Assembly: GCA_003156715.1 (NCBI GenBank)
Contig: PMHO01000018.1
Span: 87,617-151,616 of the forward strand
Length of the DNA stretch: 64,000 bases
Origin: Candidatus Tityobacter terrigena
Lineage (GTDB): Bacteria; Vulcanimicrobiota; Vulcanimicrobiia; Vulcanimicrobiales; Vulcanimicrobiaceae
Direction: 5' to 3'
Made by a program: the position numbers and the translations under genes. The notes under the pieces are model-generated. The model was not told the DNA's origin. It made no database searches and saw only the letters and a list, made by a program, of their open reading frames with translations. Shown one piece after another: positions 1 through 64,000 of the stretch (position 1 is its first letter; the number at the start of each line of letters is the position of its first letter).

Positions 1-837
1 GGTACGATCTTCGTCAGCGATCCGAACGGCAATGCCGTCTCGGAATTCAGCCTGAGCGGAAAGCACCAGTTGCTTGGCGTCCTTAGCGGTTCTTTCAGCG
101 GTCCGACTGGGATGGCGGTGGACGGTCAGGGCACCCTCTACGTCGCTAACGCGGGCGGCGAAATCGTCGAATATGCAAAGGAGGGGACGCAGCCGTCGAC
201 CGTGCTCAACGACCCAGGCTACTGGGCAAATGCCGTCGCAGTCGGCAGCGACGGCACCGTTTACGTAGCCAACCTCTTTAAGGACGAGCAAGGCTCGGGC
301 CAAGGCGCCGGGAACGTCGTTGCGTTCGCACCAGGCAGCACGAGCCCGACGGAAACGTTCAACGACTCGCACTTCTTCTACGTGACCGGTGTGGCCGTCG
401 ATGGCCAAAACGATCTCTTCGTTTCCTACGACGAGGGAACGAGCAAGAATCCAACCCGGACCGGAAGGGTCGTAGAGTTCGTGAAAGGCTCCTCGAATCC
501 AACGGAAATCATTTCGGTTCCCGGTCCTCGCAAGAACAGCGGCACGTACGCGCTAGCGCTTGACAAAACCGGCGATGTCGTCGTAGCGGCATATGGTGCC
601 GGCGCTTTCTACGTCTACGACCCCGGCAACCCGAAGCCAATCCGTTCGTTCGGTTCGGGGCCGGCCATCGTGAACGGCATGGCCTTTGACGCGACGGGAA
701 GCTCGCTGTTTTCGTCGGAGCTGGGCACCAACGCCCTCGACATCTTTGATTATGCCGATGGAAAAATGAGCGGGACGATTCGCTTGAAGTTCAGCGACGG
801 ATACGGCGTCGCCGTCGATCCGCCGCTGGCCGAATGA
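1..837 (+). CDS. NHL/SMP-30-like beta-propeller protein, 5' end cut by the window
   Basis: The frame is open from base 1, so the true start lies outside the window; 278 residues are visible before the TGA. The protein is built of about five repeats with a 'G-[MV]-A-[VF]-D-x-x-G-x-[LV]-[FY]-V' core (for example GMAVDGQGTLYVAN near the start and GVAVDGQNDLFVS near residue 130), the pattern of NHL or six-bladed beta-propellers. Such proteins are usually exported, but the N-terminus that would show a signal peptide is missing. No catalytic residues can be assigned. It converges on the blaI-like gene, with a short hairpin between them. Function unknown; binding or structural role is a guess from fold only. 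Confidence 0.8.
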   Translation, partial: GTIFVSDPNGNAVSEFSLSGKHQLLGVLSGSFSGPTGMAVDGQGTLYVANAGGEIVEYAKEGTQPSTVLNDPGYWANAVAVGSDGTVYVANLFKDEQGSGQGAGNVVAFAPGSTSPTETFNDSHFFYVTGVAVDGQNDLFVSYDEGTSKNPTRTGRVVEFVKGSSNPTEIISVPGPRKNSGTYALALDKTGDVVVAAYGAGAFYVYDPGNPKPIRSFGSGPAIVNGMAFDATGSSLFSSELGTNALDIFDYADGKMSGTIRLKFSDGYGVAVDPPLAE

Positions 838-843
838 TGCGGT

Positions 844-866
844 CGCGCCGCCTACTTTGCGGCGCG
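844..866. terminator. GC hairpin between convergent genes
   Basis: An 8-bp perfect stem (CGCGCCGC, 844-851, pairing with 859-866) encloses a 7-base loop. It sits between the ends of the convergent beta-propeller and blaI-like genes and includes the blaI stop codon. There is no T-tract on either side, so it may be a weak bidirectional terminator or only an mRNA 3'-end stabiliser. Confidence 0.35.
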
Positions 867-1229
867 GCGCAGGAGTGCGCGGATACGTTCGGCCTCGGCG
901 TCGTCGATCTCGCCGGTATCTAAGAGTTTGAGCATCAGCGCCTGCGGCGAGTTGTTGAAAAAGCGCGACACGACGTAGTCGACGACGCTCGAGCGGGCTT
1001 CGTCGCGGCCAACCTTCGGGGTGTAGAGGAATGCTCGGCCGAGCGCCCGGTGGCTAACGTAGCCCTTCGTTTCCAGGATGCGCAGCGTGGTCAGCACGGT
1101 GTTGTAGGCGAGCGGGGGCGGCCCCAGCGCTTCGACGACGTCGCCCACCGTGGCGCTTCCGCGCGACCAGAGAATTTCCATCAGCCGCAGTTCGGCTTCG
1201 GTCAGGGTCGGTGACTTTTTGCGCGCCAT
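852..1229 (-). CDS. BlaI/MecI/CopY-family transcriptional repressor
   Basis: A 125-residue protein of the usual length for the family. The N-terminal winged helix (residues about 8-75) has the family pattern LTEAELRLMEILW, then SATVGDVVEAL, then YNTVLTTLRILETKGYV. The C-terminal part would dimerise. Family members repress beta-lactamase, mecA or copper genes and are normally inactivated by cleavage by a BlaR1/MecR1 membrane protease. No blaR1-type M56 peptidase lies beside this gene, and the beta-lactamase-like gene is 8 kb away, so the target is unknown. A good sigma70-type promoter lies just upstream (1263-1291). The neighbouring acyl-CoA synthetase is divergent and could share control. Confidence 0.88.
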   Translation of the reverse strand: MARKKSPTLTEAELRLMEILWSRGSATVGDVVEALGPPPLAYNTVLTTLRILETKGYVSHRALGRAFLYTPKVGRDEARSSVVDYVVSRFFNNSPQALMLKLLDTGEIDDAEAERIRALLRRAAK

Positions 1230-1262
1230 CAGGTTACGCTCGAAAGGGCGTTCACGCGATCA

Positions 1263-1291
1263 ATCCTAGCGCAGCCGCGGCGCAAAGTCAA
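1263..1291 (-). promoter_or_regulatory. Sigma70-type promoter of the blaI-like gene
   Basis: Read on the minus strand: TTGACT (1291-1286), a 17-base spacer, then TAGGAT (1268-1263). The predicted start of transcription is about 1256, leaving a leader of about 27 bases before the ATG at 1229. No clear Shine-Dalgarno sequence is seen before that ATG. Confidence 0.6.
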
Positions 1292-1346
1292 CTAAGAAAT
1301 TAAGAACTACGATAGGGAGGCACGCCGGCCCGACGAATCGGCGAGC

Positions 1347-3017
1347 ATGGAGCAGGCCAGCTACGCCTCCGGTACGAGTGCCGTGCCGCTCATCGGCGAG
1401 ACGATCGGGGTGCATTTCGATCGTGTCGCCGCCTCCCACCCCACCGGCGAGGCCGTGGTTTCGGTCCACCAGGGCGCCCGTCTGACGTATGCCGAGTTGC
1501 GGGCCGTGACCGACGAGTTCGCGCGCGGGCTCATTGCGCTCGGCGTCCGGCACGGTGACCGGGTCGGCATCTGGTCGACCAATAACATCGAATGGGTGAT
1601 CGCGCAGTTCGCGACGCCTAAGGTCGGCGCGATCCTGGTCAATATCAATCCGGCCTATCGCAGCTCGGAGGCATCCTACGCGCTGCGCCAGAGCGGCGTG
1701 TCGGTGCTGCTGGCGCAGATCCGCCACAAGACGAGCGACTACGCTGAAATCCTGCGTGAGATCCGGCCGGGACTGCGCGAACTGCGTACGGTCGTTCTGA
1801 TCGGCGACGAAGAACTGACGAGCCCGCTCGAGGGTGCGATGCGCTGGGACGACGTGCGCGCCGCGGCGCGCAACGCGGGGCCGGACGTGCTCGCCGAGCG
1901 GCTCGCGCTGACGCAATTCGACGAACCGATCAACATCCAATATACCTCGGGCACGACCGGCTTTCCGAAAGGCGCGACCCTTTCGCATCACAACATCCTC
2001 AACAACGGGTTTTTCATCGGCGAAGGCTGCCGCTATTCGGCGGCCGACCGAGTGTGCGTGCCGGTTCCATTTTACCACTGCTTCGGCATGGTTCTTGGCA
2101 ACCTCGCCATCGTGACCCATGGGGCGACGATCGTCATACCCAACTATTCCTTCGACGCCGCGGCGACCATGCGAGCGGTCGTGCGAGAGCGTTGCACGTC
2201 TCTGTACGGCGTGCCGACCATGTTCATCGCCGAGCTCGGCTTGCCCGACTTTGCCGACTACGATTGCGCCACGCTGCGCACCGGGATCATGGCCGGGTCG
2301 CCGTGTCCGGTCGAGATCATGAAGCGGGTGCAAACGGAGATGCACATGCCCGAGGTCACGATCTGCTACGGCATGACCGAAACGTCGCCCGTCTCGACGC
2401 AGACCGCGGTCGACGATCCGCTCGACAAGCGCACGGGGACGGTCGGCCGCGTCCATCCACACCTCGAGGTCAAGGTCGTCGACGAGCAGAACCGGGTCGT
2501 GCCCTGCGGAACGCCCGGCGAGTTGTGCACGCGCGGCTATAGCGTCATGCTGGGCTATTGGGAGGACCCCGACAATACGGCCAAGTCGATCGACGCGGCG
2601 CGCTACATGCACACCGGCGACATCGCGACGATGGACGCGCAGGGCTACGTCAACATCGCGGGACGGATCAAGGATATGGTCATCCGCGGCGGAGAGAACG
2701 TCTATCCGCGGGAGATCGAGGAGTTTCTTTACGGTCACCCGGCGATCAAGGACGTCTCGGTGATCGGCGTTCCGGACGAGAAATACGGCGAAGAGCTGTG
2801 CGCGTGGGTCGTTCTCAAAGAGGGAGCGAGCGCAACCGAAGAGACCGTGCGGGAGTTCTGCCGCGGCAAGATCGCACACTACAAGGTGCCGCGCTACGTC
2901 AAGTTCGTCAGCGAGTTTCCGATGACGGTTACCGGTAAGGTTCAGAAGTTCAAGATGCGCGCCGCCTCGACCGAGGAGCTCGGACTGGAGTCAGCCGACA
3001 AAATCGTCACCGCGTAG
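1347..3017 (+). CDS. Long/medium-chain acyl-CoA synthetase (AMP-binding, FadD-like)
   Basis: A 556-residue member of the ANL adenylating superfamily. Visible motifs are the P-loop-like [11 protein letters not shown] (199-209), GMTET (342-346), the TGD motif (423-425), the hinge region with [20 protein letters not shown], and the C-terminal catalytic lysine in TGKVQK (near 531). The enzyme would activate a carboxylic acid to acyl-AMP and then to acyl-CoA. The length and the NINPAYR segment resemble the FadD/medium-chain acyl-CoA ligase group, but substrate chain length cannot be read from sequence. The HAD hydrolase follows 41 bases downstream in the same direction, so the two may be cotranscribed. 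The start is the ATG at 1347, preceded by an AGGGAGG-type site about 27 bases upstream and therefore somewhat uncertain. Confidence 0.92.
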
Positions 3018-3058
3018 GAGCGGCGAGGGGCGGCCCCGCTCGAGGCGAAGCGCACCCG

Positions 3059-3769
3059 ATGGAACCTCCCAAAGCGTTGGTTTTCGACGTCTTCGGAACG
3101 CTCGTCGATTGGCGCACGAGCATCGCGCTGCAGCTTCGCGCGTTTGGCCGGAGCCGCGGGCTCGAGGCGGATTGGGAGCGCTTCGTCGACGCTTGGCGCG
3201 CGGCGTACGTGCCCTCGATGGAGCGGGTGCGGCGCGGCGAGATCGGGTGGGCGAACCTGGATGCGCTGCACGCTGCCTCCTTTGACGACCTTTGGCGCAG
3301 CTTCGGCCTGCAGTCCCTGCCGCCGGACGAACGTACCTTCTGCGTCGAGATGTGGCATCGGCTGGAGCCATGGTCCGACGTGCGTGCGGGGCTCGAGCGG
3401 CTGCGCCGCCGCTACGTCGTCGGCACGCTGTCCAACGGGAACGTTGCGCTGCAAGTCGATCTCGTGCGCCACGCCGGCCTGCATTTCGACGTCCTCTTTT
3501 CGGCGGAACACTTCCGCCGGTACAAGCCGGATGCAGGGACGTACCTCGGCGCCGCGGAGCTGCTCGGCCTGGCGCCGGCCGAGCTCATGCTGGTGGCCGC
3601 GCACAACGGCGACCTCGCGGCAGCCGCGTCGTGCGGGTTGCGAACGGCCTTCATCGCGCGGCCGCACGAATACGGCCCCGAGCAGCGCCAAGACCTCGCG
3701 CCCGAGCCCCGCATCGAACTTGCGGCGCGAGATCTTGTAGCGTTGGCGGAGGCGTTGCCGAGCGCTTAG
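3059..3769 (+). CDS. HAD-superfamily hydrolase, haloacid dehalogenase type II
   Basis: A 236-residue protein of the length typical for L-2-haloacid dehalogenases. HAD motif I is DVFGTLVDW with the nucleophile Asp near residue 10. Motif II is the Ser/Asn of LSNGN, motif III the Lys of RYKPD, and motif IV the Asp of VAAHNGDL. This last form (AAHxxD) is the common variant of the family rather than the SSNAWD of characterised enzymes, so true dehalogenation is uncertain and it may act on another small acid or phosphate ester. It is cytoplasmic. It overlaps tail-to-tail by four bases with the substrate-binding protein gene on the other strand. Confidence 0.87.
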   Translation: MEPPKALVFDVFGTLVDWRTSIALQLRAFGRSRGLEADWERFVDAWRAAYVPSMERVRRGEIGWANLDALHAASFDDLWRSFGLQSLPPDERTFCVEMWHRLEPWSDVRAGLERLRRRYVVGTLSNGNVALQVDLVRHAGLHFDVLFSAEHFRRYKPDAGTYLGAAELLGLAPAELMLVAAHNGDLAAAASCGLRTAFIARPHEYGPEQRQDLAPEPRIELAARDLVALAEALPSA

Positions 3770-5127
3770 CCCGTTTTGACCGGGGTGTAGTCGGCGCGCG
3801 CCGGGATTTTTTGCGAGCCGATGATCGCCGCGGCCTTCGTACTGTCGGGATTCGAGCAGGACTCGGCGGCGAAGTCGCCGCCGACGGCGGATCCGATCAC
3901 AAAGTACTCATCGGTGCTGCGTCGCTTCGACTTGGGAACGATGACGCCGGCGTAGGTCTCTTGCACCGCCTGGTGATCGCACTTGCGCCAGTAGTTGAGG
4001 CTCTTCTTGCCGGCATCGTAGCGATGACCTTCGAAGGTCTCGACCAGCTTTTCCGCATCGGTCGTGCCCGCAGCCAGGATACGGTCGCACATTTGCTCGC
4101 CGGCGATGTAGCCGAGATACTGCCGCCAGTTGGTGGGAAAGCCGTTCGCGCGAGCTTTGAGGATGTCGTAGATGCGACCCGTTCGGGCGCCGCCTGCCTC
4201 GGGTCCCCAAACGTAGCCCCAAATCGAGCCGACGATGTCGTCCACCGGCATTCCGACTGCGACCTCGTTGCCGCAGAGGATGCCGCCCATCGCCATCTGC
4301 TTGTGAATGCCCAGATTGACCGCTTGTTTGGAAGCGTTCTGCGTGTCGGGACCGTAGTTGCAGAAAACCAGCACGTTTGCGTCGGTGTTGCGCGCGCGGG
4401 TCAAGTACGACGAGTAATCGACCTGTCCGAGGGGATGCTTGTCATTGCCGACTTCTGCGCCGCCCGCCGCGCGCAGGATCTTCGAGAGCCGGTCGTGCGC
4501 ATCGTTGCCGAACGCGTAGTCGGCGGTGAGAAAGTACCAGCGCTTGCCCTTCTTGAGCAGCGCCGGGCCGATCGCGTTCGCGAGCATCGCGTTCGAGCAG
4601 GTCGCACGGAAGCAGACCCGGTTGGCTTTGGGACCCGTGATGTTCGTGTCGTGCGTCCCGATCGCGAGGAACAGCACGCCGTTCTCTTCGGCAGTTGCCG
4701 ACACGGCTAAGCCGACCGCAGACGAGAGGCCGCCCATCAAGACGTCGACCTTCTCCTGAGAAATGAGGCGCTTAGCTTCGTTGTTTCCGACCGCGGGGAC
4801 GCTCGTGTCGTCGCCCCGAACGATCGCGAATTGTACGCGCGAGTTCTTGCGGTTCGCCTCATCGATGGCGGCCTGTATGCCGTTCTGCTGCGACTCGCCG
4901 GCAACCGCGTAGACGCCGGAGAACGAGTCGATATGCCCGAGCTTGATCGTCGCGCCGCCCCCGGCAGCGATGACGTCGCGGGGTGGCCGTAGCGGCGCCG
5001 CGCCGGCGTGGCGCGCTTCGAGCAGCGGGTATCCGAGGGCGGCGGCCCCGGCCAGGCCGAGTGCGCCCGTTCGCCGCAAAAATTCCGAGCGCGAAACCTC
5101 GCCCTCGCGCACGATCTCGTCGTTCAT
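3766..5127 (-). CDS. ABC transporter substrate-binding protein (Leu/amide-binding type), Tat-like signal
   Basis: A 453-residue type I periplasmic binding protein (Peripla_BP_6, branched-chain amino acid/urea/amide group). The start at 5127 is set by AAGGAG eight bases upstream; the open frame continues far upstream but without family similarity. The N-terminus FLRRTGALGLAGAAALG resembles a twin-arginine signal, suggesting export through Tat. The mature part begins with IKLGHIDSFSGVYAVAGE, typical of the first lobe, and later has QVDYSSYLTRARNTDANVL. No permease or ATPase gene is adjacent, so it either works with a transporter encoded elsewhere or senses a ligand. Ligand unknown. Confidence 0.88.
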   Translation of the reverse strand: MNDEIVREGEVSRSEFLRRTGALGLAGAAALGYPLLEARHAGAAPLRPPRDVIAAGGGATIKLGHIDSFSGVYAVAGESQQNGIQAAIDEANRKNSRVQFAIVRGDDTSVPAVGNNEAKRLISQEKVDVLMGGLSSAVGLAVSATAEENGVLFLAIGTHDTNITGPKANRVCFRATCSNAMLANAIGPALLKKGKRWYFLTADYAFGNDAHDRLSKILRAAGGAEVGNDKHPLGQVDYSSYLTRARNTDANVLVFCNYGPDTQNASKQAVNLGIHKQMAMGGILCGNEVAVGMPVDDIVGSIWGYVWGPEAGGARTGRIYDILKARANGFPTNWRQYLGYIAGEQMCDRILAAGTTDAEKLVETFEGHRYDAGKKSLNYWRKCDHQAVQETYAGVIVPKSKRRSTDEYFVIGSAVGGDFAAESCSNPDSTKAAAIIGSQKIPARADYTPVKTG

Positions 5128-5297
5128 ACCAATTCGGCTCCTTGATGAAAATCCAGAGTAATTGCATTGGGCGTGAGGCGACCGGCGCGAACGAAAAAAG
5201 CGTACGCGGGCCGCCGAACCGGCCCTTGGCTTTCGCGGCGGCAGGCGAGGCATCATTTTACAAGGGTTGGCAGGCGGCGCACCGTACTCGGACCGGT

Positions 5298-6347
5298 ATG
5301 GCGAAGGCGCGCGGCGCTGGGCGCGGTAAAGGTGCCGCCGCCGGCCCGGCGCGGGTGCCCAAGATTGCATTGCTGCTGCGCCTGCTGGCCGCAATCGATG
5401 AGGGGCGCCACGGCTTCGCAGCCTTGGCCGAGCGGGTCGATCCCGATAACCCGCCGAGCATTCGCACGTTGCGGCGCTATCTGGCCACGCTCTGCGAGGC
5501 GGGCTTTCCGTGGCATTACGATCGCGAGAGCGGCACGTACCGCTTCGAAAGCGGCTACTCGCTGCGTCGCCTCTCGCTTTCGGGTAGCGAACTGTTCGGG
5601 CTGCTCGCACTGCGCGGCATTGCGACTTCCCTGGGCGGAAACATCGGCGCATCGATGGGCGAAATGACGGAAAAGTTGACGCGCGTTGCCGATCGCGTGA
5701 CGGCCCCTGCGGCGGCCCGCACGGCCGTGCGGTTACAGGTGACCGATCCTCACTTAGACGCCGAGCGGGGCGCCATCTTCGAAATGCTGCAAAAGGCCCA
5801 GCGCGACCGTCAAAGCGTGCGCTTTGGATACGTCGACAAGGCGGGCCGCCGCTCGGCCCGGCACGTCGACACCTACGGCTTCGTCGTGTCGGGAGGCCGC
5901 GTTTACGTCGTCGCGCACGACCGCGGGCGGGGAGCGAAGCGCGTCTTCGCACTCGACGGCATAAGCGGCGCCAAGATCGCGCCGCAACGCTTCACGCTAC
6001 CCGACGACTTCGATATCGAGGCGTTCGCGGCACGCTCGGTCAGCGGAATCATGCACGGCGACCAAGCGATGACGATCACCGTCCGCTTTTCCGCGGTCGT
6101 AGCACGCGCCGCAAAGGCGGACCGCGTGGTTCGCGAACGGTCGCTCGCGGAGCACGGCGACGGCTCGATCGACATTACCTATACCGTTGCGGACTGCGAC
6201 GAATTCGTTCGCTGGACGGCCAAGTGGGGCGCCGAAGCCGAAATCTTGTGGCCGCCGCAAGCGCGCATCCTAGCCCGCGACCTGGCGCTCTCCATCGCAC
6301 GCAAATACGAGGTGGAGGCGCGCGCCGCTTCCAGAAGCGGCGCGTAA
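5298..6347 (+). CDS. WYL-domain transcriptional regulator
   Basis: A 349-residue protein. The N-terminal third (about 20-90) is a winged helix of the DeoR-like kind (TLRRYLATLCEAGFP). The centre and C-terminus form a WYL domain: QSVRFGYVDKAGRR, then GRVYVVAHDRGRG, and the C-terminal extension with a WxxKWGAEAEIL segment. Such regulators bind nucleic acid or small ligands and often control DNA-damage or defence genes; here no target is apparent. The frame is open upstream of 5298, but the ATG at 5298 is the first that gives a normal N-terminus. It is divergent from the substrate-binding protein gene and is followed by a strong hairpin at 6353-6382. Confidence 0.85.
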   Translation: MAKARGAGRGKGAAAGPARVPKIALLLRLLAAIDEGRHGFAALAERVDPDNPPSIRTLRRYLATLCEAGFPWHYDRESGTYRFESGYSLRRLSLSGSELFGLLALRGIATSLGGNIGASMGEMTEKLTRVADRVTAPAAARTAVRLQVTDPHLDAERGAIFEMLQKAQRDRQSVRFGYVDKAGRRSARHVDTYGFVVSGGRVYVVAHDRGRGAKRVFALDGISGAKIAPQRFTLPDDFDIEAFAARSVSGIMHGDQAMTITVRFSAVVARAAKADRVVRERSLAEHGDGSIDITYTVADCDEFVRWTAKWGAEAEILWPPQARILARDLALSIARKYEVEARAASRSGA

Positions 6348-6352
6348 AGCGA

Positions 6353-6382
6353 GCAGGGGCGGTGATCGCTCACCTCCCCTGC
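6353..6382 (+). terminator. Hairpin after the WYL regulator
   Basis: GCAGGGG (6353-6359) pairs with CCCCTGC (6376-6382); inside, GGTGA (6361-6365) pairs with TCACC (6370-6374) around a four-base TCGC loop, with a single mismatch. The stem starts six bases after the TAA of the WYL gene. Only a few T residues follow, so it is terminator-like rather than a classic intrinsic terminator. Confidence 0.5.
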
Positions 6383-6666
6383 CGACGTGCTTCTTCGTGC
6401 GAGCGGCGGTGCGTGTGTCGATTGCTCGACGCGCTCTCCGGCCGGCGTACGGTTTCGATCGGTTTCGTTGGATGTCCGCCGCGAAGCGGTGTTCCAATGT
6501 ATCGGCGATCGCGTTGTCACGCACAACGCACTTCATTGCTGAAGTGTCCGTACTTTAACACCTGGTGTAGGGGGCTGCAAGGGGAACGCGGGCCTGCCCA
6601 CAACGTTTCCACAAGAAAGTCCGTTTATTCGCTGAAATCCACCGCCTATTCACAACGGAGGCTCGT
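6383..6666. other. Non-coding stretch with two small palindromes
   Basis: Between the hairpin that follows the WYL gene and the His-rich secreted protein gene no ORF with coding character is seen. It contains two operator-sized inverted repeats: GCGTTGT-CACGC-ACAACGC (6511-6529) and ACACC-T-GGTGT (6558-6568). Base composition becomes more A+T-rich from about 6535 to 6660. A promoter for the downstream gene is expected here but no pair of -35/-10 boxes with proper spacing could be identified. Confidence 0.45.
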
Positions 6667-7194
6667 TTGCAACCAGCGCGCATCGCTTTCCGGCGAACGT
6701 TCGCGGCCTGCACGCTCGCGCTGATGCTCGGCACGCCGGGCGGCGCCATGTCGGGGCAGCAACCCGACGGACGGCCGGTCGACGGCATTCAATGCCAGCA
6801 GATGGAGGGCGCCGTCTTCCATATCCACCAGCACCTGGCGCTCTTCGATCACGGCAAACCCATCGACATTCCAAGCGACGTGGGGCGGCCGCTGGTCGCC
6901 GGCTGCCTCTATTGGCTTCATACCCATACCCCGGACGGGCTGATCCACGTCGAGTCGCCGGCATTCCGCACGTTCACCCTGGGCAACTTCTTCGATGTTT
7001 GGGGAGAGCCGCTCAGCCCGACCGCGGTGGGTCCCGCGCGCGTCAAGAAAGGCGAGATCCGCGTCTGGGTCGATGGCCGCACCTTCGCGGGCAATCCGCG
7101 TGGAATCGAGCTGGCGCAGCACACCGACATCACGATCGAGGCGGGGCCGCCCTACTCCAAGCCGGCGCCCTTCACGAACTGGCAGGGGCAGTGA
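6667..7194 (+). CDS. Secreted His-rich protein of unknown function
   Basis: A 175-residue protein starting at TTG 6667, chosen because GGAGG lies at proper spacing just upstream and no ATG fits. Residues 1 to about 28 look like a signal peptide (two Arg, then an Ala/Leu-rich core ending near GGAMSG). The mature part contains two His clusters, HIHQH (near 51-55) and HTHTPDGLIH (near 84-93), with Cys at CQQM and GCLYW. The spacing of His and Asp suggests a metal or small-ligand site. The pattern HIHxHLxxF, LHTHxxDGxIHVE and FTLGxFFDxWG recurs in secreted bacterial proteins of unassigned function as I recall them. Possible roles include metal binding; nothing in the neighbourhood decides it. Confidence 0.75.
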   Translation: MQPARIAFRRTFAACTLALMLGTPGGAMSGQQPDGRPVDGIQCQQMEGAVFHIHQHLALFDHGKPIDIPSDVGRPLVAGCLYWLHTHTPDGLIHVESPAFRTFTLGNFFDVWGEPLSPTAVGPARVKKGEIRVWVDGRTFAGNPRGIELAQHTDITIEAGPPYSKPAPFTNWQGQ

Positions 7195-7204
7195 CCGTGC
7201 GCTT

Positions 7205-8416
7205 TTACTCGAGCACGAGCCGCATTGCGTCGAAGTCGAGCGTCACCGCAAAACGCCGGAAGAACCCGTGCGAGACCGTGCCGCTCACGTGAAAGGGAAA
7301 CATGCCGTACGGCGTGCCTTCGGGGGTGAACAGTCCTTGCACGCCCGCGACGGTCGTCGTACCGAGCGTTACCGTGGCGTCAAAGGGGACGATCGTCACC
7401 GGTCCGCCGCCGCCCATTCCCTGCGTTTCGTGCGCCCGGTCCAAGAACACGTGCGCCTCGCGAAGCGTCTCCTGGCTGGCTGAAACGCCGCCGCCCGCCA
7501 AGCCGGTGTCGACGTTGAAAAGTCCCACCGGTCCGTCGTTGATGTGCCCCCGGGCAAAGATGAAATGATCGCCGACTAGCCAGATCGGAATGGCCGCAGC
7601 GCCCCGCCGGGCGGCAGACTCCTCGAAGGCTTTCGAGTTGTTGCGCAAGCGAAGTTCGAGGCGGCCGTGTGCGTAGTCGATCGTCGAAAGAAAGCGGTCG
7701 AGCAAACCGGTTCCGATCACGCCGTCGAGGTGCCGGCCACCGAGTTGCGGGAAGGAGCGCGAGGTCAGGACCGTGGCCGGGACGTTCTCGACGCGAGCGT
7801 TTCCGAGCACGATCGAATCGATCTTCGCGTGATCGACGGCAGCCCGTTTGCCGCCGGCGAAAACGCCGACCTCCCCTGGTGTCGCAGCGATGCCGAGTTC
7901 GCTTGCGAAATCCGGATCGAGCACGATGTCCGGAGCGCCGGTGTCGATGAAAAACAGCCCGTTCAGTTTGTCGTTCACCCTGACCACCAGCACCGGCAGC
8001 GGATCGGTCGTGACGAACGGAACGGCCGCTTCGGAACCGTTGATTTTGACGCGGAAGTCGCCGCTCGTTCCGGTGCGCAGGCTCAGGTCGTGCATGAGAT
8101 GCAGGACTCGCTCGTTTGTAGGGTCGCGCGACAGGATGCTCTCGAGGCGAACGCGAGCGCTTGCAAGGTCATTCGAAAAGAGCTCCACCGAAGCCAGGCC
8201 GATGCCGGCGTTTTGATCGCTCGGGTGCGCGGCCAAAAGGTCCCGGTAGCCGCGACCCGCTGCCGCGAAGTCGCCGGCCGCAAAAGCCGCGTCGGGACTT
8301 TCCTGGGCCGAACCGACGCGGCCTGGGCAGGCGCCGCCGAGCAGCGCGACGAGGGCGAGTGCCGCGAGAGATCGCGCCTTCGCCTGCGCGGGCCGGGCTG
8401 CGGGCTTTTTCGGCAT
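7205..8416 (-). CDS. Retropepsin-like aspartyl protease domain protein with N-terminal TPR
   Basis: A 403-residue exported protein: a signal peptide (about 1-38, ALALVALLGGACPG, possibly a lipoprotein Cys), a short tetratricopeptide region (about 43-110), then two copies of the retroviral-type aspartyl protease core. The first has the catalytic-looking FFIDTGAPDIVLD, the second FNVDTGLAGGG; in single-chain retropepsin-like enzymes both Asp-Thr-Gly motifs form the active site. It starts at the ATG at 8416, which shares one base with the TGA of the upstream beta-lactamase-like gene (TGATG), so translation is probably coupled. Substrate unknown; activity in the periplasm is inferred from the signal. 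Confidence 0.82.
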   Translation of the reverse strand: MPKKPAARPAQAKARSLAALALVALLGGACPGRVGSAQESPDAAFAAGDFAAAGRGYRDLLAAHPSDQNAGIGLASVELFSNDLASARVRLESILSRDPTNERVLHLMHDLSLRTGTSGDFRVKINGSEAAVPFVTTDPLPVLVVRVNDKLNGLFFIDTGAPDIVLDPDFASELGIAATPGEVGVFAGGKRAAVDHAKIDSIVLGNARVENVPATVLTSRSFPQLGGRHLDGVIGTGLLDRFLSTIDYAHGRLELRLRNNSKAFEESAARRGAAAIPIWLVGDHFIFARGHINDGPVGLFNVDTGLAGGGVSASQETLREAHVFLDRAHETQGMGGGGPVTIVPFDATVTLGTTTVAGVQGLFTPEGTPYGMFPFHVSGTVSHGFFRRFAVTLDFDAMRLVLE

Positions 8417-9216
8417 CAATCCAGCAACGGACGCAGGCTGCTCATAAATGCGCCGAAGCGCTCATCGTTTTCGGGTGATGAGGGCAGCTCGGTATGCACC
8501 ACCACCACGAAGCGAGTCCCTTGCGGGGTAAAGACGATTCCCCCGTCGTGCGAGACTTCGGACGTGTCCCCGGTCTTGTGCGCAAAGCGATCGCCGGCGA
8601 GCAGGCCGCGCGACAGCTTGTCGTTCCATTGCTGGTCCAACAGCGTCTCGGTCAACCACGGCTCGGCCCAGTGGACGCCGTACCCGATCATGGCGTAGAG
8701 ACGGGCCGAATCGGCGGCGGAGTGAGCGTTGCGCCCGTCGGCTTCGGAGTCGTCGATGAGCGGGTCGCCGCCCGAAAGCTTGCGCCGGACGGCGGTCGCG
8801 CGCAGGCCCCAGCTTTGGCTCATCCGACTGATGACATCGCGTCCCAGAACGTCGATCAGTACGTTGGTCGCGACGTTGTCGGAGCGGGTCAGCATGAGGC
8901 GGCCCAGCTCTTCGAGGGAGGTCTGGTAACCGGCCAGCAGCGGCGATTCGCAATCGTTGGCGGTCACGTTAGCGGGCGATACGACGACCGGGTCGCGGCG
9001 TGCCAGGCGGCCGCTCTCCCAAAAAGCGGCGAGGACCGCAGCGATGGGCACCTTGATCGTGCTAGCCGGGTAGATGGCGCGTTCCGATCGCCGGGCGACG
9101 CCTCCCGCGAACAACTGTGAGCCCGGATCGAGCGGAAGGACGACGATCGCCGCCTCGCCCAAACCGGCCTCGCCTGCCAGCTCTTCGACCAGCGTGCCCG
9201 TTTCTAACGAATGCAT
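8416..9216 (-). CDS. Class A beta-lactamase-like serine hydrolase
   Basis: The 266-residue product has the class A landmarks: PASTIKVPI (Ser-x-x-Lys nucleophile), TRSDNVATN (SDN loop) and HKTGDTSEVSHDGG (KTG strand). The Omega-loop region reads DDSEADGRN, so the Glu and Asn are not in the usual ExxxN spacing, and true beta-lactamase activity is doubtful. No signal peptide is visible from the ATG at 9216 or from an in-frame TTG at 9261 that would add 15 residues, which is odd for a periplasmic enzyme. It is followed by the aspartyl protease gene with a one-base overlap. It could be a peptidoglycan- or ester-hydrolase relative. Confidence 0.8.
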   Translation of the reverse strand: MHSLETGTLVEELAGEAGLGEAAIVVLPLDPGSQLFAGGVARRSERAIYPASTIKVPIAAVLAAFWESGRLARRDPVVVSPANVTANDCESPLLAGYQTSLEELGRLMLTRSDNVATNVLIDVLGRDVISRMSQSWGLRATAVRRKLSGGDPLIDDSEADGRNAHSAADSARLYAMIGYGVHWAEPWLTETLLDQQWNDKLSRGLLAGDRFAHKTGDTSEVSHDGGIVFTPQGTRFVVVVHTELPSSPENDERFGAFMSSLRPLLD

Positions 9217-9307
9217 GCGAGCACTTGCATTGGAACCTTTGGCATGGTAGACTGCAAGCAAGCACCCGCTTTTGACAAGTCCCCCCTTTTATACAGAGGA
9301 AAATGCC

Positions 9308-9685
9308 GTGAACGGCCGCACCGAAGCCACGTTTGCACCGTCAAGTCCGATCACCGTCGAGGGGCTTAAGGTCCTTCGCAGCGAGGCGCTGGCCGCCGCG
9401 CAGTCCGGCCGCAGACACATCGTCATCGACCTTGACGAGGTTGGAGTTCTCGATTCGCGCCTGATTGCGACGCTGATCTCGATCTTGCGCGACGTCCGGC
9501 AACTCGGCGCCGAGGTGAGCCTGAAGGCTCGACGGCGCGGGATTCTCGACACGTTGCGGGTGACTGCACTCGACCGCGTCTTCACGATCGACGTGGCGCC
9601 CCTCGAAAGCGTGGCGATGACGAGCCCGGCGCCGGTGAAGACCGTCGCCAGGCACCTCAAGCCTTCGCGGCGGGTGTTGGGATGA
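9308..9685 (+). CDS. STAS-domain protein (anti-anti-sigma factor type)
   Basis: 125 residues. The start is the GTG at 9308, with AGAGGA seven bases upstream. The protein consists of one STAS domain: VEGLKVLRSEALAAAQSG, the central strand HIVIDLDEVGVLDS with the Ser that in SpoIIAA/RsbV-type proteins is phosphorylated, and LISILRDVRQLGAEVSLK. In partner-switching pathways such proteins release sigma factors from an anti-sigma kinase. No kinase gene is adjacent; a PP2C phosphatase of the type that dephosphorylates STAS proteins is encoded at 55983-57434. It precedes the TetR-efflux operon by 70 bases. Confidence 0.85.
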   Translation: MNGRTEATFAPSSPITVEGLKVLRSEALAAAQSGRRHIVIDLDEVGVLDSRLIATLISILRDVRQLGAEVSLKARRRGILDTLRVTALDRVFTIDVAPLESVAMTSPAPVKTVARHLKPSRRVLG

Positions 9686-9755
9686 TGAGTTCTCCCATGA
9701 CGGGGATGCGCGTGCGTTTCCACCTCGAACCAGCCTTCGACGGGGCGAACAACTA

Positions 9756-10358
9756 GTGCTGCGCGCGCTAGAGCCCTGTAAGTCGGGCGTGGAGGAGACG
9801 CGCCAGCGCATTCTTGCGGCTACGCGCGAGCTCTACGCCCTCAAGGGAAGCAAGGGGACTACGACGCGCGAAGTCGCGGAGCGGGCGAACGTCAACGAAG
9901 CCACCCTTTTCCGGCACTTCGGCACCAAGGGACACCTGATCGGTGCCATGCTCGACGCGTACTGCGGCAATTCGCACATCCCCGACGTGTTGGAGGCGGT
10001 CCGGCGCGCCGGATCGCTGGTCGAGCAGTTGCACGTCCTCGGGCGTGCCGCGATCGAAAACATTTCGCGCAAAGAGGACCTCATCAAGATCGGGATGGCG
10101 GAGGAGGTCACGAACCCGGACGGAAGCGCTTATAGTTGGCGCGCTCCCCTTGAAGCCCGACGTCTGCTGGCTGACTTCTTTCGGGACAAGATCGAAGCCG
10201 GTGAGCTGCGCGGCGATCCGCAGTCGCTGGCCCGCATCTTCATGTCGTTCTTTTTCGCCCACGTCATGGCCCGAAAACTTTGGCACGAGGCGCCTGACCC
10301 CGAAGCTGCGGTCGTCAGCTGCGTCGATATTTTTCTAAACGGAGCACGAGCGAGATAG
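9756..10358 (+). CDS. TetR-family regulator of the efflux operon
   Basis: A 200-residue protein with the TetR N-terminal domain: ETRQRILAATRELYALKG, GTTTREVAERANVNEATLFRHF (helix-turn-helix, about 33-54). The C-terminal domain, which binds inducer and dimerises, is not specific enough to name a ligand. The start used is the GTG at 9756; a GTG at 9789 would still keep the whole DNA-binding domain. Its stop overlaps the GTG of the downstream HlyD gene by one base, so it is the first gene of the tripartite pump operon and most likely represses it. Confidence 0.88.
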   Translation: MLRALEPCKSGVEETRQRILAATRELYALKGSKGTTTREVAERANVNEATLFRHFGTKGHLIGAMLDAYCGNSHIPDVLEAVRRAGSLVEQLHVLGRAAIENISRKEDLIKIGMAEEVTNPDGSAYSWRAPLEARRLLADFFRDKIEAGELRGDPQSLARIFMSFFFAHVMARKLWHEAPDPEAAVVSCVDIFLNGARAR

Positions 10359-11728
10359 TGGAAACGACAACCCGACAACCCTCAGCGCCGCCGCGCGCCG
10401 GCGACGATCGTGTGCTCGTCGAGCCGGCTCGGCGGTCGCCTTTCGTCCGCATCGTCATCATCCTCGCGATCGCGATCGTCGTCATTTTGGTGCTGATTTT
10501 TGGCATACGATTCCTTGCGTATGCAACCACCCATGAGACCACCGACGACGCTACGATCGACGCCGACCAGGTCGAGGTGACGAGCAAGATCGCCGAACGC
10601 GTCAACAGCATCTTGGTCGACACGAACCAGCCCGTCCACAAAGGTCAGTTGATCGTCGTGCTCGACAACCAGGACGAACGGACGCGCGTCGCGCAGGCGC
10701 AGGCTGCGGTGAACGCCCAGCGCGCGCAGGCCAAGGCCGCCCAGGAGTCCGTCGCCCTGACGCGCGACACGCAGGTCGCGCAAAACACCCAAGGGCAAGG
10801 GGCGATCCAGCAGGCCCAAGCCTCGATCCGCAGCGCCGACGCGATGGCGAGCTCCTCGCACGAGCAGAATAACGCGGCCCTTGCGGCCGTGGACGCCGCC
10901 CGCGCCCAGCTCAAAGTCGCCGAAGACGGATTGCCCGGAGCGCGCCAAAACATGCTCAAAGCGCAAGCCGATTTGCACCGCACGACGTCCCTCGTCTCGA
11001 CCGGCGATCTGCCGCAGTCGCAGCTCGATGCCGATCGCGCGGGATACAAGGCGGCCTGGTCGTCGTATCAGCAAGCCTCGGCTAACGTGTCGGCTGCCAA
11101 TGCGAGCCTAGCCCAAGCCCAGCAGAAGTACGATTCTCAGCTCTATGCGACCTCGAGCCAGCAGGCGCAGATCGGCGTCCAACAGGCCCAGCTGACCTCG
11201 GCTCAAGGCAAGTTTCAAGAAAGCGACGCGCCCGCGCGCATTCCAGCTCAGCAGGCGCAGGCCGATGCTGCCGTCGCTCAAGTGGGCAGCTTGATCGCGC
11301 AACTAAAAACGGCGCAGGATCAGCTTTCGTACACGCGCATCTACTCGCCGATCAATGGTTTCGTCGGCGAAAAGGACGTAGAGGTGGGCCACGTAGTTTC
11401 GCCGGGCCTCTCGCTGATGACGCTGGTACCGTCGAGCCCGATCTACATCACCGCCAACTACAAAGAGACGCAAGTCGGGCGCATGAAAGTCGGGGAAGCG
11501 GTCGACATCAACGTCGACGCATGCAACGGGGTCAAGTTCCAAGGTCACGTCGACGACCTCTCGCCGGCGACTCAAAATCGCTTCAGCCTCGTTCCCGCCC
11601 AGAACGCAACCGGGAATTTCGTCAAGGTCACGCAGCGGCTGCCGGTCCGCATCTTGTTCGACCATCCCTCGTCCGATTGTCCGTTACGGCCAGGTATGTC
11701 GGTCGAGACGTCGGTCAAGGTAAAGTAG
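10358..11728 (+). CDS. HlyD/EmrA-family membrane fusion protein
   Basis: 456 residues. A cytoplasmic tail (1-30) is followed by one membrane segment (about 31-53, IVIILAIAIVVILVLIFGI). Next come a lipoyl half-motif (VTSKIAERVNSILVDTNQPVHKG), a long Ala/Gln-rich alpha-helical hairpin (about 105-300, many QAQ and AQA repeats), the second lipoyl half (YTRIYSPINGFVGEKDVEVG) and the beta-barrel. This is the periplasmic adaptor of an EmrAB-TolC-type pump. The GTG start overlaps the TetR stop by one base, with GGAG 13 bases upstream. Confidence 0.92.
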   Translation: METTTRQPSAPPRAGDDRVLVEPARRSPFVRIVIILAIAIVVILVLIFGIRFLAYATTHETTDDATIDADQVEVTSKIAERVNSILVDTNQPVHKGQLIVVLDNQDERTRVAQAQAAVNAQRAQAKAAQESVALTRDTQVAQNTQGQGAIQQAQASIRSADAMASSSHEQNNAALAAVDAARAQLKVAEDGLPGARQNMLKAQADLHRTTSLVSTGDLPQSQLDADRAGYKAAWSSYQQASANVSAANASLAQAQQKYDSQLYATSSQQAQIGVQQAQLTSAQGKFQESDAPARIPAQQAQADAAVAQVGSLIAQLKTAQDQLSYTRIYSPINGFVGEKDVEVGHVVSPGLSLMTLVPSSPIYITANYKETQVGRMKVGEAVDINVDACNGVKFQGHVDDLSPATQNRFSLVPAQNATGNFVKVTQRLPVRILFDHPSSDCPLRPGMSVETSVKVK

Positions 11729-11735
11729 GCCCGGA

Positions 11736-13325
11736 ATGGCCTCCGCAGTCGCCGCCTCGCGCAACGGCACGAGGTTTAGCGCCGCCGCGTCCGATTATGC
11801 GCCGCGCTCGGTCATCGAGTACGGGTGGCGGCGCACCGCGATCACGCTTGCGATCGTTACGGCGACGCTGCTCGAGATCGTCGACGTTACGATCGTCAAC
11901 GTGGCGCTGCCGAATATCCAGGGCAACTTCGGGGCGAGCATCGACCAAGCCGCTTGGATCGGCACCGGTTACATCATCGCCAACGTCATCGTCATCCCGC
12001 TCACGCCTTGGTTGCAGCGGCGCTTCGGGCGGCGCCAGTACTACGCCGCCTCGATCCTGATCTTCACCGCTGCCTCGATTGCCTGCGGGCTCTCGGGCAG
12101 TCTCGAACAGCTCGTTTTCTGGCGGATCGTGCAAGGCTTGGGCGGCGGGGGGCTCATCTCGACCTCGCAGGCAATCTTGCGCGAGACCTACCCATCGAGC
12201 GAACAAGGAAAAGCCGCGGCCGTCTTTTCGATGGGCGTCATCGTCGGGCCGACGATCGGGCCGACTCTCGGCGGCATCATTACCGACCAGCTTTCCTGGC
12301 GCTGGGCGTTCTTCATCAACGTCGTGCCGGGCTTGATCGCGGCGGCCATCGTGCTGCTCATGCTCAAGAACCCGGAGCGCCCAAGAAAGCTCCAGATCGA
12401 CTACGTCGGACTCGGGCTCTTGGCGGTCGGCATCGGTTCGTTGCAGTACGTGCTCGACCAGGGGCAGCAAAAGGACTGGTTCGACGATTCTTCGATCGTG
12501 ACGTGCGCCTGGCTTGCCGGCATCGGGTTGATTTCGTTCGTCGTTTGGGAATTGACCCAGCGCCAGCCGGTCGTGAACCTCGGCGTCCTGCGCTACCGCT
12601 CGGTTGCAGCCGGCAGCATCCTCGGCATGGTGCTCGGCGTCAGCTTATACGGGAGCGTCCTGATTCTGCCGCAATACGTGCAAGGTTCGCTCGGCTTCAC
12701 GGCGACTCTCTCGGGCGAGCTGCTCGTCTTCCGCGCAGGCGCCATCCTGCTCTTCACGCCGCTCGCCGCAATCCTCGCCTCGCGCGGCACGATCGATCCG
12801 CGCTTTCAGGTTGCCGCCGGCTTCGTGCTGATCGGCATCTCGAACTTCATGCTCGCCGGGGTGACGACGACCGGCTCGGATTTCTGGACGTTCTTCTGGT
12901 CGCTGGCTTTGAGCGGGATCGGCTTGGCGCAGATCTTCGTGCCGCTGACGATAACGGTGCTTGGCGGCGTCGAACAGCGCGACATCCCCGGAGCCGCTGC
13001 TTTCTTCAATCTCTCGCGGCAGATCGGCGGCAGCATCGCAATCGCGGCCTTGGTGACCGTCTTGGCTCGCGAGAATGCCATCCATCATACCGAACTCGGT
13101 TCGCTGATCGCGCTCTCCCGGACCCCGGTGGCCGCCTACGTGCAGCAGAACGGCGGCGCCTCGAGCCACACCCTCGCCAACCTCAATCTGCTCGTCACGC
13201 AACAAGCAGCCGTACTGGCGTACGCGGATACGGCCCGCGTCGTCGGTCTCATCTCGCTGTGCTTAGCGCCGATCGCACTCATCTTGCGCCGGCCAAAACA
13301 AGCTATGGCGATGGCCGCAGAATAG
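11736..13325 (+). CDS. MFS drug transporter, DHA2 (EmrB/QacA) family
   Basis: 529 residues with about 14 predicted membrane segments, the number typical for the DHA2 group. Motifs include TLLEIVDVTIVNVALPNI in the first segment (the D of motif D1), QRRFGRRQYY (motif A) and FSMGVIVGPTIGPTLGG (motif C, which marks antiporters). The protein would export drugs or other amphiphiles in exchange for protons. It begins seven bases after the adaptor gene ends and the TolC gene follows ten bases later, giving a complete tripartite pump. Substrate cannot be inferred. Confidence 0.92.
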   Translation: MASAVAASRNGTRFSAAASDYAPRSVIEYGWRRTAITLAIVTATLLEIVDVTIVNVALPNIQGNFGASIDQAAWIGTGYIIANVIVIPLTPWLQRRFGRRQYYAASILIFTAASIACGLSGSLEQLVFWRIVQGLGGGGLISTSQAILRETYPSSEQGKAAAVFSMGVIVGPTIGPTLGGIITDQLSWRWAFFINVVPGLIAAAIVLLMLKNPERPRKLQIDYVGLGLLAVGIGSLQYVLDQGQQKDWFDDSSIVTCAWLAGIGLISFVVWELTQRQPVVNLGVLRYRSVAAGSILGMVLGVSLYGSVLILPQYVQGSLGFTATLSGELLVFRAGAILLFTPLAAILASRGTIDPRFQVAAGFVLIGISNFMLAGVTTTGSDFWTFFWSLALSGIGLAQIFVPLTITVLGGVEQRDIPGAAAFFNLSRQIGGSIAIAALVTVLARENAIHHTELGSLIALSRTPVAAYVQQNGGASSHTLANLNLLVTQQAAVLAYADTARVVGLISLCLAPIALILRRPKQAMAMAAE

Positions 13326-13334
13326 GAGCTCTCC

Positions 13335-15194
13335 GTGATTCCTCTCGTCTCAATGATGCTCGCGCTCGCAACCGGGTCGGCGGCGGCGATCGTCGCGCAG
13401 GCATCGCCGGCGCCGAGCGCGGCACCATCCACCGCCACGCCCGCGCCCGTCGGAATCACGACGCCCTCGTCGACCCAGGGCTTGGTCCTTCCACCGGTGC
13501 CCAACATTCAGCCCGCGATCCGCGAGCCTGCGCACCCGCAGCTTCCCTCAGCCAACATCGCCGGCGCGAACGGTCCCTTCGTTGGCCTGGCGCTGGACGA
13601 CGCAATTGCGATGGCATTGGCGCGCAACACGGATCTGGCGGTCGCGCAGTCGAATCGCCGTATCGCGCAGTTTGCGATCGTCGCGGCCCAGGGCGCTTAC
13701 GACCTTCGTTTCCAGATTCAGCCCGCGTACTCGTACCAGGCGACGCCCGTCGTGAACGCCCTTCAGGCGGGTCCCGGTTTCGCTGCCGTCGACCAAACGA
13801 CGTTCGGCTCGAGCGCGAACCTGCAGGCTCAGACGCCGTCGGGCGGCACATACACGATCGGCACGAACGCTGCGCGCATCGACAATAACGCGCTGTTCGA
13901 CTCGTACGACCCCTACTACCAAACGGCGATTTCGCTGATGTTCACGCAGCCGCTGGCACGCGGCCGCCAAATCGACGCGACCCGGCGCCAGATCGAGCTG
14001 TCGCGCATCAATGCAAGTCTTTCCAATGACAACGCGCTGCTCGGCGCGTCGAACGCCCTCGCCAACGTCCTCAATGCATATTACAACCTGGTCTATGCCT
14101 GGAAGAACGTTGGGATTCAAGAGGACGCCCTGCGCCAAGTGAAAGCCCAGAGCGAGAGCAACGAGCGGCTCGTGCGGCAAGGTGCGGCCGCCCCGGTTGA
14201 CGTCGTCGAATCGAACACGCAAGTCGACGTCTTCCAAGACAACGTGTACGCCGCCATTCAACAGGTCGCCACGTCTCAGAATCAGCTCAAAGCGCTCCTG
14301 CTGAGCGATCCCGCCGATCCGATTTGGACTGCCAACCTCGTGCCCGTTTCGCCGGTGATCGACGAACCGCCCGAGCCCAGCGTCAATGACGTCGTCGTGG
14401 CGGCCCTGCGGAAACGCCCCGAGGTCGCCCAGCTTCGCGATCAGATGCGCAGCCAGAACGTCGACGTCGCCTACCAGAAAGATCAAACGCGGCCCCAGAT
14501 CGATCTCAACGTCAGCGTGACCGAGCAAGGCTTCGCCGGGCGCCCGTCGCCTAACGTCTTCGGGGATCTTTTCGCCCCGGAGGTCTCGACCATCAACCAG
14601 TTGATCGGCCTGGCGAACCTGCACCTTCCTCCCGGCACGATGCCGCTGGTCCCGATCCCCCTGCCCACGTTCCCACTGCCCGCATACAACGTCGGCGGCA
14701 TCGGGCAGGCGTACGCGAATCTTTTCGCAGGACGCTACCCCGAGTTCACGATCGGTGCGACGATCGGTTTCCCGTTGCGCAATCGCACGGCCGAAGCCAA
14801 CTACAAATCGGCTTTGGAGTCGCGTCAACAACTCCAAGTTCAGGAAGTCGCGCTCGTGCAGCGCCTGGAGGTGGAGGCACGCAACGCGGTTCAGGCGTAC
14901 AGCGCGGCGCGTTCGCGCGAGATCGCCGCGCGCGCCGCGCGAGAGGCGGCCGAGGTCGTCGAGGCCAGCGAGCTGCGCAAGTTCCGCGCCGGCCAGTCAA
15001 CGACGTTCTTGGTGCTGCAGCGGCAAACCGATCTGGCCACTCAGCGTGGGCGGGAACTGCTCGCCCAAACGGCGCTCGAGCAGGCTCTGGTCCAGCTCGA
15101 TCAGGCGAGTGGAAATATCTTGACGCGTTACAACGTCGACGCGAGCGCCCTAGGCAATGGGGTCCTGGGAAAGACGCCGACGCTGGCTCCCTAA
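13335..15194 (+). CDS. TolC-family outer-membrane efflux protein
   Basis: 619 residues from a GTG at 13335 with TAGGAGC five to six bases upstream. A signal peptide (about 1-22) is followed by a Pro/Ala/Thr-rich linker (to about 60). Then come two OEP repeats with the heptad-rich coiled-coil pattern (VGLALDDAIAMALARN... and later LRKFRAGQSTTFLVLQRQTDLA). Each subunit of such a trimer supplies four beta-strands to the outer-membrane barrel and a long alpha-helical tunnel. It is longer than E. coli TolC because of the linker and a Pro-rich insert near residues 420-455. Its presence shows that the organism has an outer membrane. Confidence 0.9.
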   Translation: MIPLVSMMLALATGSAAAIVAQASPAPSAAPSTATPAPVGITTPSSTQGLVLPPVPNIQPAIREPAHPQLPSANIAGANGPFVGLALDDAIAMALARNTDLAVAQSNRRIAQFAIVAAQGAYDLRFQIQPAYSYQATPVVNALQAGPGFAAVDQTTFGSSANLQAQTPSGGTYTIGTNAARIDNNALFDSYDPYYQTAISLMFTQPLARGRQIDATRRQIELSRINASLSNDNALLGASNALANVLNAYYNLVYAWKNVGIQEDALRQVKAQSESNERLVRQGAAAPVDVVESNTQVDVFQDNVYAAIQQVATSQNQLKALLLSDPADPIWTANLVPVSPVIDEPPEPSVNDVVVAALRKRPEVAQLRDQMRSQNVDVAYQKDQTRPQIDLNVSVTEQGFAGRPSPNVFGDLFAPEVSTINQLIGLANLHLPPGTMPLVPIPLPTFPLPAYNVGGIGQAYANLFAGRYPEFTIGATIGFPLRNRTAEANYKSALESRQQLQVQEVALVQRLEVEARNAVQAYSAARSREIAARAAREAAEVVEASELRKFRAGQSTTFLVLQRQTDLATQRGRELLAQTALEQALVQLDQASGNILTRYNVDASALGNGVLGKTPTLAP

Positions 15195-15203
15195 GCGCGC
15201 GGT

Positions 15204-15962
15204 TTAGAGCGGCGCTTCGAGTGCGAGACTCCAATCCGAGGAGATCGTGATCGGCTTGTCGGCCCCGAACGTGCTTTGCAAATTCCCCGCCGCTTTGTCG
15301 AGTCTGCCGCCCGTGAAGTGCGCGGTCGTGCGCACGCTAAGCTTCATCTGGACCGCATCGGGCGGCGGCGCATCGAACCCGCCGGACGGAGCTGGTGGCG
15401 AAAAGAGAAGGTGGCTCTCGCCGTGGGCCTCGAGGTCGATGCCGGCATCGCTTTCCGCCGCGACGTTCACCGTCACCGGAACGGAGGCCGTTTCGCCGCG
15501 CGGCAGCGGGACCGTGACGCTCGCCTTCCACGAGTCTCCCGTCTGGACGGCGGCCGGCATGCGGGCGGTAAGTTCGACGATCTGATTGAGACGCTGGAGC
15601 GCGAATGGCAGCGGCGGCGCTTCGGGTGTTTGCGACTGCGCCGAGACGCCGCTATCGGGCGCCGGCACGGTGACGGTGCCGCTGCGTTCGTAGTGCGCGT
15701 CGATACTGGAAGTCGTCCCGTTGTCGGTAACGATGTCGATGCGAACGGAGCTCCGCTCGCCCCGCGTCAGCGTGAGCGTCCCCTCGACGTTTTCGGTTTC
15801 GCGCGGCGTCTCGCTCTTCGAGGAAAAGTCGAACACGCTGCGCTCGCCGGATCGTTGTGGCCCCACCGTAACTTGCGCAGCCGAACCCACGCCGGCGCCG
15901 GCGAGCGCAAAAATCGCGCCGGCGACGACAGCTTGGAACGCGCGCTTGGTCATTGCCGCCAT
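15204..15962 (-). CDS. Secreted protein of unknown function
   Basis: A 252-residue protein with a signal peptide (about 1-29, VVAGAIFALAGAGVGSAAQ). The mature part is Thr/Ser/Val-rich with predicted beta-strands, and has no Cys and no motif I recognise. Near residues 150-175 it reads GDSWKASVTVPLPRG, a pattern seen in exported proteins whose long beta-sandwich binds lipid or other hydrophobic ligand, but this is only a resemblance. The start could also be the ATG at 15953. It converges on the TolC gene with a nine-base gap and lies upstream of the GGDEF/EAL gene's end in a separate minus-strand unit. Confidence 0.65.
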   Translation of the reverse strand: MAAMTKRAFQAVVAGAIFALAGAGVGSAAQVTVGPQRSGERSVFDFSSKSETPRETENVEGTLTLTRGERSSVRIDIVTDNGTTSSIDAHYERSGTVTVPAPDSGVSAQSQTPEAPPLPFALQRLNQIVELTARMPAAVQTGDSWKASVTVPLPRGETASVPVTVNVAAESDAGIDLEAHGESHLLFSPPAPSGGFDAPPPDAVQMKLSVRTTAHFTGGRLDKAAGNLQSTFGADKPITISSDWSLALEAPL

Positions 15963-16018
15963 ACGGCAAATTTCGATGGCGCTCCCGCGGCGCCTGGAAG
16001 GCCGGCGGTCACCGGGCG

Positions 16019-17767
16019 CTAGGCCGAATTTTGCACACCGTAATTGCCGGCGTGAGCCTGGAAGCGGGCAGCGTTGCGTTCCCGGTTTCGCGGCATCGCC
16101 TCGAGGGCGCTCGGCTGGTTAGCGCGCCAGCCGCGCAGCCAGCGCTCGAAGGCGGCCGCTGGAAGCGCCGGGCTGATGGCATAGCCTTGCGCGTAGTCGG
16201 CGCCGAGGCTCGCGATGACCTCCCACGTGTCGCGCTTCTCGATGCCCTCGACGACGACGGCGATATTGAGTTGGTGGGCGAGGTCGATCGTGGCGGCGAC
16301 GATGGCAGCGTACTCGCTGTCCTCGACGATTCCCATCACGAAGCTCTTGTCGATCTTGAGTTCGTCGACCGGAAACTGCTTGAGGTGCGAGAGAGCCGAG
16401 TAGCCCGTTCCGAAGTCGTCGATCGCAATGCGCACCCCGAGCGCCGATAAGCGTCCGAGCAGTTCGGCTGCTCGGCCCGCCTCGGTCGCGACGGTCGTCT
16501 CGGTGATCTCGAGGCAGAGCGACGAGGGGGATACTTCGTAGAGTGCCAGCAGCCGGTCGACCGCGTCGGAGAGGTGGTCGTCACGCAGGTTTTGGGCTGA
16601 CAGGTTGATCGACATGCGCAGCTCGATGCCCCGGCGCTGCCAGTCTTTGAGTTGGCGTACCGCCGTCCGCAGGACCCAATCGGTGAGCTGGCCCATCATC
16701 CCGAGTTCTTCGGCGATCGGGATGAATGCATCCGGCCGCAAAAGCCCGAGCTCGGGATCTTCCCAGCGGACCAGCGCTTCCACGCCGACGATTTGTCCGT
16801 CCTTGACGCGTACTTGCGGCTGATAGTGGAGGACGAGCCGGTTCTTCGAGATCGCCTCATGGAGCGAGCTTGCAACCGCCAAACGGTTGAGCGCGCGCTG
16901 ATCGTCGGCGAGCGAGAAGACGGCGACGCGATCGCGGCGGCGTTTGGCAGCGTACAGCGCGACATCGGCTTCGCGCAGCAGCGACTGGCTATCGGAGGCT
17001 TCCGTGCGGGCGGCGATACCGATGCTAGCGCCACACATCAGGGTTTGCGCGAGCACGTCGTAGGGCAGCGTCAGCGCGTGCGCGAGGCGTTCCGCAAAGA
17101 CGGTCGCATCCGCCGAGCCGACTCCGGGGAGCAGCACCACAAACTCGTCGTCGCTCATCCGTGCGAGCGCATCACCCTCGCGCACCCGCGTGCGCAGCCG
17201 TCCCGAGGCCTCTCGCAAAAGAGCATCGCCCCAACCGTGGCCGAGGACGTCGTTGACTTCCTTGAGGTTTTCAAGGTTGATCGCGACCACCGAGAGGGGC
17301 GTGCCGTTTTGCGCGGCGGCGAGCAGTTCGGCATCGAGCCGGTCCTGCAGCCAGGCGCGGTTAGGAAGGCCGGTAACCTGATCGTGCAGCGCTTGGACGG
17401 TGAAGTCTTCGAGAACCTTGGATTGAGCTGCGATGCGCTGCGCCACGCGCCGCCAGCGCCCAACGGCCACGGCAGCGATGCTCTGGATGACGGGCATCGG
17501 AACGAACGCAAACAGGCTTGGATGCAGAACCAGGCGTTCGACGTCGCCGGCCGGCAGCAGGATGATCTGGAAGACGGCCACGGCCGCGGCCGAGCCGACT
17601 CCGGCCCACACGCCGTAGGCGTAGGCGACGAAACCGACCACAATCCAGGCGACCGCGGCGGTCGGGATCGCCCCGACGCGGGCGAAGGGGGGCAACAGCA
17701 AGAGCGCGGCCGCATCGATAACGAGCAAGCCCGTGACCAGCGAGAAAATCGCGCCGCGCCGCATCAC
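16019..17767 (-). CDS. Membrane GGDEF-EAL protein with degenerate GGDEF, intact EAL
   Basis: 582 residues. The N-terminus (about 8-105) has four to five hydrophobic segments and may be a sensory membrane domain. The GGDEF domain (about 125-285) carries SDDEF at 205-209 in place of GGDEF, while the inhibitory site RxxD (Arg196 to Asp199) is kept, so it probably binds but does not make cyclic di-GMP. The EAL domain (about 300-555) keeps EALVR (330-334), NLSAQNL, ITET, DDFGTGYSAL, KIDKSFV and VVEGIE, all residues needed for Mg2+ binding and hydrolysis. The likely role is a cyclic di-GMP phosphodiesterase gated by the inactive domain. Confidence 0.9.
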   Translation of the reverse strand: MMRRGAIFSLVTGLLVIDAAALLLLPPFARVGAIPTAAVAWIVVGFVAYAYGVWAGVGSAAAVAVFQIILLPAGDVERLVLHPSLFAFVPMPVIQSIAAVAVGRWRRVAQRIAAQSKVLEDFTVQALHDQVTGLPNRAWLQDRLDAELLAAAQNGTPLSVVAINLENLKEVNDVLGHGWGDALLREASGRLRTRVREGDALARMSDDEFVVLLPGVGSADATVFAERLAHALTLPYDVLAQTLMCGASIGIAARTEASDSQSLLREADVALYAAKRRRDRVAVFSLADDQRALNRLAVASSLHEAISKNRLVLHYQPQVRVKDGQIVGVEALVRWEDPELGLLRPDAFIPIAEELGMMGQLTDWVLRTAVRQLKDWQRRGIELRMSINLSAQNLRDDHLSDAVDRLLALYEVSPSSLCLEITETTVATEAGRAAELLGRLSALGVRIAIDDFGTGYSALSHLKQFPVDELKIDKSFVMGIVEDSEYAAIVAATIDLAHQLNIAVVVEGIEKRDTWEVIASLGADYAQGYAISPALPAAAFERWLRGWRANQPSALEAMPRNRERNAARFQAHAGNYGVQNSA

Positions 17768-17857
17768 TACGAATGGTCGGCTCGGCCCCCGATGAGGCGC
17801 AGCGAGAGCGGCGTCTTTTTACCGAATCTTGACGAAATCGGACCCGAAGGTGCGAGG

Positions 17858-18631
17858 CTAGAGGGGACGCGTGAGCTTAGAGGCGGCGGCGCGGTCGACC
17901 AGCCAGGTGAGGTCACCGTCGCCCGGGTCGATGCTTTGGATCGGATAGGTGATCGGCTCGAAGGGGCCCTCGAGGACCGCGGCCAGCGCCTGAGCCTTCT
18001 CTTGGCCCGCCGTCGCGATCGCGACGTGGCGCGCGGCGTTGATGACGCGTGGCGTCACCGTAATGCGGTAGGTCGAAAATTTCGCGACGTAGGGCGCACG
18101 GACCAACAGCTCGTCGTCGCTCAACGGGTCCGTACCCGGGAAGAGTGAGGCCGTATGCCCGTCGGGCCCCATTCCGAGCAAAACGAGATCGAGGACCGGT
18201 CGCGTGCCGAGTTCTCGCCGCAGGAGCTCGGCATAGCTGCGAGCGGCGGCGGCCGGCGCGTCTTCGCCGCGCATGCGGAAGACGTTGGCATCGGAGATGC
18301 GCAGCGGCTCCAATAGCGCTTCGCGGGCCATTCGATAGTTCGACTGCGGGTCGCCCGGCGGCACGCAGCGTTCGTCACCGAAGAAAAAGCGCACTTGATT
18401 CCAGCTTACGGCAGCGGCCAGGGGCGGTGCGGCCAGCAGAGCGTAGGCGCCCTTGGGCGTCGAGCCGCCGGCCAGCGCAACGTCGAAACGCCCGCGCTCG
18501 GCCGTCGCGCGGCGGGCGCAGACGACGAACCGCTCGGCTAGGCTCTGGGCGAGCGCCGCTGCGTCCTCGACGACGACGAAGGCGGGCTTCGTTCTTTGTT
18601 CGCGGCCGCCGGGCGCGCCGGGCGGCATCAT
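17858..18631 (-). CDS. pgl: 6-phosphogluconolactonase
   Basis: 257 residues, the usual length for Pgl/DevB. Motifs: AGGSTPKGAYALL (sugar-phosphate binding), FFGDERCVPP followed by SNYRMAREALL, and LLGMGPDGHTASLFPG, which carries the catalytic His. It hydrolyses 6-phosphogluconolactone, the product of Zwf, in the cytoplasm. Its ATG at 18631 overlaps the OpcA stop by four bases (ATGA), and it is the last gene of the pentose phosphate operon. The open frame extends far upstream but only from 18631 does it resemble the family. Confidence 0.93.
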   Translation of the reverse strand: MMPPGAPGGREQRTKPAFVVVEDAAALAQSLAERFVVCARRATAERGRFDVALAGGSTPKGAYALLAAPPLAAAVSWNQVRFFFGDERCVPPGDPQSNYRMAREALLEPLRISDANVFRMRGEDAPAAAARSYAELLRRELGTRPVLDLVLLGMGPDGHTASLFPGTDPLSDDELLVRAPYVAKFSTYRITVTPRVINAARHVAIATAGQEKAQALAAVLEGPFEPITYPIQSIDPGDGDLTWLVDRAAASKLTRPL

Positions 18632-19653
18632 CCCAGCAGGTCGCGGACCGTCAGCAGCGAGGTCTCGAAGATACGATCGGCTCCGCCCTGCAGGATCGCG
18701 CGCTCGATGAGCGAGGTGTTGTCGATGCTCTGCAGCGGCATGCACCACGTCGGTTTGGCCCTCGCGCCCGTCACCGAAAGGCAGGCGACGCCCGGGTCGC
18801 ACTCGGAAAGCGCCGCCAAGTAACGCGAATCGGTGCTCGTAAGGGCGACGCTCAGCACCCGCCGCTGGTCGCCTTTTTGGATCTTCTCGAATGGGATCAG
18901 CCGGCCGTCGCGGGTCCGGAAAGTATCGCGATCGGCCACCTCCCACGAGAGGCGGCTGCCGAGCCAAGCGCCCAAATACAGTGCCTCGGCTTCGGAGCCG
19001 CTTTCGATGCGTAGCGACGTGAGTGAAAAGAGGCTCTCGCGCAGCGCCGGATCGTCGAAGAACTGAGCGATCATGTCTTGCCAGGGCAGCAAACGCATGA
19101 AGGCGAGGTCGCTCAGCGCGACGTTCGGGAAGCGGGCGACAAACTCGCCAAGTTCCCGAATCGTCTCCTCGTCGCGCGCCTTTCCGGACGAATCGACGAG
19201 CACCCCGGACGCAAGTTCCGCCAGACCCTTGAAGGTCCGGCTCTGTAAGAGGCGCGCTCCGCTCCACCACAGGACTGTCGGAACGTCGGGCGCGGTCAGC
19301 TCCTGCGTCAGGCTGCGAATCGATGCGTGGTCGAGGTTCTCGACCGCGACGTCGACCCGCTCGTTGATGACCGTCGCGCCCGCCGTCTGGCGCGCGCTCG
19401 TCGATACGTCGACCCCGCTGCCGCTGCTCGTTCCATCCAGAACGATCAGCCGCGACGGGTGTTTGTCGGCGATGCGCTGCGCGCGCTCGAGAACCCAGGG
19501 GCGATGTTCGGGGTCGTCGACGAAGACGATGAAATTCAGGGTGGCGACCCGAGCCCCCGAACCGATTTCGCCCTCGCTTGCCACGGTGCGCGTCCTGCGC
19601 AACTGGGCAAGCACGCGGCTGATGTCGGCGATCGAATCGATGTGAACGCTCAT
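18628..19653 (-). CDS. opcA: Glucose-6-phosphate dehydrogenase assembly protein OpcA
   Basis: 341 residues. The family is known from Cyanobacteria and Actinobacteria, where OpcA assists assembly and redox control of Zwf. Segments VPTVLWWSGARLL and LSDLAFMRLLPWQDMIAQFFDDP match the conserved core. The start at 19653 overlaps the zwf stop by four bases (ATGA); an in-frame ATG at 19665 would add four residues. The order zwf-opcA-pgl is the standard one in those phyla. Confidence 0.9.
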   Translation of the reverse strand: MSVHIDSIADISRVLAQLRRTRTVASEGEIGSGARVATLNFIVFVDDPEHRPWVLERAQRIADKHPSRLIVLDGTSSGSGVDVSTSARQTAGATVINERVDVAVENLDHASIRSLTQELTAPDVPTVLWWSGARLLQSRTFKGLAELASGVLVDSSGKARDEETIRELGEFVARFPNVALSDLAFMRLLPWQDMIAQFFDDPALRESLFSLTSLRIESGSEAEALYLGAWLGSRLSWEVADRDTFRTRDGRLIPFEKIQKGDQRRVLSVALTSTDSRYLAALSECDPGVACLSVTGARAKPTWCMPLQSIDNTSLIERAILQGGADRIFETSLLTVRDLLG

Positions 19654-21230
19654 ATCCTGCGCCATTCCCGCCCGTCGGCGATCAGCAATGCATCGGCGCT
19701 CTGCGGCCCTTGGCTGCCGGCGAGATAGTTGGGGAAATCGACGACCCGGCTTTCGCTCCAACGCTGCATGATCGGCGTCACGGCCTCCCACGCCGCCTCG
19801 ACCGCATCCCAGCGTGTGAACAACGTCGCGTCGCCGCGCATTGCGTCGCTGATGAGACGCTCGTACGCCGGGGCCGAAACGACGCCGAACCCCGTGCCGT
19901 AATTGAAATCCATCGTTACAGCCCGGATGTGCATCTTCGGGCCGGGAACCTTCGCGTTGAAGCGGAGAGAGACGCCCTCTTCGGGTTGGATCTTCATGAC
20001 CAGCGTGTTCGTCTCGATCTGATCGCCCGATTCTCCGAAGATGCGGTGCGGTATGCCGCGAAACATGACGGCGATCTCCGAGGTCTTACGCGCTAGCCGT
20101 TTGCCGCTGCGCAAGTAGAAGGGGACGTCGGCCCAGCGCCAGTTGTCGATGAAGAACTTCACGCTGGCGTACGTTTCGGTCGTCGAATCGGGCGCAACGC
20201 TGGATTCTTCGCGGTAGCCGGGGACCGGCTTTCCCTCGATCAGCCCCGGGCCGTACTGGCCTCGTGCCGTCATCTTCGGCACGTGATCGACGCTAATCGG
20301 GCGCAGCGCCGAGAGCACCTTGAACTTCTCGTCGCGGATGTGGTCGGCGTTGGGCGAGATCGGCGGTTCCATCGCGACCAGCGCGAGCAAGTTGATCACG
20401 TGGTTCTGAATCATGTCGCGCAGCGCTCCGGCGCTATCGTAGTAGCCGCCGCGCCCTTCAACGCCGACCGTTTCGGCTGCCGTGATCTGAATGCAGTCGA
20501 CGTAGCGACGATTCCAAATCGGCTCGAAGATCACGTTGGCAAAGCGCAGCGCCATGATATCCTGCACGGGCTCTTTGCCTAAGTAATGATCGATCCGATA
20601 GATCCTCTTTTCCTCAAAGACTTTGCCGACTTCGCTTTGGAGTGCACGGGCCGACTCCAGATCGGTGCCGAACGGCTTCTCGATGACGATGCGCGACCAG
20701 CCCGTCGCTTGATCTTTGGGCCCGAGCCCAACCACGGCGAGCTGGGCCACGATCTTACCGAACACCGAGGGCGGCGTCGAAAGATAGAACAGCCGGTTGC
20801 CCTGCGTCCCGAGTTTCTGGTCGTTCTCTTCAAGCGCAGCCCGCAGCCGCGTGAACGCCTCGCGATCGTCGAAGTCGCCGCTGACGTAGCTGATGCGGTT
20901 CGCGAAGTCCGTCCACAAGGGATCTCGCGCCTCACCCGAGCGCGAATAGGTGTCGACGGCCTCTTTCATTTGCGCGCGAAACTCATCGTTTGAGTTCGCC
21001 GAGCGGGCGAAGCCGATGATCCCGAAATTGGTCGGCAAGACGTCACCGAGCCGCAAATTGTACATTGCGGGGATCAGCATGCGCTTCACCAAATCGCCGC
21101 TCGCTCCAAAAAAGACGACGTTGCAAGGATCGCTGATGCGGCTGGAAGCGAGTCCAGCGCGCAGCGGGTTGGCGGCCGCCACGCTCGACGTCGTGAGGGG
21201 CCGCGCGATCGTTCCGGCCTCAGCGGCCAT
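19650..21230 (-). CDS. zwf: Glucose-6-phosphate 1-dehydrogenase
   Basis: 526 residues. The Rossmann nucleotide-binding motif GASGDL is near residue 44. The active-site segment RIDHYLGKE includes the catalytic His and the Lys that binds substrate, and EKPFG precedes it. It oxidises glucose 6-phosphate to 6-phosphogluconolactone with NADP+ as the usual cofactor. Its start lies 11 bases inside the end of gnd and its end overlaps opcA by four bases, so the three are almost certainly cotranscribed. The first 30 residues are low-complexity and not conserved. Confidence 0.95.
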   Translation of the reverse strand: MAAEAGTIARPLTTSSVAAANPLRAGLASSRISDPCNVVFFGASGDLVKRMLIPAMYNLRLGDVLPTNFGIIGFARSANSNDEFRAQMKEAVDTYSRSGEARDPLWTDFANRISYVSGDFDDREAFTRLRAALEENDQKLGTQGNRLFYLSTPPSVFGKIVAQLAVVGLGPKDQATGWSRIVIEKPFGTDLESARALQSEVGKVFEEKRIYRIDHYLGKEPVQDIMALRFANVIFEPIWNRRYVDCIQITAAETVGVEGRGGYYDSAGALRDMIQNHVINLLALVAMEPPISPNADHIRDEKFKVLSALRPISVDHVPKMTARGQYGPGLIEGKPVPGYREESSVAPDSTTETYASVKFFIDNWRWADVPFYLRSGKRLARKTSEIAVMFRGIPHRIFGESGDQIETNTLVMKIQPEEGVSLRFNAKVPGPKMHIRAVTMDFNYGTGFGVVSAPAYERLISDAMRGDATLFTRWDAVEAAWEAVTPIMQRWSESRVVDFPNYLAGSQGPQSADALLIADGREWRRI

Positions 21231-22152
21231 CGGGGTGAGCTCCGACGACGTTCTCTAGTTCGTGGCGCACGGCGTGGCCGCCGAACTCGTTGCGCAGCGC
21301 GGCGATCACCTTCGCGCTGAACGACTCGTCCTGCCGCGAGACCAGCCGTGCGATCAGGGAGGCGGTAATGACCGGCGCCGGGACGTTCTCGTCGAACGCC
21401 GCTTGGACGGTCCAGCGCCCTTCGCCGGAATCCTCGACGTAGCCGCGCACGTCGCGCAGGGTGGGGTCCGTGCGAAGCGCCGTCTCCGCGAGCTCGAGCA
21501 ACCACGAGCGGACGACCGAGCCGTGAAGCCAAAGCTGCGCGAGCTGGTGTAGATCGAACGGGAATTCCGATTTTTCGAGGATCTCGAATCCCTCGCCATA
21601 GGCTGCTAGCATACCGTACTCGATGCCGTTGTGGACCATCTTCGAAAAGTGGCCGGCACCGCTGGAACCGACGTGCGCGTATCCGCCGGGCGGCGCGAGC
21701 GTGTGGAAGACCGGCTCGACGCGCGCGACCGCGGCGTCGTCGCCGCCGACCATCAAGCAGTAACCGTTCTCGAGCCCCCAAATGCCGCCTGACGTACCAG
21801 CGTCGACGAAGTCGATGCCCTTGCTACGGCAGTCCTTCGCACGGCTCTGCGAGTCGCGAAAGTTCGAGTTACCGCCGTCGACGATCGTATCGCCCGCCGC
21901 GAGCGAGCCGCACAACTCGGCGATCGTGTCGTCAGTCGCTTTCCCGGAGGGAACCATGATCCAGACGGCGCGCGGCGAAGGGAGCGCCGTTATGAGTTCC
22001 GCCAAGGAGCCGGTGCCGGTCGCGCCTTCGCTCGCGGAGCGCGCGACCGCCTCCGGATTGCGATCGTACACGACGACCTGATGGCCGCCTCGCAGCAAAC
22101 GCGTCGTCATGTTGGCGCCCATTCGCCCGAGCCCGACCATTCCGATGTGCAT
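21220..22152 (-). CDS. gnd: 6-phosphogluconate dehydrogenase (decarboxylating), short form
   Basis: 310 residues, much shorter than the classical 470-residue enzyme and of the size of the YqeC/GndA-like short form. Motifs: GLGRMGANM (nucleotide-binding loop), DGGNSNFRDS, AGTSGGIWGLENGYCLMVGG and KMVHNGIEYGMLAAYGEG with the catalytic Lys. The residues after the second strand are YDRNPEAV; an Asp at this point usually favours NAD+ over NADP+ (inference). The ATG is preceded by AAGGAG. It converts 6-phosphogluconate to ribulose 5-phosphate, the substrate of Rpe encoded at 41.4 kb. Confidence 0.93.
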   Translation of the reverse strand: MHIGMVGLGRMGANMTTRLLRGGHQVVVYDRNPEAVARSASEGATGTGSLAELITALPSPRAVWIMVPSGKATDDTIAELCGSLAAGDTIVDGGNSNFRDSQSRAKDCRSKGIDFVDAGTSGGIWGLENGYCLMVGGDDAAVARVEPVFHTLAPPGGYAHVGSSGAGHFSKMVHNGIEYGMLAAYGEGFEILEKSEFPFDLHQLAQLWLHGSVVRSWLLELAETALRTDPTLRDVRGYVEDSGEGRWTVQAAFDENVPAPVITASLIARLVSRQDESFSAKVIAALRNEFGGHAVRHELENVVGAHPDGR

Positions 22153-22225
22153 CGAATCTCCTTGCTAGGTGTTCGCGAAGTATTGCGCCACGCGGCCAGG
22201 CCACTGCGCCGCTGCGCTCGCTACG

Positions 22226-25099
22226 CTAGGCCTTGGCGGCGACCGCGTCGTCGATCGCCCCCGCCAAGTCCTCGAGCCCTTGTGGCAATCCGGCTTTCAA
22301 GTGAAGCCGCAGGCCGCGCCGCCCGCGCTTGTCGAGCGATTCAAAGTCGCCCAGCGACTGCGCCTCGAGCAGGGTCCCAAAGGTCACCATCCCCGGGATC
22401 TGCAGATCTGCTTGCGGCTGCGCCGTCAACTGGAGGAAGACGCCGGAATTGGGACCGCCCTTGTGGAGTTGTCCTGTCGAATGCAGGAAGCGCGGCCCGA
22501 AGCCGACGGTCGTGGCGACTTTGAGCGCGTTGCGCACGCTCAGGCGAATGTCGTTGAGACGGCGCTGGTGCTCGTCGTTCATCGGGATGTACGCGGTGAA
22601 GGCGACGTAGTCTCCCGCACGGACCTGCCCGAAGAGCGATGCCAGCGCCGAGTCGAGATCCGCACCGAGCGCGACGTCCTTCGAACCCGAAAGCGGCAGC
22701 ACGTCGGCCTGAGGAAACGAGCGGGCCGCCCCCGGCTCGTCGAAGGTCCCGCTCGTACGGTACTGCGCGAGCAGGCGCTTCGTATTGTCTTTCGATTCCT
22801 GCACGTTGGGCTGATCGAAGGCGTCGATGCCCAAGATCGCGCCCGCGGTCGCCGTCGCGATCTCCCACAGCGCGAACTGTTCGCCGATGTCGAGGCGGTC
22901 GCTCATTCCAAGTCTGATCACCGGATGTCCGGCAGCCTCTAGCAGATGCAGCCGGGTCTCGATGGCCCCGCCGTCCATGCGCCCGATGAGATGCTCGTCG
23001 GGCGGCAAGCCCGCGCCGACGTAGATGAAGACGCGGTCGTCGCCGTACTCGTGCGGCGTTCCGAGGGTCTCGCCCTCGATCGGGATGATTCCGGTGCCTT
23101 GCTTGCCGGTGGATTCCGCGATCAACTGTTCCGCCCACGCTCCGAAGGCAGCAACCTCGGGGTGTGCGACGATCGTCAGCTTGTCGCGGCCCGCTTTGGC
23201 CAGCGTCCCGATCGTCGCACCGAGGCGCACGGCCACCGCGTCCTTGACCGGAGTCGAGCGCGAGTTCGAATGCAGCGCGCCCAGGCCGCGGTCGAGGATC
23301 TTCTTGACGTCGTAACCCGCCAGCGCCGCCGGGACCATGCCGAAGTACGAAAGCGCCGAGTAGCGCCCGCCGATGTCCGGATCGTTTTCAAAAATGCGCA
23401 GAAAGCCGGCTTCTTTTGCTTCCTTGCCGAGCTGGGTGTTCGGATCGGTGATTGCGATGAAGTGACGGCCCGCGTAGTCGGCCCCGACGACCTTCGAGAC
23501 GCGCTCGAAAAAGTAGCGGAAGAAGGCCTCGGGTTCGATCGTCGTACCGCTCTTCGAGGCGACGATGAAGAGTGAATAGCGCAGGTCGAGTGACGCTTCG
23601 AGGGCTTTGACTTGATCGGGATGACTGGAATCGAGAACGTGCAGGCGCGGAAAACCCGCCACCTTGCCGAAGGTCGCGCGCAGCACGTCCGGGGCGAGCG
23701 AACTGCCTCCCATGCCGAGCACGACGACGTGCTCGAAGTTCTCCGCGGCCTCGGAGGCGAAGGTCGTCAGCTCGGAGATCCCCTCGTAGACGCGCTCGGG
23801 AAAGTCGAGCCATCCCAGCGCGTGCTTGACGATCTCGGCGTGGGTCGCATCGCCCGACCACGGGGCCGGATCGTGCTTCCAAAGTTTCGTAAGGAAGTCG
23901 TCCTGCGCGAGCCGTGCGATGGCCGCGCCGGGATCGGCCTGCGCTTTCCCGAGCGCAATGGCAACCCGCTCGGGTCCGCCGGCGAGCATCTTCTGCTTGT
24001 ATTCGATCGCAGCCAGCATCGCGCTATACGAGTCCGCGAACTGCTTGACGCCTTCGACCTGGAGATTCTGGGTCACGTCGTACAGCGAGATCTGCGCCCT
24101 GGCAAGGGCTTCGAGCTGGGCGCTTGCTCCAGGCAGGTCTTCTTCGATCGAGTTCGGCCGCACCACGCCGTGATCCAACAACGCGTCGAGCGTCGCCGGC
24201 GGCACCGTGTTGACGGTCAGCGCGGCGACCACGTTCTCGACATACATCAAGTCGGGATAGGCAGGGTTTTTGGTGCCCGTGCTGGCCCACAGGGGACGCT
24301 GCGCGAAAGCGCCCTTCGCGCTCAGCGCTTTGAAGCGGTCGCTCTCGAAAAGCCGCCGGAAACGCTGGTAGATCAACTTGAGGTTGGCGATGCCGGTCTT
24401 TCCGAGAAGCGCCGCGAGCTGCGCTTCGCCCTTCGAGATCCGATCCTGCAAGAGCTTGTCGATCGCGGTGTCGATGCGGCTGACGAAGACGCTCGCAACC
24501 GAAGCGACGCGGTCGATCGGCGCCCCCGCGGCCGCGCGCCGCTCGAGCCCTTCGATGTAGGCGTTGGCCGCCGCTTCGTACGCCTCGATCGCAAAGATCA
24601 ACGTCACGTTCACGTTGATGCCGGAAGCGATCGATTCGGCAATCGCCGCGATGCACTCGGGCGTTGCCGGAATCTTGATCATCACGTTGGGCCGGTCGAC
24701 TGCCGCCCACAGACGCTTCGCGACTACGATCGTTTCCGCAGTGTCGTGGGCGAGCAGCGGCGACACCTCGAGACTGACGAACCCGTCGCGACCGCCGCTC
24801 GAATCGTAGAGCGGGCGAAACTCGTCGGTGGCGTGGCGGATGTCGTCGATGGCCAGCGCTTCGAAGAGCTTGTTCGGGTCGCGTTCCTTCCCAATGAGCG
24901 AGCGGAGCTGCTCGTCATAGTCGCTTCCGCTTCCGATCGCCTTCTCGAAAATCGTGGGGTTGGAGGTCATGCCGCGCAGGCCGCCCTCGATCAGCCGGTG
25001 GAGCTCGCCCGAGGCGAACATCCCGCGCCGGATGTTATCAAGCCAGATGCTTTGCCCGGCTTCCAGCAATTGGTGGAGCTGCTTGCCCACGTGGTCCAT
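22226..25099 (-). CDS. Bifunctional transaldolase / glucose-6-phosphate isomerase
   Basis: 957 residues: an N-terminal transaldolase (about 1-365) fused to a glucose-6-phosphate isomerase (about 385-957). Transaldolase marks are GQSIWLDNIRRG, TSNPTIFEKAI and the Schiff-base Lys in MIKIPAT. Isomerase marks are VVLGMGGSSLAPDVL and SKSGTTIEPEAFF, with a C-terminal KGGPNSGVFLQL. The fusion is known in several phyla and links the non-oxidative pentose route to glycolysis at fructose 6-phosphate. The ATG at 25099 directly abuts GGGAGG, too close for use; the GTG at 25090 (fourth codon) is nine bases from that site and may be the real start. It lies between tkt and gnd in the operon. Confidence 0.93.
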   Translation of the reverse strand: MDHVGKQLHQLLEAGQSIWLDNIRRGMFASGELHRLIEGGLRGMTSNPTIFEKAIGSGSDYDEQLRSLIGKERDPNKLFEALAIDDIRHATDEFRPLYDSSGGRDGFVSLEVSPLLAHDTAETIVVAKRLWAAVDRPNVMIKIPATPECIAAIAESIASGINVNVTLIFAIEAYEAAANAYIEGLERRAAAGAPIDRVASVASVFVSRIDTAIDKLLQDRISKGEAQLAALLGKTGIANLKLIYQRFRRLFESDRFKALSAKGAFAQRPLWASTGTKNPAYPDLMYVENVVAALTVNTVPPATLDALLDHGVVRPNSIEEDLPGASAQLEALARAQISLYDVTQNLQVEGVKQFADSYSAMLAAIEYKQKMLAGGPERVAIALGKAQADPGAAIARLAQDDFLTKLWKHDPAPWSGDATHAEIVKHALGWLDFPERVYEGISELTTFASEAAENFEHVVVLGMGGSSLAPDVLRATFGKVAGFPRLHVLDSSHPDQVKALEASLDLRYSLFIVASKSGTTIEPEAFFRYFFERVSKVVGADYAGRHFIAITDPNTQLGKEAKEAGFLRIFENDPDIGGRYSALSYFGMVPAALAGYDVKKILDRGLGALHSNSRSTPVKDAVAVRLGATIGTLAKAGRDKLTIVAHPEVAAFGAWAEQLIAESTGKQGTGIIPIEGETLGTPHEYGDDRVFIYVGAGLPPDEHLIGRMDGGAIETRLHLLEAAGHPVIRLGMSDRLDIGEQFALWEIATATAGAILGIDAFDQPNVQESKDNTKRLLAQYRTSGTFDEPGAARSFPQADVLPLSGSKDVALGADLDSALASLFGQVRAGDYVAFTAYIPMNDEHQRRLNDIRLSVRNALKVATTVGFGPRFLHSTGQLHKGGPNSGVFLQLTAQPQADLQIPGMVTFGTLLEAQSLGDFESLDKRGRRGLRLHLKAGLPQGLEDLAGAIDDAVAAKA

Positions 25100-25127
25100 C
25101 CTCCCGATTAGGTGTCGTAGCTCTATT

Positions 25128-27113
25128 CTAAGCCTTGGCGAGCAGGCCCGAAGCGATTTTTGCAACGTTCTCGGCGGTGAAACCAAAAGCCGAGGCGAGC
25201 GCTGCCGCGGGCGCGGAGGCGCCGTAGTGATCGATCCCGATGGAGATGCCCTGCTCGCCGACCCAGCGTTCCCAGCCAAGCGTTGCTCCCGCCTCGATGG
25301 ACACGCGGGCGCGAACGCCCGGCGGCAACACCGTGTCGCGATACGCTTGCGGCTGCTGCGCGAACAGCTCCCACGACGGCATCGAGACGACGCGCGTCGT
25401 GGTTCCCTCCGCCTCGAGGCGTTGGGCCGCCTCGAGGGCGAGCGATACCTCAGACCCGGTCGCGATGAGGATCACGTCCGCAACGTGCGCGCCGTCTTTG
25501 AGGATGTATGCGCCGCGCCCAACGTCGGCTCGGCGGTCGCCCAGAAAGGGCAGTTTTTGGCGGGTCAGGACGAGCGCGACCGGACCGCGATGGTCGATGC
25601 TGAACTTCCAAGCCTCGAGCGTTTCGAGCGAATCGGCCGGTCGTATCGTCGTCATGTTGGGCGTGGCCCGCAGCGTCGCGAGCTGCTCGACCGGCTGGTG
25701 CGTCGGGCCGTCCTCTCCGAGGAAAAACGAGTCGTGGGTGAAGACGAAGATCACGCGCGATTTGTTCAGGGCGGCGAGCCGCACCGCCGGCTTCATGTAA
25801 TCGAGAAAGTTGAAGAAGGTGGCCGTGAACGGGAGCACGCCGCTATGGACGGAGAGACCGTTGGAGATCGCGCCCATCGCATGCTCGCGAACGCCGTAAT
25901 GGACGTTGCGGCCCGCGTACGAGCCGGGTTCGAAGTCGCCGGCGCCTTTCAAGTACGTCTTGGTCGAGGGATCGAGGTCGGCCGAGCCGCCGAAGAGCTC
26001 GGGCAACTCCCCTGCGATCGCGTTCATCACGACACCCCCGGCGTCGCGGGTTGCAACGCTGCCGTTCTGAGCATTGAAGGCAGGCCATGAGAGCTTCTCG
26101 GGAAGCCGTTCGTCGCGAATGCGCTCCAGCACAGCCGCCAGCTCGGGGTTCGCGCTCTTCCAGGCGGCATAGGTTGCGTTCCACGAAGCCTGGGTCGCGG
26201 CGCCCTTGCGCCCGACCTCGCGCCACCACGCCAACACGTCGTCGGGCACGAAGAAATCCGGCTCGGTGGGCCAGCCCAGCGCCTCTTTCGTCTTCCTGAC
26301 GTTGTCGGCGCCCAGCGGCTCGCCGTGGGCCGCAAAGGTGTTCGCGCGCGGCGAGCCATAGCCGATGATCGTCGACACGGCGATCAGCGATGGCCGTGGA
26401 TCCTGCTTGGCGGCGTTGATCGCGGCGTCGAGCGCTGCGACGTCGTTGCCGTCGTCGGCGGTCACGGACTGCGTGTGCCAACCATAGGCGTCATAGCGCG
26501 CCGCGACGTCTTCGGTAAAGGTCACGGCGGTGGGCGCCGCCAGCGACACGTGGTTGTTGTCGAAGAAGACGATCAGCTTGCCGAGTTGCAGGTGGCCGGC
26601 AAGCGAGGAAGCCTCGCCGGACACGCCTTCCATCAGATCGCCGTCGCTCGCTAGAGCGTAGGTGTAGTGGTCGACGATGCGCTGCTCGCGGTTGTAGACC
26701 GCCGCCAGATGCGCCTCGGCCATTGCCATGCCGACCGCGTTGGAGATGCCTTGGCCGAGCGGGCCGGTCGTGACCTCGATGCCCGGCGTGTGGTGCAGTT
26801 CCGGATGTCCGGGCGTCTTGCTCCCCAGCTGGCGGAAGTTCTTGAGGTCGTCCAGTCCCAGATCGTAGCCGGTTAAATACAGCAAGGAATAGATCAGCAT
26901 CGAGCCGTGCCCGGCGCTGAGGACAAAACGGTCGCGGTCAAACCACTTTGGGTCCGCCGGATTAAACTTGAGATGCCGCGTCCAGAGCGCGTACGCCATC
27001 GCGGCGGCACCGAGGGGCAGCCCCGGGTGTCCGGAGTTCGCCTTCTGAACGGCGTCGATGGAGAGGAAGCGGATGGCGTCGATGCGTTTTTCGTCGTCGG
27101 CCGTGTTCGGCAC
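25128..27113 (-). CDS. tkt: Transketolase
   Basis: 661 residues, the normal length. The start is the GTG at 27113, with GAGG eight bases upstream; the open frame goes further but without homology. Motifs: [12 protein letters not shown], the thiamine diphosphate motif ASDGDLMEG to FFDNN, the pyrimidine domain with [18 protein letters not shown] and [15 protein letters not shown], and a C-terminal domain. It moves two-carbon units between pentose and triose phosphates. It is the first gene of the minus-strand operon tkt, tal-pgi, gnd, zwf, opcA, pgl; the gap to tal-pgi is 28 bases. The divergent promoter region is shared with dapD. Confidence 0.95.
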
Positions 27114-27154
27114 GTCATGTCCCTCGAAGAAGTTGGGGAGCCGTCCGTTCGCCG

Positions 27155-27174
27155 TCGGGAACTGCCATTCCCGA
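27155..27174. promoter_or_regulatory. Operator-like palindrome between tkt and dapD
   Basis: TCGGGAA (27155-27161), six bases, then TTCCCGA (27168-27174): a perfect 7-bp inverted repeat inside the 124-base divergent region that separates tkt and dapD. Its size and position suit a dimeric regulator. No matching -35/-10 boxes could be assigned with confidence. Confidence 0.4.
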
Positions 27175-27237
27175 GGGTGCGGGCGAAATCTCCAGTGCGG
27201 AGGTACCCCGCATTTTCCCCGGAAGGCGCCCGCCAAA

Positions 27238-28082
<845 letters not shown>

Positions 28083-28086
<4 letters not shown>

Positions 28087-29228
28087 ACCCGCTCGTCGAG
28101 AACGTCCCCGGGTCGTTGATTCGGGCGCTCCACGGCCGGCGCCGGCCGAGCTCGATCAATCTCGGGCTCGGCGAGCCCAGCTTGATGCCCGACGTCACGT
28201 ACTTCGAACGCGCCACGCGCTGGGTCGCCGAACACGGTTGCCGCTATTCGAGCAACATCGGACACGACGATCTGCGCGAAGCGATTGCGGCACACTATGC
28301 CTATCCGTCGCTCGACCTCCCGGAGAACGTCTGTATCATGAGCGGCTCGCAAGAGGCCGTTTACGTCACGATGAAGACGCTGCTCGACCCGGCCAAAGAT
28401 GAGGTGCTCCTGGTCGATCCGGCGTTCCCGGTCTACGTCAAGGTCGCACAGGTCGAGGGCATCGCGCTGCGGCGCGTGACGATGGGTCCCGCAACGGATT
28501 ACGCCTTCGACCCAGAAAGGATCCTCGCGGCGATCGGTCCCAAGACGCGAATGATCGTCCTGTGCTCGCCTTGCAATCCGACGGGGCGCGTCGTCTCCAA
28601 CGCTGTCGCCAAGAGGATCGCCGAAGGTCTGCTCGCCCGGTCCGGGCCGCCGATCTATCTCATGCACGACGAGATCTATCGCGAGCTCGTCTATACGCAC
28701 GACGTGGCGCAGTTCGGCAAACTGTACCCGTACACGATTGCGATCAACTCGCTTTCAAAGTCGAACGCGTTGACCGGCCTGCGTTTGGGCTGGGTCATCG
28801 CGCCGGGCGACGTGATGCCGCACATCGTGAAGATGCACGGCTGGACGACCTCGTGCGCCAGCACCTTCGCGCAACGGATCGCCTACGAGATCTTCGAGGC
28901 CGGCGATCTAGCCGGACACCGGCAATGGTACGCCGCGCAGCGCTCGGGCGCGCTCACCGCGGCGCGCGAGGCGGGCCTCGATTGCATCGATCCGGAGGGC
29001 GCCTTCTATTTGTGCATCAAGGTCGGCGCCGAGGACACGCTCGCCTTTGCCGAAGCGCTGATCGATGAGAGCGACGTGATCGCGATCCCCGGGCACATCT
29101 TTGCCTCGACCTTGCGCGGCTGGTTGCGCACGAGCTTCGTCGCACCATTGTCCGAGATCGGCGAGGGCTTCGCGCGGATCGCCCGTTTGGCGCAGGCGCG
29201 CGGACTGTTGTCGAGCCGCCCCGCCTGA
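28083..29228 (+). CDS. PLP aminotransferase, probably N-succinyldiaminopimelate aminotransferase (DapC-like)
   Basis: 381 residues of fold type I. Marks are the Asn in SPCNPTGR, HDEIYRELVY and the PLP-binding Lys in NSLSKSNALTGLRLGW, then an Arg for the substrate carboxylate in GWLRTSF. The start is a TTG at 28083 that overlaps the dapD stop as TTGA, with GGAG seven bases upstream; no in-frame ATG would keep the N-terminus. The direct link to dapD suggests that it transaminates the DapD product, although family I aminotransferases are hard to tell apart by sequence. Confidence 0.87.
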
Positions 29229-29247
29229 GGTTCGCACGTCGCGCAGC

Positions 29248-30645
29248 TCAGCCTTGCGCCGGGCCGATCCAGACGGTTTGAATGTTGACGAATTCTTTGA
29301 TCCCATAATGCGACAGCTCGCGCCCGTGGCCGCTGCGTTTGATGCCGCCGAACGGCAAGCGCGGGTCGGATGCGGTCATCCCGTTGATGAAGACGCCGCC
29401 CGATGCAAAACGAACGGCGAGCGCCTCGGCGCGCGCAACGTCGCGCGTCCATAGGTTTCCGCCCAGCCCGTACGTCGAATCGTTGGCGAGGGCGAGTGCA
29501 TGTTCGGCATCTTGGGCTTCGACGATGGCTGCCGCCGGGCCGAAGGTTTCCTCGCGAAACATCGGCATCGCTGCGGTCACGCCGCTGACGATCGTCGGCG
29601 CGTAGAAGAACCCCGGGCGCTCGAGGCGCCGGCCGCCGAGCTCGAGCGCCGCGCCGGCGCCGAGCGATTCGTCGACCTGGCGTTCGAGCGCGTCCCGCAG
29701 GTCGGCGCGTGCCAGCGGCCCGATCTGCGTCTGCGCATCCATCGGATCGCCGGCGCGCAAGCTGCGCGCCTGGGCCACGAACGCGTCGATGAACGCGCGA
29801 TACACGGGGCGTTCGACGATGAACCGCTTGGCCGCGATGCAGCTTTGCCCGGTGTTCTGAAAACGCGCGCGCAATGCGACCTTCGCCGCCGCTTCGAGGT
29901 CGGCGTCGGCGAGAACGATGAACGCATCCGAGCCGCCGAGCTCGAGAACGGTTTTCTTCAAATGCTTGCCGGCGGTCGCGGCGACGGCGGAGCCGGCCCC
30001 TTCGCTACCGGTCAAACTGACGGCCGCGACGCGTGGGTCGGCGACCACGTCCTGCATCGCGCTTCCGTCGACGACGAGCGTGGAGAAGACGCCTTCAGGA
30101 AGCTCGCAGGCGTTGAAGATGCGCTCGATCTCGAGCGCACACTCGGTCACGTTCGAGGCGTGCTTGAGGACCCCGACGTTGCCCGCCATCAGGGCCGGGG
30201 CGGCGAAGCGGAAGACTTGCCAGAACGGAAAGTTCCACGGCATGATCGCCAGAATCACACCGAGCGGCCGAAAGGCCACGTAGCTGCGCGCGGCGTTGCT
30301 GTCGGCGCGTTCGTCGGCTAAGAACGAGCCGGCGTGCGCCGCGAAGTAGTCGCATGCGCCGGCACACTTCTCGACCTCGGCCTCCGCCTCGGCGATGGGT
30401 TTACCCATCTCGCGCGTCGCAATGGCGGCGATGGCGGCCTTCTCGCGCCGCAGGTGAGCGCCTACCCGCTCGAGCGCCGCCCTGCGCCGTTCGAAGCCAA
30501 ACGCGCGCCACGCCGGGAATGCCGCCGCGGCGCGGGCGAGCACGGCGTCGAGGCGTGCCGGCGAGTACGGCTCGTACGATGCCAATCGATCCCCGGTCGC
30601 CGGGTTGACGGTTACGATCGAACGGCTGGGAGCGGAAACGGCCAC
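29248..30645 (-). CDS. NAD(P)-dependent aldehyde dehydrogenase, succinate-semialdehyde type
   Basis: 465 residues. Motifs of the ALDH superfamily: MPWNFPFWQVFRF (Asn for oxyanion), SLTGSEGAG (nucleotide binding), the general base Glu in LELGGSDAF and the catalytic Cys in NTGQSCIAAKR, then EETFGPAAAI. The length and the NTGQSCIAAKR segment point to the GabD/SSADH group, but other aldehydes are possible. It is cytoplasmic. It is the third gene of a minus-strand run after radA and ftcD with a 40-base gap; ftcD and this enzyme might both serve amino-acid breakdown, which is inference. Confidence 0.88.
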   Translation of the reverse strand: MAVSAPSRSIVTVNPATGDRLASYEPYSPARLDAVLARAAAAFPAWRAFGFERRRAALERVGAHLRREKAAIAAIATREMGKPIAEAEAEVEKCAGACDYFAAHAGSFLADERADSNAARSYVAFRPLGVILAIMPWNFPFWQVFRFAAPALMAGNVGVLKHASNVTECALEIERIFNACELPEGVFSTLVVDGSAMQDVVADPRVAAVSLTGSEGAGSAVAATAGKHLKKTVLELGGSDAFIVLADADLEAAAKVALRARFQNTGQSCIAAKRFIVERPVYRAFIDAFVAQARSLRAGDPMDAQTQIGPLARADLRDALERQVDESLGAGAALELGGRRLERPGFFYAPTIVSGVTAAMPMFREETFGPAAAIVEAQDAEHALALANDSTYGLGGNLWTRDVARAEALAVRFASGGVFINGMTASDPRLPFGGIKRSGHGRELSHYGIKEFVNIQTVWIGPAQG

Positions 30646-30685
30646 GTTGGGTTCCTCTTACGGCGAAGGAGCTTCTTGCGAATCC

Positions 30686-31591
30686 TTATTCCACCAGCGC
30701 CCGCTCTTTAGGCGCCGAATCGGCGACGAAATCGGCGGCGGCTAGGCCTTCCGAAGCGACGCCGAGCGCGTGGGCTGCGACCGCGCTCAGGGCGCTACGT
30801 GGAACGAGACCAATCAGTTCGGATGAGAGGGTGTTGACCCCGTAGCGCGCCGCACTGCGCCGCACAAGCTCGAAGACGCGGTAGAGCGGCGTCCCGGCGA
30901 CGTCGGTCAGATTGCACGAGATCTGCACCCGTCCCATGTCGAGCGCCACGCCGAGGACGCGCAGCGTGCGCAGTCCGCCATCGCGCTCGCGCAGGTTGCG
31001 CGCGATCGTGCGGGCCAGGCGCACGTCGCCGGTCCCCAGGACGACGTTGTAGGCCACCAAGACGTTGCGCGCGCCGACGGCGGTGGCGCCGGCGCTCGGG
31101 TGCGTGAAGACGTCGCCGACATCCGGACGGCCCGTGCGGTGCGCGCGCTCGACCAGACCCTCGAACTCGCCGGCGCGAACGTCGGCTAGCAGGCGCCGCC
31201 TTTCGCTGGTTGCGGCCGCACCATAGAGAAAGCACGGGACGCCGGTGCGCTGCCAGATGCGCGCGGCGGCTTCGCGGGCGAGCGCGACCGCATCGTCCAT
31301 CGTCGCACCCGCCAGCGGAACGAACGGCAAGACGTCGAGCGCGCCGATGCGCGGGTGCGCGCCGCGATGCGTGCGCAAGTCGATGCGCTGCGCGGTAACC
31401 TCGGCCAGCGCAACGGCAGCCGCAAGCACCTGACTGCGTTCACCGAAAAAGGTAAAGACGCTACGGTGATGGATCGAGTCGCTCGTGCGGTGGGCAAGGG
31501 TCGCGCCGGCATCGGCGATCGCCCGGGCGCACGCCTCGAGCGTCGCGTCGTCACGCCCTTCGGAAACGTTGGGAACGCACTCGAAAAGCAC
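30686..31591 (-). CDS. ftcD: Glutamate formimidoyltransferase
   Basis: 301 residues, the size of the stand-alone transferase without the cyclodeaminase part. Motifs: ECVPNVSEGRD at the N-terminus, HHRSVFTFFG, and GAHPRIGALDVLPFVPL with the catalytic His. It moves the formimino group between N-formiminoglutamate and tetrahydrofolate, usually in histidine breakdown; no hut genes are in the window. The start is a GTG at 31591, three bases after the radA stop, with a purine-rich GGGATAGG upstream, so the two genes are cotranscribed. Confidence 0.9.
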   Translation of the reverse strand: MLFECVPNVSEGRDDATLEACARAIADAGATLAHRTSDSIHHRSVFTFFGERSQVLAAAVALAEVTAQRIDLRTHRGAHPRIGALDVLPFVPLAGATMDDAVALAREAAARIWQRTGVPCFLYGAAATSERRRLLADVRAGEFEGLVERAHRTGRPDVGDVFTHPSAGATAVGARNVLVAYNVVLGTGDVRLARTIARNLRERDGGLRTLRVLGVALDMGRVQISCNLTDVAGTPLYRVFELVRRSAARYGVNTLSSELIGLVPRSALSAVAAHALGVASEGLAAADFVADSAPKERALVE

Positions 31592-31594
31592 GAC

Positions 31595-32956
31595 CTATCC
31601 CAATAGCTCGGCGACGGCGGTCGCAATGTCGCGCACCGTGAGGACGGTCTCGGAGTCGACCGGACCGGCGGCATGCGGGGCGACGATTCGGGTGAAGCCG
31701 AGTTTGCGCGCTTCGGCGATGCGGCGAGCGCGCGCCGAAACCGGGCGAACTTCGCCCGAAAGCCCGAGCTCACCGAACGCGACCGTCGCCGCGGGGAGCG
31801 CAACGCCGCGAAATGCGGAGGCGACGGCAAGCGCAATGCCGAGGTCGGTCGCGGGCTCTGCAACGCGCAGGCCGCCGGCAACCGAAGCGTAGACGTCGTG
31901 CGCGCCGATGTGCATCCCGGCGTGACGTTCTAGGACCGCAAGGATCATGCCCAGACGGGCGCGGTCCAGGTTGGCCGCCAAGCGTTGCGGCGTGCCGTAG
32001 CTCGGTTCGCCCACGAGAGCTTGAATCTCGAGCAGAACGGGGCGCGACCCGGCGATGCCGGCGACGACGCACGAGCCGGCGGGACGGGCCCCGCCGGCGT
32101 CAGGGCGGGCCAAGAAAAGCTGCGAGGGATTGCGCACCTCGTGCAGACCTCGCTCGTCGAGCGCGAGCACGCAGATTTCGTCGACGCTGCCGAAGCGGTT
32201 TTTGACGGCGCGCACGATGCGATGTTCGGTGCCGCCGTCGCCCTCAAAGTAGAGCACGGTGTCGACGATGTGCTCGAGCAGGCGCGGACCCGCAATGCTT
32301 CCGTCCTTGGTCACGTGTCCGATGAGAAACGTCGCGCAGTCGGTGCGTTTGGCGAACGCGGTGAGCGCCGCAGCGCAGTCGCGAACCTGCGCGATGCTGC
32401 CGGCCGGCGACTCGAGTTCGGGCAGCGCCATCGTTTGAATCGAATCGATGACCAGCGCCGCGGGATGAAGGCGCTCGGCGCCATCGAGGATCGTGCGCAG
32501 GTTCGTTTCGGCGAACAGGAGCAACTCGTCGCAGGCCCCGAGCCTGACCGCGCGCAGCTTGGTTTGCGCCGCGGATTCCTCGCCGCAGACGTAGACGACC
32601 GGGCCGCCGCCCGAACGGCTGAGCTGGGCCGCGACCTGGAGCAGGAGGGTCGACTTCCCCGAGCCGGGCGGCCCACCCAGCAGCACCAGGCTTCCCGGCA
32701 CGATCCCGCCGCCGAGGAGGCGGTCGAACTCGGCCATTCCGCTCGATGTGCGAACGAGCCGCGGCCCCGCAACGTCGGCTAGCCGAACCGGGGCGCCGGC
32801 CGGGCCGGCGGCGTGGACGTCGCGACGCCGCGTATCGAGTGCGACCGGGGCTTCGGCAAAGGTATTCCACGCGTCGCACGCCGGGCAGCGCCCGAGCCAG
32901 CGGGCCGATTCGTGCCCGCAGGCCGAACAGAAGAAGAGCGTGCGCGATTTGGCCAC
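31595..32956 (-). CDS. radA: DNA repair protein RadA (Sms)
   Basis: 453 residues. The N-terminal zinc finger is FFCSACGHESARWLGRCPAC. Then the RecA-like ATPase follows with Walker A GGPPGSGKST, the RadA-specific KNRFG motif (VKNRFGS) and a C-terminal Lon-protease-like domain (GGLRVAEPATDLGIALAVAS). The family promotes branch migration in recombination. The start is the GTG at 32956, directly before the zinc finger; no good Shine-Dalgarno site is visible. In Bacillota radA lies near yacL, which here is 13 kb away. Confidence 0.93.
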   Translation of the reverse strand: MAKSRTLFFCSACGHESARWLGRCPACDAWNTFAEAPVALDTRRRDVHAAGPAGAPVRLADVAGPRLVRTSSGMAEFDRLLGGGIVPGSLVLLGGPPGSGKSTLLLQVAAQLSRSGGGPVVYVCGEESAAQTKLRAVRLGACDELLLFAETNLRTILDGAERLHPAALVIDSIQTMALPELESPAGSIAQVRDCAAALTAFAKRTDCATFLIGHVTKDGSIAGPRLLEHIVDTVLYFEGDGGTEHRIVRAVKNRFGSVDEICVLALDERGLHEVRNPSQLFLARPDAGGARPAGSCVVAGIAGSRPVLLEIQALVGEPSYGTPQRLAANLDRARLGMILAVLERHAGMHIGAHDVYASVAGGLRVAEPATDLGIALAVASAFRGVALPAATVAFGELGLSGEVRPVSARARRIAEARKLGFTRIVAPHAAGPVDSETVLTVRDIATAVAELLG

Positions 32957-33072
32957 TGGCTTGCGCGGTTCGCGACGCCCGGCGCGAGGCCCGCGCGCGA
33001 CGCCTAGCGAGGCCGGGCAGCCCGGCCGTCCAAGGGGGCGGAGCGCGCCCCGCGAACGGTCCGGCGTCGACG

Positions 33073-33765
33073 ATGGCAAGCTTCGCGCACGTGGCAATCG
33101 ACGGACCGGCTGGCAGCGGAAAGACCACGGTGGCGCGCCGCTTGTCGGAGCGGCTGGGCATCCTCTACCTCGACACCGGGGCGATGTATCGAGCGGTGGC
33201 CCTTCTGGCACTGCGGGCCGGGGTCGCGGTCGACGATGAGGGGGCGGTGCTCCGCTTGGCTCGAGCCCATCCCGTCGACATTCGTTTGGGGGGCGCCACG
33301 CCGCTCGGTTTCCGCGTCTTCGCGGGGGACGAGGAGCTGGGAACGGAGCTCTACGGCAACGGCGTTTCGACGGTGGTTTCCGTGGTTGCCGCGCATCCCT
33401 TGGTCCGCGAGCTCATGGTCGCCCGGCAGCGGTCGATCGCAACGCTAGGACCGGTCGTGATGGCCGGTCGCGATATTGGCACGATCGTGCTTCCCGACGC
33501 GCCCGTGAAGGTGTTTCTGACGGCATCCGTCGATGCGCGGGTACGGCGCCGGCGAATGGAACTGGCAGAACGTGGCGTGGCCATCGACGAAAGCGAGTTG
33601 ACCGCCCAGATGCTGGAGCGCGACCGGCTCGACCGCGAGCGGCCCGTCGCTCCCCTGCGGCCGGCGCCCGGAGCGCACCTGATCGACTCGACCGACCTTT
33701 CGATCGACCAAGTGGTGGACGCAATCGCCGGCTTGGCCACGCATCCAGCCGCGCCCGGCCGTTGA
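33073..33765 (+). CDS. cmk: Cytidylate kinase
   Basis: 230 residues, the usual length. P-loop GPAGSGKTTVARRL near residues 11-24; then YLDTGAMYRA (nucleoside monophosphate binding), VMAGRDIGTIVLPDA, and the lid segment RRRRMELAERG. It phosphorylates CMP and dCMP. It heads the run cmk-plsC-ispH-polyprenyl synthetase-GT-C, an order (cmk-plsC-ispH) also common in Clostridia. It is divergent from radA. Confidence 0.94.
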   Translation: MASFAHVAIDGPAGSGKTTVARRLSERLGILYLDTGAMYRAVALLALRAGVAVDDEGAVLRLARAHPVDIRLGGATPLGFRVFAGDEELGTELYGNGVSTVVSVVAAHPLVRELMVARQRSIATLGPVVMAGRDIGTIVLPDAPVKVFLTASVDARVRRRRMELAERGVAIDESELTAQMLERDRLDRERPVAPLRPAPGAHLIDSTDLSIDQVVDAIAGLATHPAAPGR

Positions 33766-34349
33766 CGTTTTACGGCTTCGCACGCGGCGTCGTCAAAGCA
33801 GCCCTGCGTGCATTCTGGCGCTTTCGGGTGGTGGGCGCCGAGCGGGTGCCGCCGGCGGGACCGCTGATCGTTGCCGCCAACCACGTTTCCTACTTCGATC
33901 CGCCCGCCCTCGGCTGCGCCCTGCCGCGGCCGCTTCACTACATGGCCAAGCAGCAGCTGTTCGCGATGGGCATACTCGGGCGCCTGATCGGTGCGCTCAA
34001 TGCGTTTCCGGTCGACCGCTCGCGCGGCGACGTGGCGGCCATCAAGCGGGCCGTGGAGGTCCTGCGCGGAGGGGCAGCGGTCGGAATCTTCCCCGAGGGT
34101 ACAAGGAACAAGGATGGCAACGTTCGCCCGCAAGCGGGAATCGCGCTGCTGCACTACCTCTCCGGGGCCCCGATCCTTCCGGCCTACATCGCGGGGACCG
34201 CCCGTGCCCGCCGGTTCGCCCAAATCTCGGTTACGTTCGGCGAACCCGTGCGTTTTACGGATGGGCAGAAAGCGAGCCGCGAGGACTTGGCGAAATGGAC
34301 GGACGACATCATGGAGCGCATCTTCGCGCTCGGGGAGACGCTAGGTTGA
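33762..34349 (+). CDS. plsC: 1-acyl-sn-glycerol-3-phosphate acyltransferase (PlsC family)
   Basis: 195 residues. The acyltransferase motifs are NHVSYFDPP (NHxxxxD), then FPVDRSRGD, and FPEGTRNKDG (acceptor binding), with a Pro-containing IAGTARARRF region after. The protein is short and at the membrane surface with one hydrophobic N-terminal stretch. It makes phosphatidic acid from lysophosphatidic acid; PlsX encoded at 43.4 kb supplies acyl phosphate to the first step. It starts with TTG at 33762 overlapping the cmk stop (TTGA). Confidence 0.9.
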   Translation: MTFYGFARGVVKAALRAFWRFRVVGAERVPPAGPLIVAANHVSYFDPPALGCALPRPLHYMAKQQLFAMGILGRLIGALNAFPVDRSRGDVAAIKRAVEVLRGGAAVGIFPEGTRNKDGNVRPQAGIALLHYLSGAPILPAYIAGTARARRFAQISVTFGEPVRFTDGQKASREDLAKWTDDIMERIFALGETLG

Positions 34350-35188
34350 TCATCAAGAAAGCCAAGACGCAGGGGTTCTGCTTCGGGGTCGCCATCACGC
34401 TGAAGAAGGCTGAGGAGACCGTTGCTGCCCACGAGCATGTCACGACGCTTGGCCACATCGTCCACAACCCGCAGATGGTCGCCTCCTTCGAGGAAAAGGG
34501 AATGCGCAATGCTGCCTCGGTCGACGAGGTCGACGCCGGGACGCTGTTCGTGCGGGCCCACGGGCTGCCGGTCGAGGTCTTCGAAAAGGCCGGCGCCAAG
34601 GGCCTGACGGTCGTCGACGCGACCTGTCCGATGGTCACGAAGATCCACGTGCAGGCCGAGAAGCTGCGGGCCGACGGCTACAAGATCGTCGTCGTCGGCG
34701 ATCCGCACCATCCCGAGGTCAAGGGGACGCTCTCGCACGTGCCGGGCGCGTGGTGCATTCAAACGCCGCAGGACGTCGACAAGCTCCCCCGCGCCAGCCG
34801 CGTCGGCGTGGTCGTGCAGTCGACCTGGTCCGGTTCGGGCTTCGGCGAGATCGTGCAGAAACTCAGCTCCAAGTACTACGAGGTGCGGGCCGTCAATACG
34901 ATCTGCACGGACACGCACAACCGCCAGTCCGAGGCCGGCCAACTGGCTGAAGAAGTCGAAGTGATGGTCGTCGTCGGCGGCAAAACGTCGGCCAATACCA
35001 AGCACCTTGCCGAGCTTGCCGCGGCCCGCGGCGCCCGCTCGCACCATATCGAAGGCCCCGACGAGTTGCAGCCCGCTTGGTTTGACGGAGTCGAGGTCGC
35101 GGGACTGATGTCGGGCGCCTCCACGCCGGGGTGGCTCGTGGATCAGGTCGAGGAAAAAATGGAGGCACTAAGCCGTCGAGCTAGCTGA
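34346..35188 (+). CDS. ispH: 4-hydroxy-3-methylbut-2-enyl diphosphate reductase
   Basis: 280 residues from TTG 34346, which overlaps the plsC stop as TTGA with GGGGAG about nine bases upstream. The three Cys ligands of the iron-sulfur cluster are in GFCFGV, ATCPMV and NTICTDTHNRQ. Further residues are HNPQ, RAHG and SGASTPGWLV. It catalyses the last step of the MEP pathway to IPP and DMAPP. IspD and IspF of the same pathway are encoded at 46.7-47.9 kb. The following polyprenyl synthetase is a user of its products. Confidence 0.95.
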   Translation: MIIKKAKTQGFCFGVAITLKKAEETVAAHEHVTTLGHIVHNPQMVASFEEKGMRNAASVDEVDAGTLFVRAHGLPVEVFEKAGAKGLTVVDATCPMVTKIHVQAEKLRADGYKIVVVGDPHHPEVKGTLSHVPGAWCIQTPQDVDKLPRASRVGVVVQSTWSGSGFGEIVQKLSSKYYEVRAVNTICTDTHNRQSEAGQLAEEVEVMVVVGGKTSANTKHLAELAAARGARSHHIEGPDELQPAWFDGVEVAGLMSGASTPGWLVDQVEEKMEALSRRAS

Positions 35189-35252
35189 GGTCATCGAGGC
35201 CCATCTCGCGCGAACGATCGAGCGCTACCGCGGATCATCCCCGATATACGAG

Positions 35253-36167
35253 ATGATCCGCTATCATTTTGGCTACGATCGCTTCGGGCGCACGATGTCG
35301 GGGAAACGGCTTCGCCCGCAGATCCTTTTGCGCACCGCGCTCGAAGAGGGCGGCACGGTCGAGTGCGCCCTCGACGCAGCCGTCGCGATCGAGATCCTGC
35401 ACAACTACTCGCTCGTTCACGACGACATCGAGGACGGCGACGAGCTGCGCCATGGGCGGACGACGATCTGGGCGCAGTTCGGCGTGGCTCAAGGCATCAA
35501 TGCCGGCGATGCGCTGTGCGCGCTGTCGTACTTAACGCTGCTTCACGAAGAGGCGGTCATACCGAGCGACCGCGTCGTCGACATGCTCGCGGTGCTGCAC
35601 GAAGCCAACTTGCATATGTGCGAAGGTCAAGCACTGGACATCATGTTCGAGACGCAATCGACGGTGACGATGAGCCAATACCTCGAGATGATCTCGGGAA
35701 AGACGGGGGCCTTGTTCGCGGCGTCGTGCGAGCTCGGCGCGCTGGCCGCGGGTTGTCCGCGCGAACGTGCTCGGCAGTACGCGCGTTTGGGCCGCGCGTA
35801 CGGGCGAGCTTTTCAAATTCGCGACGACGCGCTCGGTACGTGGGGGTTGAGCGACATCACCGGCAAACCGAGCGGGGCCGATATCGCGCGGCGCAAATGG
35901 AGCTTTCCCGTGGTCTGGGCCCTTGGCACGCCGCCCTCGGCCGACCGCGAGATCGTGACGGGAGCCTACGCACGCCGCACGCGCCTCGATTCCGCGGGCG
36001 TGGTCGAGGTGATCGGCGCACTCGACCGGCTCGGCGCGCGCAACGCAGCCGATGACGCCCACGACCTAGCTCTGGCGGAAGCGGATGAGGCCGCCGGCGA
36101 GGGGTCGATCGACCGCAGCGGAGCGATCCGCGAATTCTTGGCACAAGGAGCACGGCGCGTTGCCTAG
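35253..36167 (+). CDS. Polyprenyl synthetase family protein, true start upstream and unclear
   Basis: 304 residues from the first ATG at 35253. The first Asp-rich motif is LVHDDIEDGDELRHGR; the second is IRDDALGTWG, where the third Asp is replaced as in the group with DDxxGxWGD...TGKP...D. It would join IPP to allylic diphosphates to make C15-C20 or longer chains. The same frame is open upstream to 35172 and encodes a typical family N-terminus (EVIEAHLARTIERY then SPIYEMIRYHFG), but no ATG, GTG, TTG or CTG occurs there. A non-canonical start, a +1 shift from ispH near CTAAGCC, or a sequence error could explain this. It overlaps the next gene by eight bases. Confidence 0.85.
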   Translation: MIRYHFGYDRFGRTMSGKRLRPQILLRTALEEGGTVECALDAAVAIEILHNYSLVHDDIEDGDELRHGRTTIWAQFGVAQGINAGDALCALSYLTLLHEEAVIPSDRVVDMLAVLHEANLHMCEGQALDIMFETQSTVTMSQYLEMISGKTGALFAASCELGALAAGCPRERARQYARLGRAYGRAFQIRDDALGTWGLSDITGKPSGADIARRKWSFPVVWALGTPPSADREIVTGAYARRTRLDSAGVVEVIGALDRLGARNAADDAHDLALAEADEAAGEGSIDRSGAIREFLAQGARRVA

Positions 36168-39100
36168 CAAGCCGAACGTCAGCTTATCGAGAGCCGATCG
36201 CGCGGCGGCCGTGCGCCCGGCGCCGGGCCCTGCGCCGGCGGCGATGGGCGATGCGGCGCAAAGCGCGCCGCTCTCGACCAACCTCGCGTTAGGCGGCCTG
36301 CTGCTGTTCGCGCTGCTGATCCGGCTCGCGCTGATCGGGGCGGAAGGCTTCAAGAACGACGTCTCCACGTTCGAGGCGTGGGCGCTAACGCTGGCCGAGC
36401 ACTCGACGCGGCAGTTTTACGCGAACACGACCTTCGCCGACTACCCGCCGGGTTATTTTTTCGTGCTGTGGATCGTGGGCCACGCCTACAAGCTTCTCGT
36501 TCACAACGATCCGAACTTCGCGTTGCTCAAGGCTGCGGTCAAGCTGCCCGCGATTCTGATGGACCTCGTCGATACCGTTTTGATCTTTGCGATTGTGCGC
36601 CGCTTCGCGGCGCTGCCGTGGGCCTTTGGCGCTGCGGCGCTCTACGCGTTTAACCCGGCGACGATTTTTATCTCGGCATCGTGGGGCCAGGTGGACTCAG
36701 TCGCAGGCGGCGTGACGCTCGCCTCACTGTTCCTGTTGCTGCTCGCCGACCGGCGAACGGACCGGGCCGGTTGGCTGGTTGCGGCGGCGTGGATTCTGCT
36801 TGCGTATTCGATTTTGATCAAGCCGCCGGCCGTCGTGCTCGTGCCGCTCTACCTGGCGTATCCGTTCACGACCGACGATGCGGCGCTCCGCCTTCGCCGC
36901 ATCGCCGGCAGCGCAGCCGGGGTGGGCGGCGCCTTCGTCCTCGCCTACGTGTGCGCGCTTGCGTTCCACGCGGGATGGAATCCGGTCGCTCAGTTTACTT
37001 GGCTCTACGGCCGCTACAGCTACGCCGCCGGCGTGTACCCTTACAGCTCGATCAACGCCTTCAACCTGTACACGATGCTGCGCAACTTCTGGCAGCCCGA
37101 CAACCAACTGATCCCCGACTGGATGGTCGGCGGCCACGTCATCGGGTTCCCGCAGTACGTGTGGGGCGTCATCCTGCTGCTTTCGGCCGTCGTCCTGGTC
37201 GTTTCGCGCTACGTGCAGCGCCGGGATTCCCCGGCCCTGATCGAAGCCGCGGCGATCCTCTCGCTCGGATACTTCGTGCTCTTGACGCGGATGCACGAGC
37301 GCTACGTGTTCAACGCGATCATGCTCGCGATTCCGCTCGTCTGGTTTCGGCGCCGCTACCTCTACGCGACCGTGCTGCTGACGATCACGCTCGTCTCCAA
37401 TCTCTATTATTCGCTCCACTACCTACAGGTCATGGACGCCAAAGTGCCGGGGATCGATCCGACCAACTTGATGCCGTGGATAAGCCGTCCCGACTCGGTG
37501 CTCAACGTCATGGTCTTTTTCTACCTGGGCTACCGGTACCTGAGCCCGGCCGCCGAGGCGCCCAAGCAGTTTACCTTGGGGGTGGAAATGCGGCGCGCCG
37601 CGGCTGCGGCCCGGCGCTGGTTTTCTCCGCTGGAAGGCGTCGCGCGCATGCTGCCCGTCGACTGGCTGATCGGCGGCAGCCTGACGATCGCTTCATTCGT
37701 GCTGACCTTCGTGGCATATCAATCTCCGCCGGAGAAGATTTTCGACGAGATCTATTACGCCCGGGCCGGCGAGGAATATCTGGCCCACAAGGACATCTTC
37801 GAGTTCACGCACCCCCCGCTGACGAAGCTGATCATCACGGCCTCGATGATGCTCTTCGGGGGATTGCACGGGCATGGCGACACTGCCGCCGGCTGGCGTT
37901 TTCTGAACTTGGTCGTAGGCGCCCTGATGGTGCTGGTGCTCTACGCGTTCGCGAAGCGTCTGACCGGGTCGACCCTGTTTTCCGGCATCGCAGCGGGTCT
38001 GCTGCTCTTCGATGGCTTCCACTTCGCGCAAGCGCGTATCGCGACACCGGAGATCACGGTCGCGTTCTTTTCGCTGCTGACGCTCTACGCGTTTTACCGT
38101 TTCTGGATCGCAAGCCAAGTCCGCGTTGCAGCTTGGTTCGACGAGCGAGCCGCGAGTCGCGGCGGCGTGGCACTCGCGATCGGTACGGTGCTCGCTTTCG
38201 CGCTGACGTTCGTGTTCGGTCGCGGCCAAAGTTCGGCGGCGCACATCGTTGAGTTCATCTACTTCGAACTCGGAGCTTACCTTGCGGTCCGCTTGCTCTT
38301 GCCGCGCCTGGTGCCTTCCCCCGACGTGACGTCGTACGCGGATGGCGCGCGCGTCACGGGCGACGAGCTCGTCACGCCCGACGGGGGCGTCGTGCCGCTG
38401 GGAAAGGGCGCGGTGGTGCCCGGCGGTCTGACCCGCGTCGACAAGAACGCCGGCCTGGCATACACCGACGCCGGCTTGCGCATCGAGTACGCGCGCAGCG
38501 GCGAGATGCGCTACGTTACCCCGGAGGGCGAGGCGCGCTTCGAGCCGGCCGGAACGATGCTGGCAGGCGGCGCGGCCATCGACGGTCGGCGCGACGCCCG
38601 GCTTTGGATGTGGCTGCTCGCACTTTCGGCCGGATGTCTTGGGGCCTGCAAATGGAACGGCCTGTTCGACTTCTTCGTCGTTTGGTTGCTGGCAGGATTC
38701 GTAGTCGCCCAGATCTCGTGGGCCGAACTGGCGCGCGGCATTGGTCTGGGCAAGGTGGTCGTTCGCCCCGCCAGTTGGGGAAATCCGTTCGGCTTTTCGC
38801 TCGACATGGTCGTTGCGTCGATGCTGTTCGTCGGTGCGACCATCTACGTGCTGTGCTACATTCCGTACTTTCTTCTGGGGCATTCGATCAGCGACTTGGT
38901 CGAGCTGCAGTACGGCATGTACCACTATCACGCGACGCTGGTTGCGACGCATCCGTATTCCTCGAGGTGGTGGCAATGGCCGCTCCTGCAAATCCCGATA
39001 TCGTACTACTACCACGATTTTCGAACGGGCGGTCAGGCGCAGTTGGGTTCGGCCTGTTGCGTCGCCGAGATCCTCGCCCTTCCCAACCCGCTGATGTGGT

Positions 39101-39513
39101 GGACGGGTCTGGTCTCGGTACCGCTTGTTGCTTGGCTTGCGTGGAGCGAGCGCCGCAAAGGATACCTATTGCTGGTGGTGGCGTACTTTCTGCAGTGGCT
39201 GCCCTGGATTGCTTCGCCGCGCCTTTCGTTCGAGTACCACTTCCTGCCGAATCTTGCCATCATTTGCTTGGCGGACACGATCCTCTTGCAGCGCATTTGG
39301 CGCCTCGGCGAGCGGCCGGCGAACGCAGCCGGCGAGGACGCGCCGAGCTGGCCTCGTACGGCGGTGGTGGCGTATCTGGCCGCGATCGTCGCCGCCTTCA
39401 TCTTCTGGTATCCCGTCGTCGCCGGCACGCACGTCACCTACGATGCTTGGAACCAGCGTATGATTACGTGGCTAGAGGGGAACAACTGGATCAACCCGCA
39501 TCCGGGAAGCTGA
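36160..39513 (+). CDS. Tandem GT-C membrane glycosyltransferase (unknown GT-C module + PMT/GT39 module)
   Basis: 1117 residues from TTG 36160 with AAGGAG nine bases upstream. The N-terminal module (about 40-470) has about ten membrane segments and GT-C features: KNDVSTFEAW in the first loop and DYPPGYFFVLW. The C-terminal module (about 500-1117) is a protein O-mannosyltransferase type: FDEIYYARAGEEYL with the Asp-Glu pair (529-530), THPPLTKLI, AQARIATPE, and a PMT C-terminal segment. A soluble insert of about 90 residues (720-808, TPDGGVVPLGKG, TPEGEARFEP) interrupts the second module between membrane segments. Both modules would use polyprenyl-phosphate sugars and act at the outer face of the membrane. 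The polyprenyl synthetase is directly upstream. Confidence 0.88.
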   Translation: MPSKPNVSLSRADRAAAVRPAPGPAPAAMGDAAQSAPLSTNLALGGLLLFALLIRLALIGAEGFKNDVSTFEAWALTLAEHSTRQFYANTTFADYPPGYFFVLWIVGHAYKLLVHNDPNFALLKAAVKLPAILMDLVDTVLIFAIVRRFAALPWAFGAAALYAFNPATIFISASWGQVDSVAGGVTLASLFLLLLADRRTDRAGWLVAAAWILLAYSILIKPPAVVLVPLYLAYPFTTDDAALRLRRIAGSAAGVGGAFVLAYVCALAFHAGWNPVAQFTWLYGRYSYAAGVYPYSSINAFNLYTMLRNFWQPDNQLIPDWMVGGHVIGFPQYVWGVILLLSAVVLVVSRYVQRRDSPALIEAAAILSLGYFVLLTRMHERYVFNAIMLAIPLVWFRRRYLYATVLLTITLVSNLYYSLHYLQVMDAKVPGIDPTNLMPWISRPDSVLNVMVFFYLGYRYLSPAAEAPKQFTLGVEMRRAAAAARRWFSPLEGVARMLPVDWLIGGSLTIASFVLTFVAYQSPPEKIFDEIYYARAGEEYLAHKDIFEFTHPPLTKLIITASMMLFGGLHGHGDTAAGWRFLNLVVGALMVLVLYAFAKRLTGSTLFSGIAAGLLLFDGFHFAQARIATPEITVAFFSLLTLYAFYRFWIASQVRVAAWFDERAASRGGVALAIGTVLAFALTFVFGRGQSSAAHIVEFIYFELGAYLAVRLLLPRLVPSPDVTSYADGARVTGDELVTPDGGVVPLGKGAVVPGGLTRVDKNAGLAYTDAGLRIEYARSGEMRYVTPEGEARFEPAGTMLAGGAAIDGRRDARLWMWLLALSAGCLGACKWNGLFDFFVVWLLAGFVVAQISWAELARGIGLGKVVVRPASWGNPFGFSLDMVVASMLFVGATIYVLCYIPYFLLGHSISDLVELQYGMYHYHATLVATHPYSSRWWQWPLLQIPISYYYHDFRTGGQAQLGSACCVAEILALPNPLMWWTGLVSVPLVAWLAWSERRKGYLLLVVAYFLQWLPWIASPRLSFEYHFLPNLAIICLADTILLQRIWRLGERPANAAGEDAPSWPRTAVVAYLAAIVAAFIFWYPVVAGTHVTYDAWNQRMITWLEGNNWINPHPGS

Positions 39514-39589
39514 GAGAAGTTTCTCGATGCGATCGGGTTCGTCGCGGCGCCGAAAGGCCACCGGGCACTCGAAACGGTAGGTACCGCCT

Positions 39590-40339
39590 ATGTCAGGGCA
39601 TTCGAAGTGGCATAACATCCGGCTCCGCAAGGGGAAAGCCGACGCGCAGCGCGGGGCGCTGTTCACCAAGCTTTCGAAGGAGATTATCCTCGCCGCCAAG
39701 AGCGGCTCGACGGATCCCGAAGCGAACTCGCGCCTCAAGATGGCCGTCGAGAAGGCTCGCGAAAACAACGTTCCGGTCGAAAACATCAAGCGCGCGATTG
39801 CGCGCGCGGCCGGCGGCGACGGCAGCAAAGACATCGAGGAGATCCGCTACGAGGGTTACGGTCCGGCCGGCGTCGCGGTCGTGCTCGACGCCGCAACCGA
39901 CAATCGCAACCGCACCGCGGCCGAGCTGCGCTTCCTCTTTAGCCGACACGGCGGGACGCTCGGCGAGTCAGGCTCGGTTGCATGGATGTTCGAATCGCGC
40001 GGCTTGATCGAAGTCGAAAACGGGACGCTCGACGAGGATGGCCTAACCGAGGCAGCCCTCGTCGAGGGCGTCATCGATGTGCGCTACGATGCCGACGGAC
40101 GTTCCGAGATCGTGACCGAGCCGGCGGCGCTCGCCGCCGCGCGCGAGCGCTTGGCGGCGGCCGGACTACGCGTGACCTCGCTCGCGCTTGGGGTCGAGGC
40201 GAAGCAGAACGTTGCGCCGGCCGGCGACGACGCGCGCGAAGTACTGCGCTTCCTCGACGCGCTCGAGGAGCACGAAGACGTCCAACGGGTCTATTCCAAC
40301 GCCGAACTCGACATCGCGCAGATCGAAGCGCTCGCCTAA
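39590..40339 (+). CDS. yebC: YebC/PmpR-family protein
   Basis: 249 residues, typical length. The N-terminus MSGHSKWHNIRLRKGKADAQRG and the following FTKLSKEIILAAKSG are diagnostic, as are NNVPVENIKRAI and YEGYGPAGVAV. The family is described both as transcriptional regulator and as translation factor acting on polyproline stalls. It is cytoplasmic. In many bacteria it precedes ruvC, which is absent here; instead a PASTA protein follows after 16 bases. Confidence 0.95.
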   Translation: MSGHSKWHNIRLRKGKADAQRGALFTKLSKEIILAAKSGSTDPEANSRLKMAVEKARENNVPVENIKRAIARAAGGDGSKDIEEIRYEGYGPAGVAVVLDAATDNRNRTAAELRFLFSRHGGTLGESGSVAWMFESRGLIEVENGTLDEDGLTEAALVEGVIDVRYDADGRSEIVTEPAALAAARERLAAAGLRVTSLALGVEAKQNVAPAGDDAREVLRFLDALEEHEDVQRVYSNAELDIAQIEALA

Positions 40340-40355
40340 TTTGGCGCTGCGCACG

Positions 40356-41405
40356 ATGGTCGAGGGCGCACCGCGCGAGACGCGTCGACGCCGCCCGTGG
40401 CTGGCGCGGCAGGATTGGTACTTTGCGATTGCGCTAGCGAGTTTCGTCGGCGTAGCGGTATGGTTTGGGCGCGCGATCGAGGATTTCTTCACCCCTCCCT
40501 CGCGCGACATTCCGGCGCCGATGCTGGTGGGTGAAACCTTATCCGATGCACTGCAATCGGCCTCGAGCGCCAAGGTCTCGGCGGTCGTGGTCGCCAGGCA
40601 TTCCAGCGATCGCTATCCCAAAGACGTGGTGATGCGCCAGGATCCGGCTGCCGGCGCGCGGGTCCGCGCGGGCCGGCAAATCTCGCTCGTCGTTTCCAAC
40701 GGCGTTCAAATCTTTGCGATGCCCGACCTGCGCTACGAATCGCTGCGCGAGGTTGGGCTCGACCTCTCGCACGACCAGCTCACGCTCGGTAAGGTCCACT
40801 ACGTGCTCAGTGCCGATGCGGAGCCCAATCAGGTCGTCACGCAGGATCCGGCGCCGCTCACCGCCGTACGCCCCGGCTCGGTCGTCAACCTCGAAATCGC
40901 AAAGAGCGCCGGCTCCGCTCAAAAGGCGCCCGACTTCGAAGGAAAATCGATCGACGAAGCGCGCGATATGGCGGCAGCGGACCACATGCGGCTCGGTCAG
41001 GTCGTCTGGACGCCGTTCGGGCGCAACGGACCCCCGCGCGGCGAAGTCGTGCGCCAGGTTCCCGGCCCAAGCGCCCCGCTCGATTCCTCGCAGCTCGTCT
41101 CACTGCAAGTCAGCGCCGGCCCGCGAGAAGCGGGGTATCTCGTGCGGCAGGTCCACGCGACGGTGTTCGCCCCCGACCTGACCGGTACCGCGACCACGCA
41201 GAACGTTCGAATCGAGGTGCGCGACGAGACGGGAACGTGGAACGTCTACGACGCCTTCGCACAGCCCCGGCAAAAACTTGATTTCAATCTGACGGTCATC
41301 GGCACGTCGGAGCTCGACGTGTACGTCAACAACGAACTGCTCGACTCGACGCAGCTGGGCGTCGAGCCGCCGCTGTCGAAACAACCGACGAAGGAGAAGC
41401 CGTGA
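40356..41405 (+). CDS. PASTA-domain membrane protein without kinase
   Basis: 349 residues. A short basic cytoplasmic tail precedes a membrane segment (about 22-40, YFAIALASFVGVAVWFG). Three PASTA domains follow (about 50-115, 116-185 and 186-255), with the repeating VV-x-QDPAAGARVRAG pattern (VVMRQDPAAG, VVTQDPAPL, VVRQVPGP). A C-terminal beta-rich domain of about 85 residues ends with ELDVYVNNELLDS. PASTA domains bind muropeptides or beta-lactams in Ser/Thr kinases and penicillin-binding proteins; here neither enzyme is present. It is cotranscribed with rpe (four-base overlap). The start is ATG 40356; TTG 40341 is possible. Confidence 0.82.
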   Translation: MVEGAPRETRRRRPWLARQDWYFAIALASFVGVAVWFGRAIEDFFTPPSRDIPAPMLVGETLSDALQSASSAKVSAVVVARHSSDRYPKDVVMRQDPAAGARVRAGRQISLVVSNGVQIFAMPDLRYESLREVGLDLSHDQLTLGKVHYVLSADAEPNQVVTQDPAPLTAVRPGSVVNLEIAKSAGSAQKAPDFEGKSIDEARDMAAADHMRLGQVVWTPFGRNGPPRGEVVRQVPGPSAPLDSSQLVSLQVSAGPREAGYLVRQVHATVFAPDLTGTATTQNVRIEVRDETGTWNVYDAFAQPRQKLDFNLTVIGTSELDVYVNNELLDSTQLGVEPPLSKQPTKEKP

Positions 41406-42076
41406 TCAAAATTTCGCCTTCGCTGCTTTCCGCCGACTTCGCGCGTATCGCCGACCAAATCGGCGAAGTCGAGCGCGCCGGCGCGGACTATCTGCACCTC
41501 GACGTGATGGACGGCCGCTTCGTGCCGAACTTGACGTGGGGTCCCAAGATCATCGGCGACCTCCGCAAACTCTCGCCGCTCTGTTTCGACACGCATCTGA
41601 TGATCGTCGAACCGGAGCGCTACGTCGACGACTTCCGCAAAGCGGGCGCCGATATCATCACGTTCCATTACGAAGCGACGGTCCACGTCCAGCGTTTGCT
41701 CGTCCACGTGAAGTCGCTGGGGGCCAAAGCCGGCATTTCGCTCAATCCCGCGACGCCCGTTTCCATGCTCCAAGACGTAATCGGCGACCTCGACCTCATT
41801 TTGATCATGAGCGTCAACCCGGGCTTCGGCGGCCAATCGTTTATTCCAAACGCGCTCAAGCGTGTCAGGGAAGCACGCGCGCTTATCGACGAGTACAACC
41901 CCTCGTGCGAGCTTGAGATCGACGGCGGCGTCGGACGCCAAAACATCGCGGACGTCGTGGCCGCCGGCGTCGATGTCGTCGTGATGGGGTCGAGCATCTT
42001 CGGCGCGCCTAACCCCGGCACGGAGTTGCGCGCGCTGCGGGAGCTGGCCGAGCCCGCGACAGCGTACGCGAACTGA
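41402..42076 (+). CDS. rpe: Ribulose-phosphate 3-epimerase
   Basis: 224 residues, a TIM barrel. Motifs: ISPSLLSADFARI, HLDVMDGRFVPNLTWGP, DTHLMIVEPERY, MSVNPGFGGQSF and EIDGGVGRQNI, which contain the metal-binding His and Asp residues. It interconverts ribulose and xylulose 5-phosphate, linking the Gnd product to transketolase from the operon at 18-27 kb. The GTG start overlaps the PASTA gene stop (GTGA) with AAGGAG upstream. ThiL follows in overlapping fashion. Confidence 0.95.
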   Translation: MIKISPSLLSADFARIADQIGEVERAGADYLHLDVMDGRFVPNLTWGPKIIGDLRKLSPLCFDTHLMIVEPERYVDDFRKAGADIITFHYEATVHVQRLLVHVKSLGAKAGISLNPATPVSMLQDVIGDLDLILIMSVNPGFGGQSFIPNALKRVREARALIDEYNPSCELEIDGGVGRQNIADVVAAGVDVVVMGSSIFGAPNPGTELRALRELAEPATAYAN

Positions 42077-43110
42077 CGCCGAGCAAGGAGACCAGCGAGG
42101 ACGAGCTCCTCGCCGCGATCCGCGCGGCGCTCGAACGGTTCGCGCTCCCCGCGGGGCGGATTGCCGTCGGCATCGGCGACGACGCTGCGGCCTGGCGCCC
42201 GTCGCGCTCGCACCTTTCCGTCATTACGACCGACGCCCTGATCGATGGGGTCCATTTCGCGCGCGAAAGCATGAGCCCTGAGGCGATCGGGCACCGCGCC
42301 ATGGCGGCCAACCTCAGCGATATCGCGGCCATGGGGGCTCGCCCGGTGCTGGCCACGGTCGCCCTGGGCCTCGACCCGCGGACGACCGCGCCGGATTGGG
42401 TCGTGGCCTGCTACCTCGCCATGGCCGGTTTAGCTGCCCGCTTCAGCGCGGCGATCGTGGGCGGCGATCTCGTCCGCGCGCCCACGCTGACCCTCTCGCT
42501 GACGGTCGTCGGAGAGGTCTCGCCGCGGCGAATGCGCCTGCGCGACGGGGCACGTCCGTACGACGTGCTCGCCATAACCGGCCCGACGGGCGCCAGCCGA
42601 GCGGGTCTCGAGCTTCTCAAGCGGCCACTCGCGCTCGACCCGCCAAACGCTGAGGCGGCACGCAACGCCTTCCTCTTCCCCGAACCGCGCCTGCGCGAGG
42701 GCCGCTTCCTTGGCGCCTCCCGAGCGGTACACGCGATGATGGACTGCACCGACGGGCTGTCGACCGACGTGGCCCGCTTGGTTCAAGCCGCCGGTTACGG
42801 AGCCACCCTGCTCGGGCCTCCGATCGACCCCGCGGCCGAGGCCGTCGCCCTGGCGGCCGGGGACGACCCGGCGGCGTATGGTCTGGACGGCGGAGAAGAT
42901 TTCGAACTGATCGTCGCTGTCGCGCCACGCGCCTTCCCCCACCTGGCACGCCGCTTCGAACGGCACTTCGGCCGTCCCCTCATCGGTTTCGGCAGTGTCG
43001 ATCCCGAGCCGGGCCTGCGCCTAGCCGGCCCCCAGGGCCCACTGCCTTTAGCCCCGGCAGGTTGGGACAGCCTCATCTCGCCCGAGAGGCCCCGAGCCGC
43101 GCGCGGTTAG
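42073..43110 (+). CDS. thiL: Thiamine-monophosphate kinase, apparent CTG start
   Basis: 345 residues if translated from CTG 42073, near the family length. The frame from there encodes ELLAAIRAALERF and the Mg2+-binding GIGDDAAAW, both needed in ThiL, then TTDALIDGVHF, NLSDIAAMGA, and later DCTDGLSTD and GGEDFELI. The first canonical start in frame is ATG 42271, which would lose the GDDAA motif. From the last upstream stop (42010) to 42271 no ATG, GTG or TTG occurs, while CTG 42073 overlaps the rpe TGA exactly as other genes here do. It phosphorylates TMP to TPP. The domain boundary and start deserve protein-level confirmation. Confidence 0.85.
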   Translation: MTPSKETSEDELLAAIRAALERFALPAGRIAVGIGDDAAAWRPSRSHLSVITTDALIDGVHFARESMSPEAIGHRAMAANLSDIAAMGARPVLATVALGLDPRTTAPDWVVACYLAMAGLAARFSAAIVGGDLVRAPTLTLSLTVVGEVSPRRMRLRDGARPYDVLAITGPTGASRAGLELLKRPLALDPPNAEAARNAFLFPEPRLREGRFLGASRAVHAMMDCTDGLSTDVARLVQAAGYGATLLGPPIDPAAEAVALAAGDDPAAYGLDGGEDFELIVAVAPRAFPHLARRFERHFGRPLIGFGSVDPEPGLRLAGPQGPLPLAPAGWDSLISPERPRAARG

Positions 43111-43121
43111 GCGAAATTCCG

Positions 43122-43313
43122 CTAGGAGAGCCGCTTCACACGCTTGGAGCGCAGACAAGCCGTGCACACGCGGAGCGTCATGTGGGTGCCGCGCTCGTCG
43201 ACGCGGACCGGCTGGAGGTTGGGCAGCCAGCGCCGCCGGGTCTTGTTCATGGCATGGCTCACGTTGTTGCCCGCCATCGGGCCCTTTCCACATACGTCGC
43301 AGCGCTTTGCCAT
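43122..43313 (-). CDS. rpmB: Large-subunit ribosomal protein bL28
   Basis: 63 residues: [20 protein letters not shown] at the N-terminus is diagnostic, with [13 protein letters not shown] and a second Cys pair context (RVCTACLRS). The two CxxC motifs mark the zinc-binding form. It sits on the opposite strand to its neighbours, convergent with thiL, and has its own promoter at 43364-43392. In Bacillota rpmB follows prkC-rsgA-rpe-thiN, so its position here is ancestral-like but inverted. Confidence 0.97.
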
Positions 43314-43363
43314 TTCAAATCACCTTTCAACCGTCGAATCACGTCCGGCAGGACAACTTCCGG

Positions 43364-43392
43364 ATTATGCCATAGCGCGCGGCCGCTGGCAA
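43364..43392 (-). promoter_or_regulatory. Sigma70-type promoter of rpmB
   Basis: Read on the minus strand: TTGCCA (43392-43387), a 17-base spacer, then CATAAT (43369-43364). The expected transcript starts near 43357, giving a leader of about 44 bases before the rpmB ATG at 43313. Confidence 0.55.
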
Positions 43393-43435
43393 TGCCGCCA
43401 GGAGTCGGGTTGGACCCTTTGTAAGCCTGCCGTTC

Positions 43436-44482
43436 GTGGATCCTTTGGTTCCGCCGCGACCCGCGGGTACGCCTCGCATCGCGGTCGACGCGATGGGCGG
43501 CGACCATGCCCCGCACGAGATCGTTCACGGCGCCGCGCTGGCGCAACGCGACGGCTTGGGACAAATGATCCTGATCGGCGACGAGCCGCGCATAGCGAAG
43601 ATTTTGGTCGAGACGCACGTCAAGGGGATCGACGTCGTGCATGCGCCCAACGCCATCGCAATGGACGCAAACCCCTCGCAGGCGCTGCGCAACAGCGATG
43701 AGACCTCGCTCGGAATGGCGGTCAACCTGGTACGCGACGGGCGAGCAGACGCGGTTGTTTCGGCCGGCAACAGCGGCGCCTTCCTAGCCATTGCGCTGGT
43801 GCGCTTGCGCACCATCGCGGGCATCGCACGTCCCGCCATTGCGGTCGTTTTTCCCGCGAAACACGGACCCGTCGTCGTGCTCGACTCGGGCGCGAATCTT
43901 GACTGCCGGCCCGAATGGCTCGCGCAATTCGGCGTGATGGGGAGTGCCTACGCGAAAGCCGTCCTGGGTATCCCGGAGCCGAAGGTGGGCATCATTTCGG
44001 TCGGCGAGGAGCGCGTCAAGGGCAACGCGCAGGTCATCGAGGCGGCGCGTTTCCTGGATCGGGCCCCGGTTAACTTCGTCGGCAACGTCGAGGGCAAGGA
44101 TGTCTTCATGAATGCGGCCGACGTCGTCGTTACCGACGGCTTCGTCGGCAACGTCATGCTCAAGCTGAGCGAGGGCGCCGCGCAGCTCATCGGCGACATC
44201 GTCTTGGGCGAAATCAAGAGCGGCAGCATTTTTACCAAACTCGGCGCGCTGCTGGTGCGACCGGCGCTGCGCCGCGTGCGCCAGAAGCTCAACTACGATA
44301 ACTACGGCGGGGCGCCGCTGCTAGGTCTGCGCGGCAACTGTATCGTCGCGCACGGCCGTGCCAACCGGCGAGCGATTCGCAGCGCGATTCGTGCGGCCGT
44401 TGCGGAGGTTCGTGAAGACGTCGTCGGACGTATCGGGGAATCGGTCGTTCCGTTCGACGTGCGCGACGCTCGCGAAGCGTAG
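43436..44482 (+). CDS. plsX: Phosphate acyltransferase PlsX
   Basis: 348 residues. Motifs: IAVDAMGGDHAP at the N-terminus, VVSAGNSGAFLAIAL, VVLDSGANLDC and VVTDGFVGNVMLKLSEG. It converts acyl-ACP to acyl phosphate, used for the first acylation of glycerol 3-phosphate. The start is GTG 43436. It is divergent from rpmB. No fab genes follow, unlike the usual rpmF-plsX-fab order. Confidence 0.95.
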   Translation: MDPLVPPRPAGTPRIAVDAMGGDHAPHEIVHGAALAQRDGLGQMILIGDEPRIAKILVETHVKGIDVVHAPNAIAMDANPSQALRNSDETSLGMAVNLVRDGRADAVVSAGNSGAFLAIALVRLRTIAGIARPAIAVVFPAKHGPVVVLDSGANLDCRPEWLAQFGVMGSAYAKAVLGIPEPKVGIISVGEERVKGNAQVIEAARFLDRAPVNFVGNVEGKDVFMNAADVVVTDGFVGNVMLKLSEGAAQLIGDIVLGEIKSGSIFTKLGALLVRPALRRVRQKLNYDNYGGAPLLGLRGNCIVAHGRANRRAIRSAIRAAVAEVREDVVGRIGESVVPFDVRDAREA

Positions 44483-44488
44483 TCTCCA

Positions 44489-45613
44489 ATGGCCGGGGTC
44501 TACGTGCATCTGCCTTTTTGCCCGTACGTGTGCCCGTATTGCGACTTTGCCAAGTGGCCGCACCGGCGTAGCGCTGCGCTGCGCTACTTGAGCGCGCTCG
44601 AGGCCGAGATTGCGGCCGCTCCCGCGTTCGCGGCCAAGACGCTGTTCTTGGGCGGTGGAACGCCCAATGTTTACCCGGCGGCTGACATTGCGCGCTTAGT
44701 TGCGCGGCTGCGCACGCGATTTTCGCTCGGCAGTGCAGCGGAGGTCACGATCGAGCTCAACCCGGACTTGTCGTTATGCGAGGAGTTCGCGGCCTATGTC
44801 GAGGCGGGAATCAACCGGTTTTCGTTTGGGGTGCAGTCCTTCGTCGATGCGGAGCTCGCGGCGCTGGGCCGGCAGCATCGAGGCGGCGAGGTTGTCGCGG
44901 CGGTTGACCGGGCGCGGATCGCCGGCGTTTCGAACCTTTCGGTCGACCTGATGTTCGGGATCCCGGGGCAGACGGTGGATTCTTGGAAAGGGTCGCTCGC
45001 CGCCGCCCTCGAGCTCGAACCCCACCACGTCTCAACCTATGGTCTGACCATCGAGGCCGGAACCCCATTTTCCGTTTGGCACGCGCGCGAGCCGGCAGCA
45101 TTTCCGGATGCCGATCGGGAGGCGGAACTCTTCTCGGTAGCCATCGATCGGCTCGAGGCGGCGGGCTTCGAACACTACGAGATCAGCAACTTTGCGCGAC
45201 CGGGCTTCCGCTCGCACCATAACGCGAACTATTGGGCGAACGGACCCTACCTTGGTCTGGGAGTTGGAGCGGCGAGCTATCTCGACGGCACTCGCTCGGT
45301 ACACACCCGGGCAATCGACGCGTACTGCGACGCGGCGCTCGGCGGGAGCCCGATCCCCGGTACCTCGGAACACCTCGAGGGGGCGGCGCGCATCGGCGAG
45401 GCGGCGATGCTGGCGCTGCGCACGAGCCAGGGGGTAGATGTCGCTTCCTTTGCGGAACGGTACGGTATCGATTTCTTGAGGTTTTACGAACCAGTGTTAG
45501 CGGAAATGAGCGCAGCCGGAGTGCTCGAGGTCAATCCGGCCGTGGTGCGGCTTACGCGGCGAGGCCGATTCGTGGCCAACGACGTCTGCGCCGCCTTCAT
45601 CGCGCCGGCGTAA
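44489..45613 (+). CDS. hemW: Radical SAM protein HemW (heme chaperone, former HemN-like)
   Basis: 374 residues. The radical SAM cluster is [10 protein letters not shown], with the HemW-type Phe after the third Cys. Then [34 protein letters not shown] and [20 protein letters not shown] follow, all features of HemW. The fourth Cys that marks true coproporphyrinogen dehydrogenase (CxxxCxxCxC) is absent: CDF replaces CxC. It is thought to insert heme into target proteins. It starts six bases after plsX and is followed two bases later by the PIN/TRAM gene. Confidence 0.93.
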
Positions 45614-45615
45614 TC

Positions 45616-46701
45616 GTGTCGACGACGCTGCTGCGCCTCATTTTCGCGGTCGTTTTTGCCGTTACCGGCTTCCTGCTCGGGCGCGAAGCGTACACCCATT
45701 TGATCTCGCTCCATGTGACGAGCCAGCTGTGGTTGATCGTGCTGACGATCGTGGTGCCGGTCATGGGCGCGGTGGCCGGCGTTTTGATCGCGCCGACCGC
45801 ACAGGACCTCTTTGAGCGGGAACTGGCCGAGGTCGAAACGGCGATGGAACGGCTCGCCCCCGGCCAAATTGCCGGCGGCGTCGTCGGACTAATTGCCGGC
45901 CTGATCGTCGCGTTTCTCGTTAAGAGCGTCCTGTTCGAGTTCATCGCGAATGCGGGACAGGCCGGCGGCTACGTGGCGATGGTCCTCTACATCATCCTAA
46001 GCGTTTTCGCGGCGTATCTGGGGGCACGCGTCGGCGCGAAGCAGAATATCGCCGGCCTTGCGGCAACCGGCCGCGCGCCGCTTGCCACGGGCATTCCCAA
46101 GATCATCGACACATCGGTGATCGTCGACGGGCGCGTCCTCGAGATCGTGCAGAGCGGTTTCCTCGAAGGCCCGCTCGTCTTGCCGCGCTTCGTGCTGCGC
46201 GAACTGCAGCTGATCGCCGATTCGCTCGACGCAATGAAGCGCGCGCGCGGTCGCCGCGGGCTCGAGATACTCTCGAAGCTGCAGGAGGTGGCCGTCCTCG
46301 ACATCGACGAGCGCGATTACGACGACGCCGGCGGAGCGGTCGACGCTAAGCTGGTACGCTTGGCCCGCGAGCGCGCGGGGAAGCTCGTCACCAACGACTA
46401 CAACCTCAATCGCGTGGCCCAAGTCGAGGGCGTCACCGTTCTCAACATCAACGAGCTGGCCGGTGCCGTCAAGCCCGTCGTGCTCCCCGGCGAGGAACTG
46501 CACGTGACGATCGTGCGCGACGGCAAGGAGGCGCATCAGGGCGTCGGTTACCTCGAAGACGGAACGATGATCGTGGTCGAGAACGGCCGCCGTTTGATCG
46601 GCGAGGACGCGGACGTCCAGGTCACGAGCGTCTTGCAGACCGTCGCCGGGCGGATGATCTTCGCGCGCGTCAAGCGTCCCACCCAAACGCTGAGTACGTG
46701 A
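45616..46701 (+). CDS. Membrane PIN-TRAM domain protein (YacL family)
   Basis: 361 residues from GTG 45616. The N-terminal half holds four membrane segments (about 5-22, 35-58, 83-102, 112-132). Then a PIN domain (about 155-270) with [25 protein letters not shown] and [12 protein letters not shown], which carries the acidic nuclease residues. A C-terminal TRAM domain (about 285-345) begins near [13 protein letters not shown]. The family matches Bacillus YacL. The gene order yacL-ispD-ispF is the same as in B. subtilis. An RNase role is inferred from the PIN domain. Confidence 0.9.
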
Positions 46702-46732
46702 TGCGCGCCGCTCGAAGCGAACCCGGCGCACG

Positions 46733-47431
46733 GTGAAGTTCTGCGCGGTCATCGTCGCGGCCGGACGTGGCGTGCGTTTCGGGCGCCCCAAGCAACTGGT
46801 CGAAGTCGCCGGCAGGCCGCTGGTTGCATGGTCGATGTCGGTGTTTGCTCAAATGCGCGAGCTCGACGATCTGGTCATTGCGACCGAGTCCGACCATGCC
46901 GAACAGATGCGCCGCCTAGCGGCGACATACGCGACGCGTCTCGAAAGCACGGTTGTCGCCGGCGGTGAGACGCGCCAAGCCAGCGTGCGCCTCGCGCTCG
47001 CTGCAATACCGGCGCACTGCGACGCCGTGCTGGTTCACGATGGAGCCCGGCCGCTGGTGCAAGCCGACGACGTGCGCGCCGGCATGCGCGCGGTCGAAGC
47101 GGGGCGCGCCGCTTTGCTCGCCGAGCCCGTGGTCGATACGATCAAACTGCTCGCGCCGGACGGCCATCGCGTGGAACGGACGCTCGATCGCAGACGGCTG
47201 TGGGCCGCGCAGACGCCGCAGCTTGCGACGCTCCTCGACCTGCGCCGCGCGCATGAGGCGGCGCAGTGGGAAGGCTTTGAAGCAACCGACGATGCGGTGT
47301 TGCTCGAGCGCTGCGGGGTCGAAGTGACGGTGGTTGCCTCGAGCGGCGAAAACTTCAAGGTGACCCGCCGCAGCGATCGCGATTTGGCCGAAGCGGTCTT
47401 GCGCGAGCGCGCCTCGCTTGCGAAGCGATGA
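46733..47431 (+). CDS. ispD: 2-C-methyl-D-erythritol 4-phosphate cytidylyltransferase
   Basis: 232 residues. Nucleotide-binding loop VIVAAGRGVRFGRPKQ, then VVAGGETRQASVRLAL, VLVHDGARPLV and DTIKLL, and the C-terminal EATDDAVLLER. It couples CTP to MEP in isoprenoid synthesis. The start is GTG 46733. Its last four bases overlap the ispF start (ATGA), the usual ispDF pair. Confidence 0.95.
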   Translation: MKFCAVIVAAGRGVRFGRPKQLVEVAGRPLVAWSMSVFAQMRELDDLVIATESDHAEQMRRLAATYATRLESTVVAGGETRQASVRLALAAIPAHCDAVLVHDGARPLVQADDVRAGMRAVEAGRAALLAEPVVDTIKLLAPDGHRVERTLDRRRLWAAQTPQLATLLDLRRAHEAAQWEGFEATDDAVLLERCGVEVTVVASSGENFKVTRRSDRDLAEAVLRERASLAKR

Positions 47432-47937
47432 CCGACGAATTGGTTTCCGCGGTACGTTTCGGCCACGGGTTCGACGCTCATCGCTTCGCCCAAGGCCGTC
47501 CCTTTGTGCTGGGCGGCGTTCGCATTCCATACGAGTCCGGGCCGCTCGGCCATTCCGATGCGGACGTCCTGGCTCACGCGCTCTCCGACGCGATCCTGGG
47601 CGCGGCGGCGTTGGGCGACCTCGGCGAGCACTTTCCCGACACCGATCCGCAGTGGAAGGACGCCGATTCGATGCGACTTCTCGAGGCGTGCGCGGCGCTC
47701 GTGCGGGGCCAGGGCTACGAGCTCGGCAACGTCGATGCCACGGTCGTCGTGCAGGCGCCCCGGCTCGCCCCGCACGTCCCGGCGATGCGGATGCGCCTGG
47801 CTGAAACCTTGCGCATCGAGCTCGACGCAGTGAGCGTCAAAGCCAAGACAAGCGAAGGGATGGGGTACACGGGAGACGGAACCGGCATCGCCGCCTATGC
47901 CGTTGCTTCGCTCGTTCGCCGCTCAGCTCGCCGATGA
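47428..47937 (+). CDS. ispF: 2-C-methyl-D-erythritol 2,4-cyclodiphosphate synthase
   Basis: 169 residues. The metal-binding residues are in GHGFDAHRF (Asp and His) and GHSDADVLAHAL; further motifs are LGDLGEHFPDTDPQWK and KAKTSEGMGYTGDGTGIAA. It closes CDP-ME 2-phosphate to MEcPP as a trimer. ATG 47428 overlaps the ispD stop by four bases. Confidence 0.96.
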   Translation: MTDELVSAVRFGHGFDAHRFAQGRPFVLGGVRIPYESGPLGHSDADVLAHALSDAILGAAALGDLGEHFPDTDPQWKDADSMRLLEACAALVRGQGYELGNVDATVVVQAPRLAPHVPAMRMRLAETLRIELDAVSVKAKTSEGMGYTGDGTGIAAYAVASLVRRSARR

Positions 47938-47944
47938 CCCAAAG

Positions 47945-48626
47945 GTGAATCTTTGGCGCCTCATCCTCAGCGACCTCAAAGCCCCGATCGAGCGGGACCC
48001 GGCGGCGCATGGTTACCTCGACGTGATCTTATCCTATCCGGGCTTTCACGCGATCACGGCGCACCGCTTCATCCATCTGCTCTATGGCACGGGAATGCCG
48101 CTGCTGCCGCGCTTCCTTTCACACATCGTCCGCTTTTTGACCGGGATCGAGATCCATCCGGGAGCACAAATCGGCTCTGGGTTCTTCATCGATCATGGTA
48201 TGGGCGTGCTCATCGGCGAGACGTCGGAAATCGGCAACAACGTGACGCTCTATAAGAACGTGACCCTGGGCGGCACGAGTCTGGGGGGCGGGAAGCGTCA
48301 CCCCACGCTCGGCGACGACGTCGTCGTTGGAACCAATGCCTCGATCTTGGGCGCAATCGTCGTCGGCAACGGGGCACGCGTAGGGGCCGGGTCGGTCGTG
48401 GTTCGCGACGTCCCGCCCAACGCTACGGTCGTGGGCATTCCGGGCCGCGTGGTGCTGCAAGATGGACGCCCTGTCGCGTCCTCGCAGTCGCGCGTCGACA
48501 TGCCGGACCCGCAGGCGACGCTTATCGCGCGCCTAGCCGAGAAGGTTGCGGCGCTCGAAGTCGCGTTGGCGGCGCTGACCGATTCGGACGCGGTGGCTTC
48601 AGCCGCGCGAATCTCGATTTACGACG

Positions 48627-48646
<20 letters not shown>
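47945..48646 (+). CDS. cysE: Serine O-acetyltransferase
   Basis: 233 residues from GTG 47945, which gives the N-terminus NLWRLILSDLKAPIERDPAA typical for the short bacterial enzyme; an ATG at 47897 would add 16 residues and overlap ispF. The left-handed beta-helix has HPGAQIGSGFFIDHGMGVLIGET and GNNVTLYKNVTLGGTSLGGGKRHPTLGDD, which include the catalytic His and the acetyl-CoA site. It makes O-acetylserine for cysteine synthesis. The last 20 bases overlap cysS, so the two are translated in tandem; the CysE C-terminal tail is longer than usual. Confidence 0.93.
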
Positions 48647-50062
<1,416 letters not shown>

Positions 50063-50087
<25 letters not shown>

Positions 50088-50905
50088 GTTCGCAGCGCCC
50101 ACCGCGCCGGCAGGAGCGCTTCGATTTCGACGACGTCGTTTACGGCATTCACGCCGTGGAGGAAGTGCTGGCGGCCAAGGCATCGCTGCGGCGCCTGTTC
50201 GTAGGCGAGGACCGCAAGCGGGATCCGGCTTTGCGCCGGTTGCTCGGGCAGGCGGCGGAGCTCGGGATCCCGGTACGTTTCGAGAGCCGGCCGTTCTTCG
50301 CGCAGTTTCCCTACCGCGCACATCAGAGCGTCGTCGCCCTTGGAACCCCATTTGAGTATGCCGGCCTTGACGAAGCGATCGGCTTGCGGCGCCCGGGGGA
50401 ACCCGGGCTGTTCGTGGTGCTGGACCACATCACCGACCCGCACAACGCCGGAGCGATCATTCGCACGGCCGAGGGGGCCGGAGCGACGGCTGTGGTCCTG
50501 CCCGAGCGACGGGCGGCCGGCGTCAACGCGACCGTCCGCAAAGCCGCGGCCGGCGCGGCCTCACACCTGCCGGTTGCCCGGGTCGCAAACGTCGCCGGCG
50601 CCTTGCGCACCCTGAAGAAGGCCGGCATCTGGGTCGCGGGCGCCGCCACCGGTCCCGGAACGGTCGACTACTGGCAAGCCGACCTGGCCCGCGACCTCGC
50701 CCTCGTGATCGGCGCGGAGGGCGACGGTATTTCCCAGGTCGTCCGCAAAGAGTGCGACTTCCTCGTGGCCATCCCGCTCCACGGCCGCTTGGACTCACTC
50801 AACGCCTCGGTGGCCGCCGGCGTAATACTGTTCGAGGTGCAACGTCAGCGGGCGCTCGTGAAGCCAAGTCCCGCTGCCCCGCCAAACGGGAACAATTCTC
50901 CTTGA
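50063..50905 (+). CDS. rlmB: 23S rRNA (guanosine-2'-O)-methyltransferase RlmB family (SpoU/TrmH)
   Basis: 280 residues. An N-terminal substrate-binding domain (VVYGIHAVEEVL) is followed by the SPOUT knot with LDHITDPHNAGAIIRTAEGAG (motif 1), IGAEGDGISQVVRKECD (motif 2) and IPLHGRLDSLNASVAAGVILFE (motif 3). It methylates a 2'-OH in 23S rRNA. The start is GTG 50063, 25 bases inside cysS. The -35 box of the next gene's promoter overlaps its stop. B. subtilis has the same cysS-(mrnC)-rlmB-(yacP)-sigH order; mrnC and yacP are missing here. Confidence 0.93.
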
Positions 50906-50930
50906 CGCACTAGGAGGACCCTCCTATACT
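50902..50930 (+). promoter_or_regulatory. Sigma70-type promoter of the sigH-like gene with an internal palindrome
   Basis: TTGACG (50902-50907), a 17-base spacer, then TATACT (50925-50930): near-consensus. The spacer holds a perfect inverted repeat TAGGAGG-AC-CCTCCTA (50911-50926) whose right arm runs into the -10 box. A dimeric protein bound there would block RNA polymerase. Transcription would begin near 50937, leaving a leader of about 70 bases. Confidence 0.7.
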
Positions 50931-51006
50931 TGGCTGGATGTGGTCGGCTCGACGGGCCCCGGCCTGCGACTTCGACCAGATCGCGCCAAAGGGAGAATAA
51001 AACGGA

Positions 51007-51654
51007 ATGGGCCTTGCGCAGAGCGCGCCCGACGTCCTCGACTACCACGAGCGAGCAGACGAGGACCTGGTTTCCGCGGCGAAAAGCGGAGACAACCTGG
51101 CGATGGAGTTCCTGCTCAACAAGTACAAGAACTTCGTCCGCATCAAGGCCAAGAGCTACTTTCTGATCGGGGCCGATCGGGAAGACATCATCCAAGAGGG
51201 GATGATCGGCCTTTACAAGGCCGTTCGCGACTTCAAGGCCGACAAACTCTCGAGCTTTCGAGCCTTCGCCGAATTGTGCATCACGCGCCAGATCATCACG
51301 GCCATCAAGACGGCGACCCGTCAGAAGCACATCCCGCTCAACCAGTACATCTCGCTGAACAAGCCGATCTACGACGAGGACAGCGAGCGGACGCTGCTGG
51401 ACGTGATGGCGTCCCAGAAGACCTCGGATCCCGAGGAGCTGGTCATCAACCAAGAGGTCTCGGAGGACATCAAGGAGCGCATCCAAGAGAACCTCTCCGA
51501 CCTCGAATCGCAAGTTCTTCTCTCGTACCTCGAGGGCAAGAGCTACCAGGAGATGGCACGGGACCTCAACCGGCACGTCAAATCGATCGACAATGCCTTG
51601 CAGCGCGTCAAGCGGAAGATCGAGAAGAACCTCGCCGAGATCGAGCTTCCCTGA
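51007..51654 (+). CDS. RNA polymerase sigma factor, SigH/sigma-30 type
   Basis: 215 residues of the sigma70 family with regions 2 and 4 only. Region 2 (about 20-95) has LLNKYKNFVRIKAKSYF and GADREDIIQEGMIGLYKAVRDF; the segment SSFRAFAELCITRQIITAIKTATRQKH is typical of B. subtilis SigH. Region 4 (about 155-210) has LSDLESQVLLSYLEGKSYQEMARDL and an HTH-like RHVKSIDNALQRVKRKI. In Bacillus SigH controls early sporulation and competence; here the role is unknown and no sporulation genes are visible. Its place next to rlmB agrees with the Bacillota order. A promoter with a palindrome precedes it. Confidence 0.92.
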   Translation: MGLAQSAPDVLDYHERADEDLVSAAKSGDNLAMEFLLNKYKNFVRIKAKSYFLIGADREDIIQEGMIGLYKAVRDFKADKLSSFRAFAELCITRQIITAIKTATRQKHIPLNQYISLNKPIYDEDSERTLLDVMASQKTSDPEELVINQEVSEDIKERIQENLSDLESQVLLSYLEGKSYQEMARDLNRHVKSIDNALQRVKRKIEKNLAEIELP

Positions 51655-51681
51655 CGGCCGAGCTGCGCCTGGAATCGGCCG
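51655..51681 (+). other. Inverted repeat between sigH-like gene and tRNA-Thr
   Basis: CGGCCGA (51655-51661) pairs with TCGGCCG (51675-51681) around 13 bases. It begins directly after the sigma-factor TGA, and its 3' arm uses the first four bases of tRNA-Thr. It could be a processing or attenuation structure that competes with the tRNA acceptor stem, or chance in GC-rich sequence. Confidence 0.3.
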
Positions 51682-51753
51682 ACGTAGCTTAGCTGGTAAA
51701 GCAGCCGCCTTGTAAGCGGCAGAGCATCGGTTCGAATCCGATCGTCGGCTCCA
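51678..51753 (+). tRNA. tRNA-Thr (anticodon TGT)
   Basis: Acceptor GCCGACG (51678-51684) pairs with CGTCGGC (51743-51749). The anticodon stem GCCGC/GCGGC encloses loop CTTGTAA with anticodon TGT at 51711-51713. T-loop TTCGAAT is present. CCA is encoded (51751-51753). Confidence 0.97.
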
Positions 51754-51861
51754 GCGAACCGCTGCTTTCGCTGACGTGGGTTGCCTTGAACCGCCTTGCG
51801 CGGCGGTGGGTGGGACAGGTTCCTTAGGAGATGACGCCGTAGGGGTGGCGGGCTCCGGAAT

Positions 51862-51949
51862 GGGTAGGTGGTCGAGTGGTTAAAGGCACCGGGCTGTAAA
51901 CTCGGCGCGCGAGAGCGCTACGCTGGTTCGAATCCAGCCCTGCCCACCA
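51862..51949 (+). tRNA. tRNA-Tyr (anticodon GTA)
   Basis: Acceptor GGGTAGG (51862-51868) pairs with CCTGCCC. Anticodon loop CTGTAAA reads GTA. The long variable arm (CGCGCGAGAGCGC region) marks a class II tRNA. CCA is encoded (51947-51949) and directly touches the first base of tRNA-Gly. The 108-base gap before it holds no gene. Confidence 0.97.
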
Positions 51950-52023
51950 GCGGGCGTTGCATAATGGTAATGCCCCTGCCTTCCAAGCAGGAGTTGCGAG
52001 TTCGATTCTCGCCGCCCGCTCCA
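51950..52023 (+). tRNA. tRNA-Gly (anticodon TCC)
   Basis: Acceptor GCGGGCG pairs with CGCCCGC. Anticodon stem CCTGC/GCAGG with loop CTTCCAA reads TCC. T-loop TTCGATT. CCA is encoded at 52021-52023. There is no spacer between this gene and tRNA-Tyr. Confidence 0.97.
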
Positions 52024-52033
52024 AAATTCAACC

Positions 52034-52108
52034 GCCCTCGTAGCTCAGTGGTAGAGCACGTCCTTGGTAAGGACGAGGCCATGGGTTCAATCCCCATCGA
52101 GGGCTCCA
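52034..52108 (+). tRNA. tRNA-Thr (anticodon GGT)
   Basis: Acceptor GCCCTCG pairs with CGAGGGC (52098-52104). Anticodon stem CGTCC/GGACG with loop TTGGTAA reads GGT. T-loop TTCAATC. CCA is encoded (52106-52108). It is the second Thr isoacceptor of the cluster, ten bases after tRNA-Gly. Confidence 0.97.
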
Positions 52109-52142
52109 GAAACCGCCCGAACAGTCCGGCAACCCTGGGAGT

Positions 52143-52200
52143 CGGGTCGAAAGTGTGCGGCATGCCGCGAGGGGCGGGCTCTCAAACCCAAGGCGACCCG
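52143..52200 (+). other. Structured leader before the Flp pilin gene
   Basis: CGGGTCG (52143-52149) pairs with CGACCCG (52194-52200); inside lies the perfect palindrome GCGGCATGCCGC (52157-52168). Further on, GGCCCA (52234-52239) is complementary to TGGGCC (52278-52283), which ends two bases before the pilin ATG and could hide its start. It matches no riboswitch consensus that I can recognise. Confidence 0.4.
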
Positions 52201-52285
52201 GGCCGATACAGCTAATGGCGGCTTTTGGCAGGCGGCCCAGAAATCCACGTTTCCTTGCCCCGGCAGCTTCCGTTAGTTGGGCCTA

Positions 52286-52438
52286 ATGAAGAAATTCCTA
52301 CGAAACGATCTCGGTCAGGGGGTCGTCGAATACGCGCTGATCATCACCCTCGTATCGATCGTCGGGGTGATCTGGTTAACGCTGTTCGGGCAGAAGTCGA
52401 GCAATTCTCTTAACTCCGCGAGCGCGGCGCTTTCGTAA
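52286..52438 (+). CDS. Flp/Fap-type type IVb pilin
   Basis: A 50-residue prepilin. A short basic leader (MKKFLRNDLG) is followed by the cleavage site G/QGVVEY, with Glu at position +5 as required for prepilin peptidase, and a hydrophobic helix ALIITLVSIVGVIWLTLFG. The C-terminus is Ser/Asn/Ala-rich. Flp pilins form adhesive Tad pili; no tad, cpa or prepilin peptidase gene is in the window, so the export machinery must be elsewhere. It follows the tRNA cluster, at the point where tuf stands in many genomes. No clear Shine-Dalgarno is seen. Confidence 0.88.
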   Translation: MKKFLRNDLGQGVVEYALIITLVSIVGVIWLTLFGQKSSNSLNSASAALS

Positions 52439-52521
52439 GTGGTTTCGCTCACAGCATCGCCGGCTCGCTCAATTCGTTGCGCGTCCAAGGCGAATGACAA
52501 AGCATGCACTCGTGGCCACAT

Positions 52522-52557
52522 GCATTTTGGGATGTGCTCCGGCGCGTCCCAAAATGC
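52522..52557. terminator. 11-bp hairpin between convergent genes
   Basis: GCATTTTGGGA (52522-52532) pairs perfectly with TCCCAAAATGC (52547-52557) around a 14-base loop. It lies between the Flp pilin gene and the convergent small ORF at 52588. The AAAA/TTTT runs inside the stem give T-runs on both strands, so it may work as a bidirectional terminator. The 9-mer TGCTCCGGC occurs in the loop and again just after the stem. Confidence 0.45.
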
Positions 52558-52587
52558 TGCTCCGGCTGCGAGAGTGCCGGGCGGCGT

Positions 52588-52863
52588 TTAGTAGCCGCGG
52601 CGTTTGGGCCGTAGGCTAGCGACGGGCGGCAATCCGCGCCGCGCAACGTGACGGCTCCACGTGCGCAAGACGCCCTCCATGCGTGCTCCGTCGAAGGGGC
52701 GCCCAACGATCGCGTCCGCATCGGGGATCTTCGCGATGGGGCGCTCTTGGGAGACGACCGCCGCGGGCGTGGACGGCGGCGGCGTACTCGAACGGAGGGC
52801 GAAAGCGCTGGTAAGAACCCCAACCAGCACGAGCCCGCTGACGCCGACGATCGGTTCGCGCAT
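52588..52863 (-). CDS. Small membrane-anchored or secreted protein, unknown
   Basis: 91 residues. The N-terminus has a hydrophobic segment (about 6-24, VGVSGLVLVGVLTSAFAL) then a Pro/Ser/Thr-rich stretch and a basic C-terminus rich in Arg. The ATG at 52863 shares one base with the stop of the malate synthase gene (TGATG), which argues for real translation by coupling. I recognise no family. It could be an inner-membrane peptide or an exported protein. Confidence 0.5.
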   Translation of the reverse strand: MREPIVGVSGLVLVGVLTSAFALRSSTPPPSTPAAVVSQERPIAKIPDADAIVGRPFDGARMEGVLRTWSRHVARRGLPPVASLRPKRRGY

Positions 52864-54383
52864 CAGACGGGGTCGAAGGCGCCTTGCACGATCATGGCCT
52901 CCCCAATCTCGCGCGCCCGGCGCATGGTTTGCGGCGTTCCGGCGTCCTTTGCGGACTCGATCAATTTTTCCAGTTCCTCGTCGAAGAGTTGCGTGACCTC
53001 GGCCGGCGAGTGCACGCCGTGCTTGACACGCTGCGCGATCATCAGGCGATAGATGCGGTCGGTCGCGAGATCTTCCATGTAACCGTCGAGGAGGCTCGCA
53101 CCCTTACCGTTTAGGTACCCGTTGCGGTAGCGAATGACCGTGCGCACAGCGGCGCGCGTCCCCTCGATTGTCGTCTTGCCAATTCCCTCGACGGCCGGGC
53201 GCAGGTCGGGGTGCGAGTCGAACCCGGGACGGTACGACGCTATTTGGTTGGGAGCCGGGAACTGTGCGACCGCGATCGCGTTTTGGTCGGGGTGTCCCGT
53301 CCAGGCACCGTCCATATAACAGACCGCCTCGTTTTTCTTGTCCGCCTCGAGGACGCGCAGCGCGCGAGCGTTGAGCTCGGCGTCTTCCCGGCTCGGATAG
53401 AGCGCCGTCATGCCGCCGATTGCGAGCATGCCGTGCTTGTGGCAGATCGACGGGATCAGCAGGCGGAGATTCTGGAAAAACGGCACGTCGTGGGGGATCG
53501 TATTGCGATCGGGCAGCACCCACTTCGGGTCTTCGAGGTTGTAGTGGATCAAGCTCGCCATGTAATCCCAGCGCCCCAGGTTGAGCCCCAGCAGATGGTC
53601 GCGCAGATTGTAGGCAAACTCCTCGAACTGGAATGCGAGCGGATGCGCCTCGCAGAGCGCCATGCACTTGATGTAATCGCGCGGCTTGCCTTTGTGCGCC
53701 GCAAGCTCGCCCAGCACGTCGCGCCACCAAAGCGCCTCTTCCGCCGACTCGGACTTGGGAATGTAGATGCAGAGCGGATGGCGTAGCCGCGAAAGGTCGA
53801 GCCGGAAGACGAGCAGCGCCAAATCGAACAGCGAAGCAGAGGTTGGTTCCGAGTAAATTCCCGCTTGCGAGAGGTGCAGGCCGCGCACGCGCGTCCAGGT
53901 GACGGTCGTCGACGGCTTGATGGCGACGGTTTCGCCACGCTTCTTATCGTCGTACGTCAACTCGCCGTACAGCGCGGCGATCACGTTGTCGATGCCGAGC
54001 ATCAGGTGCTCCCACTCGTTTGCCATCGAGTCTTCGAGGTCGAGCATGACGCCGGGAGCGCCCGAATTGAGCATCTTGACGACCAGATCGGCTTCGTCGG
54101 CCGGGCCGGTCATTTGGTTGCGCTGGTCCGCGCACCACGCCGGCAACTCGATCTTCCAGTCGCTCGTGGTCGCTTGGGAAGGCGGCAGATAGGTGGGGAG
54201 CCGGCCGGCGTGTGCGGCCGCAAGCATCTCTTTGCGGTTGCCCGACAACGCCCGTTGCCGCGGCGTGAAGCGCTCGTGCAACGTCCGGTAAAACGCGGCG
54301 AAACCGGCCGGTAGATCGCGCTCGATGGAAAATCCCGGCGGCGCCGCGTTCATGCGCTGCAACGCGCTTTGGGCAAGGCTCAC
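52863..54383 (-). CDS. aceB: Malate synthase (A type)
   Basis: 506 residues from GTG 54383, set by GGGAGG nine bases upstream; that site lies inside an in-frame ATG-started stretch beginning at 54404, which is too close to be used. Motifs: RNQMTGPADE, MLDLEDSMANEWEHL, RGLHLSQAGI, IPKSESAEEALWW, GLNLGRWDYMASLIHY and DGAWTGHPDQ, with the Asp and Glu that bind Mg2+ and the catalytic residues. It condenses glyoxylate and acetyl-CoA in the glyoxylate shunt. No isocitrate lyase is in the window. A small coupled ORF follows. Confidence 0.93.
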   Translation of the reverse strand: MSLAQSALQRMNAAPPGFSIERDLPAGFAAFYRTLHERFTPRQRALSGNRKEMLAAAHAGRLPTYLPPSQATTSDWKIELPAWCADQRNQMTGPADEADLVVKMLNSGAPGVMLDLEDSMANEWEHLMLGIDNVIAALYGELTYDDKKRGETVAIKPSTTVTWTRVRGLHLSQAGIYSEPTSASLFDLALLVFRLDLSRLRHPLCIYIPKSESAEEALWWRDVLGELAAHKGKPRDYIKCMALCEAHPLAFQFEEFAYNLRDHLLGLNLGRWDYMASLIHYNLEDPKWVLPDRNTIPHDVPFFQNLRLLIPSICHKHGMLAIGGMTALYPSREDAELNARALRVLEADKKNEAVCYMDGAWTGHPDQNAIAVAQFPAPNQIASYRPGFDSHPDLRPAVEGIGKTTIEGTRAAVRTVIRYRNGYLNGKGASLLDGYMEDLATDRIYRLMIAQRVKHGVHSPAEVTQLFDEELEKLIESAKDAGTPQTMRRAREIGEAMIVQGAFDPV

Positions 54384-54442
54384 GACAAAATTCCTCCCGC
54401 TCATACTAGGGAACGGCGCCGACGTGCGAAGAGTTTGCTGCG

Positions 54443-55915
54443 TCAGGCTGATTCGCGCAGCGGCCACGTACCCTTTTCGACGTAAGGCGAAGGGGCGCCC
54501 GCGCCGATGGCGCGGCGGCCGAAGGCTAATGCCGCCGCGCCGAAGGCAAGCGTTACGATGCCGGTGAGCGTCGGAAGGCGCGCGAGGTCGTACGCCGGCA
54601 GATTCCAGGTTGCGACGGCCTGCACGTATGCGCCCCAACTCGCTTCGGCGAGCGCGCGCGGATCGTAGGCAGCCACCAAGAGGCGCTGCGCCGCCGGAAC
54701 ACGGGTCGATACGAGAAACGTCGGAGCGCCTGCGAAGCAGAGGGCAGCGAGCCCACTTACGAGGGCGAAGGGCGGCCGCACGCCGAGCAGGCGCCATACC
54801 AGTACGCCGGCGCAGGCGCCGGCGAGCAGCGGAAAGATCGTGCCGAGCGAAACGAACTGCATCCACGGAATCGCCAGCGCAACGATCGATAAAGCAAACG
54901 GCACACGTAGCCGAGGCGCGTTCGCATACAGTAAGAAGGCGGCGGGAAGGGCGGCCGGTATCTGCGCGATGTGCACGAACGGCCCTCCAACCAACGCCAT
55001 CGCGGGCGGCACCGCTGCGATCAGGCCGTCGCTGTTGAAGCGACGTGCCAGCCGAGCGGCGGCAAGAGCTCCGGCGATCAGCATCCCCGCGTACCACATC
55101 TCGCCGATGCGAAGTGCTTGCGCGTCGCCGGCTCCGAAGCGGTGAACGAGATAGGTTAGGCTCAATTGCTTTTCGTTTCCGATCTCGGAGAGGCCGTGGG
55201 CCGCAACGACCTGCCGCACGTACTCGAGATTCGTCGCCATGCCGCCGGTCGCAATCGAAAGCGCGAGCAGGGCCAGTGCTGCGGCTGCCAGCGGAACGCG
55301 CGCGGCAGGTCGCCATAGAAAGAGCGCTAGGCAAGCCGGCAACGCGACGTGCGGCTCGACCATCGCAAGCGCCGCCGCAAACGCCGCTGCTCGGTAGCGA
55401 TGCCGCTGGGCGCACGCCGTCGCCACGGTGATTGCCGCAACTGCGATTGGAGCGAGTTGGCCAAGGCAAAGCGACGCATAGCCGTCGCCAAGCGCAAAGC
55501 CTGCGATCAGGCCGGACAGCGGAAGGTCCGTCGCGCGGTGCGTCGCCGCCACCGCAAGCGCGACGGCTCCTACGAGGAAGAGCAACCAAAGCGCCGCAGC
55601 CGCCGGATAGGGCAGCATCGCGAGGGCCCGAAACGGCGCCAGCGCGTACGGCGGCAGAGGCGCGGGCACCGCGAGGCCCGCTATGCCCGAGGCGAAGGGC
55701 GGCTTTACTGCTCGCTCGCAGCTTCCGAGAGGCTCGGCCCGGTAGGGATCGGACCCGTTCGCAAGCGCCCTTCCGGCGCAGTAGAACGCATTGAAGTCCC
55801 GCAGCAGCCCGGTCGGCCGCGTCTGCGGCTGCCAGATGAAGAGTGCCGTCAGGATCGCCAACGACGCAGCTAGTGCCGCGGGCCAAGCGCCCTTACCGAA
55901 GCTTTCGGATTCCAT
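54443..55915 (-). CDS. DUF2029/GT87-like polytopic membrane glycosyltransferase
   Basis: 490 residues with about ten to twelve hydrophobic segments. The first loop has LLRDFNAFYCAGRALANGSDPYR, the mark of the DUF2029/GT87 group; another conserved patch is KPPFA followed by a Pro-rich loop. Family members add mannose or arabinose from polyprenyl-phosphate carriers in actinobacteria. Here the acceptor is unknown. It ends 38 bases upstream of aceB's ATG-side frame on the same strand, and it is divergent from the PP2C gene. Confidence 0.78.
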   Translation of the reverse strand: MESESFGKGAWPAALAASLAILTALFIWQPQTRPTGLLRDFNAFYCAGRALANGSDPYRAEPLGSCERAVKPPFASGIAGLAVPAPLPPYALAPFRALAMLPYPAAAALWLLFLVGAVALAVAATHRATDLPLSGLIAGFALGDGYASLCLGQLAPIAVAAITVATACAQRHRYRAAAFAAALAMVEPHVALPACLALFLWRPAARVPLAAAALALLALSIATGGMATNLEYVRQVVAAHGLSEIGNEKQLSLTYLVHRFGAGDAQALRIGEMWYAGMLIAGALAAARLARRFNSDGLIAAVPPAMALVGGPFVHIAQIPAALPAAFLLYANAPRLRVPFALSIVALAIPWMQFVSLGTIFPLLAGACAGVLVWRLLGVRPPFALVSGLAALCFAGAPTFLVSTRVPAAQRLLVAAYDPRALAEASWGAYVQAVATWNLPAYDLARLPTLTGIVTLAFGAAALAFGRRAIGAGAPSPYVEKGTWPLRESA

Positions 55916-55982
55916 GCTTTCTTCTCGTCATCGGCACGCGACGTCCCCAAGGGCAGGAACGGCACCGCGCAATCGCGTTTAG

Positions 55983-57434
55983 GTGTACCGACCGCCGCCT
56001 ACCAGGAGGTGTCGCATCGCCGTTGCCGGCCAAGAATCGCTTGCCGCGAGACGCTCGTCGCGAAACGATCTGCGAATCCCGGTCTGGGTGCTGCTGCTCT
56101 CCATTCCGCTGCTGGCCGGCGTTAGCGTGCTCACCTACGAGCAGATCGTCGGCGAGCGCGCGCACCTGCGCGACCTACGAGTCGCGCAAGTCGATTCGTT
56201 CGAGCTCCTGCAATTGCAGCTCGACGAGGAAACCGGGTTGCGCGGGTACACGAGCACCGGCGATCGGACCTTCCTAGAACCCTATCAGGTGGCCGAAAAA
56301 CGCTTCGGCCTATCGTACGTTCGGCTTGCGGAGGCTTTAGAGCAGTTTGCGGTGCCGGGTGCGTTGCGCGCGCTCGATGCTGCTCGGCAGGACCATCGAA
56401 AATGGCTCGCGACCGTCGCGCAGCCGCTGATAGCGAAGCCGTTCACGGCGGGTGCGGCCGGCCTTCAGATCCGCGGCAAGCGTTTGATCGACTCTTTTCG
56501 CCGGAACATCACGCACCTTCATACCTTCCTCAACGAAGGGCTCGACGAAGCGGATCGGCGCACGACGGCGGCAATTCGGCGCACGCTTTTCCTCGGCTTG
56601 CTTTCGAGCTGCTTCGTGTTGCTGCTCGGTTTGATGTTCGCACAGCTCGCGGGGCGCGCGTCGCGTCGCGTCTTCGAGGCGACCCTGCTGTACGAAAACG
56701 AGAAACGCATTGCCAACCTGTTGCAAACGACCTTCCTGCAGAAGGCGCTCCCTTCGTCGCCCGGCGTAGAGTTCCACGCGACCTACCTTCCGGCCGGAGA
56801 CGAAGCGCTTGTCGGCGGCGACTGGTATGACGTCTTCGATCTTGCTCGAGGCTCCTTGCTTTTTTCGATCGGCGACGTTGCAGGTCACGGCCTCGAGGCG
56901 GCGGTCGTCATGAGCCGGGCACGCCAAGCGATCATCATCGCCGCGTTGCAGGAGAGCGATCCCGCCATCGTGCTCTCACGCGCCAACAATTCGATCCGGT
57001 TGCAGGAAGGTCGCATGGTGACGGCCATTTGCGGCTACGTCGTTCCGCGTGGGTTCGAAGTCGTTTACGCGACCGCCGGCCACCCGCCACCAATCGTCAT
57101 ACGGCCGGGGCGCGCTCCCGAGTTTCTTCCACACGGCGGCGTCGCTCTCGGCGTCGCGGCAGATGCCGAGTACCAACGTTTTACCGTCGACGCCGGCAGA
57201 GGCGCGCTGCTGGTCTTCTATACGGATGGCGTTATCGAGCAGGGACGCGACATCACCGGCGGCGAGGCTCGGTTGCTTCAGGCGGCGAGCCTTGCATCGA
57301 ACGACGAAAATCCGGCGCGTGCGATCGCGCGCGCCGTCTTTCGGGGCGAGCCCCCGGCCGACGACGTCGCGATTCTAACCGTCCGGTTCGGAGGCCTCGG
57401 CCCCGACGATTCGCGGGCATCTTCGCCGAGCTAA
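55983..57434 (+). CDS. CHASE3-PP2C (SpoIIE/RsbU-type) serine phosphatase
   Basis: 483 residues from GTG 55983. Membrane segments at about 33-51 and 201-223 flank an extracytoplasmic CHASE3-type helical sensor (about 55-195, with DEETGLRGYTSTGDRTFLEPY). The cytoplasmic phosphatase domain (about 250-475) has GGDWYD (278-283), GDVAGHG (297-303), TAGHPPP and a C-terminal DDVAILTV. These carry the metal-binding Asp residues. Such enzymes dephosphorylate STAS antagonists; a STAS protein is encoded at 9308-9685, though linkage is not proof. It is convergent with the FAD oxidoreductase with a four-base overlap. Confidence 0.9.
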   Translation: MYRPPPTRRCRIAVAGQESLAARRSSRNDLRIPVWVLLLSIPLLAGVSVLTYEQIVGERAHLRDLRVAQVDSFELLQLQLDEETGLRGYTSTGDRTFLEPYQVAEKRFGLSYVRLAEALEQFAVPGALRALDAARQDHRKWLATVAQPLIAKPFTAGAAGLQIRGKRLIDSFRRNITHLHTFLNEGLDEADRRTTAAIRRTLFLGLLSSCFVLLLGLMFAQLAGRASRRVFEATLLYENEKRIANLLQTTFLQKALPSSPGVEFHATYLPAGDEALVGGDWYDVFDLARGSLLFSIGDVAGHGLEAAVVMSRARQAIIIAALQESDPAIVLSRANNSIRLQEGRMVTAICGYVVPRGFEVVYATAGHPPPIVIRPGRAPEFLPHGGVALGVAADAEYQRFTVDAGRGALLVFYTDGVIEQGRDITGGEARLLQAASLASNDENPARAIARAVFRGEPPADDVAILTVRFGGLGPDDSRASSPS

Positions 57435-58651
57435 GCGACCGGCGAACGGATGTGCTCGGGCCGGATTCCGACGCCCACGAGGAGCGCCGGAATCCGCCGC
57501 AAGGGCGCCCAGTGGTCGAGGAGTCGTAGGATCAATGGCGGCGACATCGTGTGTTTCCCGCCGGCCAGCACGCGGCTGAGAACGCGGTCTTGGATGAAAA
57601 CTTGGATGCGCTGTTTGAGCGCCGCTGGGAAGGTGCGCCGTTGCTGCACCGCGCGCAGTGCATTCAACGGGGCGAGCGAGCGCTGCAAGGGCTTGGCGAG
57701 CGCGTTCGCCGTCGCGACCGCATCTTGGACGGCAAGATTGATGCCGACGCCGCCGACCGGTGACATCGCATGCGCGGCGTCGCCGATGCATAGCAGGCCG
57801 GGCCGAAACCACGATCGCAGTCGATCGACCCGTACGGTCAGCAGCTTTACGTCGTCCCAATCGCGCAATTCTCCCAGCCGCTGGCGCAGAAAGGGTGCGA
57901 GGGATGCGATGTCTTCTCGAAAGGCCTGGAGTCCCGCTCGCCGGACATCGTCGAATGCCCCTTTGTGGATGACGTACGCGCACTGCCAGTAGTCGTCGCG
58001 ATTGATCATCACCAGGATCTCGCCGAAGTCGACTCTTCCTAAGGTTTGCCCAGGGTCGTCGGCGTGCCGCGACACGCGCAGCCACAAGACATCGATCGGA
58101 GCGCCGAGATCCACCACTTCCAAACCGGCCTTTTCGCGTACCACCGAGCTGCGTCCGTCGGCTCCGACGACGAGGGCGGCGCGCACTTCAAGCGGGCCCT
58201 CGGGCGTCGTCGCGGCCACGCCGGCGACCCTATTCCCATCGAAGATCAAATCGTGCGCTTCGGCTTCCATCCGAAGATGGAACGAGGGGTAGCGGCGGCC
58301 TTGCTCGGCCAGAAAGTTGAGGAAGTCCCACTGCGGCATCAAGGCTAGGAACTTACACGCGGTAGGGAGATGCGTGAAGTCGGCGACTTTGAACCCTTCA
58401 GCGCCGACTTGGGCGGCGAGCTCGCGCACCTCCTGATGCGGAACCTTGAGGAACTCCTCAAGCAGTCCGAGTTCGTACATGAGCTGGAGGGTCGAGGGGT
58501 GGATCGTATCGCCCCGGAAGTCCCTAAAGAAATCGGCGTGCTTCTCGAGCACGACGACGTCCACGCCGGCGCGGGCGAGCAGAAATGCCAGCATGATGCC
58601 GGCGGGACCGCCGCCCACGACGCAACAGCTAGTTTCAACGGTTGCTCCCAT
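57431..58651 (-). CDS. FAD-dependent monooxygenase (PHBH/UbiH-like)
   Basis: 406 residues. FAD motifs: CCVVGGGPAGIMLAFLLARAG (Rossmann GxGxxG), VVGADGRSSVVREKAGL (DG motif) and LLCIGDAAHAMSPVGGVGINLAVQDA (GD motif). It resembles group A aromatic hydroxylases; substrate is unknown. It may be coupled with the methyltransferase whose gene ends three bases upstream of its start, an arrangement seen in quinone or secondary-metabolite steps (inference). Confidence 0.9.
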   Translation of the reverse strand: MGATVETSCCVVGGGPAGIMLAFLLARAGVDVVVLEKHADFFRDFRGDTIHPSTLQLMYELGLLEEFLKVPHQEVRELAAQVGAEGFKVADFTHLPTACKFLALMPQWDFLNFLAEQGRRYPSFHLRMEAEAHDLIFDGNRVAGVAATTPEGPLEVRAALVVGADGRSSVVREKAGLEVVDLGAPIDVLWLRVSRHADDPGQTLGRVDFGEILVMINRDDYWQCAYVIHKGAFDDVRRAGLQAFREDIASLAPFLRQRLGELRDWDDVKLLTVRVDRLRSWFRPGLLCIGDAAHAMSPVGGVGINLAVQDAVATANALAKPLQRSLAPLNALRAVQQRRTFPAALKQRIQVFIQDRVLSRVLAGGKHTMSPPLILRLLDHWAPLRRIPALLVGVGIRPEHIRSPVA

Positions 58652-58654
58652 CGG

Positions 58655-59497
58655 TCAGACCGTTGCGCTTCCGACGCTGATTCGGCGTACGAGCGGCAAG
58701 CCGTCACTGCGACCCGTAAGGTAGCGGGCGTTGGCCTCGGGCGGCGTTAGAAAGGAAACCTCGGAAAAGCCCGCCTCGCGGAGCTTCGCCCCGAGGGGAC
58801 CCGGCTCGGAGCGCGTCAACCACGGCTCGCCAAGGGCCGCGACGGCTTCGGCCGTGAGCCGCGCGTCCTCTTCGCCTGCCGCGGTCGGGTCGGAAGATCC
58901 GAACGAGAAAACGATTTGACTGCCTGCCGGCAGCGATGCGACGTAGGAGAGCACGGCGTCGATGGCCGGCTCCTTGAGATACACCATTACCCCCAGCCAA
59001 GAGAAGAAGGAGCGTTGCGCCCGATCGAAGCCGGCTGCGGCGAGTCCGGCCGCGAGTGATGTCGTCTCAAAGTCGATCGGAATGAAGCTGACGTTGTCAG
59101 GCACCGCTATTGCGGCCGCCCGCAAGCGATCGCGTTTGGCGCGCTGACTGGATGGATGATCGACTTCGATGATTCGTAGAGCGCGGCTCCAGGCCGGCTG
59201 GCGGTACGCGAAGGTGTCAAAGCCTGCCCCCAGGATGACGCACTGCCGGACGCCGTCGCGCGCCGCGGCCTCGAGCCGCTCTTCGGAATAGCGGCTGCGC
59301 AGGAGCACGTGCACGCGCAGCGACTCGAGTCGCGAACTGCGCAGGTCGGGGTTTGCGCCAATCCCAGCAAAGGTTTGCGCATCGAGCAGATGCGCTGAGA
59401 CGCGATCGTCAAGGATCTTGGGCTCACCGTCGATGAGCTGGTGTGCCGCACGCAAGACTGCGACCCGCATCGCGGTCCGGCTCGCTTCCCGTTCCAT
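58655..59497 (-). CDS. SAM-dependent methyltransferase, PPM/LCMT family
   Basis: 280 residues from ATG 59497. The family (TIGR00027-like) shows SRTAMRVAVLRAAHQL at the N-terminus, VRQCVILGAGFDTFAYR (SAM-binding motif I) and IIEVDHPSSQRAKRDRL, then SFFSWLGVMVYL. Such enzymes O-methylate carboxyl groups in secondary metabolism. The ATG pair at 59500/59497 directly follows GGAG, so the exact start is uncertain; ATG 59470 is another option. It is divergent from proline dehydrogenase with a gap of only about 33 bases, and cotranscribed with the FAD monooxygenase. Confidence 0.87.
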   Translation of the reverse strand: MEREASRTAMRVAVLRAAHQLIDGEPKILDDRVSAHLLDAQTFAGIGANPDLRSSRLESLRVHVLLRSRYSEERLEAAARDGVRQCVILGAGFDTFAYRQPAWSRALRIIEVDHPSSQRAKRDRLRAAAIAVPDNVSFIPIDFETTSLAAGLAAAGFDRAQRSFFSWLGVMVYLKEPAIDAVLSYVASLPAGSQIVFSFGSSDPTAAGEEDARLTAEAVAALGEPWLTRSEPGPLGAKLREAGFSEVSFLTPPEANARYLTGRSDGLPLVRRISVGSATV

Positions 59498-59530
59498 CAT
59501 CTCCAGGTGCGCCGTTCGGTCGCGTCGGAC

Positions 59531-60469
59531 ATGCCGGCGATGACCGGCTCGTTGTCGGCGGGCGTTCGTACCGTCTTGCTCGGCGCCTCGCGCAATCGTT
59601 TCCTGCGGCGTAGCGCCGCCAAATACGGCATGCGGCTCGGTGCGGCGCGATTCGTGGCAGGCCGGTCGCTGGAGCAGTTCGTGCCGATTGCGCGTGAGCT
59701 CAACGCCCGGGGGTTTGCGATAGCGACCGCAATTCTTGGCGAGGGAATCGCGAGCCGCAGCGAGGCGGCCGGCGTCACGGCAGCTTACGGCGACGTGCTC
59801 GACCGGATCGCGGCGGAAGGCCTCAACGCGAACGTCGCGCTCAAGCTGACGCACCTCGGCCTGAACGTCGACCCCGAGATCGCCTTTACGAATCTGCAGG
59901 GCCTACTCGAGCGCGCGGGGAGAACAGCCAACCGGATTCGTATCGATATGGAAGAATCGGCGTACGTCGACGTCACCCTCCAGACGTACGAGCGCCTGCG
60001 CGCGGCCGGTTTCGACAATGTCGGGGTCGTCTTGCAGGCATACCTTTACCGCAGCGCTGACGACCTCGAGCGTCTCTCGTCCTTGAAGCCGAACGTTCGC
60101 TTGGTCAAGGGCGCTTATCTCGAGCCGCAGAGCGTCGCGTTTCCTCGCAAAGCCGACGTTGATGCGAATTACCTGAATCTGATCGAATGCGCGCTCGCCG
60201 CAAACGGCTATACCGCGATCGCAACGCACGATGAGGCCATCATCGCGGCGGCCAAGGCGATGGCCGAGCGGCTCCGCTTGCCGCGCAGCGGCCGCTTCGA
60301 GTTCCAGATGCTGTACGGAATCCGTCCGGATTTGCAGCGGCGTCTCGTCGGCGAGGGCTACGTCGTGCGGATCGCGGCGCCGTTCGGGCCCGACTGGTTC
60401 CCGTACTTCATGCGCCGGCTTGCCGAGCGCCCGGAGAACCTCGGCTTCGTGCTGCGTAACCTGACCTAG
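59531..60469 (+). CDS. Proline dehydrogenase (monofunctional)
   Basis: 312 residues, the size of the single-domain enzyme. Motifs: RIRIDMEESAYVD, GVVLQAYLYRS, VRLVKGAYLEP, EFQMLYGIRPDLQ and RIAAPFGPDWFPYFMRRLAERPEN, all typical of the FAD barrel. It oxidises proline to pyrroline-5-carboxylate. The next enzyme of the route (P5C dehydrogenase) is not adjacent. ATG 59531 is used; ATG 59540 is possible. Confidence 0.92.
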   Translation: MPAMTGSLSAGVRTVLLGASRNRFLRRSAAKYGMRLGAARFVAGRSLEQFVPIARELNARGFAIATAILGEGIASRSEAAGVTAAYGDVLDRIAAEGLNANVALKLTHLGLNVDPEIAFTNLQGLLERAGRTANRIRIDMEESAYVDVTLQTYERLRAAGFDNVGVVLQAYLYRSADDLERLSSLKPNVRLVKGAYLEPQSVAFPRKADVDANYLNLIECALAANGYTAIATHDEAIIAAAKAMAERLRLPRSGRFEFQMLYGIRPDLQRRLVGEGYVVRIAAPFGPDWFPYFMRRLAERPENLGFVLRNLT

Positions 60470-60648
60470 GGTCGCCTTCTCGTGCCCCTGGGGGCCGGTC
60501 CTGAGCGCTTTTTTAGTATTCGTTTATTCAGACCGCGTAGGATCGTGGAAACGACTCGAACGTCGGGCAGGCCGGCAGCCGGCTAAGCGGCGGTGGGCCG
60601 GTTTGCCGCGCCGTCCGCTGACCGCACATCGCCGGTGAGGTGAAAGCC

Positions 60649-60855
60649 ATGATGAACGACGGTCCGGAGGAGACGCTGATTCTCAGATTCTCCCGTGATT
60701 GTGAAGGGCAGATCGTCTGCCGGGTTGAGGACACGCGAAGCGGCGAGACGTGGACCGCTCTACATGCGAACCAAGTGTGGAGTGCGCTCGATTCAGGCCG
60801 GCTCCGCTGGCCGCGCCTGGTACGCCCGAGCGATCGCGACGGCCGGCCTGGATAA
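60649..60855 (+). CDS. Small protein of unknown function
   Basis: 68 residues from ATG 60649 with GAGG eight bases upstream. It is rich in Asp, Glu and Arg; the core reads ETLILRFSRDCEGQIVCRVEDTRSGETW, suggesting a small beta-strand fold. It has no signal or membrane segment and I recognise no family. It lies 75 bases before the large SARP/AAA regulator and runs in the same direction, so it might be cotranscribed with it. Confidence 0.5.
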   Translation: MMNDGPEETLILRFSRDCEGQIVCRVEDTRSGETWTALHANQVWSALDSGRLRWPRLVRPSDRDGRPG

Positions 60856-60929
60856 GCGCCCCGACCGGATAAGCGCGCCGAGTCGCAGGGACGCGAAGAA
60901 TAGGCAGCCCCGGGACAGAAGCGGTCGCT

Positions 60930-63900
60930 GTGGCAACGGCCAGCCTCATGACGCTGGGACGGTTCGAACTTCGCGTTGACGGCCGCCCCGTGCCCCATCC
61001 GCCGACCAAGAAAGCGAGGGCGTTGACCGCATTTTTGGTCTCGCGCGAAGGCCGGGATGTCTCGCGCGAGCAGTTGACCGAGATTTTTTGGCCCGAGACC
61101 GACCCTGAGAGCGCCCGGCGCAGCCTCAACACCGCACTCTCCTCGGTTCGCACCTGCCTGCGAAGCTCGGGACTGGACGGCACGCAACTGCTGTACGGCG
61201 ACAAATCGGTCGTTCGTTGGACGGCGCGCTCGTCGGTCGACCACCTGCGGCTGAGCGCGCTGGCCGAGCGCCCGAGCGCCGCGAATGCCGAAGAAGCGCT
61301 CGAGCTCTACGGTGGTGAGTTTCTTGAAGGCGACTACGACGAGTGGGCCGTCGGCGAGCGAACGCGCATTTCCCAAGATTTCGAGACGATCCTTGCAAGC
61401 GCGGTTCGCAGTCATAAGAACGTGCGAGCGGCGAAGGCGCTGGTCGCGTTCAACCCATTCGACGAAACGGCTCAGGAGTTGCTCATCGAGTCGGAGCTGC
61501 TTGCCGGGCGTCGCGGCGTTGCGGCAGCGCTAGCCGATCGGTGCCGGCGAGTTTTCGCGGAGGCGCAACTCGAGCTCTCGCCGGCCTTCGTTCGCCGTTT
61601 TGGGGGCTTGGGGGAGCCGTCGCGGGAGCCGGCCGTCGCCGCTCCGCTGCGTTTCGAGCCGGATATGCCCGGCGAAGATCGCGCAAACGGTATCTCGGAA
61701 CCGGTCTTCTGCCGGAAATTCATCGGGCGCGAGATGCAGCTCGATGCCCTCCTGCAACGGTTGAACGCGGCCCATGAAGGCTCGGGGTCGACGGTGTTAA
61801 TCGCCGGCGAAGCCGGCATCGGCAAGACCCGGATCGTGCGCGAGCTGCGCGCGTACTGCGGTGACGAGACGTCCTTTGCCGTCGGTCAGTCGGTCGAGCA
61901 TGCACCCAGCCCGTTTGCTCCTTTTGCGGAGGCCTTGCGAGCGCTGCATCGCGACGCACCACGGCTTTTGGCCGAGCAGCCGGCGCTGGCTGCGGCCCTC
62001 GCACCGTTCGTCCCGGATCTCGAAGCAGCTGCCATGGCGGGGGAGCGTGACGAGCGCCGAGTCATGGACGCCTTCGCCGATGCGTTCGTGCTTTTCGCGC
62101 GCGAGCGCACCACGGTATTGATCTTCGAGGACCTCCAGTGGGCCGACGCCGCGTCGCTTCGTTTGCTGCTCCGCCTGCAGGACCGGCTGGCAGCGAGCCG
62201 TCTGCTGATCGTGGCAACTTATCGGGTCGGCGAGCCCGAGGAAGACCGCGGCCTAGCGGCGGCAATTTCCGAGATCGGGCGCAGCATGGCTACCTGGCGT
62301 ATCCTGCTGCGACCGCTCGACCGGCGCCTGATGACCGAGCTGGTCCGGGAAGCCGCGCACGAATCTCCGCGCATTTCTCAGAATACGATGTCCGAAGTCG
62401 TCGCGCGCGCGGAGGGCAATCCGCTTTTCGCCGAAGAGCTCTTGCGCGCCGCGCTCGAATCGGGCAGCGACGCGGTGCCCCTCGCGCCGACCGTCCAAGC
62501 CGCCGTTTCGGAACGTCTGCACCACCTTTCGGGCGATCAACGGCGATTGCTAGTTTTGGCGTCGGCGGCGGGCCGGCGCTTCTCACCCGAAGTCGTGGCG
62601 GCCGTCGCAGGCCGAAGCGTGGGCGACGTTTTGGCTGCGATTCGCGAAGCCGTCGGGCTGCAATTGCTCGATGACGAAGGCGGAGCGCAATATGCGTTCC
62701 ACCACGCGCTGATTCATGACGCAGTCTACGCCGAGTTGATGTCGGGCGAACGGCGTCAGCTGCACGCGCATTTCTTGGACGTGTTGGAAGCAGGCTCGCC
62801 GGCTTCACGAAATCCCGAAGAGCTTGCCCGGCACGCGTGGGAAGCGCGCGATCTGCCAAAGGTTGCAATCTATGCCGAACTGGCCGCCGAGGCAGCGCTG
62901 CGCGTTGAGGCCTACGAGGATGCGAGCCGGCTGCTTCGCAACGCGCTCGCCACCGACCCCGCTCCGCCTACGCGGGCAAAGTTGTTGGGCCAGCTCGCGT
63001 ACGCCCTTTTCAATGCAGGAGACGCGGTCGGTGCGATCGCCGCGATCGAACCCGTGATCAAATTTTACCGATCGTGCGGTGAGCCCGTTCAGGAAGCGCG
63101 AGCGCTGCTGGCGGCGCATCGATATTATCACGACGATGCGACCGAGCTCGTTCGGGGACTGGAAGCGGTGCAGCGCGCGTTCGAACTGCTGGAGGCGCAG
63201 CCGGACCCCGATCGCGCGGAGCTTTTCGGTGCGCTCGTCAATCTGAGCGAATTGATGCTCCATCGTCAGGCAGCGCCAGGCGTGGTGGAAGCGGTCTTAG
63301 AGCGAGCAGAGGCGCTCCCCGGCGAGCGCCGCGCCCTCGATCTGCAGCGCTTCTATCAGTACCGTGCTTGCGCGCGCGCGACGCGCGGCGACATTAGCGG
63401 TTGCCGGCTCGATTTTGCCAAATCTCGCGAGACGGCGAGGGAAGCCGGCGATTATGCGTTCGTCGTCGTCTCGCTGTGCAACGAGTGTCTGCGTATGATG
63501 CAGTACGGTCAGACCGAGCGCGTTATCGAGACGGTCCGCGAGTTCGGCGAGCTTATCGGACGCCACAACGTCGGAGACCGAGTTCGTGCGATCGCACGGT
63601 CGATGCAGGCCTGGGCCGCTTCGGAGTACGGCGACTTCCGCGGCGCGCGCGAATTCATACGCGGTTACCTGTCCGCGGAGTTCAGCGCCCCGTTCATCGT
63701 CGACGTCGCCTTCAGCGGCATCGGGATGCCGATCGGATTGCGGCTTGGCGACGACGAGCTGGTACGGGCTCTCGCCAAGCCAAGGCTCGTCGAACGCGCC
63801 TTTGCTGCGGGCGTCGTGCAAAACATTCCGTTCGTCGTTCTGGCCTTCGTCGAGCTGCATCTCGGTCGCGGCGAACATGAGCTTGCCGCCGGGCTGCTCC

Positions 63901-64000
63901 ACCGCGCCCTGGAGGTCATCTGTCCTTCACCGATGGACGGGAGCGATCACTTCCCGTTTCTTTACGTTCAAGCGGCCGCTTGGGGACATTCGGAAGACGT
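60930..64000 (+). CDS. SARP/BTAD-AAA ATPase-TPR transcriptional regulator, 3' end outside window
   Basis: The frame is open from GTG 60930 (or ATG 60948) to the window end, giving 1023 residues without a stop. An N-terminal winged helix (about 5-90: GRFELRVDGRPVP, then SREQLTEIFWPETDPESARRSLNTALSSVR) and a bacterial transcriptional activator domain (about 100-245) match the SARP/AfsR type. An ATPase follows, with Walker A GEAGIGKTR (near 293) and Walker B LIFEDLQWAD (near 397). The rest (about 640-1023) is alpha-helical TPR-like. Such proteins activate metabolite or signalling genes. Target unknown. Confidence 0.88.
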   Translation, partial: MATASLMTLGRFELRVDGRPVPHPPTKKARALTAFLVSREGRDVSREQLTEIFWPETDPESARRSLNTALSSVRTCLRSSGLDGTQLLYGDKSVVRWTARSSVDHLRLSALAERPSAANAEEALELYGGEFLEGDYDEWAVGERTRISQDFETILASAVRSHKNVRAAKALVAFNPFDETAQELLIESELLAGRRGVAAALADRCRRVFAEAQLELSPAFVRRFGGLGEPSREPAVAAPLRFEPDMPGEDRANGISEPVFCRKFIGREMQLDALLQRLNAAHEGSGSTVLIAGEAGIGKTRIVRELRAYCGDETSFAVGQSVEHAPSPFAPFAEALRALHRDAPRLLAEQPALAAALAPFVPDLEAAAMAGERDERRVMDAFADAFVLFARERTTVLIFEDLQWADAASLRLLLRLQDRLAASRLLIVATYRVGEPEEDRGLAAAISEIGRSMATWRILLRPLDRRLMTELVREAAHESPRISQNTMSEVVARAEGNPLFAEELLRAALESGSDAVPLAPTVQAAVSERLHHLSGDQRRLLVLASAAGRRFSPEVVAAVAGRSVGDVLAAIREAVGLQLLDDEGGAQYAFHHALIHDAVYAELMSGERRQLHAHFLDVLEAGSPASRNPEELARHAWEARDLPKVAIYAELAAEAALRVEAYEDASRLLRNALATDPAPPTRAKLLGQLAYALFNAGDAVGAIAAIEPVIKFYRSCGEPVQEARALLAAHRYYHDDATELVRGLEAVQRAFELLEAQPDPDRAELFGALVNLSELMLHRQAAPGVVEAVLERAEALPGERRALDLQRFYQYRACARATRGDISGCRLDFAKSRETAREAGDYAFVVVSLCNECLRMMQYGQTERVIETVREFGELIGRHNVGDRVRAIARSMQAWAASEYGDFRGAREFIRGYLSAEFSAPFIVDVAFSGIGMPIGLRLGDDELVRALAKPRLVERAFAAGVVQNIPFVVLAFVELHLGRGEHELAAGLLHRALEVICPSPMDGSDHFPFLYVQAAAWGHSED

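Follow-up and report, generated by a model that had tools for sequence, protein, structure and literature searches.

A conserved fusion of two unlike GT-C glycosyltransferase modules encoded in Candidatus Tityobacter terrigena

The window, that is, the whole stretch of 64,000 nucleotides analysed in this work, carries a frame of 1117 codons open at 36160-39513 (+), in agreement with the original prediction of a 1117-residue protein at this place. The entire two-module GT-C protein (36160-39513, +; 1117 aa) starts with a TTG at 36160, 9 bases downstream of a Shine-Dalgarno sequence, AAGGAG (36145-36150, +), which was read from the sequence. The TTG start, the overlap of eight bases with the stop of the upstream prenyl-synthetase gene and a Shine-Dalgarno-like sequence are also present in four close relatives (L075, L079, L080 and L081), and this recurrence means that the overlap, which had also been predicted, is real in this group. 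The ATG at 36085 was considered as a start but was not preferred, since the TTG has both the Shine-Dalgarno sequence and the conserved overlap, while an artefact of assembly or a frameshift was ruled out by the presence of the same open frame in about 97 genomes. The single chain is composed of two different, apparently intact GT-C glycosyltransferases. A model of the full-length protein gave a pLDDT of 91.3 and a pTM of 0.83, the C half matching Pmt4 and the N half ALG6 in Foldseek, and the two modules are joined by a basic linker (residues 462-500; 37543-37659, +; RRAAAAARRW) with a pLDDT of 65-68 at its start.

The N-terminal GT-C module (module 1, residues 41-461; 36280-37542, +) has a fold of the ALG6/GPI-mannosyltransferase-I type, and its AlphaFold2 model (residues 41-461, approximately) reached a pLDDT of 93.1 and a pTM of 0.92. 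Searched as a single sequence, the N half of the window protein (its first 497 residues) found no match in Pfam, NCBIfam or PDB sequences, and as regards GT57 (ALG6/ALG8) or GT50 (PIG-M) proper it did not reach the Pfam cut-off. Among proteins of solved structure, a profile of 35 N halves matched a single kind, GPI mannosyltransferase 1 (E 4.9e-6), and single members of this alignment matched families of the GT-C clan, namely PMT_2 (17 of 35), GT87 (7 of 35) and Alg6_Alg8 (9 of 35, all weak, with a best E of 5.6e-5). Furthermore, Foldseek with the N-half model retrieved ALG6, GPI mannosyltransferase I, PIG-U, ArnT, ALG3 and PimE (with 6snh, 9wno, 9s6r and 9dm7 among the structures). Both GT57 (ALG6) and GT39 (PMT) are GT-CA enzymes in the classification quoted in PMC10920833 and PMC12041525, and the N half has the GT-CA fold in its model, with a conserved Asp, D67, at the first juxtamembrane helix. 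This residue (36358-36360, +), placed where the helix begins, is the presumed catalytic base of module 1 by analogy with D58 of PimE (PMC12041525), and it is Asp in the 63 of 63 sequences with a residue at that position. In the alignment of 64 full-length proteins, one row of which is cut before D94, the invariant residues of the N half included D67, D94, K128, D135, Q177, D179, K221, H379, E380 and R381. Most of these lie within four motifs: FADYPPGY (92-99; 36433-36456, +), with D94, Y95, P96, G98 and Y99 invariant; NP...WGQVD (165-179; 36652-36696, +), with N, P, W, G, Q and D invariant in 64 sequences; KP (221-222; 36820-36825, +), where both K221 and P222 are invariant; and TRMHERY (376-382; 37285-37305, +), with H379, E380 and R381 invariant.

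The C-terminal module (module 2, residues 501-1112; 37660-39495, +) is of the PMT/GT39 type, as shown by Pfam matches above the gathering scores, by its motifs and by its fold. PF02366 (PMT) was matched at 507-690 (E 2.7e-14, 53.8 bits against a gathering score of 22.7) and PF16192 (PMT_4TMC) at 911-1102 (E 3.7e-24, 85.8 bits against 32.4), a profile of 29 C halves matched Pmt4, Pmt1 and Pmt2, and the best Foldseek match was Chaetomium Pmt4 (9i5k; E 3.4e-9, TM-score 0.69 by target). The presumed catalytic acidic motif, FDE (528-530; 37741-37749, +), aligns with the FDE of Pmt4, its D and E being present in 64 of 64 sequences, so that the PMT/GT39-like second half with a DE pair at 529-530 that had been predicted is upheld. 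The THPPLTK motif (550-556; 37807-37827, +) aligns with the HPP of Pmt4 and has H551 and P553 in 64 of 64, whereas in the counterpart of the R-x2-[Y/F] motif described for MtPMT (PMC12331936), R1021-x2-F1024 (39220-39231, +), the Arg occurs in all 64 and position 1024 is F in 57 and W in 7. The residues of the C half invariant in the 64 aligned proteins were D529, E530, H551, P553, R580, R626, H924, H931, Y933 and R1021. The cut-off of the NCBIfam equivalog for bacterial protein O-mannosyltransferase (NF058602) was not reached (58.9 against 800 bits), and the protein is therefore not assigned to that equivalog; the score is so far below the cut-off that the acceptor could be other than protein.

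The two halves are different types of GT-C, with no real profile similarity between them (hhalign probability 3%). This rules out a tandem duplicate of one GT-C, as the halves do not align. It also bears on whether residues 1-500 might be the non-catalytic part of a long PMT, the case which the original prediction had named as fatal to its own reading: the ALG6/PIG-M-type fold, the free-standing relatives and the hhalign result exclude it, the N half being a separate and complete GT-C fold. In fact, Pfam, profile and fold searches of each half delivered what had been anticipated, two distinct GT-C modules, each with an acidic motif of its own. N modules also occur as separate proteins of 450-500 aa, both in the genome of the window (C14, C23) and in others, and one true free-standing C module was found (G087), which shows that either module can occur by itself. 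The C halves that seemed to be unfused in G120 and G122 were rejected as contig-end cuts. In the genome with the true C module, the stand-alone PMT module of 619 aa (L050, G087 C63, 3110-4966) and the end of the fused gene overlap, so that three GT-C modules follow one another. Other arrangements were also observed. A protein of 949 aa (L165, G123 C23, 2020-4866) combines an N-type module with a weak Mannosyl_trans4 match (E 1.2e-4) beside an adjoining GT87 gene, and may be another, independent GT-C/GT-C fusion within this class, and in another class a distant N-type module carries a C-terminal NPCBM domain (L164, G014 C346, 2584-4326; E 8.4e-35).

The fusion is widely distributed in the class, which consists of soil bacteria of the Eremiobacterota. 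The N half found a match in 112 of 117 class genomes, in about 97 of which it lies within a frame of at least 980 aa, and the shorter frames that were inspected were contig-end pieces. None of the 32 sister-class genomes examined was found to contain the fusion, and a plasmid search with the N half gave no match. Among the best 80 of 586 relatives, in every case where the gene was readable it encoded the fusion or a fragment of it truncated by a contig end; the named relatives were mainly Eremiobacterota MAGs, with a few records under another phylum or under none. The cultured Vulcanimicrobium alpinum WC8-2 also carries the fusion (G118, L055), where the gene stands outside the conserved operon, with neighbours that, on inspection of the sequence alone, resemble a luciferase-like oxidoreductase and an AMP-dependent ligase. 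The trees of the N and C halves gave the same main groups (f3, f2 and f1), the window protein belonging to family f1. When the stand-alone N modules were included, a single clade of fused N modules was rejected by the tree (AU p 0.017, with long branches), which we read, tentatively, as a derivation of the stand-alone copies from inside the fused group. The conservation of the motifs indicates selection for the activity of each module, and is silent on whether the acceptor is shared.

Between the fourth and fifth core helices of the PMT module, after an extra transmembrane hairpin (about 662-717), lies a soluble beta-sheet insert (722-808; 38323-38583, +), predicted with 11 strands at a pLDDT of 93-98 and aligned across the class, which gives a structure to the hydrophilic stretch previously noted in the second half at 720-808. 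Part of family f3 (L042-L045) has no extra hairpin, the sheet coming directly after the fourth core helix, and L059 is without the beta sheet. Foldseek gave weak matches to CPAP/TCP10 G-box sheets, Tcp10_C was weakly matched by 4 of 30 insert members (best 0.0015), and a repeated Y-x-D-G/P-D-G pattern is visible in the alignment. The insert is not a MIR domain, the luminal beta-trefoil of eukaryotic PMTs, since it has no Pfam MIR match, sits at another position and is weakly G-box-like. The known PMT topology, with a cytoplasmic N-terminus (PMC12331936), would place the insert in the cytoplasm, where it is probably located; that it docks a cytoplasmic partner is a guess.

In most of the class the genes of this neighbourhood follow one another as plsC-ispH-prenyl synthase-fusion-yebC-PASTA-rpe-thiL. 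In the window, ispH (34376-35188, +; TIGR00216 above cut-off) is followed by the gene of an E-type short-chain prenyl diphosphate synthase (35253-36167, +; PF00348, GGPP/FPP-like in NCBIfam), which adjoins the fusion in most relatives, and downstream come a YebC/PmpR family gene (39590-40339, +) and a PASTA-domain membrane protein (40353-41405, +; three copies of PF03793). The highest NCBIfam score of the synthetase, 246 bits, was to the model for cargo polyprenyl transferases of family 2 encapsulins and lay below its cut-off of 450. Undecaprenyl carriers are made by the cis-prenyl transferase family, whose members in the window's genome are encoded elsewhere (C46, C40). The upstream gene had been proposed as a possible maker of the carrier; as an E-type short-chain enzyme it is not a direct carrier maker, so this proposal does not stand as worded, and the synthetase may rather feed precursors. 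A closer link with donor supply was found in family f3 only, where nine genomes have a GT2 gene between the fusion and yebC, directly after the fused gene (in L036, at 6070-6846), and a tenth (L039) shows the start of such a gene before its contig ends. The best NCBIfam matches of this GT2 gene are polyprenyl-phosphate-sugar synthases of the PpgS, PgfS and ArnC type, all below cut-off. It is likely a pathway partner, and its adjacency is better evidence of coupling than that of the prenyl synthetase. Family f1 lacks this link, the nearest GT2 matches in the window's genome being 29-37% identical and unlinked.

GT-C enzymes usually have one active site per chain, and the chains act serially as separate proteins. 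In this context, the nearly class-wide retention of the fusion suggests that two sugar-adding steps are coupled. The reading we put forward, and to which we give an even chance, is that of a fused enzyme of two GT-CA transferases whose modules both add sugars to one periplasmic acceptor. Each module would take a monosaccharide from polyprenyl phosphate at the periplasmic face of the inner membrane; the donor would first be synthesised in the cytoplasm, by a GT2 polyprenyl-phosphate-sugar synthase, and then flipped. Like other PMTs, module 2 would attach the first sugar to a Ser/Thr residue of proteins that are secreted or lie in the membrane, while module 1 would extend that sugar or add another to the same glycan. 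The twelve membrane helices of module 1, counted on the model, have basic cytoplasmic ends, and such an even number would bring both active sites to one side of the membrane. From the conserved fusion we infer sequential use on one acceptor; inferred, too, are the periplasmic orientation, the catalysis, the order of action, the identity of the sugars and the protein nature of the acceptor. More tentatively, the PMT site might pass the acceptor on to the ALG6-like site and so build a disaccharide or a branched O-glycan on secreted proteins, with the insert docking the GT2 enzyme and the whole forming a class-wide O-glycosylation system of the Eremiobacterota.

Stand-alone N modules occur in other settings; in L159, for instance, the genes next to one encode an FAD amine-oxidase-like protein and a polysaccharide deacetylase. 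Modules of this type can thus serve in glycan or lipid pathways, and it is conceivable, if somewhat unlikely, that both modules are active on different acceptors or in different pathways (for example, proteins for module 2 and a lipid or polysaccharide for module 1). The fusion would then fix expression, stoichiometry or donor supply, and a common need for polyprenyl-phosphate sugar would explain it. Nevertheless, co-expression is already given by the operon, and a class-wide fusion with congruent trees fits the shared handling of a substrate better.

A further question is the nature of the acceptor, which might be a lipid or a cell-surface glycan, as for ALG6, PimE, ArnT and the arabinosyltransferases, the PMT-like half having changed its acceptor. 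This would agree with the N half being nearest to enzymes with lipid acceptors (ALG6, GPI mannosyltransferase I and PimE), with the C half falling far under the NCBIfam Pmt equivalog cut-off and with the lipid and isoprenoid genes of the neighbourhood (plsC, ispH, prenyl synthase and plsX), but we regard it as improbable, given that by both profile and fold the C half is nearest to protein O-mannosyltransferases and has their FDE, HPP and R-x2-F motifs and the PF16192 region. Finally, the fold search with the N half also retrieved PIG-U, which shares the fold but is not a transferase, and this raises the case that only one module is catalytic and the other a pseudo-enzyme with a structural or regulatory part to play, the role that PIG-U has in the GPI transamidase. 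Since the main motif residues do not vary in either half across the 64 proteins, and the N half has active transferases as its two best fold matches, this is very improbable.

Returning to the reading of two sugar additions on one acceptor, a class-wide fusion of unlike GT-C enzymes represents a natural test of physical coupling between successive transfers from polyprenyl-phosphate sugars, and is a sign of a glycosylation pathway in the Eremiobacterota that is uncharacterised and probably general. It is open to testing, since the fusion occurs in the cultured type strain V. alpinum WC8-2. No published description of a fused GT-C enzyme, or of the glycosyltransferases of this phylum, was found in a literature search of partial coverage. 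Each module is of a known kind, and the novelty, within the literature searched and this phylum, lies in a single chain that combines two unlike GT-C enzymes.

Among known systems, the C half shares PF02366, PF16192, the FDE, HPP and R-x2-[F/Y] motifs and the Pmt4 fold with yeast Pmt4, Pmt1/Pmt2 and M. tuberculosis MtPMT. Those PMTs are single-module proteins (fungal chains in the PDB of 759-817 aa; a bacterial model of 530 positions) and, unlike the fused protein, have no second GT-C at the N-terminus, and no MIR match was found in the fusion, whose beta insert sits at another place. The bacterial GT87/PMT_2/Alg6_Alg8-like transferases (about 450-500 aa) are the stand-alone relatives of the N half, found in the same class and, as more distant forms, in other classes; they have no second module, save for the 949-aa protein in G123. 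With ALG6 (GT57), PIG-M (GT50), ALG3 and PimE, the N half shares the overall fold (TM-score 0.52-0.64 normalised by query) and the invariant Asp at the beginning of the first juxtamembrane helix, at an identity of 11-18% in the fold alignments. The window protein differs from them in that its N half reaches no family cut-off and is joined to a PMT module.
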